From: Bacteroidaceae bacterium
Lineage (GTDB): Bacteria; Bacteroidota; Bacteroidia; Bacteroidales; Bacteroidaceae
Direction: 5' to 3'
Assembly (NCBI GenBank): GCA_017448965.1
Contig: JAFSKK010000050.1
Coordinates: 1-64,000 of the forward strand
Length of the DNA: 64,000 nucleotides
A program made the translations under genes and the position numbers. Positions 1-64,000 of this stretch are shown here, in pieces. Below the pieces are notes generated by a model. The model saw only the letters and a list, made by a program, of their open reading frames with translations, was not told the origin of the DNA and did not search any database. Position 1 is the first letter of the stretch. Every line of letters begins with the position of its first letter.

Positions 1-117
1 GGAGTTAAAGGAGTTATAGGAGTTAAAGCCTATACTCTGTCAACTGTGGAGAGGAGTTTTCACGCCAGCATTACATTCGGCTTTAACTCCTCTAACTCCT
101 TTAACTTCTTTAACTCC
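1..117. repeat. Palindromic element with 9-bp repeat arms (copy 1)
   Basis: The left arm is tandem 9-mers of the type GGAGTTAAA, the right arm is the complementary series (CTTTAACTC type), and about 50 bp of non-repeated core lies between them. A near-identical copy sits at 12842-12950 in inverted orientation. The element lies just downstream of the 3' end of the leftward lipoprotein gene, so it may also act as a transcript end. It may extend beyond the window start. Confidence 0.85.
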
Positions 118-155
118 AAGAAGGTGGAGCATGCGAAACTTCAATAAAGCATCTC

Positions 156-1484
156 CTACGGCTGCTTGAACTTGACCGTGGCGACAGGACGAAGAATGTT
201 CGTCTCGGCAAACGATTGCCCCGTAGTCACCGAACCTGCTCCCATCGTGACAGGCTTTATCACACCCTCCTCTTCCACCAACAAGCGATGGTCTTTATCG
301 CTCTGTATGCCTATCTTCGAATAGTCACCATATCGTCCAGAAAGCGTCTGCGCCTCAGCTTTTGTCATCAGTCTCCAACCACTGATGCCCTCCACCCCAC
401 AGGATGACAAGGCCGTTTCCACCTTCGTCCTAGCTGTCGTTTGTGTGTCATTGCCTGAGAGATTGCTCATCACCTGTTGATTCGAAGACAGCAACAGCAC
501 TTCAGTGATTCCGCCCGACTCTTTCACTGAGAACACGTAACACCCCTTGTAGGTGCCACCCACCGCAGGAGCACTGCCCGTCACCACATCATCATCCACC
601 TCCTCAGGTTCCCCATCTTCCCCCTCGTCGAAATCAAACGAGATAGTTTTCTCCTCATTCCAATTCGCGCCCGTGATGGAACCTGTCATCGTCACCTCCA
701 ACGAACCCGTGTACGTGCTCTGTATGTTCAACCTGTCACCAGCACTCAGTTGTTCGTCAATCTGGTAGGTATACGTCGTCGTACCATTAGGCTTCACCAC
801 ACGCACCGACACTGTGGCCGTTTCGCCCGATGGAGGCAACAGATAGCGCATGCCCGTCCACAACCACGAGTGTCCATCCGCCTGTCGGGTCAGAGCCACC
901 GTTTCTGTACCTGCCACTCCAGCATATCCAGCACCCAGCAGACTCTCCCACAAAGGCGAAAAAGTGACCGTCACAGCCGTAGCCACCGCAGGGATATGAT
1001 TCACGCTCACCTCCTGCAACAGCATCACCTTCCTCTCCATATTCAGCGTCAGCACATTCGTCTCGCCATCCACCAGCGTCACCCGCCCCTGAGCCACCAT
1101 CACATCGCCATGCTCCTTCCCCTCCTTCAGCGCAATCGCCATCGAGGGAGATGCCTCCTCCTTCGTAGGCAGGTTGTAGTTCTCAGCCGTAGCACCACCA
1201 ATGGCATACACCGAGTAACTCCCCTCAGTCAAGGGAACGCTCAACGCCTCACTGGCATCAGCGATGGATTGAAGTGCCACACACTTCTCCCCACTAAACA
1301 CATACACATTCACTGGATAACTCACCGTGCCCTCCTCGGCAGCACCGACGGTTCTTGTCTGCACCTGCAACAGCGCACTTCCCTCCTCCGTTGCCACACC
1401 TTCAGGCATAGCCACTCGTTCACAGGCCAACAGCGTCAACACCCCTGCGGCCAAAACCAATACTTTTCCTTTCAAGTTTTTCAT
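156..1484 (-). CDS. FimB/Mfa2-like fimbrial-anchor lipoprotein
   Basis: Predicted 442-residue SPII lipoprotein. The chosen start (1484) places a signal peptide directly before the lipobox LLAC, with lipid-modified Cys21. An upstream in-frame start (1526) would put 14 polar residues ahead of the signal and is rejected. The body has the beta-sandwich, T/V-rich composition of Bacteroidales FimB/Mfa2 proteins, which anchor or cap type V fimbriae at the outer membrane. An acidic linker (residues about 290-300) leads to a C-terminal module containing GWRLMTKAEAQTLSGRYGDY, which resembles the end of FISUMP-like domains. No fimbrillin genes are adjacent, so it is an orphan accessory protein. A -7 box TAATTTTG (minus strand, 1524-1531) fits its promoter. 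The family call rests on overall pattern and is moderate. Confidence 0.6.
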   Translation of the reverse strand: MKNLKGKVLVLAAGVLTLLACERVAMPEGVATEEGSALLQVQTRTVGAAEEGTVSYPVNVYVFSGEKCVALQSIADASEALSVPLTEGSYSVYAIGGATAENYNLPTKEEASPSMAIALKEGKEHGDVMVAQGRVTLVDGETNVLTLNMERKVMLLQEVSVNHIPAVATAVTVTFSPLWESLLGAGYAGVAGTETVALTRQADGHSWLWTGMRYLLPPSGETATVSVRVVKPNGTTTYTYQIDEQLSAGDRLNIQSTYTGSLEVTMTGSITGANWNEEKTISFDFDEGEDGEPEEVDDDVVTGSAPAVGGTYKGCYVFSVKESGGITEVLLLSSNQQVMSNLSGNDTQTTARTKVETALSSCGVEGISGWRLMTKAEAQTLSGRYGDYSKIGIQSDKDHRLLVEEEGVIKPVTMGAGSVTTGQSFAETNILRPVATVKFKQP

Positions 1485-1617
1485 GTCACGATGTTTTATC
1501 TGATTCAAAAAAGTTTCCTGCGGCAAAATTACACTTTATTGTCAACAAATTCCCTTTGGCAGAAACTTTTTTTGCTGATTGCCCCCCAAATTCATCCTTC
1601 CTTTGCCAAAATATGCC

Positions 1618-1625
1618 TATCTTTG
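1618..1625 (+). promoter_or_regulatory. -7 box TATCTTTG for recX-comF
   Basis: Matches the Bacteroidetes consensus TAnnTTTG and lies 20 bp before the recX ATG. Confidence 0.6.
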
Positions 1626-1645
1626 CCAAAAATCTCACCAAGTAA

Positions 1646-2134
1646 ATGGAAAAGAAGACACACACCTACACAGAGTCGGAAGCCTACACCCATCTCACCA
1701 CCCTGTGTGCCCGAAGCGAAATGTGCCGCCTCGATGCTCTCAGGCGTCTAAGTCGTTGGCAGGTGCCCGACACCATAGCCGAAAAGATTGTGGCACGTCT
1801 GGTGCAGGAACGCTACATCGACGAAGAGCGGTTCGCCCATGCCTTTGCCAACGACAAATTCCGCTACAACCATTGGGGCACCGTGAAGATAGCCCTGGAA
1901 CTGAAAAGAAGGAGAGTTCCACAAGACTGCATCGACAAGGCGTTAGCCGACATTGACACCGACGAAAGTCAAGCGACTCTCCACCAACTCCTACAAAAAA
2001 AGCGTCCATCCGTCCGTGGGAAGAACGCTTACGAGATACGGGGCAAACTCATCCGCTATGCCGTCGGAAAAGGGTTTCCTCTCGACGAAGTGATGAAAGA
2101 AGTGGAACATCTGGAGGATTGGGACGATGAGTAA
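1646..2134 (+). CDS. recX: Regulatory protein RecX
   Basis: 162-residue all-helical protein with the three-helix repeats of RecX: CRLDALRRLSRW, then VQERYIDEERFAHAFANDKF, then VKIALELKRRRVP. RecX binds RecA filaments and limits recombinase activity and LexA co-protease activity in the cytoplasm. Length and motif order fit the family. recA is not in the window. The gene has its own -7 box at 1618-1625 and overlaps the next gene by 8 bp, indicating a two-gene operon with the comF-like gene. I see nothing unusual in it. Confidence 0.88.
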   Translation: MEKKTHTYTESEAYTHLTTLCARSEMCRLDALRRLSRWQVPDTIAEKIVARLVQERYIDEERFAHAFANDKFRYNHWGTVKIALELKRRRVPQDCIDKALADIDTDESQATLHQLLQKKRPSVRGKNAYEIRGKLIRYAVGKGFPLDEVMKEVEHLEDWDDE

Positions 2135-2879
2135 CCTGTGGCGAGATGTGGTGGACATGCTGTTGCCTCGCACCTGCCCCATGTGCGGCAACAGGCTTTT
2201 GGCAGGAGAACCCACATTATGCACCAACTGCATGATGCAACTGCCTTTCACCGACTTGCACAAGGTAGAGCATGGCATACTGGAGAAAAAGTTTTGGGGA
2301 TTATTTCCCGTGGAACGAGCCGTAGCCATGTTTCACCACGATGGTGAACGGACGCGCCATATCCTCTATCACATCAAATATTGGAAACATCCCCAGATAG
2401 CTACAGACTTGGCATCATACTATGCAGAAGAACTCCTAAAGACAGGCTTCTTCGATGGCATTGGTGCCATTATTCCACTTCCTCTACATTGGCGAAAACA
2501 ATGGCAACGCCACTACAATCAGAGCCATTACATTGCTCAAGGCATCAGCCGTGTGACGAGTATTCCTGTGTTTACACAAGTGGTGAGACGAGTGAGGAAC
2601 AACCCTTCCCAAACTCATCTCACAGCTCACGAACGTGTTGAAAACGTCAAGGATCTCTTCCGTTTGATACATCCTGAGAAGATTGCAGGAAAACACATCC
2701 TCCTTGTCGATGATGTGGTCACAACAGGGGCAACCCTAACAGCTTGTGCACAAGAATTGGCAAAAGCCGCTTCAAAGATATCTGTCCTAACATTAGCCAT
2801 CGCCGATCGCACAGCCTTACCAGCTGTGGAGGGCGATGGTTGTGAGACATCAGTGTTCGGTATTCCGCTGATGGAGTGA
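2127..2879 (+). CDS. ComF family phosphoribosyltransferase-like protein
   Basis: 250 residues. An N-terminal double CxxC zinc ribbon (CPMCGNR about 17-23, CTNC about 33-36) is followed by a type I phosphoribosyltransferase fold with the PRPP loop LLVDDVVTTGATL near residue 195. ComF/GntX proteins are cytoplasmic and associated with DNA uptake or recombination; the exact reaction is unknown. The start overlaps recX by 8 bp. The stop lies 2 bp from the stop of the convergent esterase gene, leaving no room for a separate terminator. Confidence 0.85.
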   Translation: MSNLWRDVVDMLLPRTCPMCGNRLLAGEPTLCTNCMMQLPFTDLHKVEHGILEKKFWGLFPVERAVAMFHHDGERTRHILYHIKYWKHPQIATDLASYYAEELLKTGFFDGIGAIIPLPLHWRKQWQRHYNQSHYIAQGISRVTSIPVFTQVVRRVRNNPSQTHLTAHERVENVKDLFRLIHPEKIAGKHILLVDDVVTTGATLTACAQELAKAASKISVLTLAIADRTALPAVEGDGCETSVFGIPLME

Positions 2880-2881
2880 GA

Positions 2882-4666
2882 TTATTTCAGTTTATTGAAC
2901 TTGTCGTTCTTTTCGATGGTCCAATCCTTACGCTGCGAGAGTTCACATTTTTTGCCCTTGAACATCTTGGCAGCCTGAGCGTCACCCTTCAATTGCCAGT
3001 TCAGCCATGCCAATGCCACCACACTGAACTCGCCACCATGAGGTTCACGATATGTACCGCCATGACCTACAGGGAAGTTGGTGGCACAAGCAGGCACATG
3101 GCTGATACGCTGGAAATCATCCATACCGTTACCATACGCAATATCAGTCTTACCACCCAGGATGTAGATGATAGGCGTGTGGATTTCCTTCAGTTTATCC
3201 TTCTTAGGCATTGGCATTCCACCGACAGCGCTTGGAGCACTCTGATCGGTGAAGAGTCCGCTATTGCAAATCATCAGACTCTTGATGCGGGGATCGGCAC
3301 AATTGAAGAGTGTCTGCAAACCACCACACGACATACCTGCCACACAGATGTTCTTGGTGTCTATCTTCTGATAATAGGGAGAAGTCGGATTCTCATTCTG
3401 AGCGATAATCCAGTCGATGGACTCTATCTGCTGCTCAGCTCTCGACATCGGGCCTTTGTACCACTCGTCCACCATGGGAATGTCGCCTGTAGCCAACACG
3501 ATGTAACCATGAGAGGCAATCTCGTTGAGGAAGTTCATGTGTTCAAAAGGAGAGTTGGCACACGCACCGTTACCCCACACCAGCACGGGCAAAGGCTTCT
3601 TCTGATTGAACACAGAAAGGTCTTGAGGCACAAAGATGGTGTGTTCGAGCAATGTAGCCTCCTCCTTCATCACAGCCTTATAAGCCCCTGTTCCGCCCTC
3701 TTCGAGGATGCGGCAACGGCTTCCCCTTGCAGCATTCAGGAAATTCACCATCTTCTGCAGGTTCTCCTCGCTATACATACCCATGCCGTGACCACCTTCT
3801 GGCACGAATGTAGCCTCGGTTTTCACACCAGCCGCCTTCAATGCCTCAAAGAACTTCTTGCCTTGGCAGCAAGGAACCACATTGTCTTTCTCGCCATGGA
3901 AGATGATAACAGGAGGGTCGTTCTTGTCCACATAAGTCGTCACGCTCAAACTGAGGTACTTGTCTGGCTCTTGGGTAAGTTTTGAGTTCAGCAGCACATC
4001 CTCTGGACTATTCTCGCCCATCTTCATGTGGTCACCACACTCCATATCTGTTAGGTCGATAGGACCCGACCAGTCACACGCTGCATTCACCGCACTGCTC
4101 TCGCTGGTGTAGTTGCCCAATGCGCCCTCAAGGTCGATGTCAACCGTACCCACCTTGGTCTGCTTGGTACCACTGGTAGTGGCAGCCATCGAGGCAAGAT
4201 GTCCTCCTGAAGAGAATCCCGAGGTGGCGATGAACGAAGAATCGAACTTATACGTTTTAGCCTCACCACGCACAAAGCGGATGACGGCACGAATATCATG
4301 AATCTGAGCAGGCCACTTGGCATCCATGCTCGAACGGTGGTTAGGACAAACGACAGCATAACCAGCATCAAGCAACGACTTCACGATGGTGCCAAGGTCG
4401 GCAGCACCCTTGCTGTTGTTGCTGAACCACGCGCTGCCATAGATGTGTATAACAACAGGATAACTTTCCTTCTCCTGTTTGGGCAGATAGATGTCGCAAG
4501 TGTGAAAAGCCTGGCCATCGCCTGCATAGTTCACATCCTTCCATTGCTGACTGGTTTCGAGTGCCACTCCCTGCCTTTGGAAACCTCCAAAGCCTCCCTG
4601 TGGTGGCTGTGCCATGGCCAAGAGAGCCATGCACGGCAAAATCAAAGATAATAATGCTTTTTTCAT
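2882..4666 (-). CDS. Secreted tandem alpha/beta-hydrolase (carbohydrate esterase-like)
   Basis: 594 residues with signal peptide MKKALLSLILPCMALLAMAQ. Domain 1 (about 35-315) is a BD-FAE/esterase-lipase fold: oxyanion loop HIYGSAW, nucleophile GFSSG (Ser152), HGEKD (about 257-261) and GGHG (His293). Domain 2 (about 325-570) is a PET-hydrolase-like fold with GMSCG (Ser446) and GHGG. Two complete catalytic sites on one chain suggest an exported bifunctional deacetylase or feruloyl-type esterase acting on plant polysaccharide; the substrate is inference. It follows the CE1-like esterase gene by 36 bp in the same direction, probably one operon. Domain 2 closely resembles the N-terminal domain of the hydrolase at 38533-40176. 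Confidence 0.75.
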   Translation of the reverse strand: MKKALLSLILPCMALLAMAQPPQGGFGGFQRQGVALETSQQWKDVNYAGDGQAFHTCDIYLPKQEKESYPVVIHIYGSAWFSNNSKGAADLGTIVKSLLDAGYAVVCPNHRSSMDAKWPAQIHDIRAVIRFVRGEAKTYKFDSSFIATSGFSSGGHLASMAATTSGTKQTKVGTVDIDLEGALGNYTSESSAVNAACDWSGPIDLTDMECGDHMKMGENSPEDVLLNSKLTQEPDKYLSLSVTTYVDKNDPPVIIFHGEKDNVVPCCQGKKFFEALKAAGVKTEATFVPEGGHGMGMYSEENLQKMVNFLNAARGSRCRILEEGGTGAYKAVMKEEATLLEHTIFVPQDLSVFNQKKPLPVLVWGNGACANSPFEHMNFLNEIASHGYIVLATGDIPMVDEWYKGPMSRAEQQIESIDWIIAQNENPTSPYYQKIDTKNICVAGMSCGGLQTLFNCADPRIKSLMICNSGLFTDQSAPSAVGGMPMPKKDKLKEIHTPIIYILGGKTDIAYGNGMDDFQRISHVPACATNFPVGHGGTYREPHGGEFSVVALAWLNWQLKGDAQAAKMFKGKKCELSQRKDWTIEKNDKFNKLK

Positions 4667-4702
4667 TGAGTTGATATTTTTTGTGATTAGTGAAAAATCC
4701 TT

Positions 4703-6538
4703 CTATTTCAGGCTGAGAAGCAGTTGCTCCAGAGCCTTGCGACGCTCTGCCCATGTCTTGTAGTCAGAGGCTTTCAGCGTATAAATCTTTGTGTTGTTGA
4801 AACTGGCTTCGGCAAACACACCTGTCAGCATGACGCAGGGCTTTGTCTTACCTTCGGCAAGGAGTTTGTCAGCCATCGCATCAGCACCACCCACCTTGAA
4901 CCAACTCTCCATCGTGTCATCCTTTCCCGGTATGAGACGGATGATGGGGAGAAGGGAGTAGTCATCAACAGGTGGGAAATAATAGGCCACCTGAAGGTTG
5001 AGGTCGTAACTGACCCTGCCATGAGGAATGTCGCCCATCGCTGCCAGACTGTATGGCGCAGCAGGGTTGTTGCTGACGCTGTATTTGAAGCCCTTGTCGG
5101 GCGACAGATACATATTACTGGGGTCAGCCACTTGGGTGCCATCCACCACAAAGCAATACTTGAACGTCTCCGTCACATGGTCTTCAATCCTGATGCTCCA
5201 CACACCGTCAGCATCCTTCTGCATGGGCTTCGTTCCATACTCGCTCTCGAAGAGCACCTCCTTAGCCGTTGGAGCATTGATGCGGAAGGTGATGTGGTCG
5301 TAGCCAAACTCAGGAGACACCACAGCACGAGGGAAGAGACGTGCCATCACGCTCGCTGTGAACTGCTGCTCCTTTCCTGTGGCAGCCAGAGCCGGTTTCC
5401 CTTTCTTCATGGCCTCCTCAGCCGCTTCAGGACGGAACAAGAGTCGCAGGGTCTTGTCGAGAAAATACTTGGCGTTCATCCATGTGTGCCCAAACTTGTC
5501 ATGCGTGTACTCCTTCACCGAACGGATGCCCTTCTTGTCCAGAAGCTCCATGTAGTCACGGGCATTGCCATAGAGGAAATCGTCAGTGCCCACACCCAGC
5601 CAGAAGAGGTGAATCTTGCTGTTCGTCTCCGTCGCATGGTCATACACATCGGGAATGTCGGTCGAGGTGAACGAACTGTAACTGCACAGGTAAGAGAACT
5701 TGTCAAGATGGCGCAATCCGTTCGAGAGACCCTGATTGCCACCACGCGAGAACCCGCCAATGGCACGGTGGTCAGCATCATTGATGGTGCGATAGTGCTG
5801 TTCCACGTATGGCATCAGGTCATTCACGAGGTCAAGGCTGAACACATCATTCCCAAACTGTGTCTGAGGCCTTCCATCCCCCTCAGGTTGCTGCGGCAGC
5901 AGTTTGGTGGGGTTTCCGTAGGGCAGCACCACAATCATCTCCTCAGCCTTTCCTTCAGCCAAAAGATTGTCAAGTATATAGTTCACACGACCCACCTTAT
6001 AGTACACCTCCTCCGTGTCCGTCGTACCGCTGATGAGGTAGAACACAGGGTACTTCTTCTGTTTCTCCTTGTTGTAGGAAGGCGGCAGATAGACAATCGC
6101 GTTGTTCGTGCCGCCCAAACTCTTCGAATAGTAGTGGACATACTCCACCGTTCCATGCGGCACAGGCTTGATGTCGTGCGGAAGGCTTCCCTGCCGACTG
6201 GGAATCTCCAGCAGGCTGTTCTTGAAGCCCTCATTGGGGAAATACGCCTCACACTCCGGATTCATCACACTCACCCCGTCCACCACAAAACAATAGGGGT
6301 ACAAATCGGGAGCCGCAGGACCCAGCGTGACTGTCCACAGCCCCGTCTGCGCATCGCGTTTCATCGCGTTGCGCCCCGCAAACTGCACATCCACCATCAC
6401 CTCCTTGGCATGGTCATTCTTGTACTGGAAAGTCACCCTTCCGTCCTCGTGGCACACTGTCGTTGGCCGTTGCGCCATCCCCGCGCTTGCCCATCCAGCC
6501 AACAGACACCACCACAAAAAGCATTTTTTCATATTCAT
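4703..6538 (-). CDS. Tandem (E-set + CE1-like esterase) protein
   Basis: 611 residues with signal peptide (cleavage near AGMAQ, 19-23). Order: E-set/CBM48-like domain (about 28-115), then a CE1/esterase D-like catalytic domain (about 130-370) with GGFSRGG (Ser264), an Asp near 319-320 and FGHTW (His351). A second E-set domain follows (about 400-490), then a short CE1-like remnant (about 505-611) without GxSxG or a catalytic His. This layout is typical of Bacteroidales xylan esterases that remove acetyl or feruloyl groups. The second unit appears degenerate and could serve in binding. The gene is first of a two-gene leftward operon with the tandem hydrolase; its -7 box TATCTTTG lies at 6673-6680 on the minus strand. 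Confidence 0.75.
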   Translation of the reverse strand: MNMKKCFLWWCLLAGWASAGMAQRPTTVCHEDGRVTFQYKNDHAKEVMVDVQFAGRNAMKRDAQTGLWTVTLGPAAPDLYPYCFVVDGVSVMNPECEAYFPNEGFKNSLLEIPSRQGSLPHDIKPVPHGTVEYVHYYSKSLGGTNNAIVYLPPSYNKEKQKKYPVFYLISGTTDTEEVYYKVGRVNYILDNLLAEGKAEEMIVVLPYGNPTKLLPQQPEGDGRPQTQFGNDVFSLDLVNDLMPYVEQHYRTINDADHRAIGGFSRGGNQGLSNGLRHLDKFSYLCSYSSFTSTDIPDVYDHATETNSKIHLFWLGVGTDDFLYGNARDYMELLDKKGIRSVKEYTHDKFGHTWMNAKYFLDKTLRLLFRPEAAEEAMKKGKPALAATGKEQQFTASVMARLFPRAVVSPEFGYDHITFRINAPTAKEVLFESEYGTKPMQKDADGVWSIRIEDHVTETFKYCFVVDGTQVADPSNMYLSPDKGFKYSVSNNPAAPYSLAAMGDIPHGRVSYDLNLQVAYYFPPVDDYSLLPIIRLIPGKDDTMESWFKVGGADAMADKLLAEGKTKPCVMLTGVFAEASFNNTKIYTLKASDYKTWAERRKALEQLLLSLK

Positions 6539-6555
6539 TCTCTATAATAGGTTTT

Positions 6556-6664
6556 GTAAAGTTGAGAGTATAAAGTTTAGAGTTTAAGGTTTAAAGTTTA
6601 AAGACCATGCGGCTTGCATCGCGTCAGCCCTCTTTAAACTTTAAACTCTCAACTTTAAACTTTA
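6556..6664. repeat. Palindromic element, 7-bp arms, conserved GCGGC/GCGTCAGCC core
   Basis: Arms are period-7 repeats of the AGTTTAA type on the left and TTTAAAC type on the right. The core, read on the minus strand, is GGCTGACGCGATG then CAAGCCGCATGG. The same core occurs at 14006-14106, 33366-33462, 33871-33972 and, degenerate, at 46865-46951. It lies in the 5' leader of the leftward esterase operon. Confidence 0.8.
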
Positions 6665-6672
6665 TTCGCTTG

Positions 6673-6680
6673 CAAAGATA
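6673..6680 (-). promoter_or_regulatory. -7 box TATCTTTG for the esterase operon
   Basis: Reads TATCTTTG on the minus strand. Transcription from here would cross the palindromic element at 6556-6664 before the ATG at 6538. Confidence 0.5.
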
Positions 6681-6743
6681 CAGCATCTTAGAGAGAAAGC
6701 CAAAGCAAGGCAAAAAAAATTTGTGGAATCGCACAAAAAGCCC

Positions 6744-6751
6744 TATCTTTG
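6744..6751 (+). promoter_or_regulatory. -7 box TATCTTTG for the GH16-GH43 gene
   Basis: TATCTTTG preceded by a TTTG (-33-like) at 6719-6722. The spacing suits Bacteroidetes promoters. The ATG follows about 50 bp later. Confidence 0.55.
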
Positions 6752-6802
6752 TCCCCACAAACATTTTTCACGCGTCTTTTTTCGACGTCCTAAAACCTAT
6801 TT

Positions 6803-8602
6803 ATGTTCATGAGAAATCGCATTGGATGGCTGATAGCCACATTCGTGCTGATGGGAGGACTGCCCGCCATGGCACAGGAACATACATGGCAACTTGTCTG
6901 GAGTCAGGAATTCGACACCGATGGCCCTTACGACCGTACCGTATGGGATGCCGAACGCGGTTTCGTGCGTAACCACGAAGACCAGTGGTATCAAGAAGAC
7001 AATGCCTATCAGAAGGGAGGATGCCTGGTCATCGAGGCAAGGAAAGAGCATCGCCCCAATCCCCTCCATAGCACAGCAGGAAGACGCGACTGGCGCAGCG
7101 AGCGCGAACACATCGACTACACCTCGGCATCGCTCAGCACACGGTGTTCCTTCTCCTTCCTCTATGGCCGTCTCGAAGTGCGAGCCAAGATACCCACCGC
7201 AGGCGGCGCATGGCCAGCCATCTGGCTGCTCGGCAAGAACATGCCTTGGCCATCCTGCGGAGAGATTGACGTGATGGAGTACTACCGCATCGGAGGCGTT
7301 CCCCACATTCTTGCCAACGCCGCATGGGGCGACGACCGACCCAACCATGCCGTGTGGAACTCGAAGAGGATACCCTTCAGCCACTTCACGGCCAAGGACA
7401 AGAAGTGGAGCAAAGAATTCCACACCTGGCGCATGGATTGGACACCACAGTCCATCCGCATCTATCTCGACGACGAACTCCTCAACGACATCCCCATGAG
7501 CCAGACCGTTAACGGCAGCATCGGTCAGCACATCAACCCCTTCACCCGTCCGCAATACCTCCTGCTCAACCTCGCCATCGGAGGCGACAACGGCGGCACC
7601 ATCGACAACCGCGCCATGCCCATGAAATACGAGATTGACTACGTGCGCGTGTGGACCAATCCCCAACAGCAACGGGCCGAGTCACGAGGCATTCGCACAG
7701 TGCCACGCGACAGCATCATCCTCTCCGACCCCTGCATCCTTGCCGACTCCCTTACCCAGACCTACTACATGACAGGCACAGGAGGTCGCCTCTGGAAGAG
7801 CAAGGACTTGAAACTCTGGACAGGCCCCTACCGTGTGGCAGAGACCGACCCCAACTCCTGGATGGGTCGCCGACCACAAATCTGGGCAGCCGAACTCCAT
7901 GCCTACAAAGGGAAATACTACTACTTCGCCACCTTCACCAACAACGACATCAAGATAGACACCGTGCGGGGCAACGTCATCCCCCGACGCGCCTCCCACA
8001 TCCTCGTCAGCGACACCCCCGACGGGCCCTACCGCCCCATGGCCGATGCCACCTACCTGCCCGAGAATCAACCCACCCTCGACGGCACCTTCTGGGTTGA
8101 CACCGACGGCCTCCCCTACATGGTTTACTGCGGCGAATGGCTTCAGAACTGGGATGGAACCATCGAGAAGATACAACTCAAACCCGACCTTAGCGGTTCC
8201 ATCGGCACCGGCAAAGTGCTCTTCCGTGCCTCCGCCTCCCCATGGAGCCACGAAATGGAAGACGGCCACGACCGTCCCAACAAAGTCACCGACGGCCCCT
8301 ACCTCTTCCGCACCGGCACAGGTCGTCTCGGCATGATATGGACCAGTTGGATAGACAACATCTACACCCAAGGAGTCGCCTACTCCGAGAGCGGCACCCT
8401 TGATGGCCCTTGGACACAAGAGGCACAACCCATCACCCCACCCAACTTCGGCCACGGCATGCTCTTCCGCACCCTCGACGGCCGCTGGCTCATGTCCGTC
8501 CACAGCCACCAAAACATCGCAGGCCGCTACCATCGCATGCCCTGTCTCTTCGAAGTTGACCTCACGCGCGACCGTCTTGTGGTGGGCAAGATGCTACCAT
8601 AG
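6803..8602 (+). CDS. GH16-GH43 fusion glycoside hydrolase
   Basis: 599 residues with signal peptide ending near PAMAQ (residue 25); a second in-frame ATG two codons later is also possible. The N-terminal half (about 28-285) is a GH16 jelly roll with GEIDVMEY, giving nucleophile Glu154, Asp156 and acid/base Glu159; GH16 enzymes cut beta-1,3/1,4-glucans and galactans. The C-terminal half (about 300-599) is a GH43-like five-bladed propeller with SDPCILADS, LDGTFW and VTDGPYLF. In the last motif Asp replaces the usual acid Glu, as I recall from some GH43 subfamilies. Two hydrolases on one secreted chain imply sequential attack on a mixed polysaccharide. The 3' end overlaps the convergent symporter gene by 41 bp. 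Confidence 0.8.
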   Translation: MFMRNRIGWLIATFVLMGGLPAMAQEHTWQLVWSQEFDTDGPYDRTVWDAERGFVRNHEDQWYQEDNAYQKGGCLVIEARKEHRPNPLHSTAGRRDWRSEREHIDYTSASLSTRCSFSFLYGRLEVRAKIPTAGGAWPAIWLLGKNMPWPSCGEIDVMEYYRIGGVPHILANAAWGDDRPNHAVWNSKRIPFSHFTAKDKKWSKEFHTWRMDWTPQSIRIYLDDELLNDIPMSQTVNGSIGQHINPFTRPQYLLLNLAIGGDNGGTIDNRAMPMKYEIDYVRVWTNPQQQRAESRGIRTVPRDSIILSDPCILADSLTQTYYMTGTGGRLWKSKDLKLWTGPYRVAETDPNSWMGRRPQIWAAELHAYKGKYYYFATFTNNDIKIDTVRGNVIPRRASHILVSDTPDGPYRPMADATYLPENQPTLDGTFWVDTDGLPYMVYCGEWLQNWDGTIEKIQLKPDLSGSIGTGKVLFRASASPWSHEMEDGHDRPNKVTDGPYLFRTGTGRLGMIWTSWIDNIYTQGVAYSESGTLDGPWTQEAQPITPPNFGHGMLFRTLDGRWLMSVHSHQNIAGRYHRMPCLFEVDLTRDRLVVGKMLP

Positions 8603-9803
8603 CACACACACATGAGTCGCTCCACACGTTCTCAGCCGTCTCTACCATGTCAATCACCGCGAAGAGAGGCAGAATGAGACCCATGATACCCAGCGGCGCA
8701 CCGACACCAGCCATGAGCGAGAAAGTGAGGAAATAGCAACCCATAGGCACACCAGCATTGCCAATGGCCGACACCACTGCCACCACAAGCCACACAAGCA
8801 TTGTAGGCCAATCGAGCCTCATGCCCCCGTTTTGCATCACATAGAGCGACGTGACAAGAATGAAGGCGGCACAACCATTCATGTTGATGGTGGTACAGAT
8901 GGGCAGGACGAACCGAGCCACCTCACCACGCACTCCCAACCTTTCCTCTGCCGACTGCATGGTCACAGGCAGGGTAGCCGCACTGCTCTTTGTGAAGAGC
9001 GCCATGAGCACAGCAGGCGACATTGCCTTGAGCACCTTCCACGAGTTCAGCCCCCTAGCCAAGAGGAAGAGCGGCAGCACCACGAAGAACTGCAGCAGAT
9101 TCCCTCCCAGAATCACAGCCACATATTTGCCCAAGGAGCCAACCATCACCCCTGCCGACAACTGGCCCGACAACTGACCCGCAAAGGCCACGATGCCCAG
9201 GGGCAAGACTCGGATGAGCGCACGGATGAGCACAAAGAGCAGTTCCTGCAAACCAAAGATGCCCTTGATGAGCACCTGCACGTTGTCGCTCTTCGGCATG
9301 AATGCCAAGGCCAGTCCCACTGCGGCTGCGATGAGCAGGATGCTCAGCACATTGCCCTTGGCAAATGGCTCCACCACATTGTTGGGCACCACGCTAAGCA
9401 GATGGTCATAGTAGGAAAGTTCTTTCACCGATCCGCTCCAATCCTCTTCCGTAGGGAATGCATCTATATTTTCGGGGCTGATCACCACATAGAGCACCAG
9501 CCCCACCACTGCAGCCGCCACGGTGGTGAGGAGCGTGTAGGTGAGGGTGTGAAGGAATATCCTGCCTGTCTCCTGCCGTTGTCCCAGCGAGGAGAGTGTG
9601 GTGATGACAGCCAATGCGATGGTGGGCACTGCCACCAGTTGGAAGAGTCGCGTGAAGACCGTAGCGATGAAGTGGAACAGCCCGTCGAGCCATTCCACAT
9701 GCAGCCATCCCAAAATGCCTCCGACTGCAAGGGCGCCCACCCACACTGCGAGTTGACGCCCCTGATTTGTTTTTGTGTTCGTGTTCTTGCTCATCTTTCC
9801 CAT
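8562..9803 (-). CDS. Dicarboxylate/amino acid:cation symporter (DAACS family)
   Basis: 413-residue inner-membrane carrier. The family signatures are present: the serine-rich reentrant loop TKSSAATLP, the TM7 motif NMNG, and the HP2-type segment GNAGVPMGCYF. DAACS members import glutamate, aspartate, C4-dicarboxylates or cystine (TcyP-type) with H+ or Na+; the substrate cannot be read from sequence. The ATG at 9803 overlaps the stop of the binding-protein gene by one base (TGATG), so the two are translationally coupled and share the promoter at 10728-10796. Because that promoter belongs to a set that also serves cysK and the encapsulin operon, I infer cystine or a related sulfur amino acid as a candidate substrate. 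Confidence 0.8.
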   Translation of the reverse strand: MGKMSKNTNTKTNQGRQLAVWVGALAVGGILGWLHVEWLDGLFHFIATVFTRLFQLVAVPTIALAVITTLSSLGQRQETGRIFLHTLTYTLLTTVAAAVVGLVLYVVISPENIDAFPTEEDWSGSVKELSYYDHLLSVVPNNVVEPFAKGNVLSILLIAAAVGLALAFMPKSDNVQVLIKGIFGLQELLFVLIRALIRVLPLGIVAFAGQLSGQLSAGVMVGSLGKYVAVILGGNLLQFFVVLPLFLLARGLNSWKVLKAMSPAVLMALFTKSSAATLPVTMQSAEERLGVRGEVARFVLPICTTINMNGCAAFILVTSLYVMQNGGMRLDWPTMLVWLVVAVVSAIGNAGVPMGCYFLTFSLMAGVGAPLGIMGLILPLFAVIDMVETAENVWSDSCVCAMVASCPPQDGRA

Positions 9804-10699
9804 CACCTGTTAGCCAACACTTTGATTTGCTGTTTCACATCCTTCTCTTCCAGTTGGAGAAATCCCTGCGAGTGGTTGTAGGCCTGTCCCTCGCTGAGCA
9901 CCCATGAGAGAAATTGCTCAATGTCGCTGTCATACTGCTCGTAAGTGAAGCCTACAGGCTCTACGGGGATGGCGTCGATGGGCTGATGCTCGAGCAGGTT
10001 GATGGCGGTGTCGAGGTCGGTGAAGGCCTCTCCCTGTTCTTTCTTTACATGAAGGGGCAGCAGGGCTATGCCTTCGCGGACGTGGCGTGACTGGAGGTCG
10101 TAGAGGAAAGTGAGCGAGGTGAATGTCACTGCTGTAGGCTCTTCTTCGAGGGCTGCGAGCAGGTAGTAGTCGTCGCCTGCCACTTTGTTGCCTTTCAAGT
10201 CGTCCTTGGTGTGGCCGAAATGGGCAGCGAGCGCAGGTGTCCAACTGGTGCTGTGACTACCTGTGCAGACGGTCAGTTTGTCGGCCAACCGCTCTTTCCT
10301 GCTCTTTACGTTGTCAAACTCGTCGTCGTCGAGTTCTTCGTCCACAAAGAAGAGGCGTTTCAGGTCCTTGGCTGTCCATGTCCGTTTCTCGATGTCCTCT
10401 TTCAGCGGATTGGTAGCCGAGATGACAGGCAGCAGAGCATAGCGTCCCACGTAGGTCACGTTGATGCCCTCCACCTCGGTGCTGACGAGTGTGAGATCGG
10501 CTTCCTTCGCCTTGCCCGACACGAGTTCTATCTGCACTTCGGGATGCTCTTCGCGATAGGCTGCCACCCATTTCTCCACCAGTGTACGTCCTGCCTTGCT
10601 GGTCTTCACCGTAATCACTCCATCGTTCTGTGCCGTGAGGGCTGAGGCGGATGCCACGCCCAGCGTCATGGCTAAAATCAAATTCAATATCTTCTTCAT
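9803..10699 (-). CDS. Periplasmic substrate-binding protein (PstS/PBP-like)
   Basis: 298 residues. The start at 10699 gives signal peptide MKKILNLILAMTLGVASASA; the longer in-frame reading upstream crosses the promoter and is rejected. The mature protein begins with ITVKTSKAGRTLVEKWVAAY, then EVQIELVSGKAKEADLTLVS, a pattern of type II periplasmic binding proteins for oxyanions (phosphate, tungstate, sulfate). A motif CTGSHSTSWTPAL (about 165-177) may form an anion loop. No ABC permease or ATPase is adjacent; the next gene is a symporter. The ligand is unknown. Its promoter carries the TACC/GGTA operator (site A). Confidence 0.55.
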   Translation of the reverse strand: MKKILNLILAMTLGVASASALTAQNDGVITVKTSKAGRTLVEKWVAAYREEHPEVQIELVSGKAKEADLTLVSTEVEGINVTYVGRYALLPVISATNPLKEDIEKRTWTAKDLKRLFFVDEELDDDEFDNVKSRKERLADKLTVCTGSHSTSWTPALAAHFGHTKDDLKGNKVAGDDYYLLAALEEEPTAVTFTSLTFLYDLQSRHVREGIALLPLHVKKEQGEAFTDLDTAINLLEHQPIDAIPVEPVGFTYEQYDSDIEQFLSWVLSEGQAYNHSQGFLQLEEKDVKQQIKVLANR

Positions 10700-10727
10700 T
10701 TTTCTTGTTGTTTTCAATTTTTTTTTG

Positions 10728-10796
10728 CAAAGGTACGGACATTTCACCGTCACCGAAATCCCGTTGGTATGGTAGGGGCATACCATGAATGTGGTA
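10728..10796 (-). promoter_or_regulatory. Operator-promoter A (7-2-7 TACC/GGTA type)
   Basis: Inverted repeat TACCATGAATGTGGTA at 10781-10796, extra GGTA half-site at 10771-10774, CGAAATCCC (GGGATTTCG on the coding strand) at 10754-10762, and minus-strand -7 box TACCTTTG at 10728-10735. From the outer edge of the operator to the first base of the -7 box is 61 bp, identical to sites B-E. Confidence 0.8.
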
Positions 10797-10804
10797 GGAG
10801 GAGG

Positions 10805-12808
10805 TCAAAGCGACACGCTCAGATTCGTGTAGAAATTCCTTCCCTTCTGTGGGATGTCGCACCAATCGGAATAGGTGGAGTAACGTTTGTCGAGCAGGTT
10901 CTCCACTCCAGCACGGAGGGTCAGGGTATGTCCGTGCAGATGGAATGCATATTGTCCGCTGAGGTTCACGATGGCATAGGCAGGTGTGGAGGTCTCGCCA
11001 TACTTCTTGCCATAGTTGACCTGGCGTGCATTGCCCTTCACGGTCAATTTGCAGTTGATGGCAGACAGTTGACAGTTGATACCCGACGTGTAGGCAAATG
11101 GCGAGATGAGCGGCAACGCCTTCCCCACGTCGTCATTTCCTATGGCATAACTCAGCCGCGTGTTCCATGTCAGCCACGGGAGGAGTTTCCAGTCGGCTGT
11201 AAATGCCGTGTTCACGATGGTGGCATGGCTTAGGTTGCCATACACCTTCACTCCCTCGGCACCAACCGTCATGGGCGAGAGGCGATTCTCGAACTGGCCG
11301 ATGATGTAGTTGGAGAAGAAGAAAGCGTTGGCATCGAGGGAAATTGAGAGTTGAGAGTTGAAAATTGAGAATTTGGCTGCACAGTTCAGTTCCATCGCAC
11401 TCTCATTCTTCAGATGCGGATTGCCAATGTAGTCATACTGGTCGAACGTGTTGTTCAAGTAGTAGCCATACGCCTCCGTCACGGTCGGTGCGCGGCTTCC
11501 CCACCCAGCGCCTATTGACAATTGAGAATTGAGAATTGATAGTTGATAAGTGGCGGCAATGCGTCCGATGGTCTGATTGTAACTGTCCTTCATGCCAGGG
11601 AAGAACACCCTCAGCGCATGGTAGCCCTCCTCGTTGTTGAGCCGCTGCCACTGCATCGCCCATTTGGCCGTGAGCGTTACGGTTTGCCTGCCCGTCAGCG
11701 AGATGCGGTCGTTCACAGCCAAACCCGTGTTCAGCGTGCCCACATCGGGCCATGTGACCATATACATCGGTGCGGCACCACCCGGATACATCGTCATGTC
11801 GGCAAAGAGACGGTTGTAGTAGAGGTCGTAGTTCGCCTGCACCTCGTGCCGCCCACCCGTTCCTGTCAGCAGACTGTAGAGTCCGCTTGTCCAACTCTTT
11901 CCGGGCATATCCATGTGTATCTCCACATCGGGACGCTTCGTGTCGTCCATCACGTGGGTGATGTGGTTGTAATACCCCTTCGTTTCCCACGCATTCAGGA
12001 ACCCCTCCACGAACTGGTGCCGATACGACAGCGACGCAATGAACGCCTCCGCCTTCGCCACATCCATGTTCAAGGCAGGATAGCCCACGTTGCTGGCACG
12101 GTCGTAGATGAACGTACCCTCCACCACGTCGTTCCCTTCCTCCGTCAGACGGAACCCGAAGTTGTCATACACATTCACCTTCTGGAACTGCGAGAACGGT
12201 ACCTTCCGTCCTCCACCCTCCTTATAGTTATCGGCATGGCGGTAGAACACCCCAGCATTCGTGTAGAACCTCGGCAATGACACCGCTCCATCCGCTCCAT
12301 ACACCTGCAGGTGTCCGTTAGTTTCATGACCAACGACCAGCCCTCCTCCAAGTCCCCCTATTTTGGAGGAGAACAGGGATTCTCCCCCAAATCCCGCCTT
12401 TCTCAACTTTAAGTCCAAACTCCCGCCGATGTTGCCCGTCGATTGCGGATTTCCGTTCAGTCCCGAATTGAGCAGGATGCTCTGCAGGTTGCTACTCTCC
12501 ACATAAGACGTCACAGGGTCCATCTTGTCCGTGCAGGCATAGAAAATCTTCATGCCGTCGATGGTGGTCGACACACGTTCCGTTGCCATGTTGTTCACCA
12601 CAGGCTCCCAGGCATATGAGCCACGTCTCACCAAGTCCACGTGCGACAGCTCCGCCAAGTGCTCGTCGATGCTTGCCGCCAGCCCCTTCACCGAACGTTT
12701 CCTTCCCTCCCCTGCTGCCGAAACCACTACCACCTCGTCGATGAGGTGTGACGAGGTGATTATGGTGTCAGAGGGTGATAATATAGCTAAAAGTAAAGTT
12801 CCAATCAT
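10805..12808 (-). CDS. TonB-dependent outer-membrane receptor
   Basis: 667 residues, no CarboxypepD-like N-terminal domain. After a short signal (about 1-12) the TonB-box region is IDEVVVVSAAGEG, then a plug with RVSTTIDGMKIFYACTDKMDP and a 22-strand-type barrel ending YTNLSVSL with the usual terminal aromatic/hydrophobic pattern. The ligand is unknown; it is not a SusC type. Three places in the barrel read as the same peptide unit (QLSILNSQLSI, FSIFNSQLSIS, NCQLSAINCKLTV), encoded by period-7 repeats at 11514-11550, 11341-11375 and 11041-11081. A GC-rich hairpin lies at 12341-12402. The gene is downstream of the lipoprotein at 13024-13971 and probably shares its promoter (site C). Confidence 0.82.
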   Translation of the reverse strand: MIGTLLLAILSPSDTIITSSHLIDEVVVVSAAGEGRKRSVKGLAASIDEHLAELSHVDLVRRGSYAWEPVVNNMATERVSTTIDGMKIFYACTDKMDPVTSYVESSNLQSILLNSGLNGNPQSTGNIGGSLDLKLRKAGFGGESLFSSKIGGLGGGLVVGHETNGHLQVYGADGAVSLPRFYTNAGVFYRHADNYKEGGGRKVPFSQFQKVNVYDNFGFRLTEEGNDVVEGTFIYDRASNVGYPALNMDVAKAEAFIASLSYRHQFVEGFLNAWETKGYYNHITHVMDDTKRPDVEIHMDMPGKSWTSGLYSLLTGTGGRHEVQANYDLYYNRLFADMTMYPGGAAPMYMVTWPDVGTLNTGLAVNDRISLTGRQTVTLTAKWAMQWQRLNNEEGYHALRVFFPGMKDSYNQTIGRIAATYQLSILNSQLSIGAGWGSRAPTVTEAYGYYLNNTFDQYDYIGNPHLKNESAMELNCAAKFSIFNSQLSISLDANAFFFSNYIIGQFENRLSPMTVGAEGVKVYGNLSHATIVNTAFTADWKLLPWLTWNTRLSYAIGNDDVGKALPLISPFAYTSGINCQLSAINCKLTVKGNARQVNYGKKYGETSTPAYAIVNLSGQYAFHLHGHTLTLRAGVENLLDKRYSTYSDWCDIPQKGRNFYTNLSVSL
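11041..11081. repeat. Period-7 repeat arm inside the TonB receptor gene
   Basis: GCAGTTGAT and GACAGTTGAT-type units encode NCQLSAINCKLTV in frame. They resemble single arms of the intergenic palindromes. Confidence 0.6.
11341..11375. repeat. Period-7 repeat arm inside the TonB receptor gene
   Basis: ATTGAGAGTTGAGAGTTGA-type heptamers encode FSIFNSQLSIS in frame on the minus strand. Confidence 0.7.
11514..11550. repeat. Period-7 repeat arm inside the TonB receptor gene
   Basis: AATTGAG heptamers encode YQLSILNSQLSIG in frame on the minus strand. Confidence 0.7.
12341..12402. repeat. GC-rich hairpin inside the TonB receptor gene
   Basis: CTCCTCCAA pairs with TTGGAGGAG, followed by GGGATTCTCCCCCAAATCCC. 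It is translated in frame as a Gly-rich stretch (KAGFGGESLFSSKIGGLGGG). It resembles the hairpins in the cysteine desulfurase (30560-30672) and C-S lyase (32610-32642) genes. Confidence 0.5.
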
Positions 12809-12841
12809 TTTTCACTTAAGTTTCGCAAGGTCCACTTTCTT

Positions 12842-12950
12842 GGAGTTAAAGAAGTTAGAGGAGTTAAAGCCGAATGTAATGCTGGCGTGAAAACTCCTCC
12901 CCACAGTTGACAGAGTATAGGCTGTAACTCCTTTAACTCCTTTAACTCCT
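12842..12950. repeat. Palindromic element with 9-bp repeat arms (copy 2, inverted)
   Basis: Reverse complement of 1-117 with only a few differences; the whole core (ACTCTGTCAACTGTGG through CACGCCAGCATTACATTCGG) is kept. It lies between the lipoprotein and TonB receptor genes. A further fragment (12951-13022) carries a short GC-rich core and a TTGAATTTTTCAA arm. Confidence 0.85.
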
Positions 12951-13023
12951 GAGCGCCATCGCGTAGCGCTTTGCTCGCAAAGAACCGGTAACTTCCGACA
13001 GTTGAATTTTTCAACCTTCAATT

Positions 13024-13971
13024 TCAAAGTGTTACGTCCCAATACAGTGAACTGAACCCATCCTTCAGGTCATCGCCTCCTGCCACGATGTTACCCTTCG
13101 AGTCCTTCACCGTCAGGTGGATGCGCCACAAGCCTGTCATCGTCAGGTTGATGGTGCCTGTGTAGCTGCCGTCCTGCTGCTTGGTCAGAGCCACGTTGTC
13201 AGGTGACGTGTGGTTGCCCATGTCTGGCATGCGAGGGTCTATCTCGATGGTGAAGGTCTCCGTGGCCAAGGCGTAGGGTGTGGTGGCTGGGGTGCTCTTC
13301 TTCGAGATGTAGGTCTGGATGGTGTTCGTGCCTGTCTTCCAGTCTGATGGATTGACTAAGGAGAGGAAGTACGTGTCATCGCCCACCTTGAAGTTCTTGA
13401 GCCAGTCCTGTCCATCAGGCAGCGCTTCCACGTTGATGGCCTGCTTCTCCACGCCGCCCTTGCTGCCCAGCACCTCGATGTCGTAGGAGAACTGCCAGTT
13501 GCCTGCGTCGCTCGTGTTCATCAGCAGCGACACCCATCCGCGCTTCACGGCAGGACGTGTCGTGTCGAACACCTCGAAACTGCCGCCCACAGGAGTGCTG
13601 TGCCACATGTCCATCTTCACCATGTGCATCAGCGGTGTGACATTCTTGATGTTGAAGTTCTTGACGTAGTTGCCCGACTTTTTCTTCGTCACCACGAAGT
13701 ACAGGTCGTTGTAGCCTCTGTGCAGGGTGCCCGTCTTCGTATAGGCCCACACGTCATACTTGCCGTCCACAGAAGTGGAGAGTTCGGGGATGATGTGCAC
13801 CGTCTGGATGAATCTGTACACCTGCAGCGCCTCCTCGGCCGAGCAGCAATCCACATCGCTCGTCAGGTCAATACCGTCAATCACTATTCCCGTCTCATCG
13901 TCGTTGCTGTTGCACGACACCAGTCCCAGCGATGCTATCGCTAAAAACAACATTAATACCTTCTTGTTCAT
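13024..13971 (-). CDS. Lipoprotein with FixH/YtkA-like C-terminal domain
   Basis: 315 residues, signal peptide with lipobox LVSC (Cys20), then an Asp-rich N-terminus. Residues about 45-245 are beta-rich without a family I recognise. Residues about 250-315 (SYTGTINLTMTGLWRIHLTVKDSKGNIV) look like the FixH/YtkA immunoglobulin-like fold found in copper- or redox-linked envelope proteins. The protein is probably a surface or periplasm-facing partner of the TonB receptor encoded 215 bp downstream. Its 5' leader holds a palindromic element (14006-14106) and its promoter is site C. Function is unknown; uptake of a metal or sulfur compound is inference. Confidence 0.65.
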   Translation of the reverse strand: MNKKVLMLFLAIASLGLVSCNSNDDETGIVIDGIDLTSDVDCCSAEEALQVYRFIQTVHIIPELSTSVDGKYDVWAYTKTGTLHRGYNDLYFVVTKKKSGNYVKNFNIKNVTPLMHMVKMDMWHSTPVGGSFEVFDTTRPAVKRGWVSLLMNTSDAGNWQFSYDIEVLGSKGGVEKQAINVEALPDGQDWLKNFKVGDDTYFLSLVNPSDWKTGTNTIQTYISKKSTPATTPYALATETFTIEIDPRMPDMGNHTSPDNVALTKQQDGSYTGTINLTMTGLWRIHLTVKDSKGNIVAGGDDLKDGFSSLYWDVTL

Positions 13972-14005
13972 TGTTCTCTCAGTTTTTTGTCGTTAATATT
14001 TTTTT

Positions 14006-14106
14006 TAAGTTTAGAGTTTACAGTTTAAAGTTTAAAGAAGGCTGACGCGGTGTTGGCAAACAGGCCGCATGGTCTTTAACCTTTAACCTTTCAACTTTAA
14101 CCTTTA
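14006..14106. repeat. Palindromic element, 7-bp arms, GCTGACGCG/GCCGCATGG core
   Basis: Arms are AGTTTAA-type heptamers and TTTAACC-type heptamers. The core GGCTGACGCGGTG ... GGCCGCATGGTC matches the element at 6556-6664. It sits in the transcribed leader of the lipoprotein gene. Confidence 0.8.
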
Positions 14107-14118
14107 CTAAATCTGCTG

Positions 14119-14187
14119 CAAAGGTACGGACATTTCACCATGCCCGAAATACCCCTCATGCGCTATAAGCATACCACGAACGGGGTA
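14119..14187 (-). promoter_or_regulatory. Operator-promoter C (7-2-7 TACC/GGTA type)
   Basis: Inverted repeat TACCACGAACGGGGTA at 14172-14187, CGAAATACCC near 14145-14154 and minus-strand -7 box TACCTTTG at 14119-14126, with 61 bp from operator edge to -7 box. It drives the lipoprotein gene and probably the TonB receptor. Confidence 0.8.
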
Positions 14188-14189
14188 GA

Positions 14190-14345
14190 GTCGGCTTCTG
14201 CACCTCCACATCCCCCTGATGGGCACCTCCACTGCCCCTAAACCGACATCGTCGACATCGGTTGACCGACCTCGACGACATCGATCGATCGATGTCGACG
14301 ATGTCGGTTCGGAGGCTGTGGAAGTATCGGAAAGGGGGCTTTGCC
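14190..14345. repeat. Nested palindrome cluster with CGACATCG motifs
   Basis: A perfect 19-bp inverted repeat, 14242-14260 with 14290-14308, encloses a third related unit; the three units are spaced about 23 bp apart. Flanking arms (CACCTCCACTGCC and the complementary GGCTGTGGAAGTATCGG) are also roughly inverted. The layout parallels 54667-54841. With sites C, 14006-14106 and 14410-14417 it accounts for the 466-bp gap between the lipoprotein and tcdA. Confidence 0.75.
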
Positions 14346-14409
14346 ACTTTGTCATTGCTGACTACGACAATACGTTTCTATAGGTTTTGTTATTCTCGAT
14401 AAAAAGTCG

Positions 14410-14417
14410 TACCTTTG
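14410..14417 (+). promoter_or_regulatory. -7 box TACCTTTG for tcdA
   Basis: Consensus -7 box 21 bp before the ATG at 14438. Confidence 0.6.
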
Positions 14418-14437
14418 CCAACCAAATTAGAAGAATC

Positions 14438-15244
14438 ATGGCAAACATACAACCAATTTTCCGACGTTCAGAACTGCTTCTGGGTAACGAAGTAATGGAA
14501 CGGATAGCCCAGAAGCGGGTGATTCTCTTCGGTGTGGGAGGGGTAGGATCCTGGTGTGCCGAGAGTTTGGTGCGCAGTGGCATCGGACAGTTGACAATTG
14601 TCGATTCCGACCGCGTATGCATCACCAACATCAACCGCCAGCTGATGGCGACTTCCGAGACGGTGGGGCAGGTGAAGGTGGATGCGCTCAAGCAACGGCT
14701 CCTCAGCATCAACCCCTCGGCAGACATCACCGCCTTGCAGAAGATTTTCACGGAAGAGACTGCCCATGAGTTCGACCTTGGCAGTTACGACTATATCATC
14801 GACGCCATCGACTCGCTCAAGGACAAGGCCTTGCTCATCCTGATGGCTTGCCAGACGAAAGCCAAGTTCTTCTCGTCGATGGGTGCGGCGCTGAAGCTCA
14901 ACCCCACTCGCATACGAGTGACGGAGTTCTGGAAGGTGAAGGGCGACCCCCTCGCTCGTGCCCTGCGCAACCGCTTCAAGCGCGACAAGCATTTCCCTGC
15001 CAAGAAGTTCCAATGTGTGTTTAGTGACGAGTTGCTCACAAATCAAGGTCATAATGCGACTTGTGGCACGGAACGGTGCATGTGTCCGAAGGCAAAGACG
15101 GGACCAGGCGATTCCTCGTTGCTCAATCACGAGTGGTGCTCATCGAAAGCCCAAATCAATGGTTCCCTCGCCCATATCACTGCCATCTTCGGTTTCACGC
15201 TGGCTGGACTGGTGATTCAAGACGCTACTGTTTCCCCTTCATGA
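14438..15244 (+). CDS. tcdA: tRNA threonylcarbamoyladenosine dehydratase (TcdA/CsdL)
   Basis: 268-residue E1-like enzyme. The start at 14438 follows a -7 box and gives MANIQPIFRRSELLLG, the normal N-terminus. ATP-binding VILFGVGGVGSW and VDSDRVCITNINRQ are present, as is the late Cys pair GTERCMCPK. TcdA cyclises t6A37 in ANN-decoding tRNAs to ct6A using ATP. In E. coli it partners with the cysteine desulfurase/sulfur acceptor CsdA-CsdE. The gene is monocistronic and its 3' end overlaps the convergent cysteine desulfidase gene by 20 bp. Confidence 0.88.
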   Translation: MANIQPIFRRSELLLGNEVMERIAQKRVILFGVGGVGSWCAESLVRSGIGQLTIVDSDRVCITNINRQLMATSETVGQVKVDALKQRLLSINPSADITALQKIFTEETAHEFDLGSYDYIIDAIDSLKDKALLILMACQTKAKFFSSMGAALKLNPTRIRVTEFWKVKGDPLARALRNRFKRDKHFPAKKFQCVFSDELLTNQGHNATCGTERCMCPKAKTGPGDSSLLNHEWCSSKAQINGSLAHITAIFGFTLAGLVIQDATVSPS

Positions 15245-16505
15245 TGTCAACAATGACCCCTTCGGTCTTCACCATGCCTGGCGAAGCGATGAGTCCCATG
15301 TTGCGCATGGTTTCTTCGGGAGTTTTGCCATTGATGCCGTGAACATGCCCAATGGCAATGCCCTCAAGAGCCAATCCTACTGATTGATAGGCAGCATCCA
15401 CTGCTACGATGCCTTTCATGGTGCAACCGTGATTGCCGCCGTCACAAATCATGCCTGTGATGCTGGAAGCCATGTTTTGGATGGTCAAAGTCAGGGTCTT
15501 TAATGTTCCTCCTTTCAGATAGGCAAGTCCACATGCCATACCTGTGCCAGCAGCAATGGCGCATCCGCAGAACGCAGAGAGTTTGCCTGAATATTCCTTG
15601 ATGTACATGCAGACCAGATAGCTGAGTGCGGTGGCTCGAAGCAGTTGCTCATTGGTGTAGCCATTCACACGAGCAGATGCATAGAGCGGTAAGGTGGCGA
15701 TGATGCCGTGTGCTCCGCTTCCTGTGATGCTCATGGCAGGATGAGGAAGTCCCAATACACGTGCCTCAATGGCAGCATTGCAAAGAAGCGATGCCGAAGT
15801 CTGCTCATCCGATGAAATGATCTGCTGTCCATTCTTGTTATATAAGTAATGTGCAAACGTGGTTCTTCTGCTCTTGATGGCTTCGTCGAAGAGAGCAAGG
15901 TTGAGGTCGTATGCCTTGCCGATGAAACGAAGTTCATCGTCGGAAACAGTCTTCACATAGTGCAGGATTTGATGTAACGTATAGTGATGAATGAGAGGGA
16001 CACCCTCTTCTTTGATGACTTTTACCCCTTCCTTCTGCCTTTGGGAGAACACAACACGCCCGTTTTCTGTGATTTCTATGATGTTGGTATGAGCATCTCT
16101 GATGGTGACGGTAGCAGTACCCTCGTTGGTGGTGATGACGACGTGGATGTAGATTCTACTGCTGATTTCTCCCAAAGTCACGATGACTTTTCCTTCTTTT
16201 AAGAGTTCTTTTACCAACATGTTGTGTCTGCCTGTAACACCATCCAGACATTCCAGTCCTTTGGACGCATCACCAGCCACATAACCTAAAGCGGCAGCAT
16301 GGGCATTGCCCACCTCATTGCTGTTGGGGATGCCACAGGTGAAAGCATTCTTGTACATACCGCTATTCAAAATGATGTGTATCTCCTGCAATGTACCAGA
16401 GGCATGCTCCCGTGCTGTGGCGACAGCAAAAGCAATGGCTCCAGGTTCCGTTACGCCCAATGCTGGACGCATATCGTCAAGGATGAGTTGGGTCAGTTTG
16501 TTCAT
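15225..16505 (-). CDS. L-cysteine desulfidase family protein (CyuA/UPF0597)
   Basis: 426 residues with the family hallmarks: N-terminal DMRPALGVTEPGAIAFA, FTCGIPNS, SGKLSAFCGCAIAAGTG and GMICDGGNHGC. These conserved cysteines are the expected ligands of a labile [4Fe-4S] cluster. Archaeal and E. coli CyuA members split L-cysteine to pyruvate, ammonia and sulfide; older annotation calls the family serine dehydratase-like. The start lies 4 bp inside the carrier gene (16502-16505), so the two are coupled. A cysteine-degrading pair near a cysteine-making operon suggests active management of the cysteine/sulfide pool, which is inference. Confidence 0.8.
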   Translation of the reverse strand: MNKLTQLILDDMRPALGVTEPGAIAFAVATAREHASGTLQEIHIILNSGMYKNAFTCGIPNSNEVGNAHAAALGYVAGDASKGLECLDGVTGRHNMLVKELLKEGKVIVTLGEISSRIYIHVVITTNEGTATVTIRDAHTNIIEITENGRVVFSQRQKEGVKVIKEEGVPLIHHYTLHQILHYVKTVSDDELRFIGKAYDLNLALFDEAIKSRRTTFAHYLYNKNGQQIISSDEQTSASLLCNAAIEARVLGLPHPAMSITGSGAHGIIATLPLYASARVNGYTNEQLLRATALSYLVCMYIKEYSGKLSAFCGCAIAAGTGMACGLAYLKGGTLKTLTLTIQNMASSITGMICDGGNHGCTMKGIVAVDAAYQSVGLALEGIAIGHVHGINGKTPEETMRNMGLIASPGMVKTEGVIVDIMKGKQ

Positions 16506-17848
16506 TTCTGTTTATGTTTGATGAAACAAGTGATAAGGCTGCATACAAGCAGTGCCCAGGGATAGAAAGCCGTGAAGAACATGTCGGTGGCTCGCAGCGT
16601 GACATTTGTGCCCAATGCCTCAATGCCCTTCAGCAGCAACAACAGACAACCACCATAAGGCAGAATGAACGGGAATGTGCAGATGACGGTGGCGAGGATG
16701 GTGGCTCGACGATAAGGGTGAATCCCGTGTTGCTTGCCCATGCTGTTCACAAAGGGTGCGATGCAGATGTTGGCAATGGTATTGACGGCTGCTATGAGGA
16801 TACCAGCCCAAGCAACCATCGTGAAGATAACAAGTTCAGCCCTTCTCTGCGAATGCCCGACTCCTACATTCAGTTTTGATATGATTCGTTCCATACCTCC
16901 GCTGCGAAGGATAAGCCCTGTGAGTGCCACCACCACCATCAGCAGCAAGCAAATGCTTGCCATTCCTCCGATGCCTTCAACAATTGCTCCACCTACTTTC
17001 GAGTCCTCCACACATACAAGGGTGCTCCAACTGAACAGATGCAACCCCAACCCGATGACAATGGCTGTAATGATACCGATGAGGAGTGACACAAAGATGT
17101 GAACCTTTCGGAGCGCTAACACCATGACTGCAAATGTCGACAGCAACAATGCCAGCCCTTTATAATCATCTTCTATTGATTGCCTGTTGGTTCCCACTGA
17201 TTCTGACAAAAATGCCCCTGCCGCCAGAAACATCACAATGGCAATGCCGGCACTTACCAGCACGATTGGAAGCCTATGCCGAACCGTACCTCCTACATCT
17301 GCAACACGCCCATCGTCCTGAAACTCCTGTGTGGTGGCTGCAATGATTGCAGTATCAGACACAGGGGCTATGCTGTCACCCAGTGCAGCACCTGACAGGA
17401 TAGCACCTCCAAGCAAGGCTGGATGTGTCCCAACAGCAATGCCAGCAGGAAACAACGTGAGACTCATGGCACTGATGGTGCCGAAGCCTGAGCCCGTTGA
17501 GATGGCAAAAAGTCCCGAAAAAAGGAAGGTGACAAGTGTGAATCCCGTGCCACTTATGTTTAGGCTATCAGTAGCCCACACCAATCCTTCCACCATGTGC
17601 CCCTCTTTCAGGATGTTCCCATACACACCCACCATTAGCCAAAGCAGCGTGGCGGTCATGGCGGTTCTACTGCCGAAGTATTCAAAGATGGTCTTCCAAT
17701 AAGTGGAACTGTTGTGTGCGAGCAATGCGCCGAATATGATGGCGGTGATGCCAATGCCTATCAATAAGTCAATATTGGCAGCACCACAAAACGACAGCCC
17801 GATGGCTGCCGTAATGAAGAGACTAAAGGGGATGAAGTTCTTTGTCAT
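16502..17848 (-). CDS. NhaC-family carrier (Na+/H+ antiporter-like)
   Basis: 448 residues with about 11-12 hydrophobic segments. The start at 17848 (MTKNFIPFSLF) removes 15 polar residues of a longer reading that would overlap the upstream gene. The NhaC signature lies in STGSGFGTISAMSLTLFPAG and SGAALGDSIAPVSDTAIIAA. NhaC members exchange Na+ and H+, and some carry organic solutes such as malate/lactate or amino acids. Coupling with the cysteine desulfidase gene by a 4-bp overlap suggests cysteine or a related amino acid as substrate; this is inference. Confidence 0.75.
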   Translation of the reverse strand: MTKNFIPFSLFITAAIGLSFCGAANIDLLIGIGITAIIFGALLAHNSSTYWKTIFEYFGSRTAMTATLLWLMVGVYGNILKEGHMVEGLVWATDSLNISGTGFTLVTFLFSGLFAISTGSGFGTISAMSLTLFPAGIAVGTHPALLGGAILSGAALGDSIAPVSDTAIIAATTQEFQDDGRVADVGGTVRHRLPIVLVSAGIAIVMFLAAGAFLSESVGTNRQSIEDDYKGLALLLSTFAVMVLALRKVHIFVSLLIGIITAIVIGLGLHLFSWSTLVCVEDSKVGGAIVEGIGGMASICLLLMVVVALTGLILRSGGMERIISKLNVGVGHSQRRAELVIFTMVAWAGILIAAVNTIANICIAPFVNSMGKQHGIHPYRRATILATVICTFPFILPYGGCLLLLLKGIEALGTNVTLRATDMFFTAFYPWALLVCSLITCFIKHKQK

Positions 17849-17859
17849 GTAAAAAGGAT

Positions 17860-18570
17860 TTAGTCCCAAACTGGACGTATGGAACGACCCCATTGCCTGT
17901 CATTTAAACTCCATTGTGGAGCGAAACCGCTTCCAATGGATACGTACTCAATGTCATCGTAAGTGGTCCATCCCATGAGTGTTGCAGAGAGGAGGATGAT
18001 TTTTGTTCCAACGCTGTAGGTTTCTGTGCCGTTCTGATAGCCAGCAGCGGGAATGAAGATGCTGTTTCCGTTAGGTCCAACTACTTCGTGACCATTCACG
18101 CCGTTCACATTTTTCCAAGTCCATGTGGTTTTCTCAATCAGTTCTATGATCTCTTTTTGAGTGGGAGTGCGCCACCTGCCGCCCCAGTTGACACGTGCTG
18201 CATCGTCGGAGAGTTCAAGGGTGCGGAGACCATTGCCAACAGAGCTGTCTACCGAAGACAACTGATATTTAGTCAAAGCATCAGCTTCGCCCCATTTATA
18301 GGTGGCCCAGGTGTAGTTCGTCTTGGGTTCTGTCTCTCCGAAGACAAAGTATTTGCCAAGGTCTTCTTCAGAGGCTGCTCCGAGATTTTGGTTGGCCCAT
18401 TTAACTGATAATCCGAGGTCAACAATCTCTCCAACTGTGCCACCTATTGCAACAGGTTCACCTGCATTGTTCACGATTTTTTCTGCTTCATTGTCATCTT
18501 TGCTGCAAGAGACGGATGCCACACTGAGAATTGCCACTGTGGCGAAGATGAAATACTTGTTGTGTGTCAT
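17860..18570 (-). CDS. FISUMP-like lipoprotein
   Basis: 236 residues, signal peptide with lipobox SVSC (Cys22) then a KDDNEAE spacer. The motif VDLGLSVKWANQNLGA and the stretch WGGRWRTPTQKEIIELI mark the Bacteroidetes FISUMP/major-paralogous-type domain, a C-type-lectin-like surface module of unknown ligand. C-terminal GRSIRPVWD is typical. The gene is followed 11 bp later by the NhaC-type carrier, so co-transcription is likely, though a functional link is not obvious. Confidence 0.72.
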   Translation of the reverse strand: MTHNKYFIFATVAILSVASVSCSKDDNEAEKIVNNAGEPVAIGGTVGEIVDLGLSVKWANQNLGAASEEDLGKYFVFGETEPKTNYTWATYKWGEADALTKYQLSSVDSSVGNGLRTLELSDDAARVNWGGRWRTPTQKEIIELIEKTTWTWKNVNGVNGHEVVGPNGNSIFIPAAGYQNGTETYSVGTKIILLSATLMGWTTYDDIEYVSIGSGFAPQWSLNDRQWGRSIRPVWD

Positions 18571-18601
18571 GTTTTATTTTGTTTTTGTGTGAATATAATA
18601 A

Positions 18602-18634
18602 GGGCTGGCACACGTTGTTGCTGTATGCCAGCCC
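18602..18634 (-). terminator. Hairpin terminator after susD
   Basis: GGGCTGGCA pairs with TGCCAGCCC; on the minus strand the stem is followed by TTATTAT. It lies between the susD stop and the FISUMP lipoprotein start. Confidence 0.7.
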
Positions 18635-18674
18635 CCTCTTGATGAATACTATTTATTATGGCTAAGATTTTGAT

Positions 18675-20318
18675 TTAGTACCCAGGGTTCTGGCTGATTC
18701 CAAGGACTTCACCCTTCAGACCTGTTGGGATGGGCTGACGGTAGTGCTTACCGCGCACGTTGGTGTACTTTGCTCTGAGGTGATTGTGAATCTTCGTGAA
18801 GTATGCCTCTTGATCGGCTGTGTAGGTGTTGCCGGTGCTGGTCTTCCAGTCGTTGGGGAAGTGCTTGTAGTTCGCCACTTTCCTGACAGATGAGATGAGG
18901 TCTTTCCAGCGGTAGGAGTTCAGCACAGAGAACTGCTCATAAGTGAACTCATAGTCCCATTCACGCTTGATTTGCTCGAAGGTGGGAGCGCTGACGGTGG
19001 CAATGCCGGCACGAGTGCGGAGTTGGTTGAATGGCTCTGCTGCATCGCTGTTGCGACCGAGCTGTACGAGGGCTTCTGCCTTGATGAGGAGCACTTCTGC
19101 GTAGCGGATTTCGATGCGGTCAACGGAGTTCTGAGTGATTTCCAGATTCTCAGCATTGTCGTAGCTCTGGTCCACGCCCTTGCCGTTGATGGGGGTGTAG
19201 AAGGGTGAGAGGTAGTGGTGGATCTTGCCCGTCTCAGGGTTTTTGATTGCTACGAAGTAAGTTTCTGCCAAACGCTTGTCGTTGGGCTGCTCACGCTTCC
19301 AGTCTTCATAGAGATCGTCGTCAGACACCTCGGTATGGTTCTGGCTGTAACCCTCACCGTTCTCACCGTTCTGGAAGGGGAATGTCCATGAGCAGTGGGT
19401 CTGGTGGTTGCCCTGTGCGTCCTTCTTGTCGCCATCGTGAGCAATGGTGAAGAGGTGCTCGTTGGTGTGGCGTTTGTTGCTCTCATATTCGCGTCCCCAC
19501 AACTTATTATATTCTGGGTCGAGGGCAAGTTTACCGCTGTTGATGACCTTGTTGGCATACTCCACCGCCTTTTCCAGACGGCTGTCGGTCTTCGTGAAAT
19601 CAGGGTCAGTCTGTCCGTTGGCGATGGCTGCCACTTCTGCCTGAGAGAGTGGGTTGTCACCCCATACGAGGTAGGCACGTGCCAAGAGTCCCTGTGCTGC
19701 CTGCTTGGAGGGGATGCGTGGGTCGCCGTCGTAGTCCTTCAGGAGAGATTCTGCTTCGGTGAAGTCGCTGACAATCTGGTTGAACACGTTGTCGATGCTC
19801 TGACGATCGGTGGTGCTACCGCCTTTTTCTGTATAGACAGGCACTTCACCCCAGAGTTGCACGAGCTTCAGGTATGCCAAAGCACGAAGGAACTTAGCCT
19901 TGCCCACAGCGGCATTGTAACCAGCCTGAGAGACTTTGCCAGCCTTGTAAGAGTTGGTCACGGTGGTGATGGCTTCGTTGGCCTGTGTGATGCCGAGGAA
20001 CAGGTGGTTGAATATCTTAACCTGATACCATGTTGTTGGCTCCTGCTCAAAGCGGCTGTTCACAGGACCTGCCTCGTTTTCCTCACCCTCGAAGGAGGTG
20101 AGTTTGTTCGAGTTCAGCTCGATAATGAATGAGAACGATGAACTGAGTGGCTGCCAGTGGCTGTACACGCCATTTACCAGCGAGAGGGCACTTTGGTCAT
20201 CTGCCACCACGTTGTCGTCTGTCACTTGATTGCTGTTGTCATCATCTGATGAGCATGATGAGAAGCCTGCCAAAAGGCTTGTTGCTACCAATGTAGCGAA
20301 GAGTAGATTTTTTTTCAT
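18675..20318 (-). CDS. SusD/RagB-family nutrient-binding lipoprotein
   Basis: 547 residues, lipobox FSSC (Cys22) then SSDDDNSN. It has the SusD tetratricopeptide-like core (GYNAAVGKAKFLRALAYLKLVQLWGEVPVYT, about 130-160) and the C-terminal IRYAEVLLIKAEALVQLGR with WDYEFTYEQF. SusD proteins cap the cognate SusC at the cell surface. The gene lies downstream of susC but has its own operator-promoter (site B), and a terminator separates the two. No glycoside hydrolase is adjacent, and the pair sits in a sulfur-gene neighbourhood with a shared operator, so a non-glycan cargo is possible. Confidence 0.92.
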   Translation of the reverse strand: MKKNLLFATLVATSLLAGFSSCSSDDDNSNQVTDDNVVADDQSALSLVNGVYSHWQPLSSSFSFIIELNSNKLTSFEGEENEAGPVNSRFEQEPTTWYQVKIFNHLFLGITQANEAITTVTNSYKAGKVSQAGYNAAVGKAKFLRALAYLKLVQLWGEVPVYTEKGGSTTDRQSIDNVFNQIVSDFTEAESLLKDYDGDPRIPSKQAAQGLLARAYLVWGDNPLSQAEVAAIANGQTDPDFTKTDSRLEKAVEYANKVINSGKLALDPEYNKLWGREYESNKRHTNEHLFTIAHDGDKKDAQGNHQTHCSWTFPFQNGENGEGYSQNHTEVSDDDLYEDWKREQPNDKRLAETYFVAIKNPETGKIHHYLSPFYTPINGKGVDQSYDNAENLEITQNSVDRIEIRYAEVLLIKAEALVQLGRNSDAAEPFNQLRTRAGIATVSAPTFEQIKREWDYEFTYEQFSVLNSYRWKDLISSVRKVANYKHFPNDWKTSTGNTYTADQEAYFTKIHNHLRAKYTNVRGKHYRQPIPTGLKGEVLGISQNPGY

Positions 20319-20375
20319 TTTGTAATCTCCTTTCTTTTTTACCTTAAAATATTTTAGTTGTTTCTAAATCTGCTG

Positions 20376-20444
20376 CAAAGGTACGGACATTTCGCCATGC
20401 CCGAAATCCCGATGATGTGGTATTCATGTACCAAAAAGAGGGTA
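20376..20444 (-). promoter_or_regulatory. Operator-promoter B (7-2-7 TACC/GGTA type)
   Basis: Inverted repeat TACCAAAAAGAGGGTA at 20429-20444, further GGTA half-site at 20419-20422, CCGAAATCCC near 20401-20410, and minus-strand -7 box TACCTTTG at 20376-20383. Spacing from operator edge to -7 box is 61 bp. It drives susD. Confidence 0.8.
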
Positions 20445-20463
20445 GAACGCTTGTTCTATCCTC
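20433..20463 (-). terminator. Terminator after susC overlapping operator B
   Basis: On the minus strand GAGGATAGAAC-AAGC-GTTCTACCCTC is followed by TTTTT. The T run and the descending stem lie inside operator B (20429-20444). Confidence 0.7.
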
Positions 20464-20474
20464 TTTTAAGTGTT

Positions 20475-23400
20475 TTATAATGTGATGTTTACGCCAAAAG
20501 TAAATGTTCGTGACGAGGGGTAGGCTCCGTTGTCCGTTCCACTGCTTACTTCAGGGTCGTAACCCTTGTAAGGGGTGATGGTGAAGAGGTTGGTGGCAGT
20601 GGCATAAACACGCAAGGAGAGAGGAAAGGACTTGGGCAGTCGGGGACGATAACCGATGGTGAGGTTGCGGAGCTTCAAGTAGCTGGCACTCTGGATGTAA
20701 CGGCTGTCGACGTAGGAGAAGGGACGCGAGGTGGAGGCGAGGGGCAGTGAGTTGCTGCCGTTCTCAGGTGTCCACGCATCCTTTACGGTGCTCAGCACGT
20801 TGTAGGAGTCGCCAGTCTGCTCCAATCGTCTGCCCAGGGCATTGTAGAGTTTAGACCCATAGCTGCCGGCGAAGGTGATGTTGAAGTCCCAGTCGCGCAC
20901 TTGCAGTTGAGAAGAGAAGCCGTAGGTGAGTTTGGGCTGGATAGAGCCGAGAATGACGCGGTCGTAGCCGTCAATCTTGCCGTCGCCGTTGGCGTCGGCA
21001 AACTTCGCATCGCCAGGCTTGGGCACAATACCATTCACGGTGGGGAGCTGGCTGACATCTTCATCGTTCTGCACGACACCGATGTACTTCAAGCCATAGA
21101 ACGAGCCGAGTGCTTCGCCCTTGTGCAGAATCTGCTGGGCATCAGCTCCTTGGAGCACATCGTTGGTCTTGCCCATGTCGGTAATCTCGTTATGGTTGTG
21201 GGCAAGGTTGGCAGCGGCTGTCCACTGCAGGTGTCGACGCTTGAGCAGGATGCCACTTACGGCCAACTCAATACCTTTGTTTTCCACATTGCCCACATTC
21301 TGCAACTGGCTGGTCACACCCGATGCAAAGCCCATAGGCACGTCGAGCAGCAGGTCGGAGGTTTTCTTGTAGTAGAGGTCGAGCGTCACATCGAAGCGTC
21401 CGCTCCAGAGTCCGAGGTCGGCACCGAGGTTATAAGAGGCGGTGGTCTCCCATTTCAGGTTGTTGTTGGCGGTGTTGGCCTTGGCATAAGAGGAAGAGCC
21501 ACCGTAGGAGCCTGTGCTGTAGGAGGTGATGAAGGCATAGTCGGGAATCTCCTGATTGCCCACGAGTCCACCCGTGAGGCGCACTTTCAGGTAATCCAGC
21601 TGTCGTGCATGGGCCAGAAAAGCCTCTTTGTCTGCGTTCCACGAGAGTCCGAGCGATGGGAAGTAGCCCCAGCGATGATGTTTCGAGAAGCGGCTGGAAT
21701 GGTCGGCACGGAACGTGGCGGTGGCATTGTAGCGGTCGAGCAAGGTGTAGTTCACACGTGCGATGAGGCTGTTGAGGGTACTCTTGCTGATGCCTGTCTG
21801 AGGGGTGTAGATACCCGAACCGTCGCCCAGATTGTAGTGTTTCAGCGTCTCGTTGGTGAATTGATTCGTGCGGATGGAACTGTAGGTGGAGGTGCTGGTT
21901 TGCTTGGTGTAACCTGCCAAGGCGTCAATCTGATGGATGCCCAGTTCTTTCTGATAAGACAGGGTGTACTCCTGTTGCCACACATCCGTCTGACGGTTGC
22001 CCGTGCCACCAATGCCCTGAGTGGCCATGCCCAGCGAGGTGTATGCCCCCGAGAAGTAGTTCTGCGTCAGTTTCTCGCTATTCAGTCCCACGGTGGCTTT
22101 CAGCGTGAAGTCGCCCAGCTTGTAACTTGCCCACACGTTGGAGAGCAGGTAGTTGTTCACGTTCTCCGCCACACTCTCTTTTAGGTCGTAGACAGGGTTG
22201 GCTGCGTGGTCGCCAATGGCAAAGTAAGCATACTCGTAAGGGTTCGTGAAGTTGTACGAGCCATCTTCATTATACACTGGAATGACAGGTGGCATGAGCA
22301 GCGCATACACAAAGCTATTGGTGATGCCAGCGGAGAAGGGCGACGAGTTGAACACCTGCTCCTCGGTGGTGGTGAAGCCCTGTTGCTTCGAGCGTCCATA
22401 GGTGGCGTTGACACCAAACTTCAAGCCCTTCTGCAACTCCCACTCCGTGTTGATGTGGAAGTTGTAACGCTGGAAACCTGTGCCCACCACGATGCCATCT
22501 TGGTCGGTGTAGTTGGCCGAGAAGGCGTAACGGCTTTTGTCGGTGCTGCCACTCACCGACAGCTCATGTCCCTGCTGCACAGCCGTGCGGAGCACAGCAT
22601 CTTGCCAGTCAGTGCCCTTGCCCAGGGCTGCGATTTGCTCGTCGGTGTAACCACCCTTATTGCTGAAATAGATCTTTTGGAATTGTGCCCACTCCGAGGC
22701 ATCCAACAGGTCGAGGTGCTTGCTCGCGCTGCTCAGTCCGAGGCTGTAACCATAGGCGATGTGGGCACTCTTCTCACCCAGCTTTCCCTTCTTCGTGGTG
22801 ATGAGGATGACACCGTTCGCACCACGTGAACCATAAATGGCCGTGGCACTCACATCCTTCAGCACCTCAATGCTCTCAATGTCGTTGGGGTTGATGGTGG
22901 CCAAAGGATTGAGGCTGCTTTCGATGGCTCCAAGTCCTGTACCACTTGTCGAAGCATCCTTGAAATAGATGAAACCATCGACCACATAGAGCGGTTCGTT
23001 CGATGCATTGACCGAGTTGCCACCACGGATGCGGATGCTGCTCTCAGCGCCAGGCTGACCACTGGCTGCAGTGACGTTCAGTCCTGCCACCTGTCCGCTC
23101 AGGGCACCGTCGAGAGTGCTGGCTGTGCTGTTTTCAAACACGTCGGCCTTTACTGTGGTGACCGAACCTGTCAACTGGGTGCGGCTCTGTGTGCCGTATC
23201 CCACCACCACCACATCGTTGAGGTAGTTGCGTTTTTCGGTCAACTTCACTTCGATGTCTTCCTCTTCGTCATACACCGTGATGTCCTGGCGTCTGTAACC
23301 CGTGTAGGTAATGCTGAGTTTCATAGGCAACCTGTTCACCGCGATGGCGAAATGCCCGTCATAATCGGTCACCACGCCCTTTCCTTCACCATACTTGACC

Positions 23401-23525
23401 GATGCCCCGATGATGCTTTCGCCTGTCGTGGCATCCAATACCGTTCCCGTAATGGTCTGACCCGCTGCGGTCAGCACCGATGCAATGGTCAATGCCACTG
23501 CCAAAAACAACCTGTTCTTTACCAT
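20475..23525 (-). CDS. SusC/RagA-family TonB-linked outer-membrane protein
   Basis: 1016 residues. Signal peptide, then a CarboxypepD-regulatory-like domain (about 24-105: GTVLDATTGESIIGASVKYGEG), TonB box NDVVVVGYGTQSR, plug with SIRIRGGNSVNASNEPLYVVDG (about 165-190) and DVSATAIYGSRGANGVILITT, then a barrel ending RTFTFGVNITL. It forms the TonB-dependent import channel with the SusD encoded downstream. The gene is transcribed divergently from the LuxR-type regulator, with operator-promoter D between them. The substrate is not evident. Confidence 0.95.
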   Translation of the reverse strand: MVKNRLFLAVALTIASVLTAAGQTITGTVLDATTGESIIGASVKYGEGKGVVTDYDGHFAIAVNRLPMKLSITYTGYRRQDITVYDEEEDIEVKLTEKRNYLNDVVVVGYGTQSRTQLTGSVTTVKADVFENSTASTLDGALSGQVAGLNVTAASGQPGAESSIRIRGGNSVNASNEPLYVVDGFIYFKDASTSGTGLGAIESSLNPLATINPNDIESIEVLKDVSATAIYGSRGANGVILITTKKGKLGEKSAHIAYGYSLGLSSASKHLDLLDASEWAQFQKIYFSNKGGYTDEQIAALGKGTDWQDAVLRTAVQQGHELSVSGSTDKSRYAFSANYTDQDGIVVGTGFQRYNFHINTEWELQKGLKFGVNATYGRSKQQGFTTTEEQVFNSSPFSAGITNSFVYALLMPPVIPVYNEDGSYNFTNPYEYAYFAIGDHAANPVYDLKESVAENVNNYLLSNVWASYKLGDFTLKATVGLNSEKLTQNYFSGAYTSLGMATQGIGGTGNRQTDVWQQEYTLSYQKELGIHQIDALAGYTKQTSTSTYSSIRTNQFTNETLKHYNLGDGSGIYTPQTGISKSTLNSLIARVNYTLLDRYNATATFRADHSSRFSKHHRWGYFPSLGLSWNADKEAFLAHARQLDYLKVRLTGGLVGNQEIPDYAFITSYSTGSYGGSSSYAKANTANNNLKWETTASYNLGADLGLWSGRFDVTLDLYYKKTSDLLLDVPMGFASGVTSQLQNVGNVENKGIELAVSGILLKRRHLQWTAAANLAHNHNEITDMGKTNDVLQGADAQQILHKGEALGSFYGLKYIGVVQNDEDVSQLPTVNGIVPKPGDAKFADANGDGKIDGYDRVILGSIQPKLTYGFSSQLQVRDWDFNITFAGSYGSKLYNALGRRLEQTGDSYNVLSTVKDAWTPENGSNSLPLASTSRPFSYVDSRYIQSASYLKLRNLTIGYRPRLPKSFPLSLRVYATATNLFTITPYKGYDPEVSSGTDNGAYPSSRTFTFGVNITL

Positions 23526-23563
23526 AATATATATACGTTGAAGTTTTTTGTAAATTTCGAGTG

Positions 23564-23632
23564 CAAAGGTATAGACATTCCCCCACTAGCGAAATACCCT
23601 TTACAGGCGATATGCATACCATAAATGGGGGA
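23564..23632 (-). promoter_or_regulatory. Operator-promoter D (7-2-7 TACC/GGTA type)
   Basis: TACCATAAATGGGGGA at 23617-23632 (one arm degenerate), GCGAAATACCC near 23589-23599 and minus-strand -7 box TACCTTTG at 23564-23571; 61 bp from operator edge to -7 box. It drives susC and lies 119 bp from the divergent regulator gene. Confidence 0.75.
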
Positions 23633-23721
23633 TGCGTGGAAAAAATGTATTGAAAAATATCATTTAATGGAAGGATTTTCCAAATATAAAGTACTTTCTT
23701 GGTCATTTTTTTCATACCTCT

Positions 23722-23729
23722 TAACTTTG
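23722..23729 (+). promoter_or_regulatory. -7 box TAACTTTG for the LuxR-type regulator
   Basis: Consensus -7 box 22 bp before the ATG at 23751. No 7-2-7 operator lies upstream in this orientation at the usual spacing. Confidence 0.55.
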
Positions 23730-23750
23730 CAGCACAAAAACTTCATCATT

Positions 23751-24410
23751 ATGGCAGAGACAAGACAAATCATATTGGCAGACAATCAGGACATCACACG
23801 GCTGGGACTGAGAAATCTCATCAGAGGAGCACTAGCCAACGTGGAGCATCTGGAAGTAAAAGAACTCAGCCGGCGCGCTGAACTCATTGCCGAACTGAAG
23901 GAGAACCCCTCATCGGTGGTGGTGATAGACTACACCCTCTTCGACCTCACCAGCAGCGACGAACTCCTCAACCTCTCCGAGCGGTTCCCCTTCGCCCTGT
24001 GGGTGCTCTTCTCCGACGAACTGACAGAGCAACTCATCCGCCGACTCAGCGTGGAGCAGCAGTTCAGCATGATACTGAAGGACGACTCGGCACAAGAAAT
24101 CATCACGGCACTGAAATGTGCGGTGACAGGCGTGCGGTTCCTCTGCCATCAGGTTACCAACCTGCTGCTCACTCCACAGACAGCCACCGAACAGGACGAC
24201 CCCCTCACCGCCACCGAACGTGAGGTGCTCCGTCTCATCGCTTTGGGCAAGTCGGTGAAGGAGGTGGCAGCAGAACGCAATTCGAGCATCCACACCATCA
24301 CGACCCACAAGAAAAACATCTTCCGAAAAATCAATGTGAACACTGTGTATGAGGCCACAAAATATGCCCTACGGGCTGGATTGGTGGAGATGGTGGAATA
24401 CTGTATATAA
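23751..24410 (+). CDS. LuxR/NarL-type response regulator-like transcription factor
   Basis: 219 residues. The start at 23751 (MAETRQIILADNQDITRLGL) follows a -7 box; the longer in-frame reading crosses operator D and is rejected. The N-terminal receiver-like domain (about 1-135) keeps Asp11/Asp14, phospho-acceptor-position Asp60 and Lys110. The C-terminal HTH (about 150-215: LTATEREVLRLIALGKSVKEVA ... IHTITTHKKNIFRKI) is of the NarL/FixJ class. No sensor kinase is nearby. It is transcribed away from susC and toward the MetY-like and cysteine operon genes. NarL-class proteins bind 7-2-7 inverted heptamers beginning TAC, the form of sites A-E, so it is the leading candidate regulator (inference). 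Confidence 0.85.
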   Translation: MAETRQIILADNQDITRLGLRNLIRGALANVEHLEVKELSRRAELIAELKENPSSVVVIDYTLFDLTSSDELLNLSERFPFALWVLFSDELTEQLIRRLSVEQQFSMILKDDSAQEIITALKCAVTGVRFLCHQVTNLLLTPQTATEQDDPLTATEREVLRLIALGKSVKEVAAERNSSIHTITTHKKNIFRKINVNTVYEATKYALRAGLVEMVEYCI

Positions 24411-24412
24411 AG

Positions 24413-24440
24413 TTGAGAGTTTAAAGTTTAAAGTTGAGAG
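24413..24440. repeat. Single period-7 repeat arm between the regulator and metY-like genes
   Basis: AAGTTGAGAGTTTAAAGTTT-type heptamers match the arms of the 6556-6664 element, without core or second arm. They end 2 bp before the next ATG. Confidence 0.6.
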
Positions 24441-24441
24441 A

Positions 24442-25623
24442 ATGAATAAGGCAACAATAGCAATTGACACGAAACTGCCGAGACAAGATGCTTATGGGGC
24501 GATTGCAATGCCAGTGTATCATACAGCGGCATACGAGTTTGAGACGGCAAAGGAGATGGCGAACGCCTTCTGTGGAAGAGTGCTGGCACCCGACTATTCG
24601 AGAGTGATGAACCCCACGGTGATGCATCTGGAGGACACGGTGAAGGCACTGACAGGAGCAGCGAACGTGTTTGCCTTCTGCTCGGGCATGGCGGCCATCA
24701 GCAATACGCTGCTGGCGGTGGTGGAACAGGGGAAGAATATCGTCACGTCCAACCATTTGTTTGGCAACACGGTGGCGCTGACGACGAAGACCTTGGCACG
24801 GCTCGGAGTGGAAACACGACAGATTGACCTGCTCGACCTTGATGCCGTGAGACGTGCCCTCGACGAGAACACGGCCTGCCTCTATCTGGAGATTGTCACC
24901 AACCCCCAGCTGGAGGTGGCCGACCTCTCGGCACTGGCAGGGATAGCTCACGAACGGAACATCCCCCTCATAGCCGATACGACGGCTATCCCCTTCACTC
25001 AGTTCAGTGCCAAAGCATTAGGTGTGGACATCGAAGTGGTGAGCAGCACCAAATACATCTCTGGGGGAGCCACTTCATTAGGTGGATTGGTCATCGACTA
25101 TGGCACCTTCCCTGTGGTGAACCAGCGCATCCGTTTCGAACTGCTCTTCAACGTGGGTAGTTATATGTCGCCTCATGCCGCCTATATGCAGTCGCTGGGC
25201 TTGGAAACGCTCGATGCCCGCTATCGGGTACAGTCGGCAAATGCATTGGCTCTAGCACGAAAACTGCAAGGTGTGCCCGAAATCAAACGGGTGAACTACA
25301 TAGGGTTGGAGGATAATCCCTTCTATGCTTTGGCACGGAAGCAATTTGGAGAGACCAGCGGTGCCATGCTCACCATCGACTTGATAGATAAACGGGCCTG
25401 TTTCCACTTCATCGACCACCTGCAACTCATCCGCAGGGCGACAAACCTCTTCGACAACAAGAGCCTCGCCATCCATCCTTACAGCACCATCTTCGGTCCT
25501 TTCAGTCGGAGCCAGAAGCAGGCAATGGACGTGTTTGACACCACCATCCGCCTCTCTGTCGGACTGGAAAATGTGGACGACATCTTTGCTGACATCGTGC
25601 AGGCAGTCGAGGGACTACCATAA
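24442..25623 (+). CDS. Cys/Met-metabolism PLP enzyme (MetY/MetZ-like sulfhydrylase or lyase)
   Basis: 393 residues. The start at 24442 follows the repeat arm; an in-frame longer reading only adds translated repeat sequence. Fold-type I trans-sulfuration family: PVYHTAAYEFETAKEM, DYSRVMNPTV, FCSGMAAISNTLL and the PLP lysine in SSTKYISGG (Lys204). Closest in style to O-acetylhomoserine sulfhydrylases and O-succinylhomoserine sulfhydrylases, which add sulfide or thiocarboxylate sulfur to an activated homoserine; a gamma-lyase cannot be excluded. It lies 31 bp after the regulator gene, and its last codons overlap operator E for the cysteine operon. Confidence 0.8.
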   Translation: MNKATIAIDTKLPRQDAYGAIAMPVYHTAAYEFETAKEMANAFCGRVLAPDYSRVMNPTVMHLEDTVKALTGAANVFAFCSGMAAISNTLLAVVEQGKNIVTSNHLFGNTVALTTKTLARLGVETRQIDLLDLDAVRRALDENTACLYLEIVTNPQLEVADLSALAGIAHERNIPLIADTTAIPFTQFSAKALGVDIEVVSSTKYISGGATSLGGLVIDYGTFPVVNQRIRFELLFNVGSYMSPHAAYMQSLGLETLDARYRVQSANALALARKLQGVPEIKRVNYIGLEDNPFYALARKQFGETSGAMLTIDLIDKRACFHFIDHLQLIRRATNLFDNKSLAIHPYSTIFGPFSRSQKQAMDVFDTTIRLSVGLENVDDIFADIVQAVEGLP

Positions 25624-25684
25624 ATGTGGTAGCAGAATACCATACGAGTGGGATTTCGTGAATGGCTGAAAACCACGAACTTTG
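25616..25684 (+). promoter_or_regulatory. Operator-promoter E (7-2-7 TACC/GGTA type) for the sulfur operon
   Basis: TACCATAAATGTGGTA at 25616-25631, GGGATTTCG at 25650-25658 and a -7 box GAACTTTG (25677-25684, first base off consensus). Operator edge to -7 first base is again 61 bp. The operator overlaps the stop of the metY-like gene. Confidence 0.75.
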
Positions 25685-25722
25685 TACCAGAATTTCATTG
25701 TGACAAAAAACTTTATACGACC

Positions 25723-26658
25723 ATGGCAAAAAGAATCGCAAACAGCTTGGTGGAACTGATTGGCAAGACTCCACTACTGGAACTTTCAAAGACAAAGAAA
25801 AAGCAGAAACTCCAAGCACGGGTGTTAGCAAAGCTGGAGTATCTGAACCCCGGCAGAAGCGTAAAGGATCGCGTGGGTTATGCGTTGATTGAGGAGGCAG
25901 AACGACAGGGTTTGCTCAATCGCAACACCGTCATCATCGAACCCACCAGCGGCAACACAGGCGTGGGATTGGCATTAGTGGCTGCTCAGCGTGGCTACAA
26001 ACTCATCCTGACGATGCCTGACAGCATGAGCATTGAGCGCAGAACTCTCCTTAGGAGTCTTGGCGCGAAGTTGGTGCTCACACCAGCTTACGAGGGAATG
26101 CCTGGAGCCATTCGCAAGGCTCAGGAACTGGCAGCTGAGACCAACGCTTTCATCCCTCAGCAGTTTGTCAATGAAGCAAATCCACAGATTCATCGCAAGA
26201 CAACGGCCAAGGAGATTTGGGAAGACACGGACGGTAAGGTCGATATTTTTGTATCTGGCGTAGGCACAGGCGGAACCATCACGGGTGTGGGCGAAGTATT
26301 GAAGAGCTTGAATCCTAAAGTAAAGGTGGTGGCTGTTGAACCTTACGACTCTCCAGTATTGTCGGGAGGCAAACCTGGACCTCACAAATTGCAGGGTATC
26401 GGAGCGGGCTTCACGCCACAAGTGCTGAACACGGAGGTCTATGACGAAATCTTCAAAGTGAAGAACGAGGACGCTTTTGCAGTAGCCCGACAGTTGGCAA
26501 AGACGGAAGGTGTGTTGGTGGGAATCTCCAGCGGTGCTGCCGCTCATGCTGCCATCGAAATTGCCAAACGACCTGAAAATGCTGGCAAGACCATTGTGGT
26601 GCTGTTGCCCGACACAGGAGAACGTTATCTCAGCACAGCACTTTTCTCAGAAGAATAA
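25723..26658 (+). CDS. Cysteine synthase (CysK/CysM family)
   Basis: 311 residues; the start at 25723 ([17 protein letters not shown]) is canonical and follows promoter E. Fold-type II PLP enzyme with NPGRSVKDR (PLP Lys48), [12 protein letters not shown] and [13 protein letters not shown]. It converts O-acetylserine plus a sulfur donor to cysteine. In thiocarboxylate systems a CysM-type homologue uses a sulfur-carrier protein instead of free sulfide; which one applies here cannot be read directly, but the next genes encode a carrier, its E1 and a JAMM protease. First gene of the operon; 29 bp to the carrier gene. Confidence 0.9.
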
Positions 26659-26687
26659 AATTATCACATACAAAAAACTTCATCATT

Positions 26688-26903
26688 ATGGCTAAATTAA
26701 TTGTAAACGGAGAAGACCAAGAGGTTCAGCTCCCTGCTACTGTAGCAGACTTAATCAAACAGAACAATGTGGCACAACCTGAAATGGTGAGTGTGCAGGT
26801 GAACGAGGAATTTGTGGACAGAGAGGAGTTCGCCACCCTTCAACTCAATGAAGGTGACGAAGTGGACTTCTTGTATTTCATGGGAGGTGGTGCGTATGTT
26901 TGA
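26688..26903 (+). CDS. ThiS/MoaD-like sulfur carrier protein with C-terminal tail
   Basis: 71-residue beta-grasp protein: KLIVNGEDQEVQLPATVADLIKQ, then VSVQVNEEFVDREEFATLQLNEGDEVDFLYFMGGGAYV. ThiS proteins end in Gly-Gly, which an E1 adenylates and sulfurates to a thiocarboxylate. Here three residues (AYV) follow GGG, so the carrier must be trimmed before activation, as in QbsE and Wolinella HcyS where a JAMM protease does it. A JAMM gene lies four genes downstream. The stop overlaps the E1 start by 8 bp. The 20 bp at its start match those at the LuxR gene start. Confidence 0.88.
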   Translation: MAKLIVNGEDQEVQLPATVADLIKQNNVAQPEMVSVQVNEEFVDREEFATLQLNEGDEVDFLYFMGGGAYV

Positions 26904-27705
26904 TTTCACAGAAGAAGAACTGAACCGATATTCGCGACATATTCTCTTACAGGATGTGGGCGTGGAAGGTCAGGAAAAGATACGCGAGGGCAAGGTGCTC
27001 GTGATTGGCGCTGGAGGCTTGGGTGCTCCAGTGGCAATGTATCTTGCAGCAGCAGGTGTGGGCACCATCGGCATCGTGGATGGTGATGTGGTTGATTTGA
27101 GTAACCTGCAACGTCAGATCATTCACACTACAGCTGATGTGGACAAGTGGAAGGTGGAGTCGGCAAAAGAAACCATCAACGCCATCAACCCCCACGTGAA
27201 GGTCAATACCTATCGTGAATTTTTGATGGCAGACAATGCGCTCGACCTCATCAAGGAGTACGACTTTGTGGTGGATGGCACGGACAATTTCCCAGTGAAG
27301 TTCCTCATCAACGATGCTTGTGTGATGGCAGGCAAACCTTTCAGTCATGGTGGCATCCTGAGATTTGAGGGACAGACGTTCACGCATCTTCCAGGTACAG
27401 CATGTTACCGCTGTATGTTCAAGACACCGCCACCAGCAGGAGCTGTACCAACGTGCAGTCAAGCAGGTGTGTTGGGAGCCATCGCTGGTATGCTCGGAAC
27501 CATTCAGGCAGCAGAGACATTGAAGTATCTGACAGGCGTGGGTGAACTGCTCACCAACAAGCTGCTCACATTCAACGCCAAGACGATGGATTTCCGCAAG
27601 ATTAATGTGAAGAAAACGGACAAGTGCCCTATCTGTGGCACGAACCCGACAGTAACAGAATTGATTGATTACGAACAGGCTGCTTGCGACCTCAAAAATC
27701 ATTGA
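26896..27705 (+). CDS. MoeB/ThiF-like E1 adenylyltransferase
   Basis: 269 residues from the ATG at 26896, which overlaps the carrier gene by 8 bp. MFDFTEEELNRYSRHILL is the typical start. ATP site VLVIGAGGLGAPVAMYLA (about 34-51), VDGDVVDLSNLQRQ, zinc-binding CYRC (170-173) and CPIC (244-247), and candidate catalytic Cys187 in VPTCSQAG. It should adenylate the C-terminal glycine of the carrier and accept sulfur to form a thiocarboxylate. No rhodanese domain is fused, unlike MoeZ, so sulfur must come from another protein, plausibly the TusA/DsrE-like proteins and the encapsulated desulfurase of this operon. Confidence 0.9.
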   Translation: MFDFTEEELNRYSRHILLQDVGVEGQEKIREGKVLVIGAGGLGAPVAMYLAAAGVGTIGIVDGDVVDLSNLQRQIIHTTADVDKWKVESAKETINAINPHVKVNTYREFLMADNALDLIKEYDFVVDGTDNFPVKFLINDACVMAGKPFSHGGILRFEGQTFTHLPGTACYRCMFKTPPPAGAVPTCSQAGVLGAIAGMLGTIQAAETLKYLTGVGELLTNKLLTFNAKTMDFRKINVKKTDKCPICGTNPTVTELIDYEQAACDLKNH

Positions 27706-27709
27706 TGAT

Positions 27710-28189
27710 ATGGCAGAACAGAAAAAACTTTCATTGATTGCCTTCTCTGGCGATTTCGACAAACTGACAGCAGTTTTCACGTTAGCGACAGGAGCAGCAG
27801 CCGTGGGCTACGAAGTCAACATCTTCTTCACCTTCTGGGGTTTGGACGCCATCAAACAGAAAAGAGGACGTTCTTTCATCGGTAGTAACTGGCTAACAAA
27901 AATCTTCGGCTTCATGATGGGTGGTCTCAGTGTTGCTCCCAACAGCCGTTTCAACTTCGGTGGCATCGGTCCACAGATTTTCCGTTCCCTGATGCGGAAA
28001 AAGAATGTGGCAACGCTGGAAGAACTCGTTGATGCTGCTAATGCATTGGGCGTAAACCTGTATGCCTGCGAGATGGCGATGCACGTGCTCGGACTGGAGA
28101 AAAAGGATTTTATCCAAGAAGTGAAGGACGTGCTGGGTGTGGCAACCTTCCTCAAAATCAGCGAAGGTGGACAAACATTATTTATATAA
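27710..28189 (+). CDS. DsrE/DsrF-like family protein
   Basis: 159 residues from the ATG at 27710, 4 bp after the E1 stop. SLIAFSGDFDKLTAVFTLATGAAAVGYEVNIFFTFWGL fits the DrsE_2 fold (large DsrE-like proteins). FGFMMGGLSVAP and GVNLYACEMAMHVLGL follow, the last holding the conserved Cys of the family. Relatives relay sulfane sulfur alongside TusA in sulfur oxidation or thiolation. A hydrophobic segment near 60-75 suggests membrane or protein docking. Probably exchanges sulfur with the TusA-like protein encoded next. Confidence 0.82.
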   Translation: MAEQKKLSLIAFSGDFDKLTAVFTLATGAAAVGYEVNIFFTFWGLDAIKQKRGRSFIGSNWLTKIFGFMMGGLSVAPNSRFNFGGIGPQIFRSLMRKKNVATLEELVDAANALGVNLYACEMAMHVLGLEKKDFIQEVKDVLGVATFLKISEGGQTLFI

Positions 28190-28220
28190 ATGGTAAATCT
28201 TCAAATTGTAAATTAAAATT

Positions 28221-28445
28221 ATGGCAACATATACATTAGATATCACCAAAGAGCATTGCCCGATGACCTTCGTGAAGACAAAGCTCAAACTGGCACAAAT
28301 CGCAGCTGGCGACACTTTGGAAGTCCTTCTCACAGAAGGCGAACCACTGGAGAATGTTCCTCGTTCTGCAAGGGAACAGGGTTATAACGTTCTCAGCGTG
28401 GAACACGTAGAAGGTAACGTACACAAGGTAACGATATTAAAGTAA
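28221..28445 (+). CDS. TusA-like sulfur transfer protein
   Basis: 74 residues: ATYTLDITKEHCPMTFVKTKLKLAQIAAGDTLEVLLTEG, then EPLENVPRSAREQGYNVLSVE. Cys13 starts the CPxP-type motif, here CPMT, so the second proline is replaced. TusA proteins take persulfide sulfur from a cysteine desulfurase and pass it to DsrE-like or other acceptors. It lies between the DsrE-like and JAMM genes, consistent with a relay inside the operon. Confidence 0.88.
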   Translation: MATYTLDITKEHCPMTFVKTKLKLAQIAAGDTLEVLLTEGEPLENVPRSAREQGYNVLSVEHVEGNVHKVTILK

Positions 28446-28457
28446 TTGATCATTCGT

Positions 28458-28856
28458 ATGAACGTGATTATCACAGAATCGACCTATCAGTCCATCTTGG
28501 CACAAGCACAAAAGGATGCACCCATGGAGTCATGCGGTTATCTGCTCGGTACGGACAAGGAGACGGCAACGGAGAACTATCCGATGACGAATGTTGACCA
28601 CTCCGAAGAGCATTTCAGCTTCGATCCCAAGGAGCAGTTTGCAGCCATCAAATATGCCCGCAAGAAGGGACTGACCATCGTGGGCAATTGGCATAGCCAT
28701 CCTGCCTCTCCTTCACGTCCATCTGAGGAAGACAAACGGTTGGCATACGACCCCAACATTCTCTATTTCATCCTCTCTTTGGCAGAGGAAAAACCTGTAT
28801 TAAACGCCTTTCGCATTGAGGATGGCGAAGTAAAAGAAAAGTATCCACTTAGATAA
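28458..28856 (+). CDS. JAMM/Mov34 metalloprotease (Mec/HcyD/QbsD-like)
   Basis: 132 residues from the ATG at 28458; a TTG four codons earlier is less likely. Complete JAMM zinc site: Glu24, then HSHP with His79 and His81, Ser89 and Asp92 (spacing H-S-H-x7-S-x2-D). Prokaryotic JAMM proteins beside ThiS-like carriers either trim the carrier tail to expose Gly-Gly (QbsD, HcyD) or release cysteine from a carrier adduct (Mec of mycobacteria). Here the carrier has a three-residue tail, so trimming is expected and release is possible as well. Confidence 0.9.
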   Translation: MNVIITESTYQSILAQAQKDAPMESCGYLLGTDKETATENYPMTNVDHSEEHFSFDPKEQFAAIKYARKKGLTIVGNWHSHPASPSRPSEEDKRLAYDPNILYFILSLAEEKPVLNAFRIEDGEVKEKYPLR

Positions 28857-28888
28857 ATTAATTATTCACATTTCATCATTAGTAGAAT

Positions 28889-30328
28889 ATGGCAGACAAC
28901 AACATTCAGCGCAGCATCACGACTGCAACGGCTCGCAAACTGGCGAACACCACCAAGACGCCCCCTCAAATGGGCAGTATTACACCGAGACTCCTCCTCA
29001 AGCTCCTTCCTTGGACCCAGGTGGAAAGTGGCACCTATCGTGTGAACCGCACGAAAGTGGAACTGAAAAAGGCTGAACGCATCGAGATTCAGTACTTCGA
29101 TGGCGTGCCAAGTTTCACGGCAAAGAATCTCCGTGCCATTCCACTTTTCCAGAACATCAAGCAGGAGATTGTGGCGCGCTTGGCTCGCAACTTCGTGCCT
29201 GTAGAAGTGGCTCGTGGCAAGAACCTTGTCACTCAGGGCAAGGACAAGCAGCGTTTCTTTATCGTGGCAAACGGTCAGGCTGAGGTGATCAGCACGGGTA
29301 CTCATGGAGAGGAACTCCGTATTGCTCTGTTGGGCAATGGTGAGTATTTCGGAGAGGCAGACTTGCTGAGTGCTGCAGATTCTACTGTCAGTGTCCGTTC
29401 TGTGACTGACTCCGTGTTCTTGGTACTCGACACACCCGTGTTGGAATCGCTCATCGAGGAAATTCCAGACTTCCGTGAGCAGTTCAACAATGCTGTGGAT
29501 AAGCAACTTCGTCTGAAGGCGACAGTGAATGAACATGGCGAGAAACACATCGACCTTGTGAGTGGTCATGAGGAGGACAACGTCATCCCAGAGACATACA
29601 TTGATTACGAAGAGAATCCTACGGAGTACTCACTCAACACTTTACAGACAGTGGTGCGCGTTCACACTCGTGTGAGCGACCTCTACAATGCGCCATACAA
29701 CCAATTGGAACAGCAACTGCGTCTCTCCATCGAGAGCATCAAGGAACGTCAGGAGTGGGAACTCATCAACAATAAGAAATTTGGTTTGTTGGCTCAGACA
29801 GCTCCTGGCTATAAGATTAGTGCTCGCTATGGTGCACCAACTCCAGATGATCTGGATGAACTGCTTTCACTCGTATGGAAGGAACCAGCATTCTTCATTG
29901 CCAATCCTCGTGCCATCGCAGCCTTCGAGCGTGAGTGCACATGGCGTGGTGTGCCTCCTGTGGCCATCGACCTCTTCGGCACGAAAGTCATCACTTGGCG
30001 TGGTGTGCCCATCATCCCATCTGACAAGGTGGAGGTGAAGGGACAGTACTTGACCAATCGTGGTGTAGGAACAACAGACATCATTCTCGTGCGTGTGGGT
30101 GAGAAAGAGCAGGGCGTGGTCGGTCTGCATCAGGCAGGCATCCCTGGCGAAATTGCTCCAAGTCTCTCAGCACGTCTGATGGGTCTCGACCAGTATGGTG
30201 TGGCAAGCTACTTGCTCACCAAGTACTTCAGCCTTGCTTCGCTCACTGACGATGCCATTGCCGTTCTGGAGAACGTGGAGGTAGGCTACTACCATGATTA
30301 TCAGCACAGAAACAAGATTGAGAAATGA
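28889..30328 (+). CDS. Family 2 encapsulin shell protein with inserted cNMP-binding-like domain
   Basis: 479 residues. The HK97-type shell sequence is in two parts, about 1-82 and 205-479 (ENPTEYSLNTLQTVVRVHTR, RQEWELINNKKFGLL, ISARYGAPTPDDLDELLSLVW, GTKVITWRGVPIIPSDKV). They flank a cyclic-nucleotide-binding-like domain at about 85-195 (IPLFQNIKQEIVARLARNF ... GEYFGEADLL). That insertion is the mark of group 2B encapsulins in the published family 2 classification as I recall it. The cNMP domain lacks the phosphate-binding Arg (SAADSTVSV follows FGEADLL), so nucleotide binding is doubtful. Shells assemble into icosahedral compartments. It is coupled by an ATGA overlap to a cysteine desulfurase with a cargo-type N-terminus. 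Confidence 0.9.
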   Translation: MADNNIQRSITTATARKLANTTKTPPQMGSITPRLLLKLLPWTQVESGTYRVNRTKVELKKAERIEIQYFDGVPSFTAKNLRAIPLFQNIKQEIVARLARNFVPVEVARGKNLVTQGKDKQRFFIVANGQAEVISTGTHGEELRIALLGNGEYFGEADLLSAADSTVSVRSVTDSVFLVLDTPVLESLIEEIPDFREQFNNAVDKQLRLKATVNEHGEKHIDLVSGHEEDNVIPETYIDYEENPTEYSLNTLQTVVRVHTRVSDLYNAPYNQLEQQLRLSIESIKERQEWELINNKKFGLLAQTAPGYKISARYGAPTPDDLDELLSLVWKEPAFFIANPRAIAAFERECTWRGVPPVAIDLFGTKVITWRGVPIIPSDKVEVKGQYLTNRGVGTTDIILVRVGEKEQGVVGLHQAGIPGEIAPSLSARLMGLDQYGVASYLLTKYFSLASLTDDAIAVLENVEVGYYHDYQHRNKIEK

Positions 30329-31974
30329 TTATGTATTTAAACGAGTTAGATAACTTTCACTTTGACTTGCCAGATTTGGGAACAGCACCACAGGTGGCAG
30401 TGCCGAATGCGGCACCTGACGAGTTGGACTTGTCTGCCCTGCCCATCCCAACTACGTCTTCCCCTGTGGGGACTGTGGATGCTCCTCAAATTGGAAGTCT
30501 GAGTGCCGCTGATGAGGAACTCTTCAGGGGAGTCATCGCCAAATACTTTTCAGATGAAAAAGCCCCCCAGCCCCCAAAGGGGGAGGGCTGTCGCGGTGTT
30601 TCTCTGCTGACGGAATTGACTTCTCGTGGCCAACAAGGCGGTAGCCCTCCCCCTTCGGGGGCTGGGGGGCTTGCCTTCTCTGATAACGGCTTCGGCATCG
30701 GGATACCCGAAACGGACATCGTGCGAAACCTCCACTACGACGAGGCAGACACGGTGAACACCGAAGAAATCCGCAAGCAGTTCCCTATCCTCCATCAGAA
30801 GGTGAACGGCCACGACCTCGTGTGGTTCGACAATGGTGCGACCACCCAGAAGCCACTGCGGGTTATCGACGGATTGAGCGAGTTCTACAAGACGGACTAC
30901 TCGAACATCCATCGTGGCGCACACACGCTGGCAGCACGAAGCACCGACCAGTATGAAGGTGCCCGTGAGAAAGTGGCTCGCTTCATCAATGCCCCTGCCA
31001 AGGAGAACATCCTCTTTGTGCGTGGCACGACGGAGGGCATCAATCTGGTGGCACAGACGTTCGGCAGGAAGTTCTTGGAGAAAGGTGACAACGTGATTGT
31101 CTCCACGCTTGACCACCACGCCAATATCGTGCCGTGGCAACAAGTCTGCAAACAGCAGAAAGCGGAACTCCGTGCCATCCCCATCGACAAGAATGGCGAC
31201 CTCATCCTCTCGGAATTGGAACAACTCATCACGCCCCACACCAAGTTCATTAGCGTGGGACATGTGAACAATACTTTCGGTACTATCAACGATGTGGAGA
31301 GCATCATCCGTACTGCTCATTCCCACAACATTCCTGTGCTCATCGACGGCGCACAATCCATCGCCCACACGAAGGTGGATGTGCAGCAACTCGACTGCGA
31401 CTTCTTCGTGTTCTCAGGTCATAAGATTTATGGACCTTCAGGCATCGGAGTGGTGTATGGCAAGAAGGAGTGGCTCGAACAGCTGCCACCATGGCAAGGC
31501 GGAGGCAACATGATCAAGGATGTGACTATCGAACACACCGAGTTCAATGCGCCACCAGCACGATTCGAAGCAGGTACACCCAATATTGCCGATGCCATCG
31601 GCTTGGGCTATGCACTTGACTTCGTGCAGAGTGTGGGCATCCACAATATCGAACGTCACGAACACGAACTCACAGAATATGCCCGTCAACAAATTAGTCG
31701 TATTCCGGGCATCACCATCATGGGCAACCCCAAGAAGCGTGTGAGTGTCATCTCTCTCGACATCCCTGGCATACCTGCTCCCCAAGTGGGGCAACTGCTT
31801 GACAAAGAAGGAATCGCTGTCCGTGCAGGTCATCACTGCGCACAACCAGCCTTACGGGCACTGGGTTACGAGATGTCAGTACGTCCCACGTTTGCTGTCT
31901 ATAATACAAAAGATGAGGTGGACCGCTTGGTCATCGCACTCCAGAAGATTGTGGCAGACGTGCAGAAACGATAA
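30325..31974 (+). CDS. Encapsulated cysteine desulfurase (SufS-like) with N-terminal cargo extension
   Basis: 549 residues, about 140 more than SufS. Residues 1-140 are low-complexity and Pro/Ala/Asp-rich with repeated short LP-type motifs (FDLPDLG, LDLSALPIP), the kind of disordered N-terminus that targets family 2 encapsulins. Residues 145-549 are a class II desulfurase: FDNGATTQKP, HANIVPW, PLP Lys367 in FSGHKIYGP and catalytic Cys505 in RAGHHCAQP. It releases sulfur from cysteine as persulfide and alanine. Residues about 79-116 are encoded by a palindromic GC-rich insert (30560-30672) inside the disordered part. Start ATG overlaps the shell stop (ATGA); end of the operon. Confidence 0.9.
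   Translation: MIMYLNELDNFHFDLPDLGTAPQVAVPNAAPDELDLSALPIPTTSSPVGTVDAPQIGSLSAADEELFRGVIAKYFSDEKAPQPPKGEGCRGVSLLTELTSRGQQGGSPPPSGAGGLAFSDNGFGIGIPETDIVRNLHYDEADTVNTEEIRKQFPILHQKVNGHDLVWFDNGATTQKPLRVIDGLSEFYKTDYSNIHRGAHTLAARSTDQYEGAREKVARFINAPAKENILFVRGTTEGINLVAQTFGRKFLEKGDNVIVSTLDHHANIVPWQQVCKQQKAELRAIPIDKNGDLILSELEQLITPHTKFISVGHVNNTFGTINDVESIIRTAHSHNIPVLIDGAQSIAHTKVDVQQLDCDFFVFSGHKIYGPSGIGVVYGKKEWLEQLPPWQGGGNMIKDVTIEHTEFNAPPARFEAGTPNIADAIGLGYALDFVQSVGIHNIERHEHELTEYARQQISRIPGITIMGNPKKRVSVISLDIPGIPAPQVGQLLDKEGIAVRAGHHCAQPALRALGYEMSVRPTFAVYNTKDEVDRLVIALQKIVADVQKR
30560..30672. repeat. Palindromic element inserted in frame in the desulfurase gene
   Basis: Left arm 30560-30589 (AAGCCCCCCAGCCCCC...) pairs with right arm 30643-30672 (...GGGGGCTGGGGGGCTT). 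Each arm also folds on itself (CCCCCAAAGGGGG; CCCCCTTCGGGGG). It is translated as about 38 residues without a stop, in the disordered cargo extension. Confidence 0.85.
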
Positions 31975-32097
31975 CATGGGACTTCTATGATATGGCTTTA
32001 TGCCTAACCGACGAACGAAGCAAGTATAGAGACCGTAACTTGTTCGGGCTATGTCTTGCAAGGAGGAGGAAAGCGAAGCTAATAGATGAAGTTTTTT

Positions 32098-32140
32098 GTC
32101 AGCCCCGTGCAATCTGTGAAGATGGCATGGGGCTTTTTTC
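32098..32140 (+). terminator. Possible terminator after the sulfur operon
   Basis: GCCCC at about 32103 pairs with GGGGC at about 32130, followed by a T run (TTTTTTC). The loop is long (about 22 nt), so the call is tentative. Confidence 0.35.
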
Positions 32141-32152
32141 TTTAGGATTGTG

Positions 32153-32160
32153 TAACTTTG
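32153..32160 (+). promoter_or_regulatory. -7 box TAACTTTG for the C-S lyase gene
   Basis: Consensus -7 box 20 bp before the ATG at 32180; no TACC/GGTA operator at the expected spacing. Confidence 0.55.
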
Positions 32161-32179
32161 CAGACAAAAAGATAGAACG

Positions 32180-33388
32180 ATGAGATATGATTTTGACAAG
32201 CCCGTTGATCGCAGAGGGTCGGGCGATTTGAAGCATGAGGTGCTTCAGGAACGATATGGACGGAGTGATTTGCTGCCTTTGTGGGTGGCAGATATGGATT
32301 GGGAAACCCCTTCCTTCATCACGGATGCCCTGAAACAACGGCTCAACCACTCGCTGTTCGGCTATACGGTCGAACCCAAGGACTATTGGCCAACGGTGCA
32401 GCAATGGATAGAGGCGCACCACCAATGGAAGGTGGAACGTGAATGGTTGACCTACATCCCTGGCATTGTGAAGGGCATCGGCATGGTCATCAACTTCTTC
32501 CTGAAGGAGGACGAGAAGGTGATTGTGCAACCACCTATCTACCATCCGTTCTACCTGACCCCAAAGGGAAACAAACGGGAGGTGGTGTGGAATCCGCTGA
32601 AGGAGACCCTCTCCCCAGCCCTCCCCCATAATGGGGAGGGAGTCTTTTATGAGATGGACTTCGAGAATCTCGAACAGGTGTGTGATGACAAGTGTCGTCT
32701 GCTCATCTTGGCAAATCCCCACAACCCTGCTGGCCTCGTGTGGGACAGGGAGACGTTGCAGCGATTGGCTCACTTTGCGAAGGAGCACCATCTCATCGTC
32801 ATCAGCGACGAGATTCACTGCGACATGGCGCTATGGGACAACAAGCACATCCCCTTTGCGTCGGTGAGCGCCGAGGCAGCGGAGGTGAGCATCACGTTTG
32901 GGGCTCCGACGAAGACGTTCAATATGGCGGGCATCGTGAGTTCGTGGTGCATCATCCCGAACGAGGAACTGCGCAAACCGTTCTACCAGTGGCTGGCTGC
33001 CAACGAACTGAACGACCCCAATATGTTTGCACCCATCGCCACCATAGCCGCCCTGAAGCATGGGGAAGAGTGGCGGCAGCAGATGCTGCGCTATATGGAG
33101 GGAAATATTGACTTCCTCATCGACTACTGCCAGAAGTATATCCCGAAAATAAAGCCTGTGCGTCCACAGGCCTCCTATCTGGTGTGGCTCGACTGCCGCG
33201 ACTTGGGCTTGAACCACAGGGAACTCATCGACTTATTCGTCAACAAGGCGCACCTCGCTCTCAACGACGGCGAGATGTTCGGCCCTGGCGGTGAGGGTTT
33301 CATGCGCCTAAATGTGGGTACCCAGCGAAGTGTGCTGGAGCAGGCGCTTAAGCAGTTGAGTGGGAGAATTGAAGAGTTGAAAAATTGA
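32180..33388 (+). CDS. MalY/PatB-type C-S beta-lyase (aminotransferase fold)
   Basis: 402 residues: YDFDKPVDRRGSGDLKHE ... LPLWVADMDW is the diagnostic MalY/PatB start, then LILANPHNPAGLVW, ISDEIHCDMAL and PLP Lys245 in GAPTKTFNMAG. Such enzymes split cystathionine or other cysteine S-conjugates to homocysteine or thiols, pyruvate and ammonia. It is downstream of the sulfur operon but has its own -7 box. Residues about 143-153 (TLSPALPHNGE) are encoded by a GC-rich hairpin (32610-32642) in a loop before the PLP domain. The last residues (RIEELKN) and the stop come from a repeat arm (33366-33462). Confidence 0.88.
   Translation: MRYDFDKPVDRRGSGDLKHEVLQERYGRSDLLPLWVADMDWETPSFITDALKQRLNHSLFGYTVEPKDYWPTVQQWIEAHHQWKVEREWLTYIPGIVKGIGMVINFFLKEDEKVIVQPPIYHPFYLTPKGNKREVVWNPLKETLSPALPHNGEGVFYEMDFENLEQVCDDKCRLLILANPHNPAGLVWDRETLQRLAHFAKEHHLIVISDEIHCDMALWDNKHIPFASVSAEAAEVSITFGAPTKTFNMAGIVSSWCIIPNEELRKPFYQWLAANELNDPNMFAPIATIAALKHGEEWRQQMLRYMEGNIDFLIDYCQKYIPKIKPVRPQASYLVWLDCRDLGLNHRELIDLFVNKAHLALNDGEMFGPGGEGFMRLNVGTQRSVLEQALKQLSGRIEELKN
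32610..32642. repeat. GC-rich hairpin inside the C-S lyase gene
   Basis: CCCTCCCC pairs with GGGGAGGG around ATAAT, embedded in frame. Its arms resemble those of the element at 30560-30672. Confidence 0.6.
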
Positions 33389-33462
33389 AGTTTGGGCTAA
33401 CGCGATGCATACAAGCCGCATGGAACTTCAATTTTTCAATCTTTTAATCCTTCAATTTTACT
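33366..33462. repeat. Palindromic element, 8-bp arms, GCTAACGCG/GCCGCATGG core
   Basis: Left arm of TTGAAGAA-type octamers, core GGGCTAACGCGATGC ... CAAGCCGCATGG, right arm TCAATTTT-type octamers. It lies between convergent genes and forms the last codons of both. Confidence 0.85.
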
Positions 33463-33869
33463 ATCATTCGTCTCTTCCCCACTTCTATCACATCGCCATC
33501 TTTCAAGTCCACCCCTTCGGTGCCTATCTCGGTTCCGTTGCAGAGGGTGGGCTTTTCGGGCAGTCGCCATCCGTAGGTGGGTTGCCCAGGGTGCACATTG
33601 ACACAGCATCCCATGCAGAGGCTGCAGGCGTGTTGTAGACGGGAGTGGATGCCCTTCGGACAGTCGGTGCGCCACTGTCCGTTCTGTACTTTCCAACCTT
33701 CGCCCGAACGGGTGAACTGACACTGAAACACATCGAGTTCCTCGTCGTCCAAGGCTATCACGTTATAGGCTTCTTCTGAGTTCTTGCCCAGCGTGACGAT
33801 GGTGCGGGTTCTCGACAGATGTGCCTCCAAGTCGATGAGACGACCGTCTATTTCAATCCAAGTCTTCAT
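33444..33869 (-). CDS. FHA-like domain protein with Cys-rich loop
   Basis: 141 residues from the ATG at 33869. LSRTRTIVTLGKN near the start, CQFTRSGEGWKVQNGQWRTD in the middle and LCNGTEIGTEGVDLKDGDVIEVGKRRMIV at the end follow the strand pattern of an FHA (phosphothreonine-binding) fold. Inserted between strands is a Cys-rich segment HACSLCMGCCVNVHPG that could bind a metal. No kinase is nearby. The gene is bracketed by two near-identical palindromic elements in direct orientation (33366-33462 and 33871-33972), and its terminal KLKD and stop are repeat sequence. Confidence 0.6.
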   Translation of the reverse strand: MKTWIEIDGRLIDLEAHLSRTRTIVTLGKNSEEAYNVIALDDEELDVFQCQFTRSGEGWKVQNGQWRTDCPKGIHSRLQHACSLCMGCCVNVHPGQPTYGWRLPEKPTLCNGTEIGTEGVDLKDGDVIEVGKRRMIVKLKD

Positions 33870-33870
33870 A

Positions 33871-33972
33871 GAATTCAAGAGTTGAAAAATTGAAGAATTG
33901 AAGTTTGGGCTAACGCGATGTCACAAGCCGCATGGAACTCCAATTTTTCAATCTTTTAATTTTTCAATTTTA
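33871..33972. repeat. Palindromic element, 8-bp arms, GCTAACGCG/GCCGCATGG core
   Basis: Near copy of 33366-33462 in the same orientation: core GGGCTAACGCGATGT ... CAAGCCGCATGG. It forms the 3' end of the DUF4861 gene and lies directly upstream of the FHA gene. Confidence 0.85.
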
Positions 33973-35194
33973 CTATCAGTGGGTTTCTCACGCATTGTGC
34001 GGATTGGCTCAGATAGGCTTCCCAGTCGGTGAGGGAACGGAAGCCTGTGTTGGGGTTCTTGTCCCATCCAGAACCAAAGTAGTAGGTGTAGGATGTGGCG
34101 GGCTTGTAGGTGGTGGTGGCGAGGATGTGGCCAGTAGCGATGCCGTTCTCGCGAGCCTGATAGGTGGTGAGGATGCCCTTGTCGGGGAAGAGCAGCCCGA
34201 TGTAGATTTTTCCCATCTGCTTGGCCAGTTCGTCCTTGTATTTGGCGTTATAGACAGAAGCATCGCCCAAATCTTCATAACCCAGATAGCCATTCTCCTG
34301 AGAGAGCACATAGGCTGAGGGATTAGACTTGTGGATGACGGTTCCTGCCGCCATCTTCGATGGTTTTGTCAAGCCCTGATAGGTGATGCTGACACGGTTG
34401 AAATGGTTGCCTGCATCGAGCGAGATGGTGCGCACTTCGGTCACTTTCTCTCCATTGAAGTCCTGCTCGGGATAGGTGAAGCGAACGGTGAAGCGGAGTG
34501 GCCCCTGGTCGAGAATCTCGAAAGACTTGTAGCACTTGGGCATGAAGAGGGTTCCATCGGCATTGAGAAGGGCGTTGGCCCCACCTCCGAGAGTAGGCCC
34601 TACGGTGTAGCAATCCATGCCCTTTCCGTGGTCGATGTGGTAGCAATAGGCGTTGTACACCTGGTCGGCCAAGTCGTGGTAACCACGGTCGTGCAGTTGC
34701 TTGCTCACGGAGCGCATCTCCTGATTCTGCTCAGAGGCATACCAGTAGTCGAGCATGAGGTCGGAGGTGCTCTTGTTGAAGAGGTCATATCCCACAGCAC
34801 CACCATGTCCATACACACGGTAGGCCACACGGTCGTTCTCCCAACCGAACTCGTCCTGACGTTCGATGAAGAGACGTCCTTTCGCCTTTACCTCATAGTT
34901 CTGTGGAGTGCCTTTTTGTGCATAATACAACGATTTTCCCTTGCCAGCCACTCCTGCCTGGAAGATGAGTTTCCCATCCGAAGTCACCTGCGAGGGAATC
35001 TCTTTGCCTCCTGCATCGGTCACAACGATGTCTTTGTCGGCCTGCAACTGCTTCTGGAGGGCAGACACATCCACCTCCACTATCTCCAGACGAGCAGAAG
35101 AGATGGGGTTGGACACGGAAATGGTTACACGATTGGCAGCATAGGCTGCTGCAGCCAACAGGCATACGAGGGTCAGTAAAAAGGTCTTTTTCAT
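33956..35194 (-). CDS. DUF4861 family secreted protein
   Basis: 412 residues with signal peptide ending near AAYAA (residue 20). RVTISVSNPISSARLEIVEVD, then RQDEFGWENDRVAYRVYG, DYWYASEQN and DCYTVGPTLGGGANALL are typical of DUF4861, a beta-sandwich family found with pectin and hemicellulose degradation genes; its activity is not settled to my knowledge. It is divergent from the GH51 gene, with 186 bp between them, and a minus-strand -7 box TATATTTG at 35217-35224. The C-terminal IVKLKN and stop are encoded by the palindromic element 33871-33972. Confidence 0.75.
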   Translation of the reverse strand: MKKTFLLTLVCLLAAAAYAANRVTISVSNPISSARLEIVEVDVSALQKQLQADKDIVVTDAGGKEIPSQVTSDGKLIFQAGVAGKGKSLYYAQKGTPQNYEVKAKGRLFIERQDEFGWENDRVAYRVYGHGGAVGYDLFNKSTSDLMLDYWYASEQNQEMRSVSKQLHDRGYHDLADQVYNAYCYHIDHGKGMDCYTVGPTLGGGANALLNADGTLFMPKCYKSFEILDQGPLRFTVRFTYPEQDFNGEKVTEVRTISLDAGNHFNRVSITYQGLTKPSKMAAGTVIHKSNPSAYVLSQENGYLGYEDLGDASVYNAKYKDELAKQMGKIYIGLLFPDKGILTTYQARENGIATGHILATTTYKPATSYTYYFGSGWDKNPNTGFRSLTDWEAYLSQSAQCVRNPLIVKLKN

Positions 35195-35216
35195 TGGTCA
35201 ATCATTTTTTTCCTTG

Positions 35217-35224
35217 CAAATATA
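35217..35224 (-). promoter_or_regulatory. -7 box TATATTTG for the DUF4861 gene
   Basis: Consensus match on the minus strand, 23 bp from the ATG at 35194. Confidence 0.5.
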
Positions 35225-35283
35225 ATAACTATATGTGTAATAATGACAAAAACACACGTAAAAATAACAGATTACCGTCCATT

Positions 35284-35348
35284 GTTACATATTTGCAAAC
35301 GTTTGGGCAAATAGTTCATCGGCAATATGGGCGAACTCCGTACCTTTG
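35284..35348 (+). promoter_or_regulatory. GTTACAT-type operator and promoter of the GH51 operon
   Basis: GTTACATATTTGCAAACG then TTTGGGCA, with -7 box TACCTTTG at 35341-35348. GTTACAT begins 57 bp before the -7 box, exactly as at 40190 and 43973. Confidence 0.75.
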
Positions 35349-35380
35349 TGGCCAGTTTTACTAACTATAATTGAAACGCA

Positions 35381-37405
35381 ATGAATAAAATTTTGATGGC
35401 AGCCCTGCTGCTGACCAGTGCCTTCACAACAACGACGGCACAGACGGAACCCATCCGTATTGACCTCGGCCAAAAAGGAGCCGTGGTGTCACAAAATCTC
35501 TATGGTATATTTTTCGAGGAAATCAGTCATGCGGGTGATGGTGGTCTCTATGCAGAACTGATTCAGAACCGTGGCTTCGAGGAGCACGTGCTACCTTCGG
35601 GCATGACCTACAAAGACGGTAAGGCTTACGCCCCCGATGCCATGAACTATGAGCACCGGACGAACAAGAACTGGAACATCCATTGGAACTTGGAAGAGAA
35701 GAAGATGACAGGGTGGAAGGTTGCAGGCGAGAAGGCCACCGTAACAAGTGAGATTGTCGAGACCAAAACACCTCTGCATAAAAATACACCCCACGCCATG
35801 CAACTCAATATCAAGAAGGTGCAGAAGGGTGGCAAAGCCGCGCTGACAAACACGGGTTATTGGGGCATCGGCCTGAAGGCTGGCGAAAAGTATGACTTGC
35901 GATTCTACGTGAAGTCATCTGATTATAAAGGCACCATCACCGCCCGACTGCAAGACGGCGAGACAAGCAAATCGCTCGGCGCCGTGACGCTCGACAGCCG
36001 TCAGTTAAAGGACTGGACGGAATTGACTGCCACACTGACTGCCGAGGCTACGACGGCCAAGGGTGAACTGGCGTTGGAGTTCGACAAGACAGGAACGGTG
36101 CTAGTCGATTACGTGTCTCTCTTCCCGCAGGCCACCTTCAAAGGTCGCAAGAACGGCCAGCGGGCCGACGTGGCACAGATGTTGGTTGATTTACATCCGA
36201 AATTCATGCGTTGGCCAGGCGGCTGCATCGTCGAGGGTGTCACGTATGAGAACCGCGTGCGGTGGAAGGAGACACTGGGCGACCCGATGACCCGCCGCGG
36301 CGAGTGGGACCTCTGGGGCTACCGCGCCACCTGGGGCATGGGCTATCACGATTTCCTGCAATTCTGCGAGGACTTGCAGATAGATGCCATGTTCGTCAAC
36401 AATGCCGGAATGTCGTGCTCCGTGCGCAACGGTGACTTCGTGAGCAGCGATGCCGATATGAATGCCGTCGTTCAGGATTTCCGCGATGCCATCGACTACG
36501 CGCTGGCTGACCCCTCCAAGAATCGATGGGCCAAGATGCGTGCCGAGGCCGGTCACCCGAAGCCCTTCCCCCTGAAGTATGTCGAGATAGGTAATGAGAA
36601 CGTAGGCCCAGAGTATGTCACCCACTTCAACTACATCTTCAAGAAGCTGAAAGCCGAGTATCCGCAGATTACGTTCATCAACACCTTGGGCCACACCGAC
36701 CCGCTCTTGGCTCAGATTCCCGGCGACTACATGGTGGACCCCCACTGGTATCGTGACCCCAATTTCTTCTTTGCCAACAACCACCTCTTCGACGACGCAC
36801 CCCGCACGCACGATATCTACGTGGGCGAGTATGCCTGCCTGGGCGGTGTGGGCGCCGGCAACCTGCTTGCCGCCATCAGCGAGGCCGCCTTCATCCTGGG
36901 CATGGAGCGCAACAGCGACGTGGTGAAAATGTCGTCGTATGCGCCGCTCTTCGAGAACGAGAACCGCCGCGACTGGCCCTGCAACCTCATCCACATCAAC
37001 AACCTCGAGGTCTATGGCCGTGCCTCCTATTACGTGCAGCAGATGGCCGCCGAGAACCGCCCCACCTATAATATATATGTGAGCGAGACGAGCACAGGCG
37101 ACCCCAAGACCACCCGCCACTTCTGTCAGGCAGGCTACGACGAGCAAACTGGCGAACTCATCATCAAGGTGGTGAATGGCACCGACCAGCCCTACCGCCG
37201 CTCGTTCACCATCGACGGTGCCTGCAACGTGCTGCCTACGGGCAAGGTCATCAGCCTCAGTGGCGATGCTAAGGACGAGAACTCCTTCGAGCAGCCCACA
37301 AAGCTGTCGCCCCGCACCACGCTCTTCGGCAAGTTCGGCCGTCAATTCGATTATGAGTTTTCACCCATGTCGTTCACTATCATGCGGATAAAGATTTGCA
37401 AATAA
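35381..37405 (+). CDS. GH51 alpha-L-arabinofuranosidase
   Basis: 674 residues with signal peptide ending near TTTTAQ. YGIFFEEISHAGDGGLYAELIQNRGFEE opens the catalytic region, a CBM4_9-like insert lies at about 85-255, then MRWPGGCIVEG, acid/base Glu in EIGNENVGPEY and nucleophile Glu in YVGEYACLGG. It removes arabinofuranosyl units from arabinan or arabinoxylan, probably in the periplasm. First of three co-directional genes, with 2 bp to the GH53 gene. Its second half is richer in GC than the first. Confidence 0.9.
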   Translation: MNKILMAALLLTSAFTTTTAQTEPIRIDLGQKGAVVSQNLYGIFFEEISHAGDGGLYAELIQNRGFEEHVLPSGMTYKDGKAYAPDAMNYEHRTNKNWNIHWNLEEKKMTGWKVAGEKATVTSEIVETKTPLHKNTPHAMQLNIKKVQKGGKAALTNTGYWGIGLKAGEKYDLRFYVKSSDYKGTITARLQDGETSKSLGAVTLDSRQLKDWTELTATLTAEATTAKGELALEFDKTGTVLVDYVSLFPQATFKGRKNGQRADVAQMLVDLHPKFMRWPGGCIVEGVTYENRVRWKETLGDPMTRRGEWDLWGYRATWGMGYHDFLQFCEDLQIDAMFVNNAGMSCSVRNGDFVSSDADMNAVVQDFRDAIDYALADPSKNRWAKMRAEAGHPKPFPLKYVEIGNENVGPEYVTHFNYIFKKLKAEYPQITFINTLGHTDPLLAQIPGDYMVDPHWYRDPNFFFANNHLFDDAPRTHDIYVGEYACLGGVGAGNLLAAISEAAFILGMERNSDVVKMSSYAPLFENENRRDWPCNLIHINNLEVYGRASYYVQQMAAENRPTYNIYVSETSTGDPKTTRHFCQAGYDEQTGELIIKVVNGTDQPYRRSFTIDGACNVLPTGKVISLSGDAKDENSFEQPTKLSPRTTLFGKFGRQFDYEFSPMSFTIMRIKICK

Positions 37406-37407
37406 AG

Positions 37408-38520
37408 ATGGATATGAAAATGAAAATTTTTTTTGTAATAGGTCTGTTGTTGCAGGTGGTGCTGTTAAAAGCACAGGTGAATGAGACGGACTTTGTGAAA
37501 GGTGCCGATGTGGGCTTCCTTACAGGACAGGAGCGTCAAGGACAAAAATTCTACGATGTCCGAGGCACAGAACGCGAGTGTCTGGAACTGCTGAAGAATG
37601 ATTACCAGATGTCAGCCATCCGCATGCGTGTCTGGGTGAATCCCCGTAGCGGTTCGTGCGACAAGAACGAACTCTTGGCGATGGCTAAACGGGTGAAGGC
37701 ACTGGGCATGGACCTGATGGTGGACTTCCACTACAGCGACTCATGGGCAGACCCCGGCAAGCAACCCATCCCGAAGGCTTGGCTCGGACACTCATTTGAA
37801 GAGATGAAGCAGGACGTAAGAAACCACACCATCGAGGTGCTATCGCTGCTGAAGGAGAACGGCATCGAGCCTCGCTGGGTGCAGGTGGGAAACGAGACCA
37901 CCAACGGCATGCTTTGGAGCGTGAAGACCAATGAGCAGGGCTGGGAAGTGAAGGATGCACAAGGTCACACCACCATCACCCATAGCATGGGTCACATCAA
38001 GACTGAGCCTCAACAGTATGCCGGATTTATCCGTGCTGGTTACGATGCCGTGAAGGAAGTTTTCCCAAAAGCCATCGTCATTGTTCACCTCGACCGTGGA
38101 CATCGGCAGGACATCTACGACTGGAACCTCGACACAGTGCTGAAATATGGCGGCAAGTTCGACATGGTGGGCATGTCGCTCTATCCCTATTGGGCGATGG
38201 AAGGACATCCTGAGATGAATGCCGACGACATCATCACCAACTGCATCAAGAACATCCGTCATGTGAGCGAGAAATACGGTTGCGACGTGATGATTGTGGA
38301 GACAGGATACGAAGTGAATGAGCAGCATCCCGAAATCATGGAGGAAGGACGGCGTCAGTTGGCGCGAGTCATCCGCGAAGCCCGTAACGAAACAGGAGGT
38401 CATTGCCGCGGTGTGTTCTACTGGGAACCCCAGTGTCGGCCAGGAGGCTATAAACTGGGAGCGTTTGACAGCAAAGGCAAGCCCACTGCCATCATGGACG
38501 GATTTATAGAAAACAAATAA
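37408..38520 (+). CDS. GH53 endo-beta-1,4-galactanase
   Basis: 370 residues from the ATG at 37408, two bases after the GH51 stop; an overlapping TTG reading is rejected. Signal peptide, then KGADVGFLTGQERQG, MRVWVNP, LMVDFHYSDSWADPGKQ, acid/base Glu in QVGNETTNGMLW and nucleophile Glu in IVETGYE. GH53 enzymes cut beta-1,4-galactan, the side chain of rhamnogalacturonan I. Operon position between an arabinofuranosidase and a double hydrolase fits type I arabinogalactan degradation. Confidence 0.9.
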   Translation: MDMKMKIFFVIGLLLQVVLLKAQVNETDFVKGADVGFLTGQERQGQKFYDVRGTERECLELLKNDYQMSAIRMRVWVNPRSGSCDKNELLAMAKRVKALGMDLMVDFHYSDSWADPGKQPIPKAWLGHSFEEMKQDVRNHTIEVLSLLKENGIEPRWVQVGNETTNGMLWSVKTNEQGWEVKDAQGHTTITHSMGHIKTEPQQYAGFIRAGYDAVKEVFPKAIVIVHLDRGHRQDIYDWNLDTVLKYGGKFDMVGMSLYPYWAMEGHPEMNADDIITNCIKNIRHVSEKYGCDVMIVETGYEVNEQHPEIMEEGRRQLARVIREARNETGGHCRGVFYWEPQCRPGGYKLGAFDSKGKPTAIMDGFIENK

Positions 38521-38532
38521 AAAGAAGAAGTA

Positions 38533-40176
38533 ATGAAAAGAATCTTATTTTCGACTTTCTTGCTGGCATGGCTGTTACCGCTGTCGATGCTGGCGCAAGT
38601 GAAACAGAAGACCATCGACAATGGTGGCAGTGGAGCCTACAAGGCAGAGGCCCACGAGGAAAAGACATTCAAGGATGCAGTCATCTACAAGCCTGTAGAC
38701 ATGAAGGTGGCGGCGAAAGAGGGTAAGTTACCCGTACTGGTGTGGGCGAATGGCGGTTGCAACGACACGTCGCTGCCCCACGAGCGGATGCTCAACGAGG
38801 TGGCATCACATGGCTATGTGGTCATCGCTTTGGGCAGCATGCAGCAACGTATTGATGACCGTCCTCTAAAGAAATCGCCCAACGAGCAGATGGTACAAGC
38901 GATGGATTGGATAGCCAAGGAGGCATCGAAGAAAAGTAGTGAATACCACGGTGTGGTGGATGTGGAGAAGATTGCCGTGGCGGGACAGTCGTGTGGCGGG
39001 GCGCAAGCGTTGGTGGCCAGCAGCGATGCGCGTGTGAAGACCACGGTGATGGTCAATTCGGGCATGGGCGATATGGAGATGTCGGGTGCCAGCCGCGAAT
39101 CGCTCAGTAGACTTCATGCTCCTATTCTGTATATGCCAGGAGGTGAGGGTGACGTGGCTTATGGGAATGCGGTGAAAGACTATGCACGCATCGACCATGT
39201 GTTTGTGGCTTTTGCCAACCACTTGACGGCTGGTCATGGAGGAGATTTCGACCAGCCCTATGGTGGCAGTTTCGCCCGTATGCTGACGGCTTGGTTGGAC
39301 TGGCAACTGAAGAGAAACACTGACTGCGGTGACATCTTCTTGAAGAACCAACTTGACCAGTTCCCCGAATGGACCATGCGCTCGAAAGAGTCCATGAAGG
39401 GCTTTGTGAACGAGCCTTTCGCAATGATGGAGGTGCACTGCATCAACCACAAAAACCAGAACATCTTCGGCAAACTCTATCTGCCCCATAACGGACAGGC
39501 GAAAAAACCTATTGCAATTCTTGCCCACGGCTACAACTCTTCCTTCCACGAAACAGAAGCTTATGCCCAAACACTGGCCATGAATGGGATTGCCGCCTAC
39601 ATTTTCGATTTCTGCGGAGGTGCTGTAAAGAGTCGCAGCGAGGGTAAAACTACGGAGATGTCAGTCTTTACTGAGGCTGATGATGTGGCCGCCATCGTGG
39701 AAACGGTCAAGACGTGGGACTTTGTCGATACGGACAGAATGGCATTGCTGGGCTGTAGCCAAGGCGGACTGGTTGCTGCCATTGCCTCATCGCAAATGCC
39801 CGAAGTGTTCAAGGCGGTGGTGCTGGTCTACCCTGCTCTCATGATTGCAGAGCATGCCGTCAATGTCCACCCCAAAGAGGCCATCACCTCCGAGACGGGA
39901 GTAGAGGTGATGGGCATGCCTTTGTCGCACATCTACTATGACCAGTTGGTGGGCTACAAAGTGTTTGACGAGATGAAAAAGTATCAGGGCAACGTCATGA
40001 TTGTGTATGGCGACAAAGACCCCATTGCTGCTGGCGACTATATGGAGCGTGCCCGCCAAACCTATCGCAGTTGTGAGGTGAATGTGGTGCCTAATGGTGC
40101 TCATGGGTTCCCTGCCTCCATCACTCATGTCAAAGCCAACGAGCATATCGTGAAGTTTCTGAGGGAGAACTTGTAA
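38533..40176 (+). CDS. Secreted tandem alpha/beta-hydrolase
   Basis: 547 residues with signal peptide ending near SMLAQ. Domain 1 (about 28-265) is PET-hydrolase-like: VWANGGCNDTS, GQSCGG (Ser153) and GHGGDF. Domain 2 (about 285-547) is a BAAT/X-Pro-peptidase-like serine hydrolase: AHGYNSSFHE, GCSQGG (Ser409), GDKDPI and NGAHGFP. Probably a carbohydrate esterase pair removing acyl groups from galactan or pectin (inference). Domain 1 is a close relative of domain 2 in the protein at 2882-4666. Third gene of the GH51 operon, closed by the terminator at 40223-40265. Confidence 0.78.
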   Translation: MKRILFSTFLLAWLLPLSMLAQVKQKTIDNGGSGAYKAEAHEEKTFKDAVIYKPVDMKVAAKEGKLPVLVWANGGCNDTSLPHERMLNEVASHGYVVIALGSMQQRIDDRPLKKSPNEQMVQAMDWIAKEASKKSSEYHGVVDVEKIAVAGQSCGGAQALVASSDARVKTTVMVNSGMGDMEMSGASRESLSRLHAPILYMPGGEGDVAYGNAVKDYARIDHVFVAFANHLTAGHGGDFDQPYGGSFARMLTAWLDWQLKRNTDCGDIFLKNQLDQFPEWTMRSKESMKGFVNEPFAMMEVHCINHKNQNIFGKLYLPHNGQAKKPIAILAHGYNSSFHETEAYAQTLAMNGIAAYIFDFCGGAVKSRSEGKTTEMSVFTEADDVAAIVETVKTWDFVDTDRMALLGCSQGGLVAAIASSQMPEVFKAVVLVYPALMIAEHAVNVHPKEAITSETGVEVMGMPLSHIYYDQLVGYKVFDEMKKYQGNVMIVYGDKDPIAAGDYMERARQTYRSCEVNVVPNGAHGFPASITHVKANEHIVKFLRENL

Positions 40177-40189
40177 GAAAGTAACAATT

Positions 40190-40254
40190 GTTACATGTTT
40201 TCATCCGGTTGTTACAACTGTGAAAGCCTGCTGCAAAGGAAAGACGTACCTTTG
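40190..40254 (+). promoter_or_regulatory. GTTACAT-type operator and promoter of the second GH53 gene
   Basis: GTTACATGTTTTCATCCGG then TTGTTACA, with -7 box TACCTTTG at 40247-40254; 57-bp spacing as at 35284 and 43973. The -7 box lies partly in the terminator stem 40223-40265. Confidence 0.75.
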
Positions 40255-40265
40255 CAGCAGGCTTT
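40223..40265 (+). terminator. Intrinsic terminator of the GH51 operon
   Basis: A perfect 17-bp stem, AAAGCCTGCTGCAAAGG with CCTTTGCAGCAGGCTTT, 9-nt loop, followed by TT. The right arm contains most of the -7 box of the next promoter. Confidence 0.85.
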
Positions 40266-40298
40266 TTATCAAATTACTTGACTAATTATTAAACAAAA

Positions 40299-42140
40299 AT
40301 GAAACGAAATCTTCTACTAACACTCATGACGGCATGGCTGGCTATCGGCGCGCATGCCATCACTGTAACTGACACTCTCTTTCACCGCTACGACCATGAG
40401 GATTTTGCCTTCGGTGCCGATGTAAGTTTCGTACCACAAATGGAAAGTTGGGGCACGAGATGGCTCGACAAGAACGGCAAGCAGAAAGACATCCTGCAAA
40501 TTCTGCAAGAACAGGGCATCAACAACATCCGCCTGCGTGTGTGGACGGTGAGCAGCGGAGCCAGCAGCAAGCAGGAGGTAGTGAACATGTGCAAGCGAGC
40601 CAAGGCGAAGGGCATGGGGGTGATGATAGACTTCCACTACAGCGACACATGGGCCGACCCAGGCAGCCAAACCATTCCTGCTGCATGGACAGACCACAGC
40701 GTGGAGGCGCTGTCCAAGAATGTGTACGACCACACCTACGACGTGCTCTCGGCCATCAAGGCAGCGGGCGTCACACCGAAGTGGGTGCAAGTGGGCAACG
40801 AAACAAAACGCGGCATGCTCTACCCCGTAGGACAAACGAACAAGGGCGGTTCGGTGGCCTTCGCAAAGTTCGTGCTGAGCGGCTACAACGCCGTGAAAGC
40901 CGTTGACCCATCAATGCAGGTCATCGTCCACCTTCCCGATGGTCACGACAATTCACTCTACCGCAGCATTTTCGACGGATTGAAGAAAAACGGTGCCAAA
41001 TGGGACATCATCGGTTTGTCTGCCTATCCCCGATGGTCACATCTCGATGGCCCCACAATGATTACGAAGGTAATGGCCAACATCAACGACTTGAAAAAGC
41101 GCTACGGCACTCCCTGTATGGTGGTGGAAACAGGTCACTATCCCAATAAAGCCATTGAGGGCAACCAGTATCTCGTTGGCGTGATGGACAAGATGATCAA
41201 GAACGGTGATCTGGGCTGCTTCTATTGGGAGCCTGAATCGATGGGTGGCTATGACATGGGGGCTTGGGACGAGGCAAACAAAAAGCCTACGGTGATGATG
41301 GATGCCTTCCTCGGTGTGAAGCACACGGAAGTGTCGTGGTTGATGAGCGCGAAGATAACTGCACCGGCTCAAGAAGAACATGCTGCCAACAACCTGACAC
41401 TGAAGGCTGATGTGAAACACATCAGGAAGCGCACGAATACAGTGGCTTTCTATCTTGACAAGCGATTGGTGGGCAAGGTGACCGAGTCACCCTACGAACT
41501 GCCTGTGGAAGTGTCGGAACCAGGTGTACATACGGTATGGGTGAAGGTTACTGACACCGACAAATTCACACAAATGTCTGACACCCTGACTTTCTTCACT
41601 GGTGAGTCAACTCAACTGGATGACCCCACCGTAACCAATGGTACACAGATAGGAGGTTCTGCCAACTGGAACATGATGGTGAATGCCCCTGGAAAATACA
41701 GGTTGCTGTTCAAATACACAGCCACAAATACTTGTGGTACGGGGATATGGATCAATGGCGACAGCATTGGTCGATTTCATTTCACAAAAAAACAGGATGA
41801 CTATCTGAAACAAGATATCGAAGTGGCCGAGAACGGTAATCAAACACTCATGCTGACGGCAACCAGCAAATATGGCTTGCCTGACATAGCATGGCTACGC
41901 ATCTTCCCCTTGGAGGGACAGATAGCTCCATCACTATCTGACGCAACAGGTATCAAGAATCAGCGCATCGGCAATGATGACGAAATGGTAGATGTTTACA
42001 GCCTCTCGGGGGTGTTCATCCGCAGAGTGCCCCAGTCTCAGTTGGGATTCTCGCTGGGCAACCGGTCGTCGGCAGTTGTTGCCTTGCCAAATTGTGTGGG
42101 CGGCACACCATACATCGTGCGGAAGCAACGACTGAAATAA
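40299..42140 (+). CDS. Multidomain GH53 endo-galactanase
   Basis: 613 residues with signal peptide ending near GAHA. The GH53 barrel (about 35-345) has FGADVSFVPQMESWG, LRVWTVSS, MIDFHYSDTWADPGSQ, acid/base Glu in QVGNETKRGMLYP and nucleophile Glu in VVETGHYPN. An Ig-like domain (about 350-435) and a CBM6/35-like sandwich (about 440-550) follow. The last about 50 residues (VDVYSLSGVFIRRV ... TPYIVRKQRLK) resemble the C-terminal sorting-like tails of Bacteroidetes secreted enzymes. It has its own GTTACAT promoter. The 3' end overlaps the convergent regulator gene by 103 bp. Confidence 0.87.
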   Translation: MKRNLLLTLMTAWLAIGAHAITVTDTLFHRYDHEDFAFGADVSFVPQMESWGTRWLDKNGKQKDILQILQEQGINNIRLRVWTVSSGASSKQEVVNMCKRAKAKGMGVMIDFHYSDTWADPGSQTIPAAWTDHSVEALSKNVYDHTYDVLSAIKAAGVTPKWVQVGNETKRGMLYPVGQTNKGGSVAFAKFVLSGYNAVKAVDPSMQVIVHLPDGHDNSLYRSIFDGLKKNGAKWDIIGLSAYPRWSHLDGPTMITKVMANINDLKKRYGTPCMVVETGHYPNKAIEGNQYLVGVMDKMIKNGDLGCFYWEPESMGGYDMGAWDEANKKPTVMMDAFLGVKHTEVSWLMSAKITAPAQEEHAANNLTLKADVKHIRKRTNTVAFYLDKRLVGKVTESPYELPVEVSEPGVHTVWVKVTDTDKFTQMSDTLTFFTGESTQLDDPTVTNGTQIGGSANWNMMVNAPGKYRLLFKYTATNTCGTGIWINGDSIGRFHFTKKQDDYLKQDIEVAENGNQTLMLTATSKYGLPDIAWLRIFPLEGQIAPSLSDATGIKNQRIGNDDEMVDVYSLSGVFIRRVPQSQLGFSLGNRSSAVVALPNCVGGTPYIVRKQRLK

Positions 42141-43903
42141 CTGACAGACGAGAAACCTGTATCGACACTGATTTCGGAGATGGTCAAGCGACCTTCGTGC
42201 AGCAGTTCGGCAGCACGGCGCAGACGGATGGTGCGCATGAATTCAGTAGGTTTCTGACCTGTTGCCGACTGTATCTTGCGATAGAAGGTCATGCGGCTCA
42301 TGCACAGGTCGCTGGACAGTTGTTCCACGCTGTAAGTTTCTTCGCTCAGATGTGCTTCCACTTGGGCAATGGCACTTTGTAGCCATTCGTCTGAAAAATC
42401 AGGTTGCTCATCAGCAGGCGGACTGTCGGCAGGCTGCTCTTGAACTGTCACCTCCTTAGTCATGACAGCAAGGAAGCGCTTGCGCTGACCACGCAGGAAC
42501 CAGATATAGCCGATGAGTGCTGAGAGCATTAAGAAGAGTGCGGCCAGTATCCACCATACCCACTGAGGCATCCGCTCCACGACGGGGTCTGCCTGTGGCT
42601 GGCTCCATCGATTACCAGAAGTAGTCTCCTCCAGTTCAATGCTATAGACACCCGCTGCCTCACGACTCTGCTGACGAAGCGTGTGGCGAACAGGGTCGTA
42701 GAGACGAACATAGCGGTCGCTGACCAGCAACAGACGCCCGCGGCTGTCAACCTCCAGATGTGTCACGGCATCGCCGTATTCATTCGAGGCGTACTCGTCG
42801 ATGGCGAGTTGTCCATCTTTGTAGGTCATCACAGTGCCGAAGATAGTGGCAAGCCACAAAGTTCCATCCTCCGTGAAAGTCATGGCCGATACATCTTTCG
42901 TGTCACTGAGCACCACCGTTTCCTCACCTTGCCTCATCAGACGGATATCCTTGCCAGTGCTGAACCATAAGTCTCCTGCTTCGCTGACGGCAATAGCGGT
43001 GGGACGAGTCGACAGATTACGGGCTGTGCGCACGGAGTCTGCAATATTTCTCGTGAAGATGACACCCTCGAACCACGACCGCTGTTCCCCACTCCCACTG
43101 AGAACGAAGCAATTCCCCTGCCCGTCGGCCACAAGACATCGTCCCTGAAGGTCGAGGGTGACGCGGCTCATGCAGATGCTGTCTTTCGGCTCTGTCAATT
43201 CTATCGTTCCACTTTCAGGCTGATAACGCACCACACCCTTGCCGATGGTGCCAATGAGCAAAGCATTGGTCAGAGAGTCATCGTCGATGGCTGTCGGAGC
43301 AGCATCCAGTGGCCAGGGGGCGGGTACGAACTTTTCACCATCGAGTTTAATCAATCCCCCATCCCACTGCGAAGCCCATATCCGCCCTTGCCTGTCTTCG
43401 TGCAAACGGGCGAGATACTTATCACCAGTGGGGTATCTCTTCAGCAGCCGACCGTCATCAGCATACTCATATACTTTCTTGTTAGCCGTCATCCACCAAT
43501 GGCCATTGGCCGTCACAATGATGTCATCCACCCGCTTGTCATCCACCTCCATCAGCCGACGGATGGCATAGTCCTGCTTATCCAACACGTATGCCCCGTG
43601 AAATGTTCCAATGAGGATGTATCGCCCAGCAGCTTCGGCCAGACATGCCACATCGTTGCTTCCCAAAAGGTCGGGATGCTCAGCGTCGCTGCGGAACACG
43701 ACCATCTGCCGCCCATCGTCACGACACACGCCACCACCTTCTGTCGCATACCAAAGAAACCCTTCCGCATCCTGCAGCACCTGCAGCACTCGTTCTGACG
43801 ACAACTGTTCTTGGTTGGGCAGTTCGAAACGGACACAATGCTGCCCCTTCATGCTGGTCAGCACAAGGAGGTTCAACAGTATGGTGATGATATGTCGCTT
43901 CAT
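42038..43903 (-). CDS. SusR-like membrane-spanning AraC-type regulator
   Basis: 621 residues. Signal peptide, periplasmic beta-propeller of Reg_prop-like repeats (about 25-435: DAEGFLWYATEGGGVCRDDG, EDRQGRIWASQWDGGL, SEAGDLWFSTGKD, TEDGTLWLATIFGTV), one transmembrane helix (about 445-472), a short linker and an AraC HTH (about 505-610). Unlike hybrid two-component regulators of Bacteroidetes it has no histidine kinase or receiver. SusR of the starch system has a comparable kinase-free plan. It probably senses a galactan/arabinan oligosaccharide directly and controls the GTTACAT promoters around it (inference). Confidence 0.8.
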   Translation of the reverse strand: MKRHIITILLNLLVLTSMKGQHCVRFELPNQEQLSSERVLQVLQDAEGFLWYATEGGGVCRDDGRQMVVFRSDAEHPDLLGSNDVACLAEAAGRYILIGTFHGAYVLDKQDYAIRRLMEVDDKRVDDIIVTANGHWWMTANKKVYEYADDGRLLKRYPTGDKYLARLHEDRQGRIWASQWDGGLIKLDGEKFVPAPWPLDAAPTAIDDDSLTNALLIGTIGKGVVRYQPESGTIELTEPKDSICMSRVTLDLQGRCLVADGQGNCFVLSGSGEQRSWFEGVIFTRNIADSVRTARNLSTRPTAIAVSEAGDLWFSTGKDIRLMRQGEETVVLSDTKDVSAMTFTEDGTLWLATIFGTVMTYKDGQLAIDEYASNEYGDAVTHLEVDSRGRLLLVSDRYVRLYDPVRHTLRQQSREAAGVYSIELEETTSGNRWSQPQADPVVERMPQWVWWILAALFLMLSALIGYIWFLRGQRKRFLAVMTKEVTVQEQPADSPPADEQPDFSDEWLQSAIAQVEAHLSEETYSVEQLSSDLCMSRMTFYRKIQSATGQKPTEFMRTIRLRRAAELLHEGRLTISEISVDTGFSSVSYFSRCFRTMYGVPPTQFGKATTADDRLPSENPN

Positions 43904-43972
43904 GATGTTCCACTATTTTTGCGATGCAAAGATACATTTTTTTTATCGACAAATGGTCTTCCACCCCATAAA

Positions 43973-44037
43973 GTTACATTTTTACAAATATTTGGGCATA
44001 TTTTTCATCATCAAACGAAAAGAATACAATACCTTTG
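43973..44037 (+). promoter_or_regulatory. GTTACAT-type operator and promoter of the GH43 gene
   Basis: GTTACATTTTTACAAATA then TTTGGGCA and TTCATC, with -7 box TACCTTTG at 44030-44037. Spacing 57 bp, and the sequence is very close to 35284-35348. It also lies 70 bp upstream of the divergent regulator start, so autoregulation is possible. Confidence 0.8.
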
Positions 44038-44081
44038 CAGGCAGAAAACTAACAATCATTACCTTTTTATGCTATCCATCT

Positions 44082-45107
44082 ATGAATAAAGTTTTTCTCT
44101 TGACGATGGCCTTCGTGGCCATTTGTCAGACAGCCGCTGCACAGGGGGCACGTCGAGTCTTCTCACGCGAGGATTTCACCACAGAGACCCCTATGGTTCA
44201 CGACCCAGTCATGGCCAAGGACGGTGACACGTATTACATCTACGCCACTGGTATGGGCATCCAACAGATGACCTCGCAAGACCGCAAGACCTGGACGGTC
44301 TCACGCAATCCTGTGATGACCGTCATCCCTGGCTGGACAACCGACTCCGTGCCTGGATTCGGCAATCATGTCTGGGCACCCGATGTGATTCAGTGGCACG
44401 GCCGTTGGTGGATGGCCTACAGTTGCTCCACCTTCGGCAAGAACGGATCGGCCATCGGCCTGCTGAGCAGCCGCTCGCTCAGTGCCAACATGTGGAAAGA
44501 CGAGGGGTGCATCGTCACCTCACGCGAGAAACGTGACAATTGGAACGCCATCGACCCTAATTTCATCATCGACGACACCACCGACACTCCCTGGCTCGTG
44601 TGGGGCTCATTCTGGGACGGCATCCAATTGGCCCGTCTCGACTCCACCATGCACATTGCCCAGGGTGTAAAACCTCGCACCGTCGCCCGACGCTACGACC
44701 CTAGCTTCAAGCCCACAGAGCCGAATCCCACATCGCGCTTTGCCGGCACGAACGCCATCGAAGCCCCATTCATCTTCAAGCATGGGGGCTACTACTATCT
44801 CTTTGTCTCCTGGGACTACTGCTGCCGAGGTGCCAAAAGCAACTACCGCGTAGCCGTCGGTCGCAGCAAGAGCGTCGAAGGCCCCTATCTCGACCGTTCG
44901 GGCAAGGATATGGCCAACGGTGGTGGCACCCTCTTCCTGGAAGGCGACAAGAAGAAATGGGAGGCAGCGGGTCACTGTGCCGCCTACACCTTCGGTGAAG
45001 AAGACATCTTCATCTGCCACGGCTACAGCGCCACCCGCAACGGTGCAGCCATGCTCATTCAGCGCCCCATCCGATGGACATCGGACGGATGGCCAGAGTT
45101 GGAATGA
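44082..45107 (+). CDS. GH43 arabinan endo-1,5-alpha-L-arabinosidase-like enzyme
   Basis: 341 residues from the ATG at 44082, which follows the -7 box and gives signal peptide MNKVFLLTMAFVAICQTAAAQ. The five-bladed propeller shows base Asp in VHDPVMAKDGDTYYIYATG, pKa-modulating Asp in NAIDPNFI and acid Glu in NAIEAPFIF, plus HVWAPDV and LFVSWDYCCRG, typical of arabinan-active GH43. It completes an arabinan/galactan set with GH51 and the two GH53 enzymes. Followed by a strong bidirectional terminator. Confidence 0.87.
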   Translation: MNKVFLLTMAFVAICQTAAAQGARRVFSREDFTTETPMVHDPVMAKDGDTYYIYATGMGIQQMTSQDRKTWTVSRNPVMTVIPGWTTDSVPGFGNHVWAPDVIQWHGRWWMAYSCSTFGKNGSAIGLLSSRSLSANMWKDEGCIVTSREKRDNWNAIDPNFIIDDTTDTPWLVWGSFWDGIQLARLDSTMHIAQGVKPRTVARRYDPSFKPTEPNPTSRFAGTNAIEAPFIFKHGGYYYLFVSWDYCCRGAKSNYRVAVGRSKSVEGPYLDRSGKDMANGGGTLFLEGDKKKWEAAGHCAAYTFGEEDIFICHGYSATRNGAAMLIQRPIRWTSDGWPELE

Positions 45108-45127
45108 CGCACATAAAAATATCATCA

Positions 45128-45175
45128 ACAAAAAAAAGGCTTCGACACGGTGATGTGTCGAAGCCTTTTTTGTTG
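45128..45175. terminator. Bidirectional terminator between GH43 and groEL
   Basis: GGCTTCGACAC (45137-45147) pairs with GTGTCGAAGCC (45154-45164), flanked by A7 and T6, suited to both convergent transcripts. Confidence 0.9.
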
Positions 45176-45226
45176 ATATATGTATTTTCTCTCTGCATGG
45201 AGAAAATCGCCCAGCGCGTGGGCTGG

Positions 45227-46951
<1,725 letters not shown>

Positions 46952-46960
46952 GATTTTGAA

Positions 46961-47233
46961 TTATTTCAAAATCGCTAATACGTCACTTTGTCTCATCATC
47001 AGGTACTTCACACCTTCATATTCGAGTTCAGTGCCTGAGTACTTACCATAGAGGACCTGATCGCCTACTTTGACCACCATTTCCTCGTCCTTCGTACCGT
47101 TGCCACAAGCGACAACTTCGCCCTGCAGGGGCTTTTCCTTTGCAGTGTCTGGAATGATGATTCCACCCACCGTCTTTTCTTCAGCAGGTTTTGGGAGCAC
47201 CAGCACCCTGTCTGCCAATGGTTGAATGTTCAT
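46961..47233 (-). CDS. groS: Co-chaperonin GroES
   Basis: 90 residues: [30 protein letters not shown] then [29 protein letters not shown], with the mobile loop [12 protein letters not shown]. Caps the GroEL chamber. First gene of the groES-groEL operon. The upstream gap (47234-47488) holds weak TAnnTTTG-like boxes in both directions (TATTTTTG minus at 47365-47372; TACCTTTG plus at 47388-47395); I see no CIRCE element. Confidence 0.96.
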
Positions 47234-47488
47234 AGTCTTTTGAGTTTTTTAGTTGATTATATTAATAATGTATGAATCTCTGATTCCATCGAAACCTATC
47301 CACAAAGAACATACCACCCCCAAAAGAAAACTGACAGGGGTGACAAAGTGGCATAAAGAGGTGACAAAAATAGTCAGAAACACTTTATACCTTTGCAAAA
47401 TACGATGAAGAACTAAACGAAATTATAAAGAAAGGGGTATCAAGATAGTCACTTTGCTTACAGAGATCTATCCGAAATGTCCGTCGTC

Positions 47489-48478
47489 CTATAGTGTGAC
47501 GTTAGCCAAATCCTCCGCATAGCCATTCATGTCAAGGCATTGCGCCCTTGTAATCCGTTTTGCGGCCGTTTCTGCACTATAATCAGCATAAGGAGCCAAT
47601 ACCAACATAAATCCATCCGAGCATCCCGTCAAATCCCTGCCAGCCGGATAAATGAATTTTCCATCCAACCCGCGATTAACAATATGTATCATCGCCAATT
47701 TCTCCTCATAACACGCCTCATACACGGCTTTCTCCGCAGTCGAGATAAAAGGTGAAATCAGCACCGTCCCTCGTCGAGCCTCTTTCAGATAAGTTGCCAC
47801 CTCCTCTTGAATCTGCTCCTCTGTCAGATTACGATGGCAGCGCACTTGAAGCCGTTCTGGGCACGTCACCAAAAACGTATTCCCAACTGCAGTATATTGA
47901 TGACCCTTTTTTCCTGCCTTGAAATGATAAACTTTACGCAGTCGATCAGGAAAATGAACCTTGAGCCATAGCCGACGTGGATTATCATTCAGATACTTAA
48001 TCCATGTCTGCAGTTGACCCTTACGGAATAAGATGCGATCATTAAATCCGCGTGAAAAAAGAGAAGGCTTCTCCGAACTAAAGTACTGAGCACAGAACGA
48101 AGAATCACTCCATAACGCATGAGAACAATCGCTCTTCCATGCAGCAATTATCTTGCCCAATGAATAATCAGCCGGCAGCGTGTCGCGAACATATAATATG
48201 CCGTGAAAATGATCAGGCATAATCTGATAATGGAGCACCTGAACTCGACACCCAGTCTTCTTTGTCGCCGCCGCTGCCGTCTTCCGGAATGCCTCCGCCA
48301 CATATCTTCCCAAATCCGTCGGCACTATCTCTGCCGTGCTCGGATTATCACCCACAAGCGAACCCAACACACGCTTTCGTTCCACCGTCGTTACCGTAAT
48401 CAAATAGATGCATGCCAAAGTATAGTCATGCTTCTCCATCCGTCGCAGTCTGTTATGTTTAACAGGTTTTTTTTCCAT
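47489..48478 (-). CDS. REP-associated tyrosine transposase-like protein (Y1_Tnp family)
   Basis: 329 residues. The Y1 HUH core is in the first about 185 residues: HYQIMPDHFHGILY (metal-binding His90 and His92) and a catalytic-region motif LQTWIKYLNDNPRRL typical of RAYT proteins. A C-terminal extension of about 140 residues (LTEEQIQEEVATYLKEARRGTVLISPFISTAEKAVYEAC) is not part of the nuclease and may be a DprA/LOG-like fold. RAYTs are domesticated or semi-mobile single-strand transposases linked to REP palindromes. It is a single gene with no flanking IS ends seen. The many palindromic elements of the window make it a candidate mobiliser. Confidence 0.82.
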   Translation of the reverse strand: MEKKPVKHNRLRRMEKHDYTLACIYLITVTTVERKRVLGSLVGDNPSTAEIVPTDLGRYVAEAFRKTAAAATKKTGCRVQVLHYQIMPDHFHGILYVRDTLPADYSLGKIIAAWKSDCSHALWSDSSFCAQYFSSEKPSLFSRGFNDRILFRKGQLQTWIKYLNDNPRRLWLKVHFPDRLRKVYHFKAGKKGHQYTAVGNTFLVTCPERLQVRCHRNLTEEQIQEEVATYLKEARRGTVLISPFISTAEKAVYEACYEEKLAMIHIVNRGLDGKFIYPAGRDLTGCSDGFMLVLAPYADYSAETAAKRITRAQCLDMNGYAEDLANVTL

Positions 48479-48677
48479 ATTTTATTTATCTTCGTCCCGT
48501 TCAGCGCACTTTAGTGCGATGCAATCCACCCTTCTTCTGCCTTCCCCTCTTTCTCTGCGGCAAAGTTAGCAAATTATTTTGAAAGAATAAACGATTGAAA
48601 GGATAAAGAAGACATCAAGCAGAGGGAAAGCAGAGATATAGAAAATGGAATACGAGGACGAGCATCGACAGTTGATC

Positions 48678-50825
48678 TCACATTAATTCATTCATTACTG
48701 CATATTGCGCATCATACCGTGTCACCTTCACCCACTCTTTCTTGGTTGAATCAAGGCTTGACGCATCCAATTCTACAGAAGTGTCGATATCCACAGCCAA
48801 ATACATTTCCGTCGTATTGACATTCTTATACCTATCAGATTCCACATCGTTTGAAGAAACCACGTTGCAAGCATTCTTTATGGCAAACAGATGTTGCCCA
48901 ATAGAGTTTCGATGGTGGAATAGCACATATCCAATGGTCGATAGATGTTCCACTATTTCCATTGAATCTTTTGTGTATTTGATACCAACGGCAATCTTTC
49001 CAGTGGTAAGAAAATTTTTATTCTTAGCATCGTAGTTTTCCATCATCACCATCAAGACACCATCTTTCTCTGGAGCTGGAGCAATGTTACCCTCGGCTTT
49101 CCTTGCCTCTTCAATGATAGATTCAGGATTCACACCTAACTTACAAGGCTTCACTATGAAGTATTTCTCCAATTCTGCCAATAACACTTCATTATTCTCT
49201 TCTGGATCCAACTTGTCTAGAGCCAGTGAGAATATATTGTTGTCAGCAAATGGTGTGTAGGTTTTTCCGAGCACCTCTTGAAAATGTGTCTTAAAGTATT
49301 GCTTGGCATCTACACCAGGTTTTGCAGCCATAGCATAAAAATCAAAGTCATCTTGCAGCCAGTCTTGAATTTCCTCACGGAACCTATTGCGCACTTTCTG
49401 CTTCCACTCTGCTTTCTGAGAAGCATTGTCTCTTGCATAGAGCGAAAGAACAAAAAGGAAATTCACATCATAATGGAAAAGCAACAGCGTATCACGGTCA
49501 AACAGGCGATTCTTGAATTGTTCCTTGCGATGTCGATTATGCTTTCTGTCCGTCTTTTCGATGCCGTCGTTTGTGTAGTCAAAAGCTTCATCCATCTTTG
49601 CAGAAACAAAGAAGTTGGGGATGATATTATAGCCTTCAGTCACATCATCACGTAGTTGGATGCCAGAATCTGGCTCATCACCTCGATTGAAGATGTCAAG
49701 ATTCCATTGGATGACATTACGAGCGTATGTGTACTGTTTATAAATGGATTCCGACCCAAGCGGATGACCCATCTTATAATACTTGGAATCTCCGATGTAA
49801 TATGTCTGACCTGTCTGACTTTCAATAAGACTCTTGGCAGTATAAAGGTGGTCAACGATTTTTCCATCCTCTTGCTTCTTCTCCATACCATCAGGCAAAG
49901 GATTGTCACCAATTAGTTCGTCAATGATAGCTTCAAAGACAATGTGGAAACTCTTCACAAGCAGATATTCTTTCTTCTCTGTGCTGACAAATACTTGTCT
50001 GGCTTCATCGAAGAAAGCGTAACAAAGATTCCACAATTCCAAAGCTTTGTCAGAGAAATACTTGTATTTTATTTGGCGTAAACGAGTACGACCATATCCA
50101 TTCAGATAAGTCTTGAACTGTGCTCCCTTGATGAGTTGGAACTGGCACTTGATTTCTATGGAGAACCCGTAGATGTCGCCTATGTAATTCAAGATGGAGA
50201 AGAAGATGACCAGTAACTCTTCATCGAAGTTAATTTGCCTTTTCTTGTTTACAGGTTTCAGATAGATAGGCTGTTCTCCTTGCACGATTGCCGTTTCTCT
50301 GCTGATGGTTCGTGTCCAGTTGATTTTGTTGTAGCCAGAATGCAGATTCTTGATGATGAAGAAAAAGAAACTTTGGTTATCCTTGTTGAACTGCAACAAT
50401 TGCAACAAGATGTCAAGGTAGGTGTTGCTCAATCTACGGCTTCCTTTGCCTATCTGTGCTATCTTCGTATGATATACGATATCTGTGTCATTCCGTTTGT
50501 CGTTCTTGTAAACAACAATGGCACGATAAATCCAAACAGCAAACTTATAGAGGAAATCCTTTTCTTGAGCTTCAATTTCCCTATTCTTGTCTGGCGAGAC
50601 AATATCCTCTGGCTTATATTTGCCGAAAGCCAGTTCCTGACCATCTACATCTTTGAGAAGCACCTTGGGAAGAATAAACACGCAGTCCTTCAATAGGGCA
50701 TTGTAGTAATACCCCACATAGTGAATGGAGACTTTACCCTCCACATTCTCCAAAGCATCAATGCCATGAAGAATCTCTTTCACTTTGGCTACGTCATACT
50801 GATATTCTTCAATAAGAATTCTCAT
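48678..50825 (-). CDS. McrC/LlaJI-type restriction endonuclease subunit
   Basis: 715 residues. N-terminal McrC-like region, then a PD-(D/E)xK nuclease with IVDHLY (Asp325) and IGDSKYYK (Asp346, Lys348). The C-terminal about 300 residues (from DRDTLLLFHYDVNFLFVLSLYARD) are an extension with no family I recognise. Translationally coupled to the McrB-like gene by a 4-bp overlap. With the GTPase/AAA partner and cytosine methyltransferase it forms a LlaJI-like system that cuts unmodified DNA after translocation. Codon use and AT content differ from neighbours, suggesting transfer. Confidence 0.8.
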   Translation of the reverse strand: MRILIEEYQYDVAKVKEILHGIDALENVEGKVSIHYVGYYYNALLKDCVFILPKVLLKDVDGQELAFGKYKPEDIVSPDKNREIEAQEKDFLYKFAVWIYRAIVVYKNDKRNDTDIVYHTKIAQIGKGSRRLSNTYLDILLQLLQFNKDNQSFFFFIIKNLHSGYNKINWTRTISRETAIVQGEQPIYLKPVNKKRQINFDEELLVIFFSILNYIGDIYGFSIEIKCQFQLIKGAQFKTYLNGYGRTRLRQIKYKYFSDKALELWNLCYAFFDEARQVFVSTEKKEYLLVKSFHIVFEAIIDELIGDNPLPDGMEKKQEDGKIVDHLYTAKSLIESQTGQTYYIGDSKYYKMGHPLGSESIYKQYTYARNVIQWNLDIFNRGDEPDSGIQLRDDVTEGYNIIPNFFVSAKMDEAFDYTNDGIEKTDRKHNRHRKEQFKNRLFDRDTLLLFHYDVNFLFVLSLYARDNASQKAEWKQKVRNRFREEIQDWLQDDFDFYAMAAKPGVDAKQYFKTHFQEVLGKTYTPFADNNIFSLALDKLDPEENNEVLLAELEKYFIVKPCKLGVNPESIIEEARKAEGNIAPAPEKDGVLMVMMENYDAKNKNFLTTGKIAVGIKYTKDSMEIVEHLSTIGYVLFHHRNSIGQHLFAIKNACNVVSSNDVESDRYKNVNTTEMYLAVDIDTSVELDASSLDSTKKEWVKVTRYDAQYAVMNELM

Positions 50826-52894
50826 TGATAAGCAATCTTCAGATCCAGATGATATTTGTCAGAGATTAACGGGAGGAAGTTCATCATAACCTTACCTTTG
50901 ATACCTTTTACCACATAGTAACCATCAGACTCCACGTATGAGTACTGAGATTGCTCTATGGTATCTTCCCTGTTCTTTGAAACGAGAGCGCATCCAAGAA
51001 CGTTAACTTGTTTCTCTGAAGCGACGGCTTCTGCTTTGTCTAAACCGATTTTTTGGAGGACTTGCAAATATTGAGGGAACCGCTTAATAGCGATTGTCTC
51101 ATCTTCAAATTCCACATGCAAAATTCTTCTTGAATCAGGATCTGCATCGTTGATTATTTCATCTTCCTTATCATCCTCGTTATCTTCATCTTTAGGAATG
51201 ATTCCAAGATTCTTCAAGAAAAGTTCAACTTTATCTTCAACAACCTTTGTCTTTCCATCCTCATCAACAGTATAGAACTTGTTAAATGAAAGTAGTGTGT
51301 TATCCTCGTCTTTGAACAAACCTCCTGCCTCTTCCGCAAAATCCTTGAATACATCATTCCAGATGTAGAACACAACCTTACCCACAAAGGTTTCTGCATC
51401 AACGACTCCATTCTTTGCCTTACAGAAATAATATCCTAACTTCTTGTCCTCAGAATTGGTGGTTGAGCCAATTTGATCATTCATCTTTTGGAGGAACTCC
51501 CACCAATCATAACGCTTGCCGTTGACTTCAATCCGCCATCCCTTCTTTCCGTCAGAAATAGGCATGTACTGCCAATCCCAGCGACGTTTGAAAGCTGAAT
51601 CTATAGGGAAGAGTGATTGGTCGCTCGTGTTCATCGTGGCCCAAATGTGCAGATTCTTGGGAAGTTTCAACAGTTGTCCCAACCTGATCTCTTCAGGAAT
51701 CGCCTCCTCTTGTTCTTCCGTCAATGCTGCGAAGCCATATTTCTTGTCTGTCAGCAAGAACTTCTGGATATCTTCGTCTGGTGAAATGGGATAGTCAGAT
51801 TCTCCCTCATCGTTTCTGTCAAGCAACTGGAACAAGTCACCAAAGATTTGGGCACAGTTACCTCTGTTGATTTCCTCAATAATCAAGAAGAAAGGTTCAT
51901 CTTGGTTTTTCCATGCTTCCGTATAAGCTTTCAAGAAGGCCTGTGGCACAAACTCATAGACAATCTTCTTCTCCTTTCGTGGCGTCCCATCAGGATTCTC
52001 CACAGGAACAGCCTTTGTGCCTATCATGGTCATCATAGGCACTTCCACCGACGTAGGCTTATATGCACCCACAAAGGTCGAATAGTCGCTGTCAGGATGG
52101 AATGTTGTACGCACATTAGGCAAACCCTTGTCATCTACTTCTCTCTTGATGGTATTGGATTTGCCAGTACCAGGAGCACCATAGAAGATTTGCTGGTGGG
52201 ATCTTTTTTCATTTTTATCTATCTTTGATACATCCTTACCATTACCATAGAGTGAATAATAATCTGATTGTAAGATTAATACATAATCAGTAATGTCTAA
52301 TCCCGCATACAATGTTTGTACAAATGGACTACGACTGATTTCACCAGGGGAAGCAACGACGCTCACCTTCTTGGCATCGATATTATTTCTAGTAACATCA
52401 ACACCTATTTTACTAAGCTCGGACTTCAATTGTGACTCAGAATACAACGAATCTGTAAAAGCAAGCGTTTTAGATTGAGTGCTAAAACTATTCGCAATTA
52501 TATCTGATGATATATTGAATTCTTTTGCAAATATTGTAATGAGGTCACTATTCGTTACGTTGTCGGTAAAAGCTTTCCTACGATATGCCCAAACTATCAC
52601 ATCAAAAATATCAGGAGAATATCTTCCTTGGTCATTAAAATAATGATCCCATTTATTAGAGAATACTACATATAGAGAGCGCCCACCATCATAACTTCTC
52701 TTCGTCTGTGATAAGTTAAATATTTCTTCAAGAAAATTGGAAACAACATTCATGTTTACTTCATACGGAACTAATGGTCGAATGCTACTCTGACAGCCCT
52801 TCAATATAGCCAAATATCCCCATGACTTGTTGGTCATGGAATCTTGAAATCCCTTATAGGCATTTACAACAGTTTCAATCGAAAAGTACTTCAT
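50822..52894 (-). CDS. McrB-like AAA+ restriction subunit
   Basis: 690 residues. An N-terminal region (about 1-225) probably recognises DNA. The AAA+ motor has Walker A GAPGTGKS (239-246), Walker B FFLIIEEINRGNCAQIFGD (near 340) and the McrB sensor MNTSDQSLFPIDSAFKRRWDW (about 425-445). McrB-type proteins hydrolyse GTP and assemble rings on DNA to drive the McrC nuclease. Two bp from the methyltransferase gene and overlapping the nuclease gene, so one operon. AT-rich N-terminal coding region. Confidence 0.88.
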   Translation of the reverse strand: MKYFSIETVVNAYKGFQDSMTNKSWGYLAILKGCQSSIRPLVPYEVNMNVVSNFLEEIFNLSQTKRSYDGGRSLYVVFSNKWDHYFNDQGRYSPDIFDVIVWAYRRKAFTDNVTNSDLITIFAKEFNISSDIIANSFSTQSKTLAFTDSLYSESQLKSELSKIGVDVTRNNIDAKKVSVVASPGEISRSPFVQTLYAGLDITDYVLILQSDYYSLYGNGKDVSKIDKNEKRSHQQIFYGAPGTGKSNTIKREVDDKGLPNVRTTFHPDSDYSTFVGAYKPTSVEVPMMTMIGTKAVPVENPDGTPRKEKKIVYEFVPQAFLKAYTEAWKNQDEPFFLIIEEINRGNCAQIFGDLFQLLDRNDEGESDYPISPDEDIQKFLLTDKKYGFAALTEEQEEAIPEEIRLGQLLKLPKNLHIWATMNTSDQSLFPIDSAFKRRWDWQYMPISDGKKGWRIEVNGKRYDWWEFLQKMNDQIGSTTNSEDKKLGYYFCKAKNGVVDAETFVGKVVFYIWNDVFKDFAEEAGGLFKDEDNTLLSFNKFYTVDEDGKTKVVEDKVELFLKNLGIIPKDEDNEDDKEDEIINDADPDSRRILHVEFEDETIAIKRFPQYLQVLQKIGLDKAEAVASEKQVNVLGCALVSKNREDTIEQSQYSYVESDGYYVVKGIKGKVMMNFLPLISDKYHLDLKIAYQ

Positions 52895-52896
52895 TG

Positions 52897-53925
52897 CTAT
52901 TTGTTGTTTGCGTAAGTTTTAATCATTTCTTTCATTATTAACTTGATAATAGGCACACTCACCGAATTACCCAATTGATGATAGGCCTGAGCATCCGAAA
53001 CAGGGAATTTGAAATCATCGGGGAATCCCTGTAGCCGTTGAGCTTCTAATACAGAGAGTTTTCTTCTAATATCCCAGAGTTTAGGTGTTCTATTGGCGAT
53101 AATCGTTGAAGCATATGTATCAAGACAAGAGTAGAATGCTTCTTGAATTTGTGTCTTAGCAACATCACCAACATGAAAACGCAAAGAACCATCAGGTTTC
53201 TGAAAAGAATATATACCATACTTGCCCTTTTTGGTATGAGGCTTATATTTAGAATTATCATGTTTGACTCTATCCCCAGGTTTAGCAACAGAAAAATGAT
53301 AATCGATTCTGTCAAGTTCAAATTGAGGAAGACGTAACGATGGATTATCATCGCCCAAGTTGACAATATCTCTTAAAGTAGGATGTCCACCAATAGGCTT
53401 TGGCCATGAGAAATTGAAATCATTTCGGAAAGCCACACAATACCATCGTTCTCTCTTTTGAGGCAAACCAAAATCAAGAGAAGAGAGTATTGTCCAATGT
53501 GGAAAATAGCCCAATTCTTTCAACTTGTCGATGATTATATTAAGTGTCTTTCCTTCCTCGTGAGACTTCAGACCCTTAACATTCTCCAGAAAGACCATAG
53601 GTGGCTTATGGTATTCAAGGATTCTACAAATATCAAAGAAGAGAGTTCCCCTAATTTCATCATTAAAACCTTGCTTTTCACCAGCATAGCTAAAAGGTTG
53701 ACACGGGAACCCCGCTGCTAGAATATCAAATGGAGGTATATCTGTTGCTTTAATCTTTTTAATATCACCTTCTGGTACTTCACCAAAATTTGCTTGATAT
53801 GTTTCTTGTGCAAACTTGTCATTATCAGAAGAAAACACGCATTTCACATTGTTTTCTTCCATTGCAAGACGAAAACCGCCAATCCCACAAAACAAGTCGA
53901 TTCCCTTATATTTCTTCTTCGACAT
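52897..53925 (-). CDS. DNA (cytosine-5) methyltransferase
   Basis: 342 residues with ordered C5-MTase motifs: I GIDLFCGIGGFRLA, IV AGFPCQPFS (catalytic Cys75), VI VFLENVKGL, VIII QKRERWYCVAF, IX KLSVLEAQRLQGFP and X YHQLGNSVSVP. It protects host DNA from the McrBC/LlaJI-like nuclease encoded downstream. The target-recognition region (about 190-270) gives no readable specificity. Prototype LlaJI, as I recall, uses two methyltransferases for an asymmetric site; only one is present here. First gene of the operon. Confidence 0.93.
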   Translation of the reverse strand: MSKKKYKGIDLFCGIGGFRLAMEENNVKCVFSSDNDKFAQETYQANFGEVPEGDIKKIKATDIPPFDILAAGFPCQPFSYAGEKQGFNDEIRGTLFFDICRILEYHKPPMVFLENVKGLKSHEEGKTLNIIIDKLKELGYFPHWTILSSLDFGLPQKRERWYCVAFRNDFNFSWPKPIGGHPTLRDIVNLGDDNPSLRLPQFELDRIDYHFSVAKPGDRVKHDNSKYKPHTKKGKYGIYSFQKPDGSLRFHVGDVAKTQIQEAFYSCLDTYASTIIANRTPKLWDIRRKLSVLEAQRLQGFPDDFKFPVSDAQAYHQLGNSVSVPIIKLIMKEMIKTYANNK

Positions 53926-54575
53926 TTAAAAGCCCTCTCTTCGTTTCGAAAAGGGGGCGTGGAAGAAGTCTGTTCGACCAAGGCTTAGCACAGCCTACAT
54001 CAGACAACAATCCATCTGTCCACGCCCTTATGAGCGTAAACATCCGATTGCTTGTCCGACTGATGTGTTCTGTCAGTGTGCTAATTCTGGTCGATCAGTC
54101 AAGTCAAGGATGTCAAAGACTCTATTTCCTTATTCGTTATTTTTTTCGATCTCTTTTTGTAAAGAGTTGTTCGCAAGCATCCCAAGCGAACGAGTTAGTA
54201 ATTATGGCTAACTACACATAAAAAACGTGGATGCTTGCACCTGCCTGTTCGTCATTCGAGGTCTTAGGAAACCTATACAAAAACAGACAGAGAAACACCC
54301 ACATTTGGAGTATATAAACACCCGTAAAGTGTGCGTTGAGGACGCTTGATCCTCGCAGCACACTACGGAGAGTATATACTACACCCCGTGGAGTTACCCT
54401 TGCATTGTTCTTGATTGTATATTCGGAAGTTCCTAAGTTTCGAATGACCAAAAACAAAGCGTCAGTAACGCCTTTTAATATGTAGTGCTCCACCCATCGG
54501 CTGTTCCCTCGCATCGGGTAGCGCATGTGGGCAGATGCAGTTGCAAAAGTACGAAAGATTTTTGAACCGAACAAC
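53926..54575 (-). other. Gene-poor leader region upstream of the R-M operon, possible structured RNA
   Basis: No convincing gene. Near 53952-54030 GGGCGTGGA and TCCACGCCC frame inner complementary segments (GTCTG/CAGAC, AGGCT/AGCCT); on the minus strand this stem is followed by CCCCCTTTT, a terminator- or attenuator-like end. At 54334-54368 a hairpin (GTGTGC...GAGGA/TCCTC...GCACAC) lies between two direct copies of a TATATA-n-ACACCCGT-type sequence. A minus-strand -7 box TACTTTTG lies at 54543-54550. The translated minus frame (54212-54574) reminds me of repeated hypothetical proteins in Prevotella, suggesting a conserved non-coding element rather than a gene. Confidence 0.35.
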
Positions 54576-54666
54576 TATTCTTGGGAAAAATGTTGTTTTC
54601 TGTATGTGCAGTTGTTGGCAGGATGAAAGAACTGTGCAGACGAGTGTGGCGTTTCCTCTCAATTGA

Positions 54667-54841
54667 CACTTCCACTGCTTCCTTTTCGATGCTTCCACTA
54701 CCTCGAAAACGGTGTGAGTCACACCGCCACCCTCGGTCTGAGTCAGACCGACCCCCTCGGTGTGAGTCACACCGATTTTGAGGCGGTGGAGGTATCGTTC
54801 TGGTGGTTCTTCAATAGAGTAATATGCGGCAGTGGAAGTGG
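54667..54841. repeat. Nested palindrome cluster with three CGGTGTGAGTCACACCG-type units
   Basis: Three 17-bp perfect palindromes at 54710-54726, 54734-54750 and 54758-54774 with a 24-bp period (the middle one is CGGTCTGAGTCAGACCG). They are enclosed by inverted arms (54687-54709 with 54775-54797) and an outer pair (CACTTCCACTGC with GCAGTGGAAGTG). Same architecture as 14190-14345. Confidence 0.85.
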
Positions 54842-54848
54842 AGATACA

Positions 54849-54892
54849 CAAATGACCGGCGTACACTCGTGTGTGTGTACGCCGGTCATTTG
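54849..54892 (-). terminator. Strong hairpin downstream of the LRR lipoprotein gene
   Basis: CAAATGACCGGCGTACAC pairs perfectly over 18 bp with GTGTACGCCGGTCATTTG around an 8-nt loop. It lies 38 bp beyond the stop. There is no long T run, so termination may depend on the stem alone. Confidence 0.6.
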
Positions 54893-54929
54893 CGTGTGTT
54901 CCCTTAGAATAATGTGGGAAGTGTGTATT

Positions 54930-56087
54930 TTAGAACATGCGGCTGCTGAAACTGTCGAACTTGGGCAGGCTCTTCACTGATGCGGGAACGTTCTGGTCAA
55001 CGCCTGTACCGGTGAGGTAAAGCTTGTAGAGGTCCTTCAGATTGCCGATGCTGGCTGGGATTTTGCCCGTCAAACCAGCATTCTTGCTGAAGTCGATGCT
55101 TCTGAGGTTGGAGTTGCCGATGTTGGCGGGAATCTCACCGCTGATGGCGTTTTCAGACAAGTCAAGATACTTGAGGCTGGCGATGGAGAAAAGGCTCTCA
55201 GGAATGTTGGTGATGCCATCCTTGACAAGGTTCAGGCCTTCGATGTTTGACAGTTTTGCCACCTTTTCTGCATCGAGTTCACCATGATTCTTGGCCACAT
55301 TCTTCAGAACGATGTTTTCGAGGCTGCTCATATCCCAAATGAAGTCTGGCAACTTCTCGTTATATGGCTCATCGGTGTAGATTGACAAACCTTTCAGCGA
55401 AGTCAACTTGGCCAACTCAGCAGTGAGGGGCTTGGTGGGAGTGCCTTCGCCTTCCCAGAAGATGTCTCTCAATTGGGTGCAGTTGCCAATCTCGGCAGGA
55501 ATGTCAGGGGTGCAGTTCTTGATGACGATGTCGATCAGATTGGTGCAAGTGCCCAGTTGGTGGAAGTCGCCCTTCACGCGGTTGATGGTGAAATGCTTGA
55601 GGTTGGGCAGGTTGAATGACTCTGGCAACTGGATGTATTCCTCTTCTTTGTTGGTAGGACAGTTCAGTCGGAGACTCTCCAACGAAGCCATCTGGAACAC
55701 GTTGGCTGCAACAGGATTCTGAATGCCTGTGCCCATATTCTTGAAGGTTACATTCAAATCCTTCAGTGCCTCAAGATTCTGAATCTCAGCAGGGATAGCA
55801 CCCTTCACGCCATAAACGGAAAATTGCAGTTTCGTCACCTTGCCTGCATCGTCCAGTTCCACACCTTTCCATTCGTTGAGTGGAGCATCTGTACACCATC
55901 CAGCCTTGTCCTCGTCTTTCCATTCGTTGCCGTTGAGGGCTTCGAAGACTTTCACCAGTGTGGCGCGCTCGTCCAATTTCTCAAACTCTGGCACATCAGC
56001 AGATCCATCTCCTTCTGATGAACCACCCTTGCAAGACATGCCCAGCAGCGACAACACTGCCAGCAGCATCATTACGTTTTTCTTCAT
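54930..56087 (-). CDS. Leucine-rich-repeat lipoprotein
   Basis: 385 residues; the start at 56087 gives MKKNVMMLLAVLSLLGMSC, lipobox LGMSC (Cys19). A longer reading upstream is rejected. An N-terminal cap (NGNEWKDEDKAGWCTDAPLNEWKGVELD) like that of plant receptor-type LRR proteins is followed by about 11 LRRs, the last with consensus LTGKIPASIGNLKDLYKLYLTG. Probably surface-exposed and used for protein or glycan binding. Monocistronic, ended by the hairpin at 54849-54892 and divergent from the FKBP genes. Confidence 0.82.
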   Translation of the reverse strand: MKKNVMMLLAVLSLLGMSCKGGSSEGDGSADVPEFEKLDERATLVKVFEALNGNEWKDEDKAGWCTDAPLNEWKGVELDDAGKVTKLQFSVYGVKGAIPAEIQNLEALKDLNVTFKNMGTGIQNPVAANVFQMASLESLRLNCPTNKEEEYIQLPESFNLPNLKHFTINRVKGDFHQLGTCTNLIDIVIKNCTPDIPAEIGNCTQLRDIFWEGEGTPTKPLTAELAKLTSLKGLSIYTDEPYNEKLPDFIWDMSSLENIVLKNVAKNHGELDAEKVAKLSNIEGLNLVKDGITNIPESLFSIASLKYLDLSENAISGEIPANIGNSNLRSIDFSKNAGLTGKIPASIGNLKDLYKLYLTGTGVDQNVPASVKSLPKFDSFSSRMF

Positions 56088-56265
56088 CGTTTTTGTTTTT
56101 AAGTAGTTATAAATAAAAAAAGTAAAATAGAATTCGTTTGCAAAGGAAAACGATTTTCCACTAAAAACACATATCATTTCTCCAAAAATTGAACCAACTT
56201 GTTGAAAAAACATTAAAAAAGTGAGAAAAGTGGATGGAGAGACGGATAATGAACAAAATAAACGC

Positions 56266-56273
56266 TAACTTTG
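56266..56273 (+). promoter_or_regulatory. -7 box TAACTTTG for the FKBP operon
   Basis: Consensus match about 100 bp before the ATG at 56374, leaving a long leader. Confidence 0.5.
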
Positions 56274-56373
56274 CATGCTTTTGTGTGTGTCCATGCGTGG
56301 ACAGACATATTGTTTTTTGTGGTATAATCAACAATCGGATATTCATCAAACATTCAAATAAAAAAATTACACA

Positions 56374-57237
56374 ATGAAAAAAATTCTTTTGATGGCAGCC
56401 GCAGTTGCGATGACTGCCATGACAACAGTTTCTTGCGATGGTGGCAATGGTGCCAGTCTCAAAGATGGAGTTGATTCAATGGCCTACAATCTGGGTGTTG
56501 CTCAGTCGCAGGGTCTGAAACAGGTAATGACCATGCAGTTGGGCGTGGATTCTGTTTATATGGATGAGTTCATCAAGGGTTTGAAGGAAGGCGCTTTGAA
56601 TGAGGCTGACCCCAAGAAGGATGCTTATTTCAAGGGTGTCGAAATGGGTAAGCGCATTCAGGAGATGTCGAAAGGTTTGAGCCAGGAAGTCTATGCTGGC
56701 GACACCACCAAGAGCGTAAACACGAAGAACATTCTGGCTGGTCTTATCGCTGGTATGAAGGGCACTGACAAGACTGACCCAGAGGAGGCTTACAACAAGT
56801 TCCAAGCGCAGTTGGATCCTATCCGCAAGGCCAACATGGAAAAGAAATACGGCGACAACCGAGTGGCTGGCGAGAAGTATCTGGCCGAGAACAAGAAGAA
56901 GGAAGGTGTGACAACGACTGCCAGCGGTCTTCAGTACAAAGTGCTGGTGGAAGGCACTGGCGCTCTGCCAACAGACACCACCAAACTGCAGGTGAACTAT
57001 GAAGGCAAACTCATCGACGGCACTGTGTTCGACAGCAGCTACGAGCGCAAGCAGCCTATCACCATCGATATGGCACATCCTGGTGTCATTCCAGGTTGGA
57101 TTGAAGTGTTGAAGCTGATGCCAGCTGGCTCGAAGTGGGAAGTGACCATTCCTCAGGAACTGGGTTATGGAGAAAGCGACCAGGGTGTCATCAAACCATT
57201 CTCTACACTTGTGTTCACCATCGAAGTGTTGAAATAA
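56374..57237 (+). CDS. FKBP-type peptidyl-prolyl isomerase lipoprotein
   Basis: 287 residues, lipobox TVSC (Cys21). N-terminal FKBP_N dimerisation region (about 30-170) and C-terminal FKBP domain (about 175-287): VNYEGKLIDGTVFDSSYERKQP, VIPGWIEVLKLMPAGSKWEVTIPQELGYGE. It catalyses cis-trans proline isomerisation and acts as a chaperone at the cell envelope. First of two tandem FKBP genes, 12 bp before the next ATG. Confidence 0.92.
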   Translation: MKKILLMAAAVAMTAMTTVSCDGGNGASLKDGVDSMAYNLGVAQSQGLKQVMTMQLGVDSVYMDEFIKGLKEGALNEADPKKDAYFKGVEMGKRIQEMSKGLSQEVYAGDTTKSVNTKNILAGLIAGMKGTDKTDPEEAYNKFQAQLDPIRKANMEKKYGDNRVAGEKYLAENKKKEGVTTTASGLQYKVLVEGTGALPTDTTKLQVNYEGKLIDGTVFDSSYERKQPITIDMAHPGVIPGWIEVLKLMPAGSKWEVTIPQELGYGESDQGVIKPFSTLVFTIEVLK

Positions 57238-57249
57238 TTGACAATTGAT

Positions 57250-58266
57250 ATGAAAAGAACATTGATATGTATGATAGCAGCGTTTGCCGTGGCAAGCGCT
57301 GTTTTCGCGCAGACAGCAGCAAAGGACTCCATCGCTGCTGCCAAAGAAGCCGCTAAGGCAAAGAAAGTACAGGATGCCAAAGACTTGAAGGCTTTTCAGG
57401 CAAAGCAGAAAGCCGATTTGGCTGCATTTATCGAGAGACAGAAGAACGGTGCTTCCTTCAAGTTGGACAAGCCCGTTCTGACCACTGAAGACGATTCGAT
57501 GGCCTATATCTTTGGTGTGTGGCAGTCGAATGGTCTGCAACAGTATGCTCAACAGCAGTTGGGTATTGACGCAGCACATCTTCCCTACTTTGCGGAGGGC
57601 ATCCTCAATCGTGCCAAAGCTGACCCTAACGACAAGACTGCTGCCGCCTATAGCGCAGGTGAGCAGATTGGTGACCGCATTCTTCAGATGACCCAACAAT
57701 TCTCTGCTGATTATTTTGCAGCAGATGAAGGAAAGAAGATTGACCCCGCCATTGTGGTGAACGGCATCTTGGCAGGCTTTTTGGAAACAAGCGAAATGAC
57801 ACCAGACAGCGCTGCTCAGATTTTCCGTCCTAAGATGACCGCTCGTCAAGAGGCCAACAAGGAGAAGCTCTATGGTCCCAACCGTCGTGCAGGTGAACAG
57901 TTCCTTGAAGAGAACAAGACCAAGCCTGGTGTAGTTTGCACTGCCAGCGGACTTCAGTATAAGGTCATCACGATGGGCGACGGTGAAAAGCCAACAGCCA
58001 CTCAAAAGGTGAAGGTTGACTACGAAGGTCACCTTGTCGACGGCACTGTGTTCGACTCAAGTTATAAGCGTGGTCAGCCGGCCACCTTCCAGGTCAACCA
58101 AGTGATTGCAGGATGGACAGAAGCCTTGCAACTCATGCCAGTCGGCTCTAAATGGGAACTCTACATCCCTTATCAGTTGGCTTACGGCGACCGCGAGACA
58201 GGCAAGGACATCAAGCCTTACTCTGCGCTGATTTTCACTGTGGAATTGAAAGGTATCGAAAAATAA
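57250..58266 (+). CDS. FKBP-type peptidyl-prolyl isomerase (periplasmic)
   Basis: 338 residues from the ATG at 57250; a TTG four codons earlier is rejected. Signal peptide MKRTLICMIAAFAVASAVFAQ, an Ala/Lys-rich coiled-coil stretch (about 24-70: SIAAAKEAAKAKKVQDAKDL), then FKBP_N and an FKBP domain (VDYEGHLVDGTVFDSSYKRGQP ... VIAGWTEALQLMPVGSKWELYIPYQLAYGD). It is a paralogue of the preceding gene but soluble, not lipid-anchored. The stop lies 3 bp before the DUF2723 gene. Confidence 0.9.
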   Translation: MKRTLICMIAAFAVASAVFAQTAAKDSIAAAKEAAKAKKVQDAKDLKAFQAKQKADLAAFIERQKNGASFKLDKPVLTTEDDSMAYIFGVWQSNGLQQYAQQQLGIDAAHLPYFAEGILNRAKADPNDKTAAAYSAGEQIGDRILQMTQQFSADYFAADEGKKIDPAIVVNGILAGFLETSEMTPDSAAQIFRPKMTARQEANKEKLYGPNRRAGEQFLEENKTKPGVVCTASGLQYKVITMGDGEKPTATQKVKVDYEGHLVDGTVFDSSYKRGQPATFQVNQVIAGWTEALQLMPVGSKWELYIPYQLAYGDRETGKDIKPYSALIFTVELKGIEK

Positions 58267-58269
58267 AAG

Positions 58270-61200
58270 ATGAAAACGTACAATATCATTAACAATGTAG
58301 TCGGTTGGGTGGTGTTCGCTGTTGCGGCATTCACCTACTGTTCTACGATTGAACCGACAGCCAGTTTCTGGGACTGCCCTGAGTTCATCACCACTGCCGC
58401 CAAACTGGAGGTGGGTCACCCCCCTGGCGCACCGTTCTTCATGCTGTTTGGCAATTTCTTCTCGCTCTTTGCCAGCGATGCAAGCCAGATTGCCAAGATG
58501 ATCAACACGATGAACGCGCTGCTCAGTGCAGGTTGTATCCTGTTCCTCTTCTGGAGCATCACGCACTTGGCCAAGAAACTGCTGGTGAAGGAGGCAGATG
58601 CACCTTCCGTTGGTCAGTTGCTAGCCATCATGGGTAGCGGTATCGCTGGTGCGCTCATCTACACATGGAGCGACACTTTCTGGTTCTCTGCCGTAGAAGG
58701 TGAAGTGTATGCTTTCTCCAGTTTCTTCACAGCGCTGGTGTTCTGGCTCATCCTCAAATGGGAGGACAATGCCGACAAGCCACACTCTGACCGCTGGCTC
58801 GTGTTCATCGCCTACCTGGTAGGTCTTTCCATCGGTGTGCACCTTCTGAACTTGCTGTGTATTCCTGCCATCGTGCTGGTTTACTACTACAAGATGAGCA
58901 AGAACCCCACAGGAAAAGGCTCGCTCATCGTGTTGGGTGTGTCAGTCGTCATCGTGGCAGCTGTGCTTTACGGTATCGTGCCAGGCATTGTGAAGATTGG
59001 TGGCTGGTTTGAGTTGCTGTTTGTCAACACACTCGGCATGCCTTACAACATCGGTCTCTACATCTACTTGACGCTTCTGGCCATTGCGCTGGTATGGGCA
59101 CTTTGGGAGACAACGAAGGCAAAGAGCGAGAAGCGCATGTACATCTCGTTCATTGTCTGCACAGCATTGCTGGGTATTCCTTTCTATGGTCACGGAGCAG
59201 CATCTGTCATTATCGGCATCGTTGTGTTGGGCCTCATTGCAGGTTTGCTTTTCTTCTGGAAGAAGGCTACCCCACGCATCCTCAACACCGCCATTCTCTG
59301 CATGACGCTGATGACCATTGGCTACAGTTCCTACGCTGTCATTGTCATCCGTTCCACCGCTAATCCACCCATGGACCAGAACTCTCCTGAGGATGTGTTC
59401 ACCTTGGGCGAATATCTTGGTCGTGAACAATATGGTGACCGTCCGCTCTTCTTTGGCCAGACTTATAAGTCACAACCAGAGATTCAGGACAATGGTGACG
59501 GTTATCTCACTTATGCCACTGAACAGGGCGCACCTGTCTATCAGCGTAAGGATAAGGAGAATGAGAGTGAGAAAGACGAGTACATCAAGATTCGCGATAA
59601 ATTCTCGCTCAAATACCCCACCAACCAGTGTATGCTCTTCCCACGCATCTACAGCGACGAGCCTTTGCACGTACAGGCTTACGAGCAGTGGTTGGGTGAT
59701 GTTTCCTATCATTCAGTAGAATACAAGGTGCCAGGCCGTGAGTCCCGCACTTTGGAGATTCCAACCCAAATGACCAACATCCGTTTCTTCCTTTCTTATC
59801 AGATGAACTGGATGTACTGGCGCTACTTCATGTGGAACTTCGCCGGTCGTCAGAACGACATTCAAGGCAATGGAGAACTGGAACACGGCAACTGGCTTTC
59901 TGGCTTCGACTGGCTGGACAACATGCGCTTGGGCAACCAGGACATGCTGCCTTCCGACCTCAAGGGGAACAAGGGACACAATGTCTTCTACTGCCTCCCA
60001 CTCATTCTCGGTCTGCTGGGCTTTTTCTGGCAAGCATTCCGCGACAAGAAGGGTATCCAGCAGTTCTGGGTGGTGTTCTTCCTCTTCTTCATGACAGGTA
60101 TCGCCATTGTCATCTATCTGAACCAGACACCTCTTCAGCCACGTGAACGTGACTATGCATACGCAGGTTCGTTCTATGCCTTCGCCATGTGGTGCGGTCT
60201 TGGCATCGCTGCCATCTATGAATTGTTGGGCAAGTGGTTAGGAAAGATGATGGATAGACGTGTGGCTGCCATCCTTGCTGGTGCTGTAGGACTTGTGCCT
60301 GCTATAGCAGTACCATTGCAAATGGTCAGCCAGACTTGGGATGACCACGACCGCAGCGACCGCTACGTGTGCCGCGACTTTGGTTTGAACTATCTGGAGA
60401 CTATTCCTCACGATGGTGTCATCTACACGAATGGTGACAACGACACGTTCCCACTCTGGTACAACGAAGACACAGAGGGCAACCGCACCGATGTGCGTGT
60501 TTGCAACCTTTCCTATCTGCAGACAGATTGGTACATCGACCAGATGAAGCGTCCTGCTTTCGCTGGCAAAGAACAATCAAGCCCGCTGCCCATTTCGTGG
60601 AAACGCTATCAGTACACCAGTGGTAAGCATGAGATGATTGATGTGAACCCAGAAGTGGGCGAAGGAGTCACCATCAAGGATGTCATCATCCAGGTGATGG
60701 AACAAGACTCGGCTTTGGCAAAACGTCTGTGGGGTGACAATCCTTTCGAACTGAAGACAGCCATCCGCAAGTTCATCCTGAAAGACTACGAAGGACTCTC
60801 CGCTGAGGAGAAAGAACTGGTGGACGGCATTCCAGCATGTTTGCCAAGCGATACGCTTTATGTCACAGTAGATAAGGAAGCGGTGCGCCGTTCAGGCATG
60901 AAGATACCTACCGACTCTTTGGGCAACGAGGACATCCCCGACCAGATGGTCATCAGTTTGGCAGGACAGGGACGAGTGTCGAAGAGTTTCACCATGATGC
61001 TTGAGATGATAGCACAGGCAAACTTCTCACGTCCGCTCTACATGTCCACCACAGTGGGAGCCAGCAACTACGGCAACCTCTTCTATCACTTCATGCAAGA
61101 GGGCATTGCTTGGCGCATCACGCCGTTCACCTTCCCCAAGAACCAGCCCATGAACACTGTGTGCGATACGGAGAAGATGTATGACAACATGATGAACAAG

Positions 61201-61728
61201 TACAGTTATGGCAACCTGAAACAGCCTGATCTCTACATCGACGAGACCACGATGCGCATGTGCTACACCCATCGCCGCTGGTTCGCCAACCTCATCACCA
61301 ACCTGGTGAAAGAAGGCAAACTCGACAAGGCGCTCAAGGCTTTGGATAAGTGCGAGAAGGAGATACCTTCCTACAACGTGCCTCACGATGTGGGCAGTGC
61401 TTCTCTCGAAATTGTGAATGCTTACATTGCCTGTGGAAAGCCCGAAAAGGCAATCCCTATTCTCGAGCAACTGGAAAAGCGTTCAACAGAGTATATCCAG
61501 TGGTATCTGTCGCTCAACAACACCTACTTTGCACATAGTGTCAGAGACTGCCATCAGGAACTCTATGCTTTGGCAACCATTCAGGACGTGTACGATAAGT
61601 TGTCAGAAAGTGAAAGTTCCAAGGCAGCTCAGTACACCAAGAAGACAGAGCAGATGGACAAAAACTTGCAGAGGTTCTATGGCGCTTTCGTATCGAAGTG
61701 CGACAATGCAGGCATACAACTGCAATAA
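58270..61728 (+). CDS. DUF2723 multipass membrane protein (TMEM260-like)
   Basis: 1152 residues. Opening VVFAVAAFTYCSTIEPTASFWDCPEFITTAAKLEVGHPPGAPFF is the hallmark of DUF2723, with the DCPE motif in the first loop of a GT-C-like fold. About 11-13 transmembrane helices occupy residues 1-720, followed by a soluble C-terminal half with TPR-like repeats (about 1000-1130: LDKALKALDKCEKEIPSYN). The eukaryotic relative TMEM260 is a protein O-mannosyltransferase, so a role in envelope protein O-glycosylation is plausible. Three bp after the FKBP gene, so one operon with the isomerases, consistent with work on exported proteins. Confidence 0.85.
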   Translation: MKTYNIINNVVGWVVFAVAAFTYCSTIEPTASFWDCPEFITTAAKLEVGHPPGAPFFMLFGNFFSLFASDASQIAKMINTMNALLSAGCILFLFWSITHLAKKLLVKEADAPSVGQLLAIMGSGIAGALIYTWSDTFWFSAVEGEVYAFSSFFTALVFWLILKWEDNADKPHSDRWLVFIAYLVGLSIGVHLLNLLCIPAIVLVYYYKMSKNPTGKGSLIVLGVSVVIVAAVLYGIVPGIVKIGGWFELLFVNTLGMPYNIGLYIYLTLLAIALVWALWETTKAKSEKRMYISFIVCTALLGIPFYGHGAASVIIGIVVLGLIAGLLFFWKKATPRILNTAILCMTLMTIGYSSYAVIVIRSTANPPMDQNSPEDVFTLGEYLGREQYGDRPLFFGQTYKSQPEIQDNGDGYLTYATEQGAPVYQRKDKENESEKDEYIKIRDKFSLKYPTNQCMLFPRIYSDEPLHVQAYEQWLGDVSYHSVEYKVPGRESRTLEIPTQMTNIRFFLSYQMNWMYWRYFMWNFAGRQNDIQGNGELEHGNWLSGFDWLDNMRLGNQDMLPSDLKGNKGHNVFYCLPLILGLLGFFWQAFRDKKGIQQFWVVFFLFFMTGIAIVIYLNQTPLQPRERDYAYAGSFYAFAMWCGLGIAAIYELLGKWLGKMMDRRVAAILAGAVGLVPAIAVPLQMVSQTWDDHDRSDRYVCRDFGLNYLETIPHDGVIYTNGDNDTFPLWYNEDTEGNRTDVRVCNLSYLQTDWYIDQMKRPAFAGKEQSSPLPISWKRYQYTSGKHEMIDVNPEVGEGVTIKDVIIQVMEQDSALAKRLWGDNPFELKTAIRKFILKDYEGLSAEEKELVDGIPACLPSDTLYVTVDKEAVRRSGMKIPTDSLGNEDIPDQMVISLAGQGRVSKSFTMMLEMIAQANFSRPLYMSTTVGASNYGNLFYHFMQEGIAWRITPFTFPKNQPMNTVCDTEKMYDNMMNKYSYGNLKQPDLYIDETTMRMCYTHRRWFANLITNLVKEGKLDKALKALDKCEKEIPSYNVPHDVGSASLEIVNAYIACGKPEKAIPILEQLEKRSTEYIQWYLSLNNTYFAHSVRDCHQELYALATIQDVYDKLSESESSKAAQYTKKTEQMDKNLQRFYGAFVSKCDNAGIQLQ

Positions 61729-61735
61729 ATACAAA

Positions 61736-61772
61736 AAGGAGTTAGAGAAGCGATAACTTCTCTAACTCCTTT
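61736..61772 (+). terminator. Hairpin after the DUF2723 gene
   Basis: GGAGTTAGAGAAG-CGATAA-CTTCTCTAACTCC followed by TTTG. The stem is built from the same GGAGTTAGA nonamer as the elements at 1-117 and 12842-12950, so it may be a minimal relative of that repeat serving as a terminator. Confidence 0.65.
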
Positions 61773-61794
61773 GACTTCTAAAAAATAGTAAACA

Positions 61795-62436
61795 ATGATT
61801 ATCGAACAACCCACCAAGTGGCTACGTTGGCTTTATCCGAGCGCGATATGGCGAATGGATCCGAATGAGAAAGCTGTTTATCTGACTTTCGACGATGGAC
61901 CCATTCCCGAATCGACTCCTTGGCTCATCGAGACACTTGACCGCTACGGCGTGAAAGCCACTTTCTTCATGGTGGGCGACAACGTGCGTAAGTATCCTGA
62001 GTTGTTCGAACTGATTCGTTCTCATGGTCATCGATTGGGCAATCACACCTTCAATCACATCGGAGGATTGACCGTGTCGAGCAGCCATTTCCTTCGCAAT
62101 GCCAACGAAGCCGACCGATTGATAGGTTCCAACCTTTTCCGTCCACCACGTGGCTGGATGAAGAATCAACAGTACATCCATATCCGTCGCCATTACACCA
62201 TCATTATGTGGGATCTTGTTACACGTGACTATTCACGTCGCCTTACTGCTGACGACGTAGTCGATAATGTAAAGAAATACACACGTAATGGCTCCATCAT
62301 CACCTTCCACGATTCCCTGCGTAGCATCGACAAGCTCAAGACAGCTTTGCCACGCTGCATCGAATGGCTACAAAAGGAAGGTTATGAATTTAAGGTTTTC
62401 GATAAAAACCTGCAACATTCCCGACATCTGAAATAA
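61795..62436 (+). CDS. Polysaccharide deacetylase (NodB domain)
   Basis: 213 residues with a complete NodB core: TFDDGP (31-36, Asp33/Asp34), metal His pair in GNHTFNH, RPPRGW and late ITFHDS. It removes N- or O-acetyl groups from a cell-wall or exopolysaccharide substrate using a divalent metal. No clear signal peptide; an N-terminal WLRWLYPSAIWRM segment may associate with membrane. Downstream of DUF2723, separated by the hairpin 61736-61772. Confidence 0.88.
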   Translation: MIIEQPTKWLRWLYPSAIWRMDPNEKAVYLTFDDGPIPESTPWLIETLDRYGVKATFFMVGDNVRKYPELFELIRSHGHRLGNHTFNHIGGLTVSSSHFLRNANEADRLIGSNLFRPPRGWMKNQQYIHIRRHYTIIMWDLVTRDYSRRLTADDVVDNVKKYTRNGSIITFHDSLRSIDKLKTALPRCIEWLQKEGYEFKVFDKNLQHSRHLK

Positions 62437-62488
62437 AGAAAAGCGGTATCAGCGCAGCAGCAAAGCCGCACACCAAGAAACAAAAGCT

Positions 62489-64000
62489 TTACAACGCCTG
62501 CATATCGTTCAGTTTCTTGTAATATCCGTTCTGTGCTATCAGTTCCTCATGCGAACCCTTCTCCACAATGTTGCCCTCATGGAGCACATAAATGGTGTCT
62601 GCATTCTTGATGGTGGAGAGACGGTGGGCAATCGCGATAGTGGTGCGCGACTTCATCAACTTCTCCAACGCATCCTGCACCAGTCGCTCGCTTTCTGTGT
62701 CGAGAGCTGAAGTAGCCTCATCAAGAATCAGGATAGGAGGATTCTTCAAGATGGCACGTGCAATGGAGATTCTTTGCCGCTGACCACCCGACAAACGTCC
62801 ACCACGGTCACCCACATTCGTTTCGTAACCCTCCTCCATCTCCATGATGAACTCGTGCGCATTGGCTATCTTCGCAGCCGCCTCCACCTGTTCTTGCGTA
62901 GCGTTATCCACACCAAAGGCAATGTTGTTGAAGATGGTGTCGTTGAAGAGAATAGCCTCCTGATTCACGTTGCCAATGAGGCTTCTGAGCGAGTGGATGG
63001 AAAGATTGTGTACATCCTCCCCATCAATCCTGATGGCACCTCCCGTCACATCGTGATAGCGAGGAATCAAATCCACCAACGTGCTCTTTCCTGAACCCGA
63101 CTGCCCCACGAGCGCGATTGTCTGACCCTTCTTGATGGTCAGATTGATGTCGTGCAGAATCTCATGACCCTCATTGTAGGAAAAACGCACATGATCCAGT
63201 TCGATGCTGTCCTTCAGCGTCTCAATCTTCTTGGGATGCTCCACCTCTCTGATGTGGTTTTCAGCCTTCAGAATCTTGTTGATGCGCTCCAGCGAAGCAA
63301 GACCCTTCTGGATGCTGTATCCCGCCTTCGAGAGATCCTTGATGGGTTGCAACGTGGTGTAGAGGATGACCAAATAATAGATGAAGCCGCTGGCATCAAT
63401 CGGGCTGTTGCCAGCAAAAATCAGATAGCCGCCAAACCACAAAACAATCACAATCATGCAAGTGCCCAGAAACTCGCTCACAGGATGGGCAGCCGACTGA
63501 CGGATAGCCACCTTCATGGCTGCCTTGCGATATTCGTTGTTGATGCGCGTGAACCTGTCTTCCATCTTCTTCTCAGCAATGAACGCCTTGATGATGCGCA
63601 ATCCTCCCAACGTCTCCTCAATCTGACTGATGCCATCGCTCCATTTCGACTGGGCATAAAGCGAACGATGCTTCAGTTTCTTGCCGATGCGTCCGATTCC
63701 TCCAGCCAACAAAGGCACCACCAAGAGTGTGAACAACGTGAGTTGCCAACTCATCGCAAACATCGTGCCAATATACACCAGGATGAAGATAGGATTCTTG
63801 ATCATCATGTCGAGCGACGAGGTGATGCTTCCGTCCACCTCATTCACATCCGTACTCACTCTTGCCAAAATGTCACCCTTTCGTTCATCAGAGAAGAAAG
63901 AAAGCGGCAAAGAAAGAATCTTCTTGTAAATGTCAGCACGGATGTCGCGCACGATGCCCGTTCGCAGAGGCATCAGACAGGCAGAACCTGCAAAATAAGT
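62489..64000 (-). CDS. ABC exporter, MsbA-like (partial, cut by window end)
   Basis: At least 503 residues; the frame stays open to the window edge, so the true start lies beyond position 64000. Transmembrane domain first (ADIYKKILSLPLSFFSDERKGDILARVSTDVNEVDGSI), then the ATPase: Walker A LVGQSGSGKSTLVDL, Q-loop NVNQEAILFNDTI, signature RLSGGQRQRISIARAI, Walker B PILILDEATSALD and H-loop IAHRLST. Half-transporter architecture of lipid A/lipid or peptide exporters. Convergent with the deacetylase gene across a 52-bp gap. Confidence 0.9.
   Translation of the reverse strand, partial: TYFAGSACLMPLRTGIVRDIRADIYKKILSLPLSFFSDERKGDILARVSTDVNEVDGSITSSLDMMIKNPIFILVYIGTMFAMSWQLTLFTLLVVPLLAGGIGRIGKKLKHRSLYAQSKWSDGISQIEETLGGLRIIKAFIAEKKMEDRFTRINNEYRKAAMKVAIRQSAAHPVSEFLGTCMIVIVLWFGGYLIFAGNSPIDASGFIYYLVILYTTLQPIKDLSKAGYSIQKGLASLERINKILKAENHIREVEHPKKIETLKDSIELDHVRFSYNEGHEILHDINLTIKKGQTIALVGQSGSGKSTLVDLIPRYHDVTGGAIRIDGEDVHNLSIHSLRSLIGNVNQEAILFNDTIFNNIAFGVDNATQEQVEAAAKIANAHEFIMEMEEGYETNVGDRGGRLSGGQRQRISIARAILKNPPILILDEATSALDTESERLVQDALEKLMKSRTTIAIAHRLSTIKNADTIYVLHEGNIVEKGSHEELIAQNGYYKKLNDMQAL

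Follow-up and report, generated by a model that had tools for sequence, protein, structure and literature searches.

A Bacteroidales gene cluster that appears to join a family 2B encapsulin to a ubiquitin-like sulfur-carrier pathway

Wolinella succinogenes reportedly makes homocysteine by a thiocarboxylate route that runs through HcyS, HcyF, HcyD and MetY. A gene set resembling the operon described here appears in row 4e, which lists Wolinella, of the accessible part of PMC1779556, and rows 4c and 4d there hold operons of the CysO/CysM/Mec/MoeZ type. For encapsulins, the available portion of PMC8346489 counts 199 family 2B cysteine desulfurase operons in nine phyla and names serine acetyltransferase and rhodanese as their most enriched partners; neither TusA nor ubiquitin is mentioned in its main text. 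Desulfurase-loaded encapsulins are mentioned (PMC12407261) or proposed (PMC8049743) as sulfur stores in the sections available, and PMC8049743 as accessible leaves the fate of the sulfur from the encapsulated desulfurase open.

The window, a stretch of 64,000 nucleotides from a Bacteroidaceae bacterium (assembly GCA_017448965.1, contig JAFSKK010000050.1), contains a Bacteroidales (gut-type) cluster that appears to link a protein nanocompartment to a ubiquitin-like sulfur-carrier pathway, the product of which is probably homocysteine and perhaps cysteine (Table 1). A preliminary description of this DNA had set out eight tightly spaced, co-directional genes comprising a full carrier relay beside a family 2 encapsulin and a desulfurase as its candidate cargo. 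Its coordinates, strand and overlaps were all confirmed: the eight genes at 25723-31974 lie on the forward strand with intergenic gaps of 29, -8, 4, 31, 12, 32 and -4 bp, including an 8 bp overlap of ThiS and ThiF (26896-26903) and an ATGA overlap of shell and desulfurase (30325-30328). The relay was likewise borne out by family scores and motifs. The eight genes stand, but the unit as then drawn was probably incomplete, since it omitted a response regulator and a MetY-like PLP enzyme upstream. The transcription unit probably starts at this regulator (23751), ahead of CysK. Pfam called no receiver domain in the regulator at E 0.001; a relative (>100 bits) lies within the fetched DNA of 21 of the 38 related Bacteroidales loci that extend 8 kb or more beyond the shell gene in both directions (hereafter well-flanked loci), and (>80 bits) of 14 of 17 loci of f136, a lineage of the same phylum that is possibly Chlorobiaceae. 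The promoter-type match upstream, based on what we take to be the Bacteroidetes consensus, is weak, as the window holds 6 such matches compared to 2.25 in shuffles.

Table 1. Predicted features of the cluster, with positions in the window.
Feature	Positions	Strand	Evidence or remark
Bacteroidetes-like promoter match, TTG-N20-TAACTTTG	23699..23729	+	upstream of regulator; weak
NarL/LuxR-type response regulator, probable first gene	23751..24410	+	PF00196 55 bits
MetY-like PLP enzyme, 3ri6 type	24442..25623	+	best PDB match 3ri6; first Met at 24442, query sequences began at 24436
CysK cysteine synthase, shell-linked lineage	25723..26658	+	TIGR01139 462.6 bits (cut-off 350.95), tree
ThiS-like sulfur carrier, C-terminus FMGGG-AYV	26688..26903	+	TIGR01683 65.5 bits (cut-off 37.45)
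ThiF/MoeB-type E1	26896..27705	+	PF00899 283 bits, the only domain called (no rhodanese domain); conservation
DsrE2-like protein, conserved Cys in YACEMA	27710..28189	+	PF13686 136 bits; NF047629 73.5 bits, below cut-off 210
TusA-like sulfurtransferase, CPMTF motif	28221..28445	+	PF01206 76 bits
JAMM metalloprotease, motif HSHPASPSRPSEED	28458..28856	+	PF14464 92 bits
Family 2B encapsulin shell protein, inserted cyclic-nucleotide-type domain	28889..30328	+	NF041163 557 bits (cut-off 400), PF00027 at residues 105-190
SufS-type cysteine desulfurase (CyD), probable cargo	30325..31974	+	TIGR01979 557 bits (cut-off 475)
Intrinsic-terminator-like hairpin and U-rich run, 3' of CyD	32101..32143	+	strong; -24.1 kcal/mol, z -5.06

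The family 2 assignment of the shell can be refined to family 2B by its NF041163 score. Its best PDB match is 9bje (375 bits), which we take to be a family 2B shell, judging by its length and by the full-length match. CyD, with its SufS-type domain and variable N-terminus, is probably the cargo of this shell. That N-terminus spans about 140 residues and contains one LARLANEFFS-like stretch, recognized by eye, and in 72 of 80 cases the pattern GFG[IVL]xIPE lies ahead of the catalytic domain. Against the cargo model NF041166, CyD scored 686 bits, under the cut-off of 800, with a match spanning only the catalytic part plus a little upstream. Pores in one family 2B shell measure 14 x 60 A, partly covered, at the two-fold and 6 and 3 A elsewhere, according to the available part of PMC12407261. 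Such pores would hinder entry of TusA, making a direct hand-over from CyD to TusA doubtful.

Joint conservation of the eight genes in relatives, which had been put forward as a check, was upheld among the best 80 of 437 matches: all eight lie inside the fetched DNA of 60 of these loci and of 33 of the 38 well-flanked ones, in at least five gene orders. Four of the five incomplete well-flanked loci (L069, L071, L092, L111) are without CysK, and the fifth (L078) is without ThiS, ThiF and JAMM. Catalytic motifs are kept almost throughout (JAMM 68/69, TusA 79/79, DsrE2 Cys 79/80, CyD active Cys 79/80, PLP Lys 80/80). Across 393 genomes of the order, a JAMM gene occurs in 9 of 10 shell genomes vs. 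7 of 383 shell-free ones (Fisher p = 2e-13, rising to 4e-12 when the window's own genome is left out, in a test that takes as independent genomes that are not fully so). A C-terminal tail is a feature of carriers trimmed by a JAMM protease. All 73 carriers from distinct shell-bearing loci have such a tail, 1-40 residues after FMGGG, against 0 of 13 carriers of lineage f136, whose fetched loci yielded no JAMM and whose 13 carriers all end at GGG. The tail is not strictly required, because L185, a shell-free relay, has JAMM and yet a carrier ending at GGG. The preliminary description knew of no account of this full combination, and our own literature search, for encapsulin with TusA or with "sulfur carrier", likewise found none among the accessible papers, nor did we come across a description of shell and carrier pathway together.

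Sulfite reductase is distributed in a manner that suggests a swap of sulfur donors. Relays without a shell were found in seven genomes, and in five of these the relay adjoins a sulfite reductase-TusA protein (four full-length, the G123 copy cut by contig ends). Among 110 loci associated with a shell (104 once duplicates are removed), none has such a protein beside the relay, and no sulfite reductase was found in them. At the genome level, a sulfite reductase match was absent from 14/17 shell genomes of one set and 2/3 of another (16/20), and the 4/20 that have one compare with 5/7 shell-free genomes (p = 0.02, relatedness ignored); the window's own genome, 85.6% complete, gave no match. Two genomes, G144 and G243 (91 and 87% complete), have a relay with neither a shell nor a sulfite reductase match. 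The best reading of these distributions is that shell and desulfurase replace sulfite reductase as the relay's source of sulfur. A wider generalization, to which we would give somewhat less than even odds, is that in gut Bacteroidota without sulfite reductase a desulfurase-holding encapsulin supplants sulfite reduction, such that cysteine sulfur would pass through the shell and a ubiquitin-like carrier into homocysteine.

Two candidate end enzymes accompany the relay. Compared to solved chains, MetY matches the O-acetylhomoserine sulfhydrylase 3ri6 at 350 bits, 124 bits above the next best (226). A 3ri6-type MetY lies inside the fetched DNA of 32/38 well-flanked loci; the 80 loci hold 61 MetY copies, 52 on the strand of the shell and 9 on the opposite one. 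By direct comparison this type occurs somewhere in 14/17 genomes, with G791 a probable fifteenth on Pfam score alone, and none was seen in G387 or G055 (99 and 98% complete), as judged by bands of Pfam score and, for one G387 copy, by direct comparison. Its scores mark the operon CysK as an ordinary cysteine synthase, although its lineage is linked to the shell: it reached 274 bits against the CysM model, under the cut-off of 394, and 463 against the CysK model, over 351. In the CysK tree, the 73 operon rows form one group (96/75), and these, the shell-linked CysK of f136 and one further copy from G064 split from 14 other non-operon copies (98/98). Neither end enzyme is universal, given the two genomes without a visible MetY and a CysK present in 34/38 well-flanked loci. 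Nor is the operon the sole route, because a CysK-MetY pair outside it was confirmed in 12/17 genomes. A homoserine acyltransferase match was found in 15/17 genomes.

We regard the operon as a compartment-fed protein-thiocarboxylate pathway with a probability of roughly 0.55. Gene content, catalytic motifs, the carrier tail, the conserved linkage and the lack of a sulfite reductase beside the shell are read from the sequence, and we infer loading, storage, each sulfur-transfer step and the end product. CyD, loaded in the family 2B shell, would draw sulfane sulfur from cysteine; the sulfur, probably in the form of a small persulfide or polysulfide, would leave the shell and be collected by DsrE2 and TusA. 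JAMM would cut the short C-terminal tail off the ThiS-like carrier, the exposed glycine end would be adenylated by ThiF, and TusA-borne sulfur would, judging by the protein families, convert it to a thiocarboxylate. MetY could then join the carrier sulfur to activated homoserine, with homocysteine subsequently freed by JAMM. The operon CysK may provide a parallel synthesis of cysteine or refill the cysteine pool feeding CyD. Shell and CyD would occupy the place of the sulfite reductase-TusA protein, the apparent sulfur donor in shell-free relatives.

Other readings of the same genes deserve consideration. A closed cysteine-to-cysteine loop had initially been proposed, with the shell storing sulfur drawn from surplus cysteine and the relay feeding this sulfur back into cysteine via CysK. 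The frequency of CysK (34/38 well-flanked loci), a CysK lineage tied to shells in two distant groups, the gene for serine acetyltransferase that separates CysK from the shell in the f136 locus L160, and sulfur storage in desulfurase-loaded encapsulins as treated in the available parts of PMC12407261 and PMC8049743 are all in keeping with storage and recall. As stated, however, that loop omits the neighbouring 3ri6-type MetY, which is the end enzyme resembling a carrier-dependent one, whereas CysK scores as ordinary and not as CysM; four well-flanked loci also retain relay and shell without CysK nearby, and we consider the loop unlikely. We are similarly doubtful of two independent modules under one regulator, sharing conditions and not atoms, with shell and CyD handling excess cysteine or storage and the relay fed by other sulfide or persulfide. 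ThiS-ThiF-JAMM does shift as a unit relative to CysK-DsrE2-TusA-ENC-CyD, each is found alone (the seven shell-free relay genomes; shell and CysK without a JAMM match in f136), and in KHT7 (L108) ThiS-ThiF-JAMM lies on a separate contig together with a sulfite reductase-like gene. The pore sizes in the accessible part of PMC12407261 would impede hand-over between proteins as well. Yet 38/38 well-flanked loci contain DsrE2 and TusA, which keep close to the shell gene even in loci with a displaced ThiS-ThiF-JAMM; this placement speaks for a link through sulfur at the shell.

A ubiquitin-like protein-modification system, made up of Ubl, E1 and JAMM and acting on shell or cargo, seems very improbable. 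Bacterial Ubl-E1-JAB systems have been proposed (PMC1779556, in the part available) and JAMM weakly matches the desampylase model (79 bits, cut-off 130), but the recurrent company of TusA, DsrE2, CysK and MetY, and the sulfite reductase beside shell-free relays, argue for sulfur chemistry. Assigning the ThiS/ThiF pair to thiamine (thiazole) synthesis is already contradicted and retains almost no probability, even though the carrier exceeds the ThiS cut-off and the L160 shell cluster adjoins ThiS-ThiG-ThiH-ThiF. The carrier is tailed and has a JAMM partner, and ThiS genes outnumber ThiG genes by one in 17/17 shell genomes: the carrier is kept in the 12 without a ThiG match, and in the other five the contig bearing ThiG also holds a second ThiS (several of the 17 genomes are incomplete).

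The preferred reading, a compartment-fed thiocarboxylate pathway, offers the family 2B shell candidate sulfur acceptors (DsrE2, TusA and the carrier) and end enzymes (MetY and CysK), so that only a few proteins would be needed to test where the sulfur goes. Should the shell indeed feed homocysteine synthesis, this would amount to transsulfuration with no cystathionine step and with a sulfur-holding nanocompartment as its buffer, and it would connect protein nanocompartments with the amino-acid supply of bacteria in gut and rumen.

Among described systems, the operon is probably one of the 2B shell and desulfurase kind in PMC8346489. It resembles the family 2A SrpI and CyD of Synechococcus elongatus, as presented in the accessible part of PMC8049743, in that a family 2 shell adjoins a SufS-type desulfurase with a long variable N-terminus and a LARLANEFFS-like stretch; unlike that system, the shell here is 2B, the second cargo motif of the SrpI-system desulfurase, AASPYYFLDG, was not seen, and the catalytic domain is mostly preceded by GFG[IVL]xIPE. 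The f136 cluster shares the regulator, a CysK of the same lineage, the 2B shell and CyD, but its locus L160 has serine acetyltransferase and ThiS-ThiG-ThiH-ThiF in place of DsrE2, TusA and JAMM. With the CysO/CysM/Mec/MoeZ type, the operon has in common a carrier, E1, JAMM and cysteine synthase in one operon, and it differs from that type in its CysK instead of a CysM type, rhodanese-free E1, tailed carrier and MetY. Since the neighbouring MetY is of the 3ri6 type, presumably that of the Wolinella protein, the relay appears closer to HcyS/HcyF/HcyD/MetY than to CysO/CysM. The operon combines, as the Wolinella pathway reportedly does, a tailed carrier, a rhodanese-free E1, JAMM, a TusA/SirA-type protein and a 3ri6-type MetY, to which it adds CysK and DsrE2; the donor-side neighbour, said to be sulfite reductase in Wolinella, is here a desulfurase with its shell.

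The eight genes lie where the preliminary description had placed them, on the + strand throughout and separated by -8 to 32 bp, and Pfam and NCBIfam concur with the families named there: CysK, a ThiS-like carrier, ThiF (E1), DsrE2, TusA, JAMM, the shell and the desulfurase CyD. Its family 2 shell also stands, and can be refined to family 2B (NF041163, 557 bits against a cut-off of 400). Two genes precede the cluster in the same direction, separated from each other by 31 bp and from CysK by 99 bp. Because of these co-directional upstream genes, a weak Bacteroidetes-like promoter match 5' of the first of them (a response regulator), and a strong hairpin with a U-rich run 3' of the desulfurase gene, we read the region as a predicted ten-gene unit. 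Scans showed no excess of sigma-70 promoters (8 matches, mean of 6.8 in shuffles) or of simple terminators (5 matches, 8.0 in shuffles).

Coordinates of the features discussed (window positions unless a locus is named)
Feature	Position	Direction or location
NarL/LuxR-type response regulator	23751-24410	same direction as the eight genes, upstream
Cys/Met PLP enzyme (MetY)	24442-25623	same direction as the eight genes, upstream
Eight-gene cluster	25723-31974	+ strand
Predicted ten-gene unit	23751-31974	
Inverted repeat in the variable desulfurase linker	30560-30672	
TAACTTTG box	32153-32160	5' of the PatB start
PatB-type C-S lyase gene	32180-33388	
Response regulator in the distant lineage	L160:6125-6796	near the shell cluster
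Presumed nitrogenase-type genes	L112:1273-6754	next to the shell cluster of genome G064

Searching bacterial genomes with the shell protein as query gave 437 relatives, from which the best 80 were kept. Co-occurrence of all eight genes, which the preliminary description had named as a check on its proposal, was found at 60 of these best 80 loci; in 15 of the 20 others the sequence flanking the shell gene is shorter than 8 kb on one or both sides. Where at least 8 kb was available on each side (38 loci), all eight genes were present at 33, MetY at 32 and CysK at 34. PatB was considered as a further core part of the operon and rejected, as it occurs at only 7 of these 38 loci and a terminator-like hairpin stands before it in the window. 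We take the TAACTTTG box to be a promoter-like box of PatB; the fuller Bacteroidetes-like promoter pattern had no match at this box. The eight genes come in five or more arrangements (35, 16, 6, 1 and 1 loci, plus L057, whose cluster is split over contig ends), and their linkage has therefore outlasted rearrangement. Among 393 genomes of the order, the shell was above the cut-off in 10, a JAMM gene (E 1e-10) in 16 and both in nine (Fisher p = 2e-13; 4e-12 excluding the window's genome). The sole shell genome without JAMM, G239, is 65% complete. The relay, meaning the putative carrier/E1/JAMM thiocarboxylate pathway, was not seen near the shell at L078, and in KHT7 (L108) ThiS-ThiF-JAMM lies on a separate contig, alongside a sulfite reductase-like gene.

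Catalytic motifs are almost invariably kept: the JAMM motif HxHx7Sx2D in 68/69 sequences, the TusA CP motif in 79/79, the DsrE2 Cys in 79/80, the ThiF Cys pairs in 70/72 and the desulfurase Cys in 79/80. All 73 carriers from distinct shell-bearing loci (78/78 with five duplicate contigs included) extend beyond FMGGG by a tail of 1-40 residues, variable in sequence yet always present. In f136, a distant lineage of the same phylum with a shell cluster (L141-L154, L158-L160), 13/13 carriers end exactly at GGG, the fetched loci gave no JAMM match, and in the annotated locus L160 the carrier adjoins ThiG and ThiH. Tails with JAMM and none without it fit a protease whose task is to uncover the glycine end. 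The pattern has an exception in L185, a JAMM locus outside the shell set with a tailless carrier. The shell protein contains an inserted cyclic-nucleotide-type domain, in which the Arg that normally precedes the S/T of the phosphate cassette, presumably residues of the cyclic-nucleotide site, was not seen by eye in the aligned rows inspected. Such inserted domains bind no cyclic nucleotide according to one study (PMC12407261).

The f136 loci contain the shell, CyD and CysK. At L160 these three lie next to a serine acetyltransferase and the genes for thiazole synthesis, ThiS-ThiG-ThiH-ThiF; here a desulfurase that is probably encapsulated is coupled to a carrier in another way. Gene content and a remark on Chlorobium in PMC1779556 lead us to guess that f136 is Chlorobiaceae. 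Both lineages have response regulators close to the shell cluster, with the stretch DYTLFD in common by eye; the window's regulator gave no Pfam receiver domain. A further side observation concerns the variable linker of the desulfurase, which in the window carries an inverted repeat (41-nt arms, 88% complementary), in frame and translated. The repeat is absent from the close relative L032, with a similar stretch in L034, and its arm core has 17 matches in its own genome at up to two mismatches, two of them being this copy (reversed control, 0). As the linker in L042 carries a different repeat-like stretch by eye, this linker may serve repeat elements as an insertion site.

MetY and CysK bear on which pathway the relay would feed. 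The best PDB match of the upstream PLP enzyme is the O-acetylhomoserine sulfhydrylase 3ri6 (350 bits; next, methionine gamma-lyase, 226), which we take to be the Wolinella enzyme. A structural study of the Wolinella O-acetylhomoserine sulfhydrylase is listed by title among the references of PMC10416483. Direct comparison found MetY of the 3ri6 type in 14 of 17 shell genomes, and G791 is probably a fifteenth by its Pfam score; no copy turned up in G387 or G055. By score and by its solved relatives, CysK is of the ordinary kind, and an analogy with CysM/CysO was rejected on family scores and PDB matches. In a CysK tree with 103 rows, those from the operon, 73 in number, group together (96/75, a branch short of full support); with them lie 14 shell-linked f136 rows and one further copy from G064 (98/98). 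The remaining 14 non-operon copies lie apart from this shell-linked group, as does L157, which was sorted with the f136 rows but belongs to another, class-level family, f124. Of the 17 genomes, 12 were confirmed to have a CysK-MetY pair elsewhere than in the operon, which therefore adds a second, dedicated set in most sampled genomes. Thiamine as the carrier's purpose was rejected: ThiS genes number one more than ThiG genes in 17/17 shell genomes, several of them incomplete. The preliminary observation as a whole is confirmed by gene positions, families and co-occurrence in relatives. Its interpretation holds in part: the carrier relay is borne out, but the closed loop from cysteine back to cysteine is not supported in the form proposed, given an ordinary CysK and a MetY matching 3ri6.

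Seven genomes of the order have a JAMM relay without the shell, and in five of them ThiF and JAMM have a sulfite reductase-domain protein as neighbour, in most cases along with ThiS and DsrE2. Four of these proteins (L181, L185, L186, L188) have their full length, 782-833 residues, and carry a C-terminal TusA domain; in G123 the sulfite reductase and relay genes are cut by contig ends, and G144 and G243 gave no sulfite reductase match. The L189 sulfite reductase, next to a ThiS/ThiF/JAMM-type relay, also has the C-terminal TusA domain, and L196 has a sulfite reductase-TusA next to the relay, its TusA domain assigned by similarity; both loci are from Bacteroidales. No such sulfite reductase-domain protein was found in 110 shell-associated loci (window, L032-L120, L141-L160; 104 after removal of six duplicate contigs). 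Anywhere in the genome, a sulfite reductase was found in 4/20 shell genomes searched versus 5/7 shell-free relay genomes (p = 0.02, relatedness ignored). In G064 the shell cluster (L112) and the sulfite reductase relay (L189) share one contig; the genes next to this shell cluster look by eye like what we take to be nitrogenase-type nifE/N, nifB and nifH. Gene company thus suggests that the shell and desulfurase would hold the relay's donor position. The weakest step of this reading is sulfur transfer from the enclosed desulfurase to TusA. A study of one family 2B shell (PMC12407261) reports pores of 14 x 60 A at the two-fold, where they are partly covered, and of 3-6 A at other sites; with pores so narrow or partly covered, sulfur may have to exit as a small molecule.

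The preliminary description knew of no account of the full combination, and we found none: encapsulin did not appear together with TusA or 'sulfur carrier' in the literature searched, most subscription journals lying outside the search, and supplementary tables of encapsulin surveys may list such neighbours. Each half is known from earlier work, namely family 2B desulfurase operons, 199 of them (PMC8346489), and carrier-E1-JAB operons with cysteine synthase or O-acetylhomoserine sulfhydrylase (PMC1779556). Our shell-free sulfite reductase relay loci are similar to row 4e of the latter. The system described here is two known kinds joined, with a probable swap of the sulfur donor.
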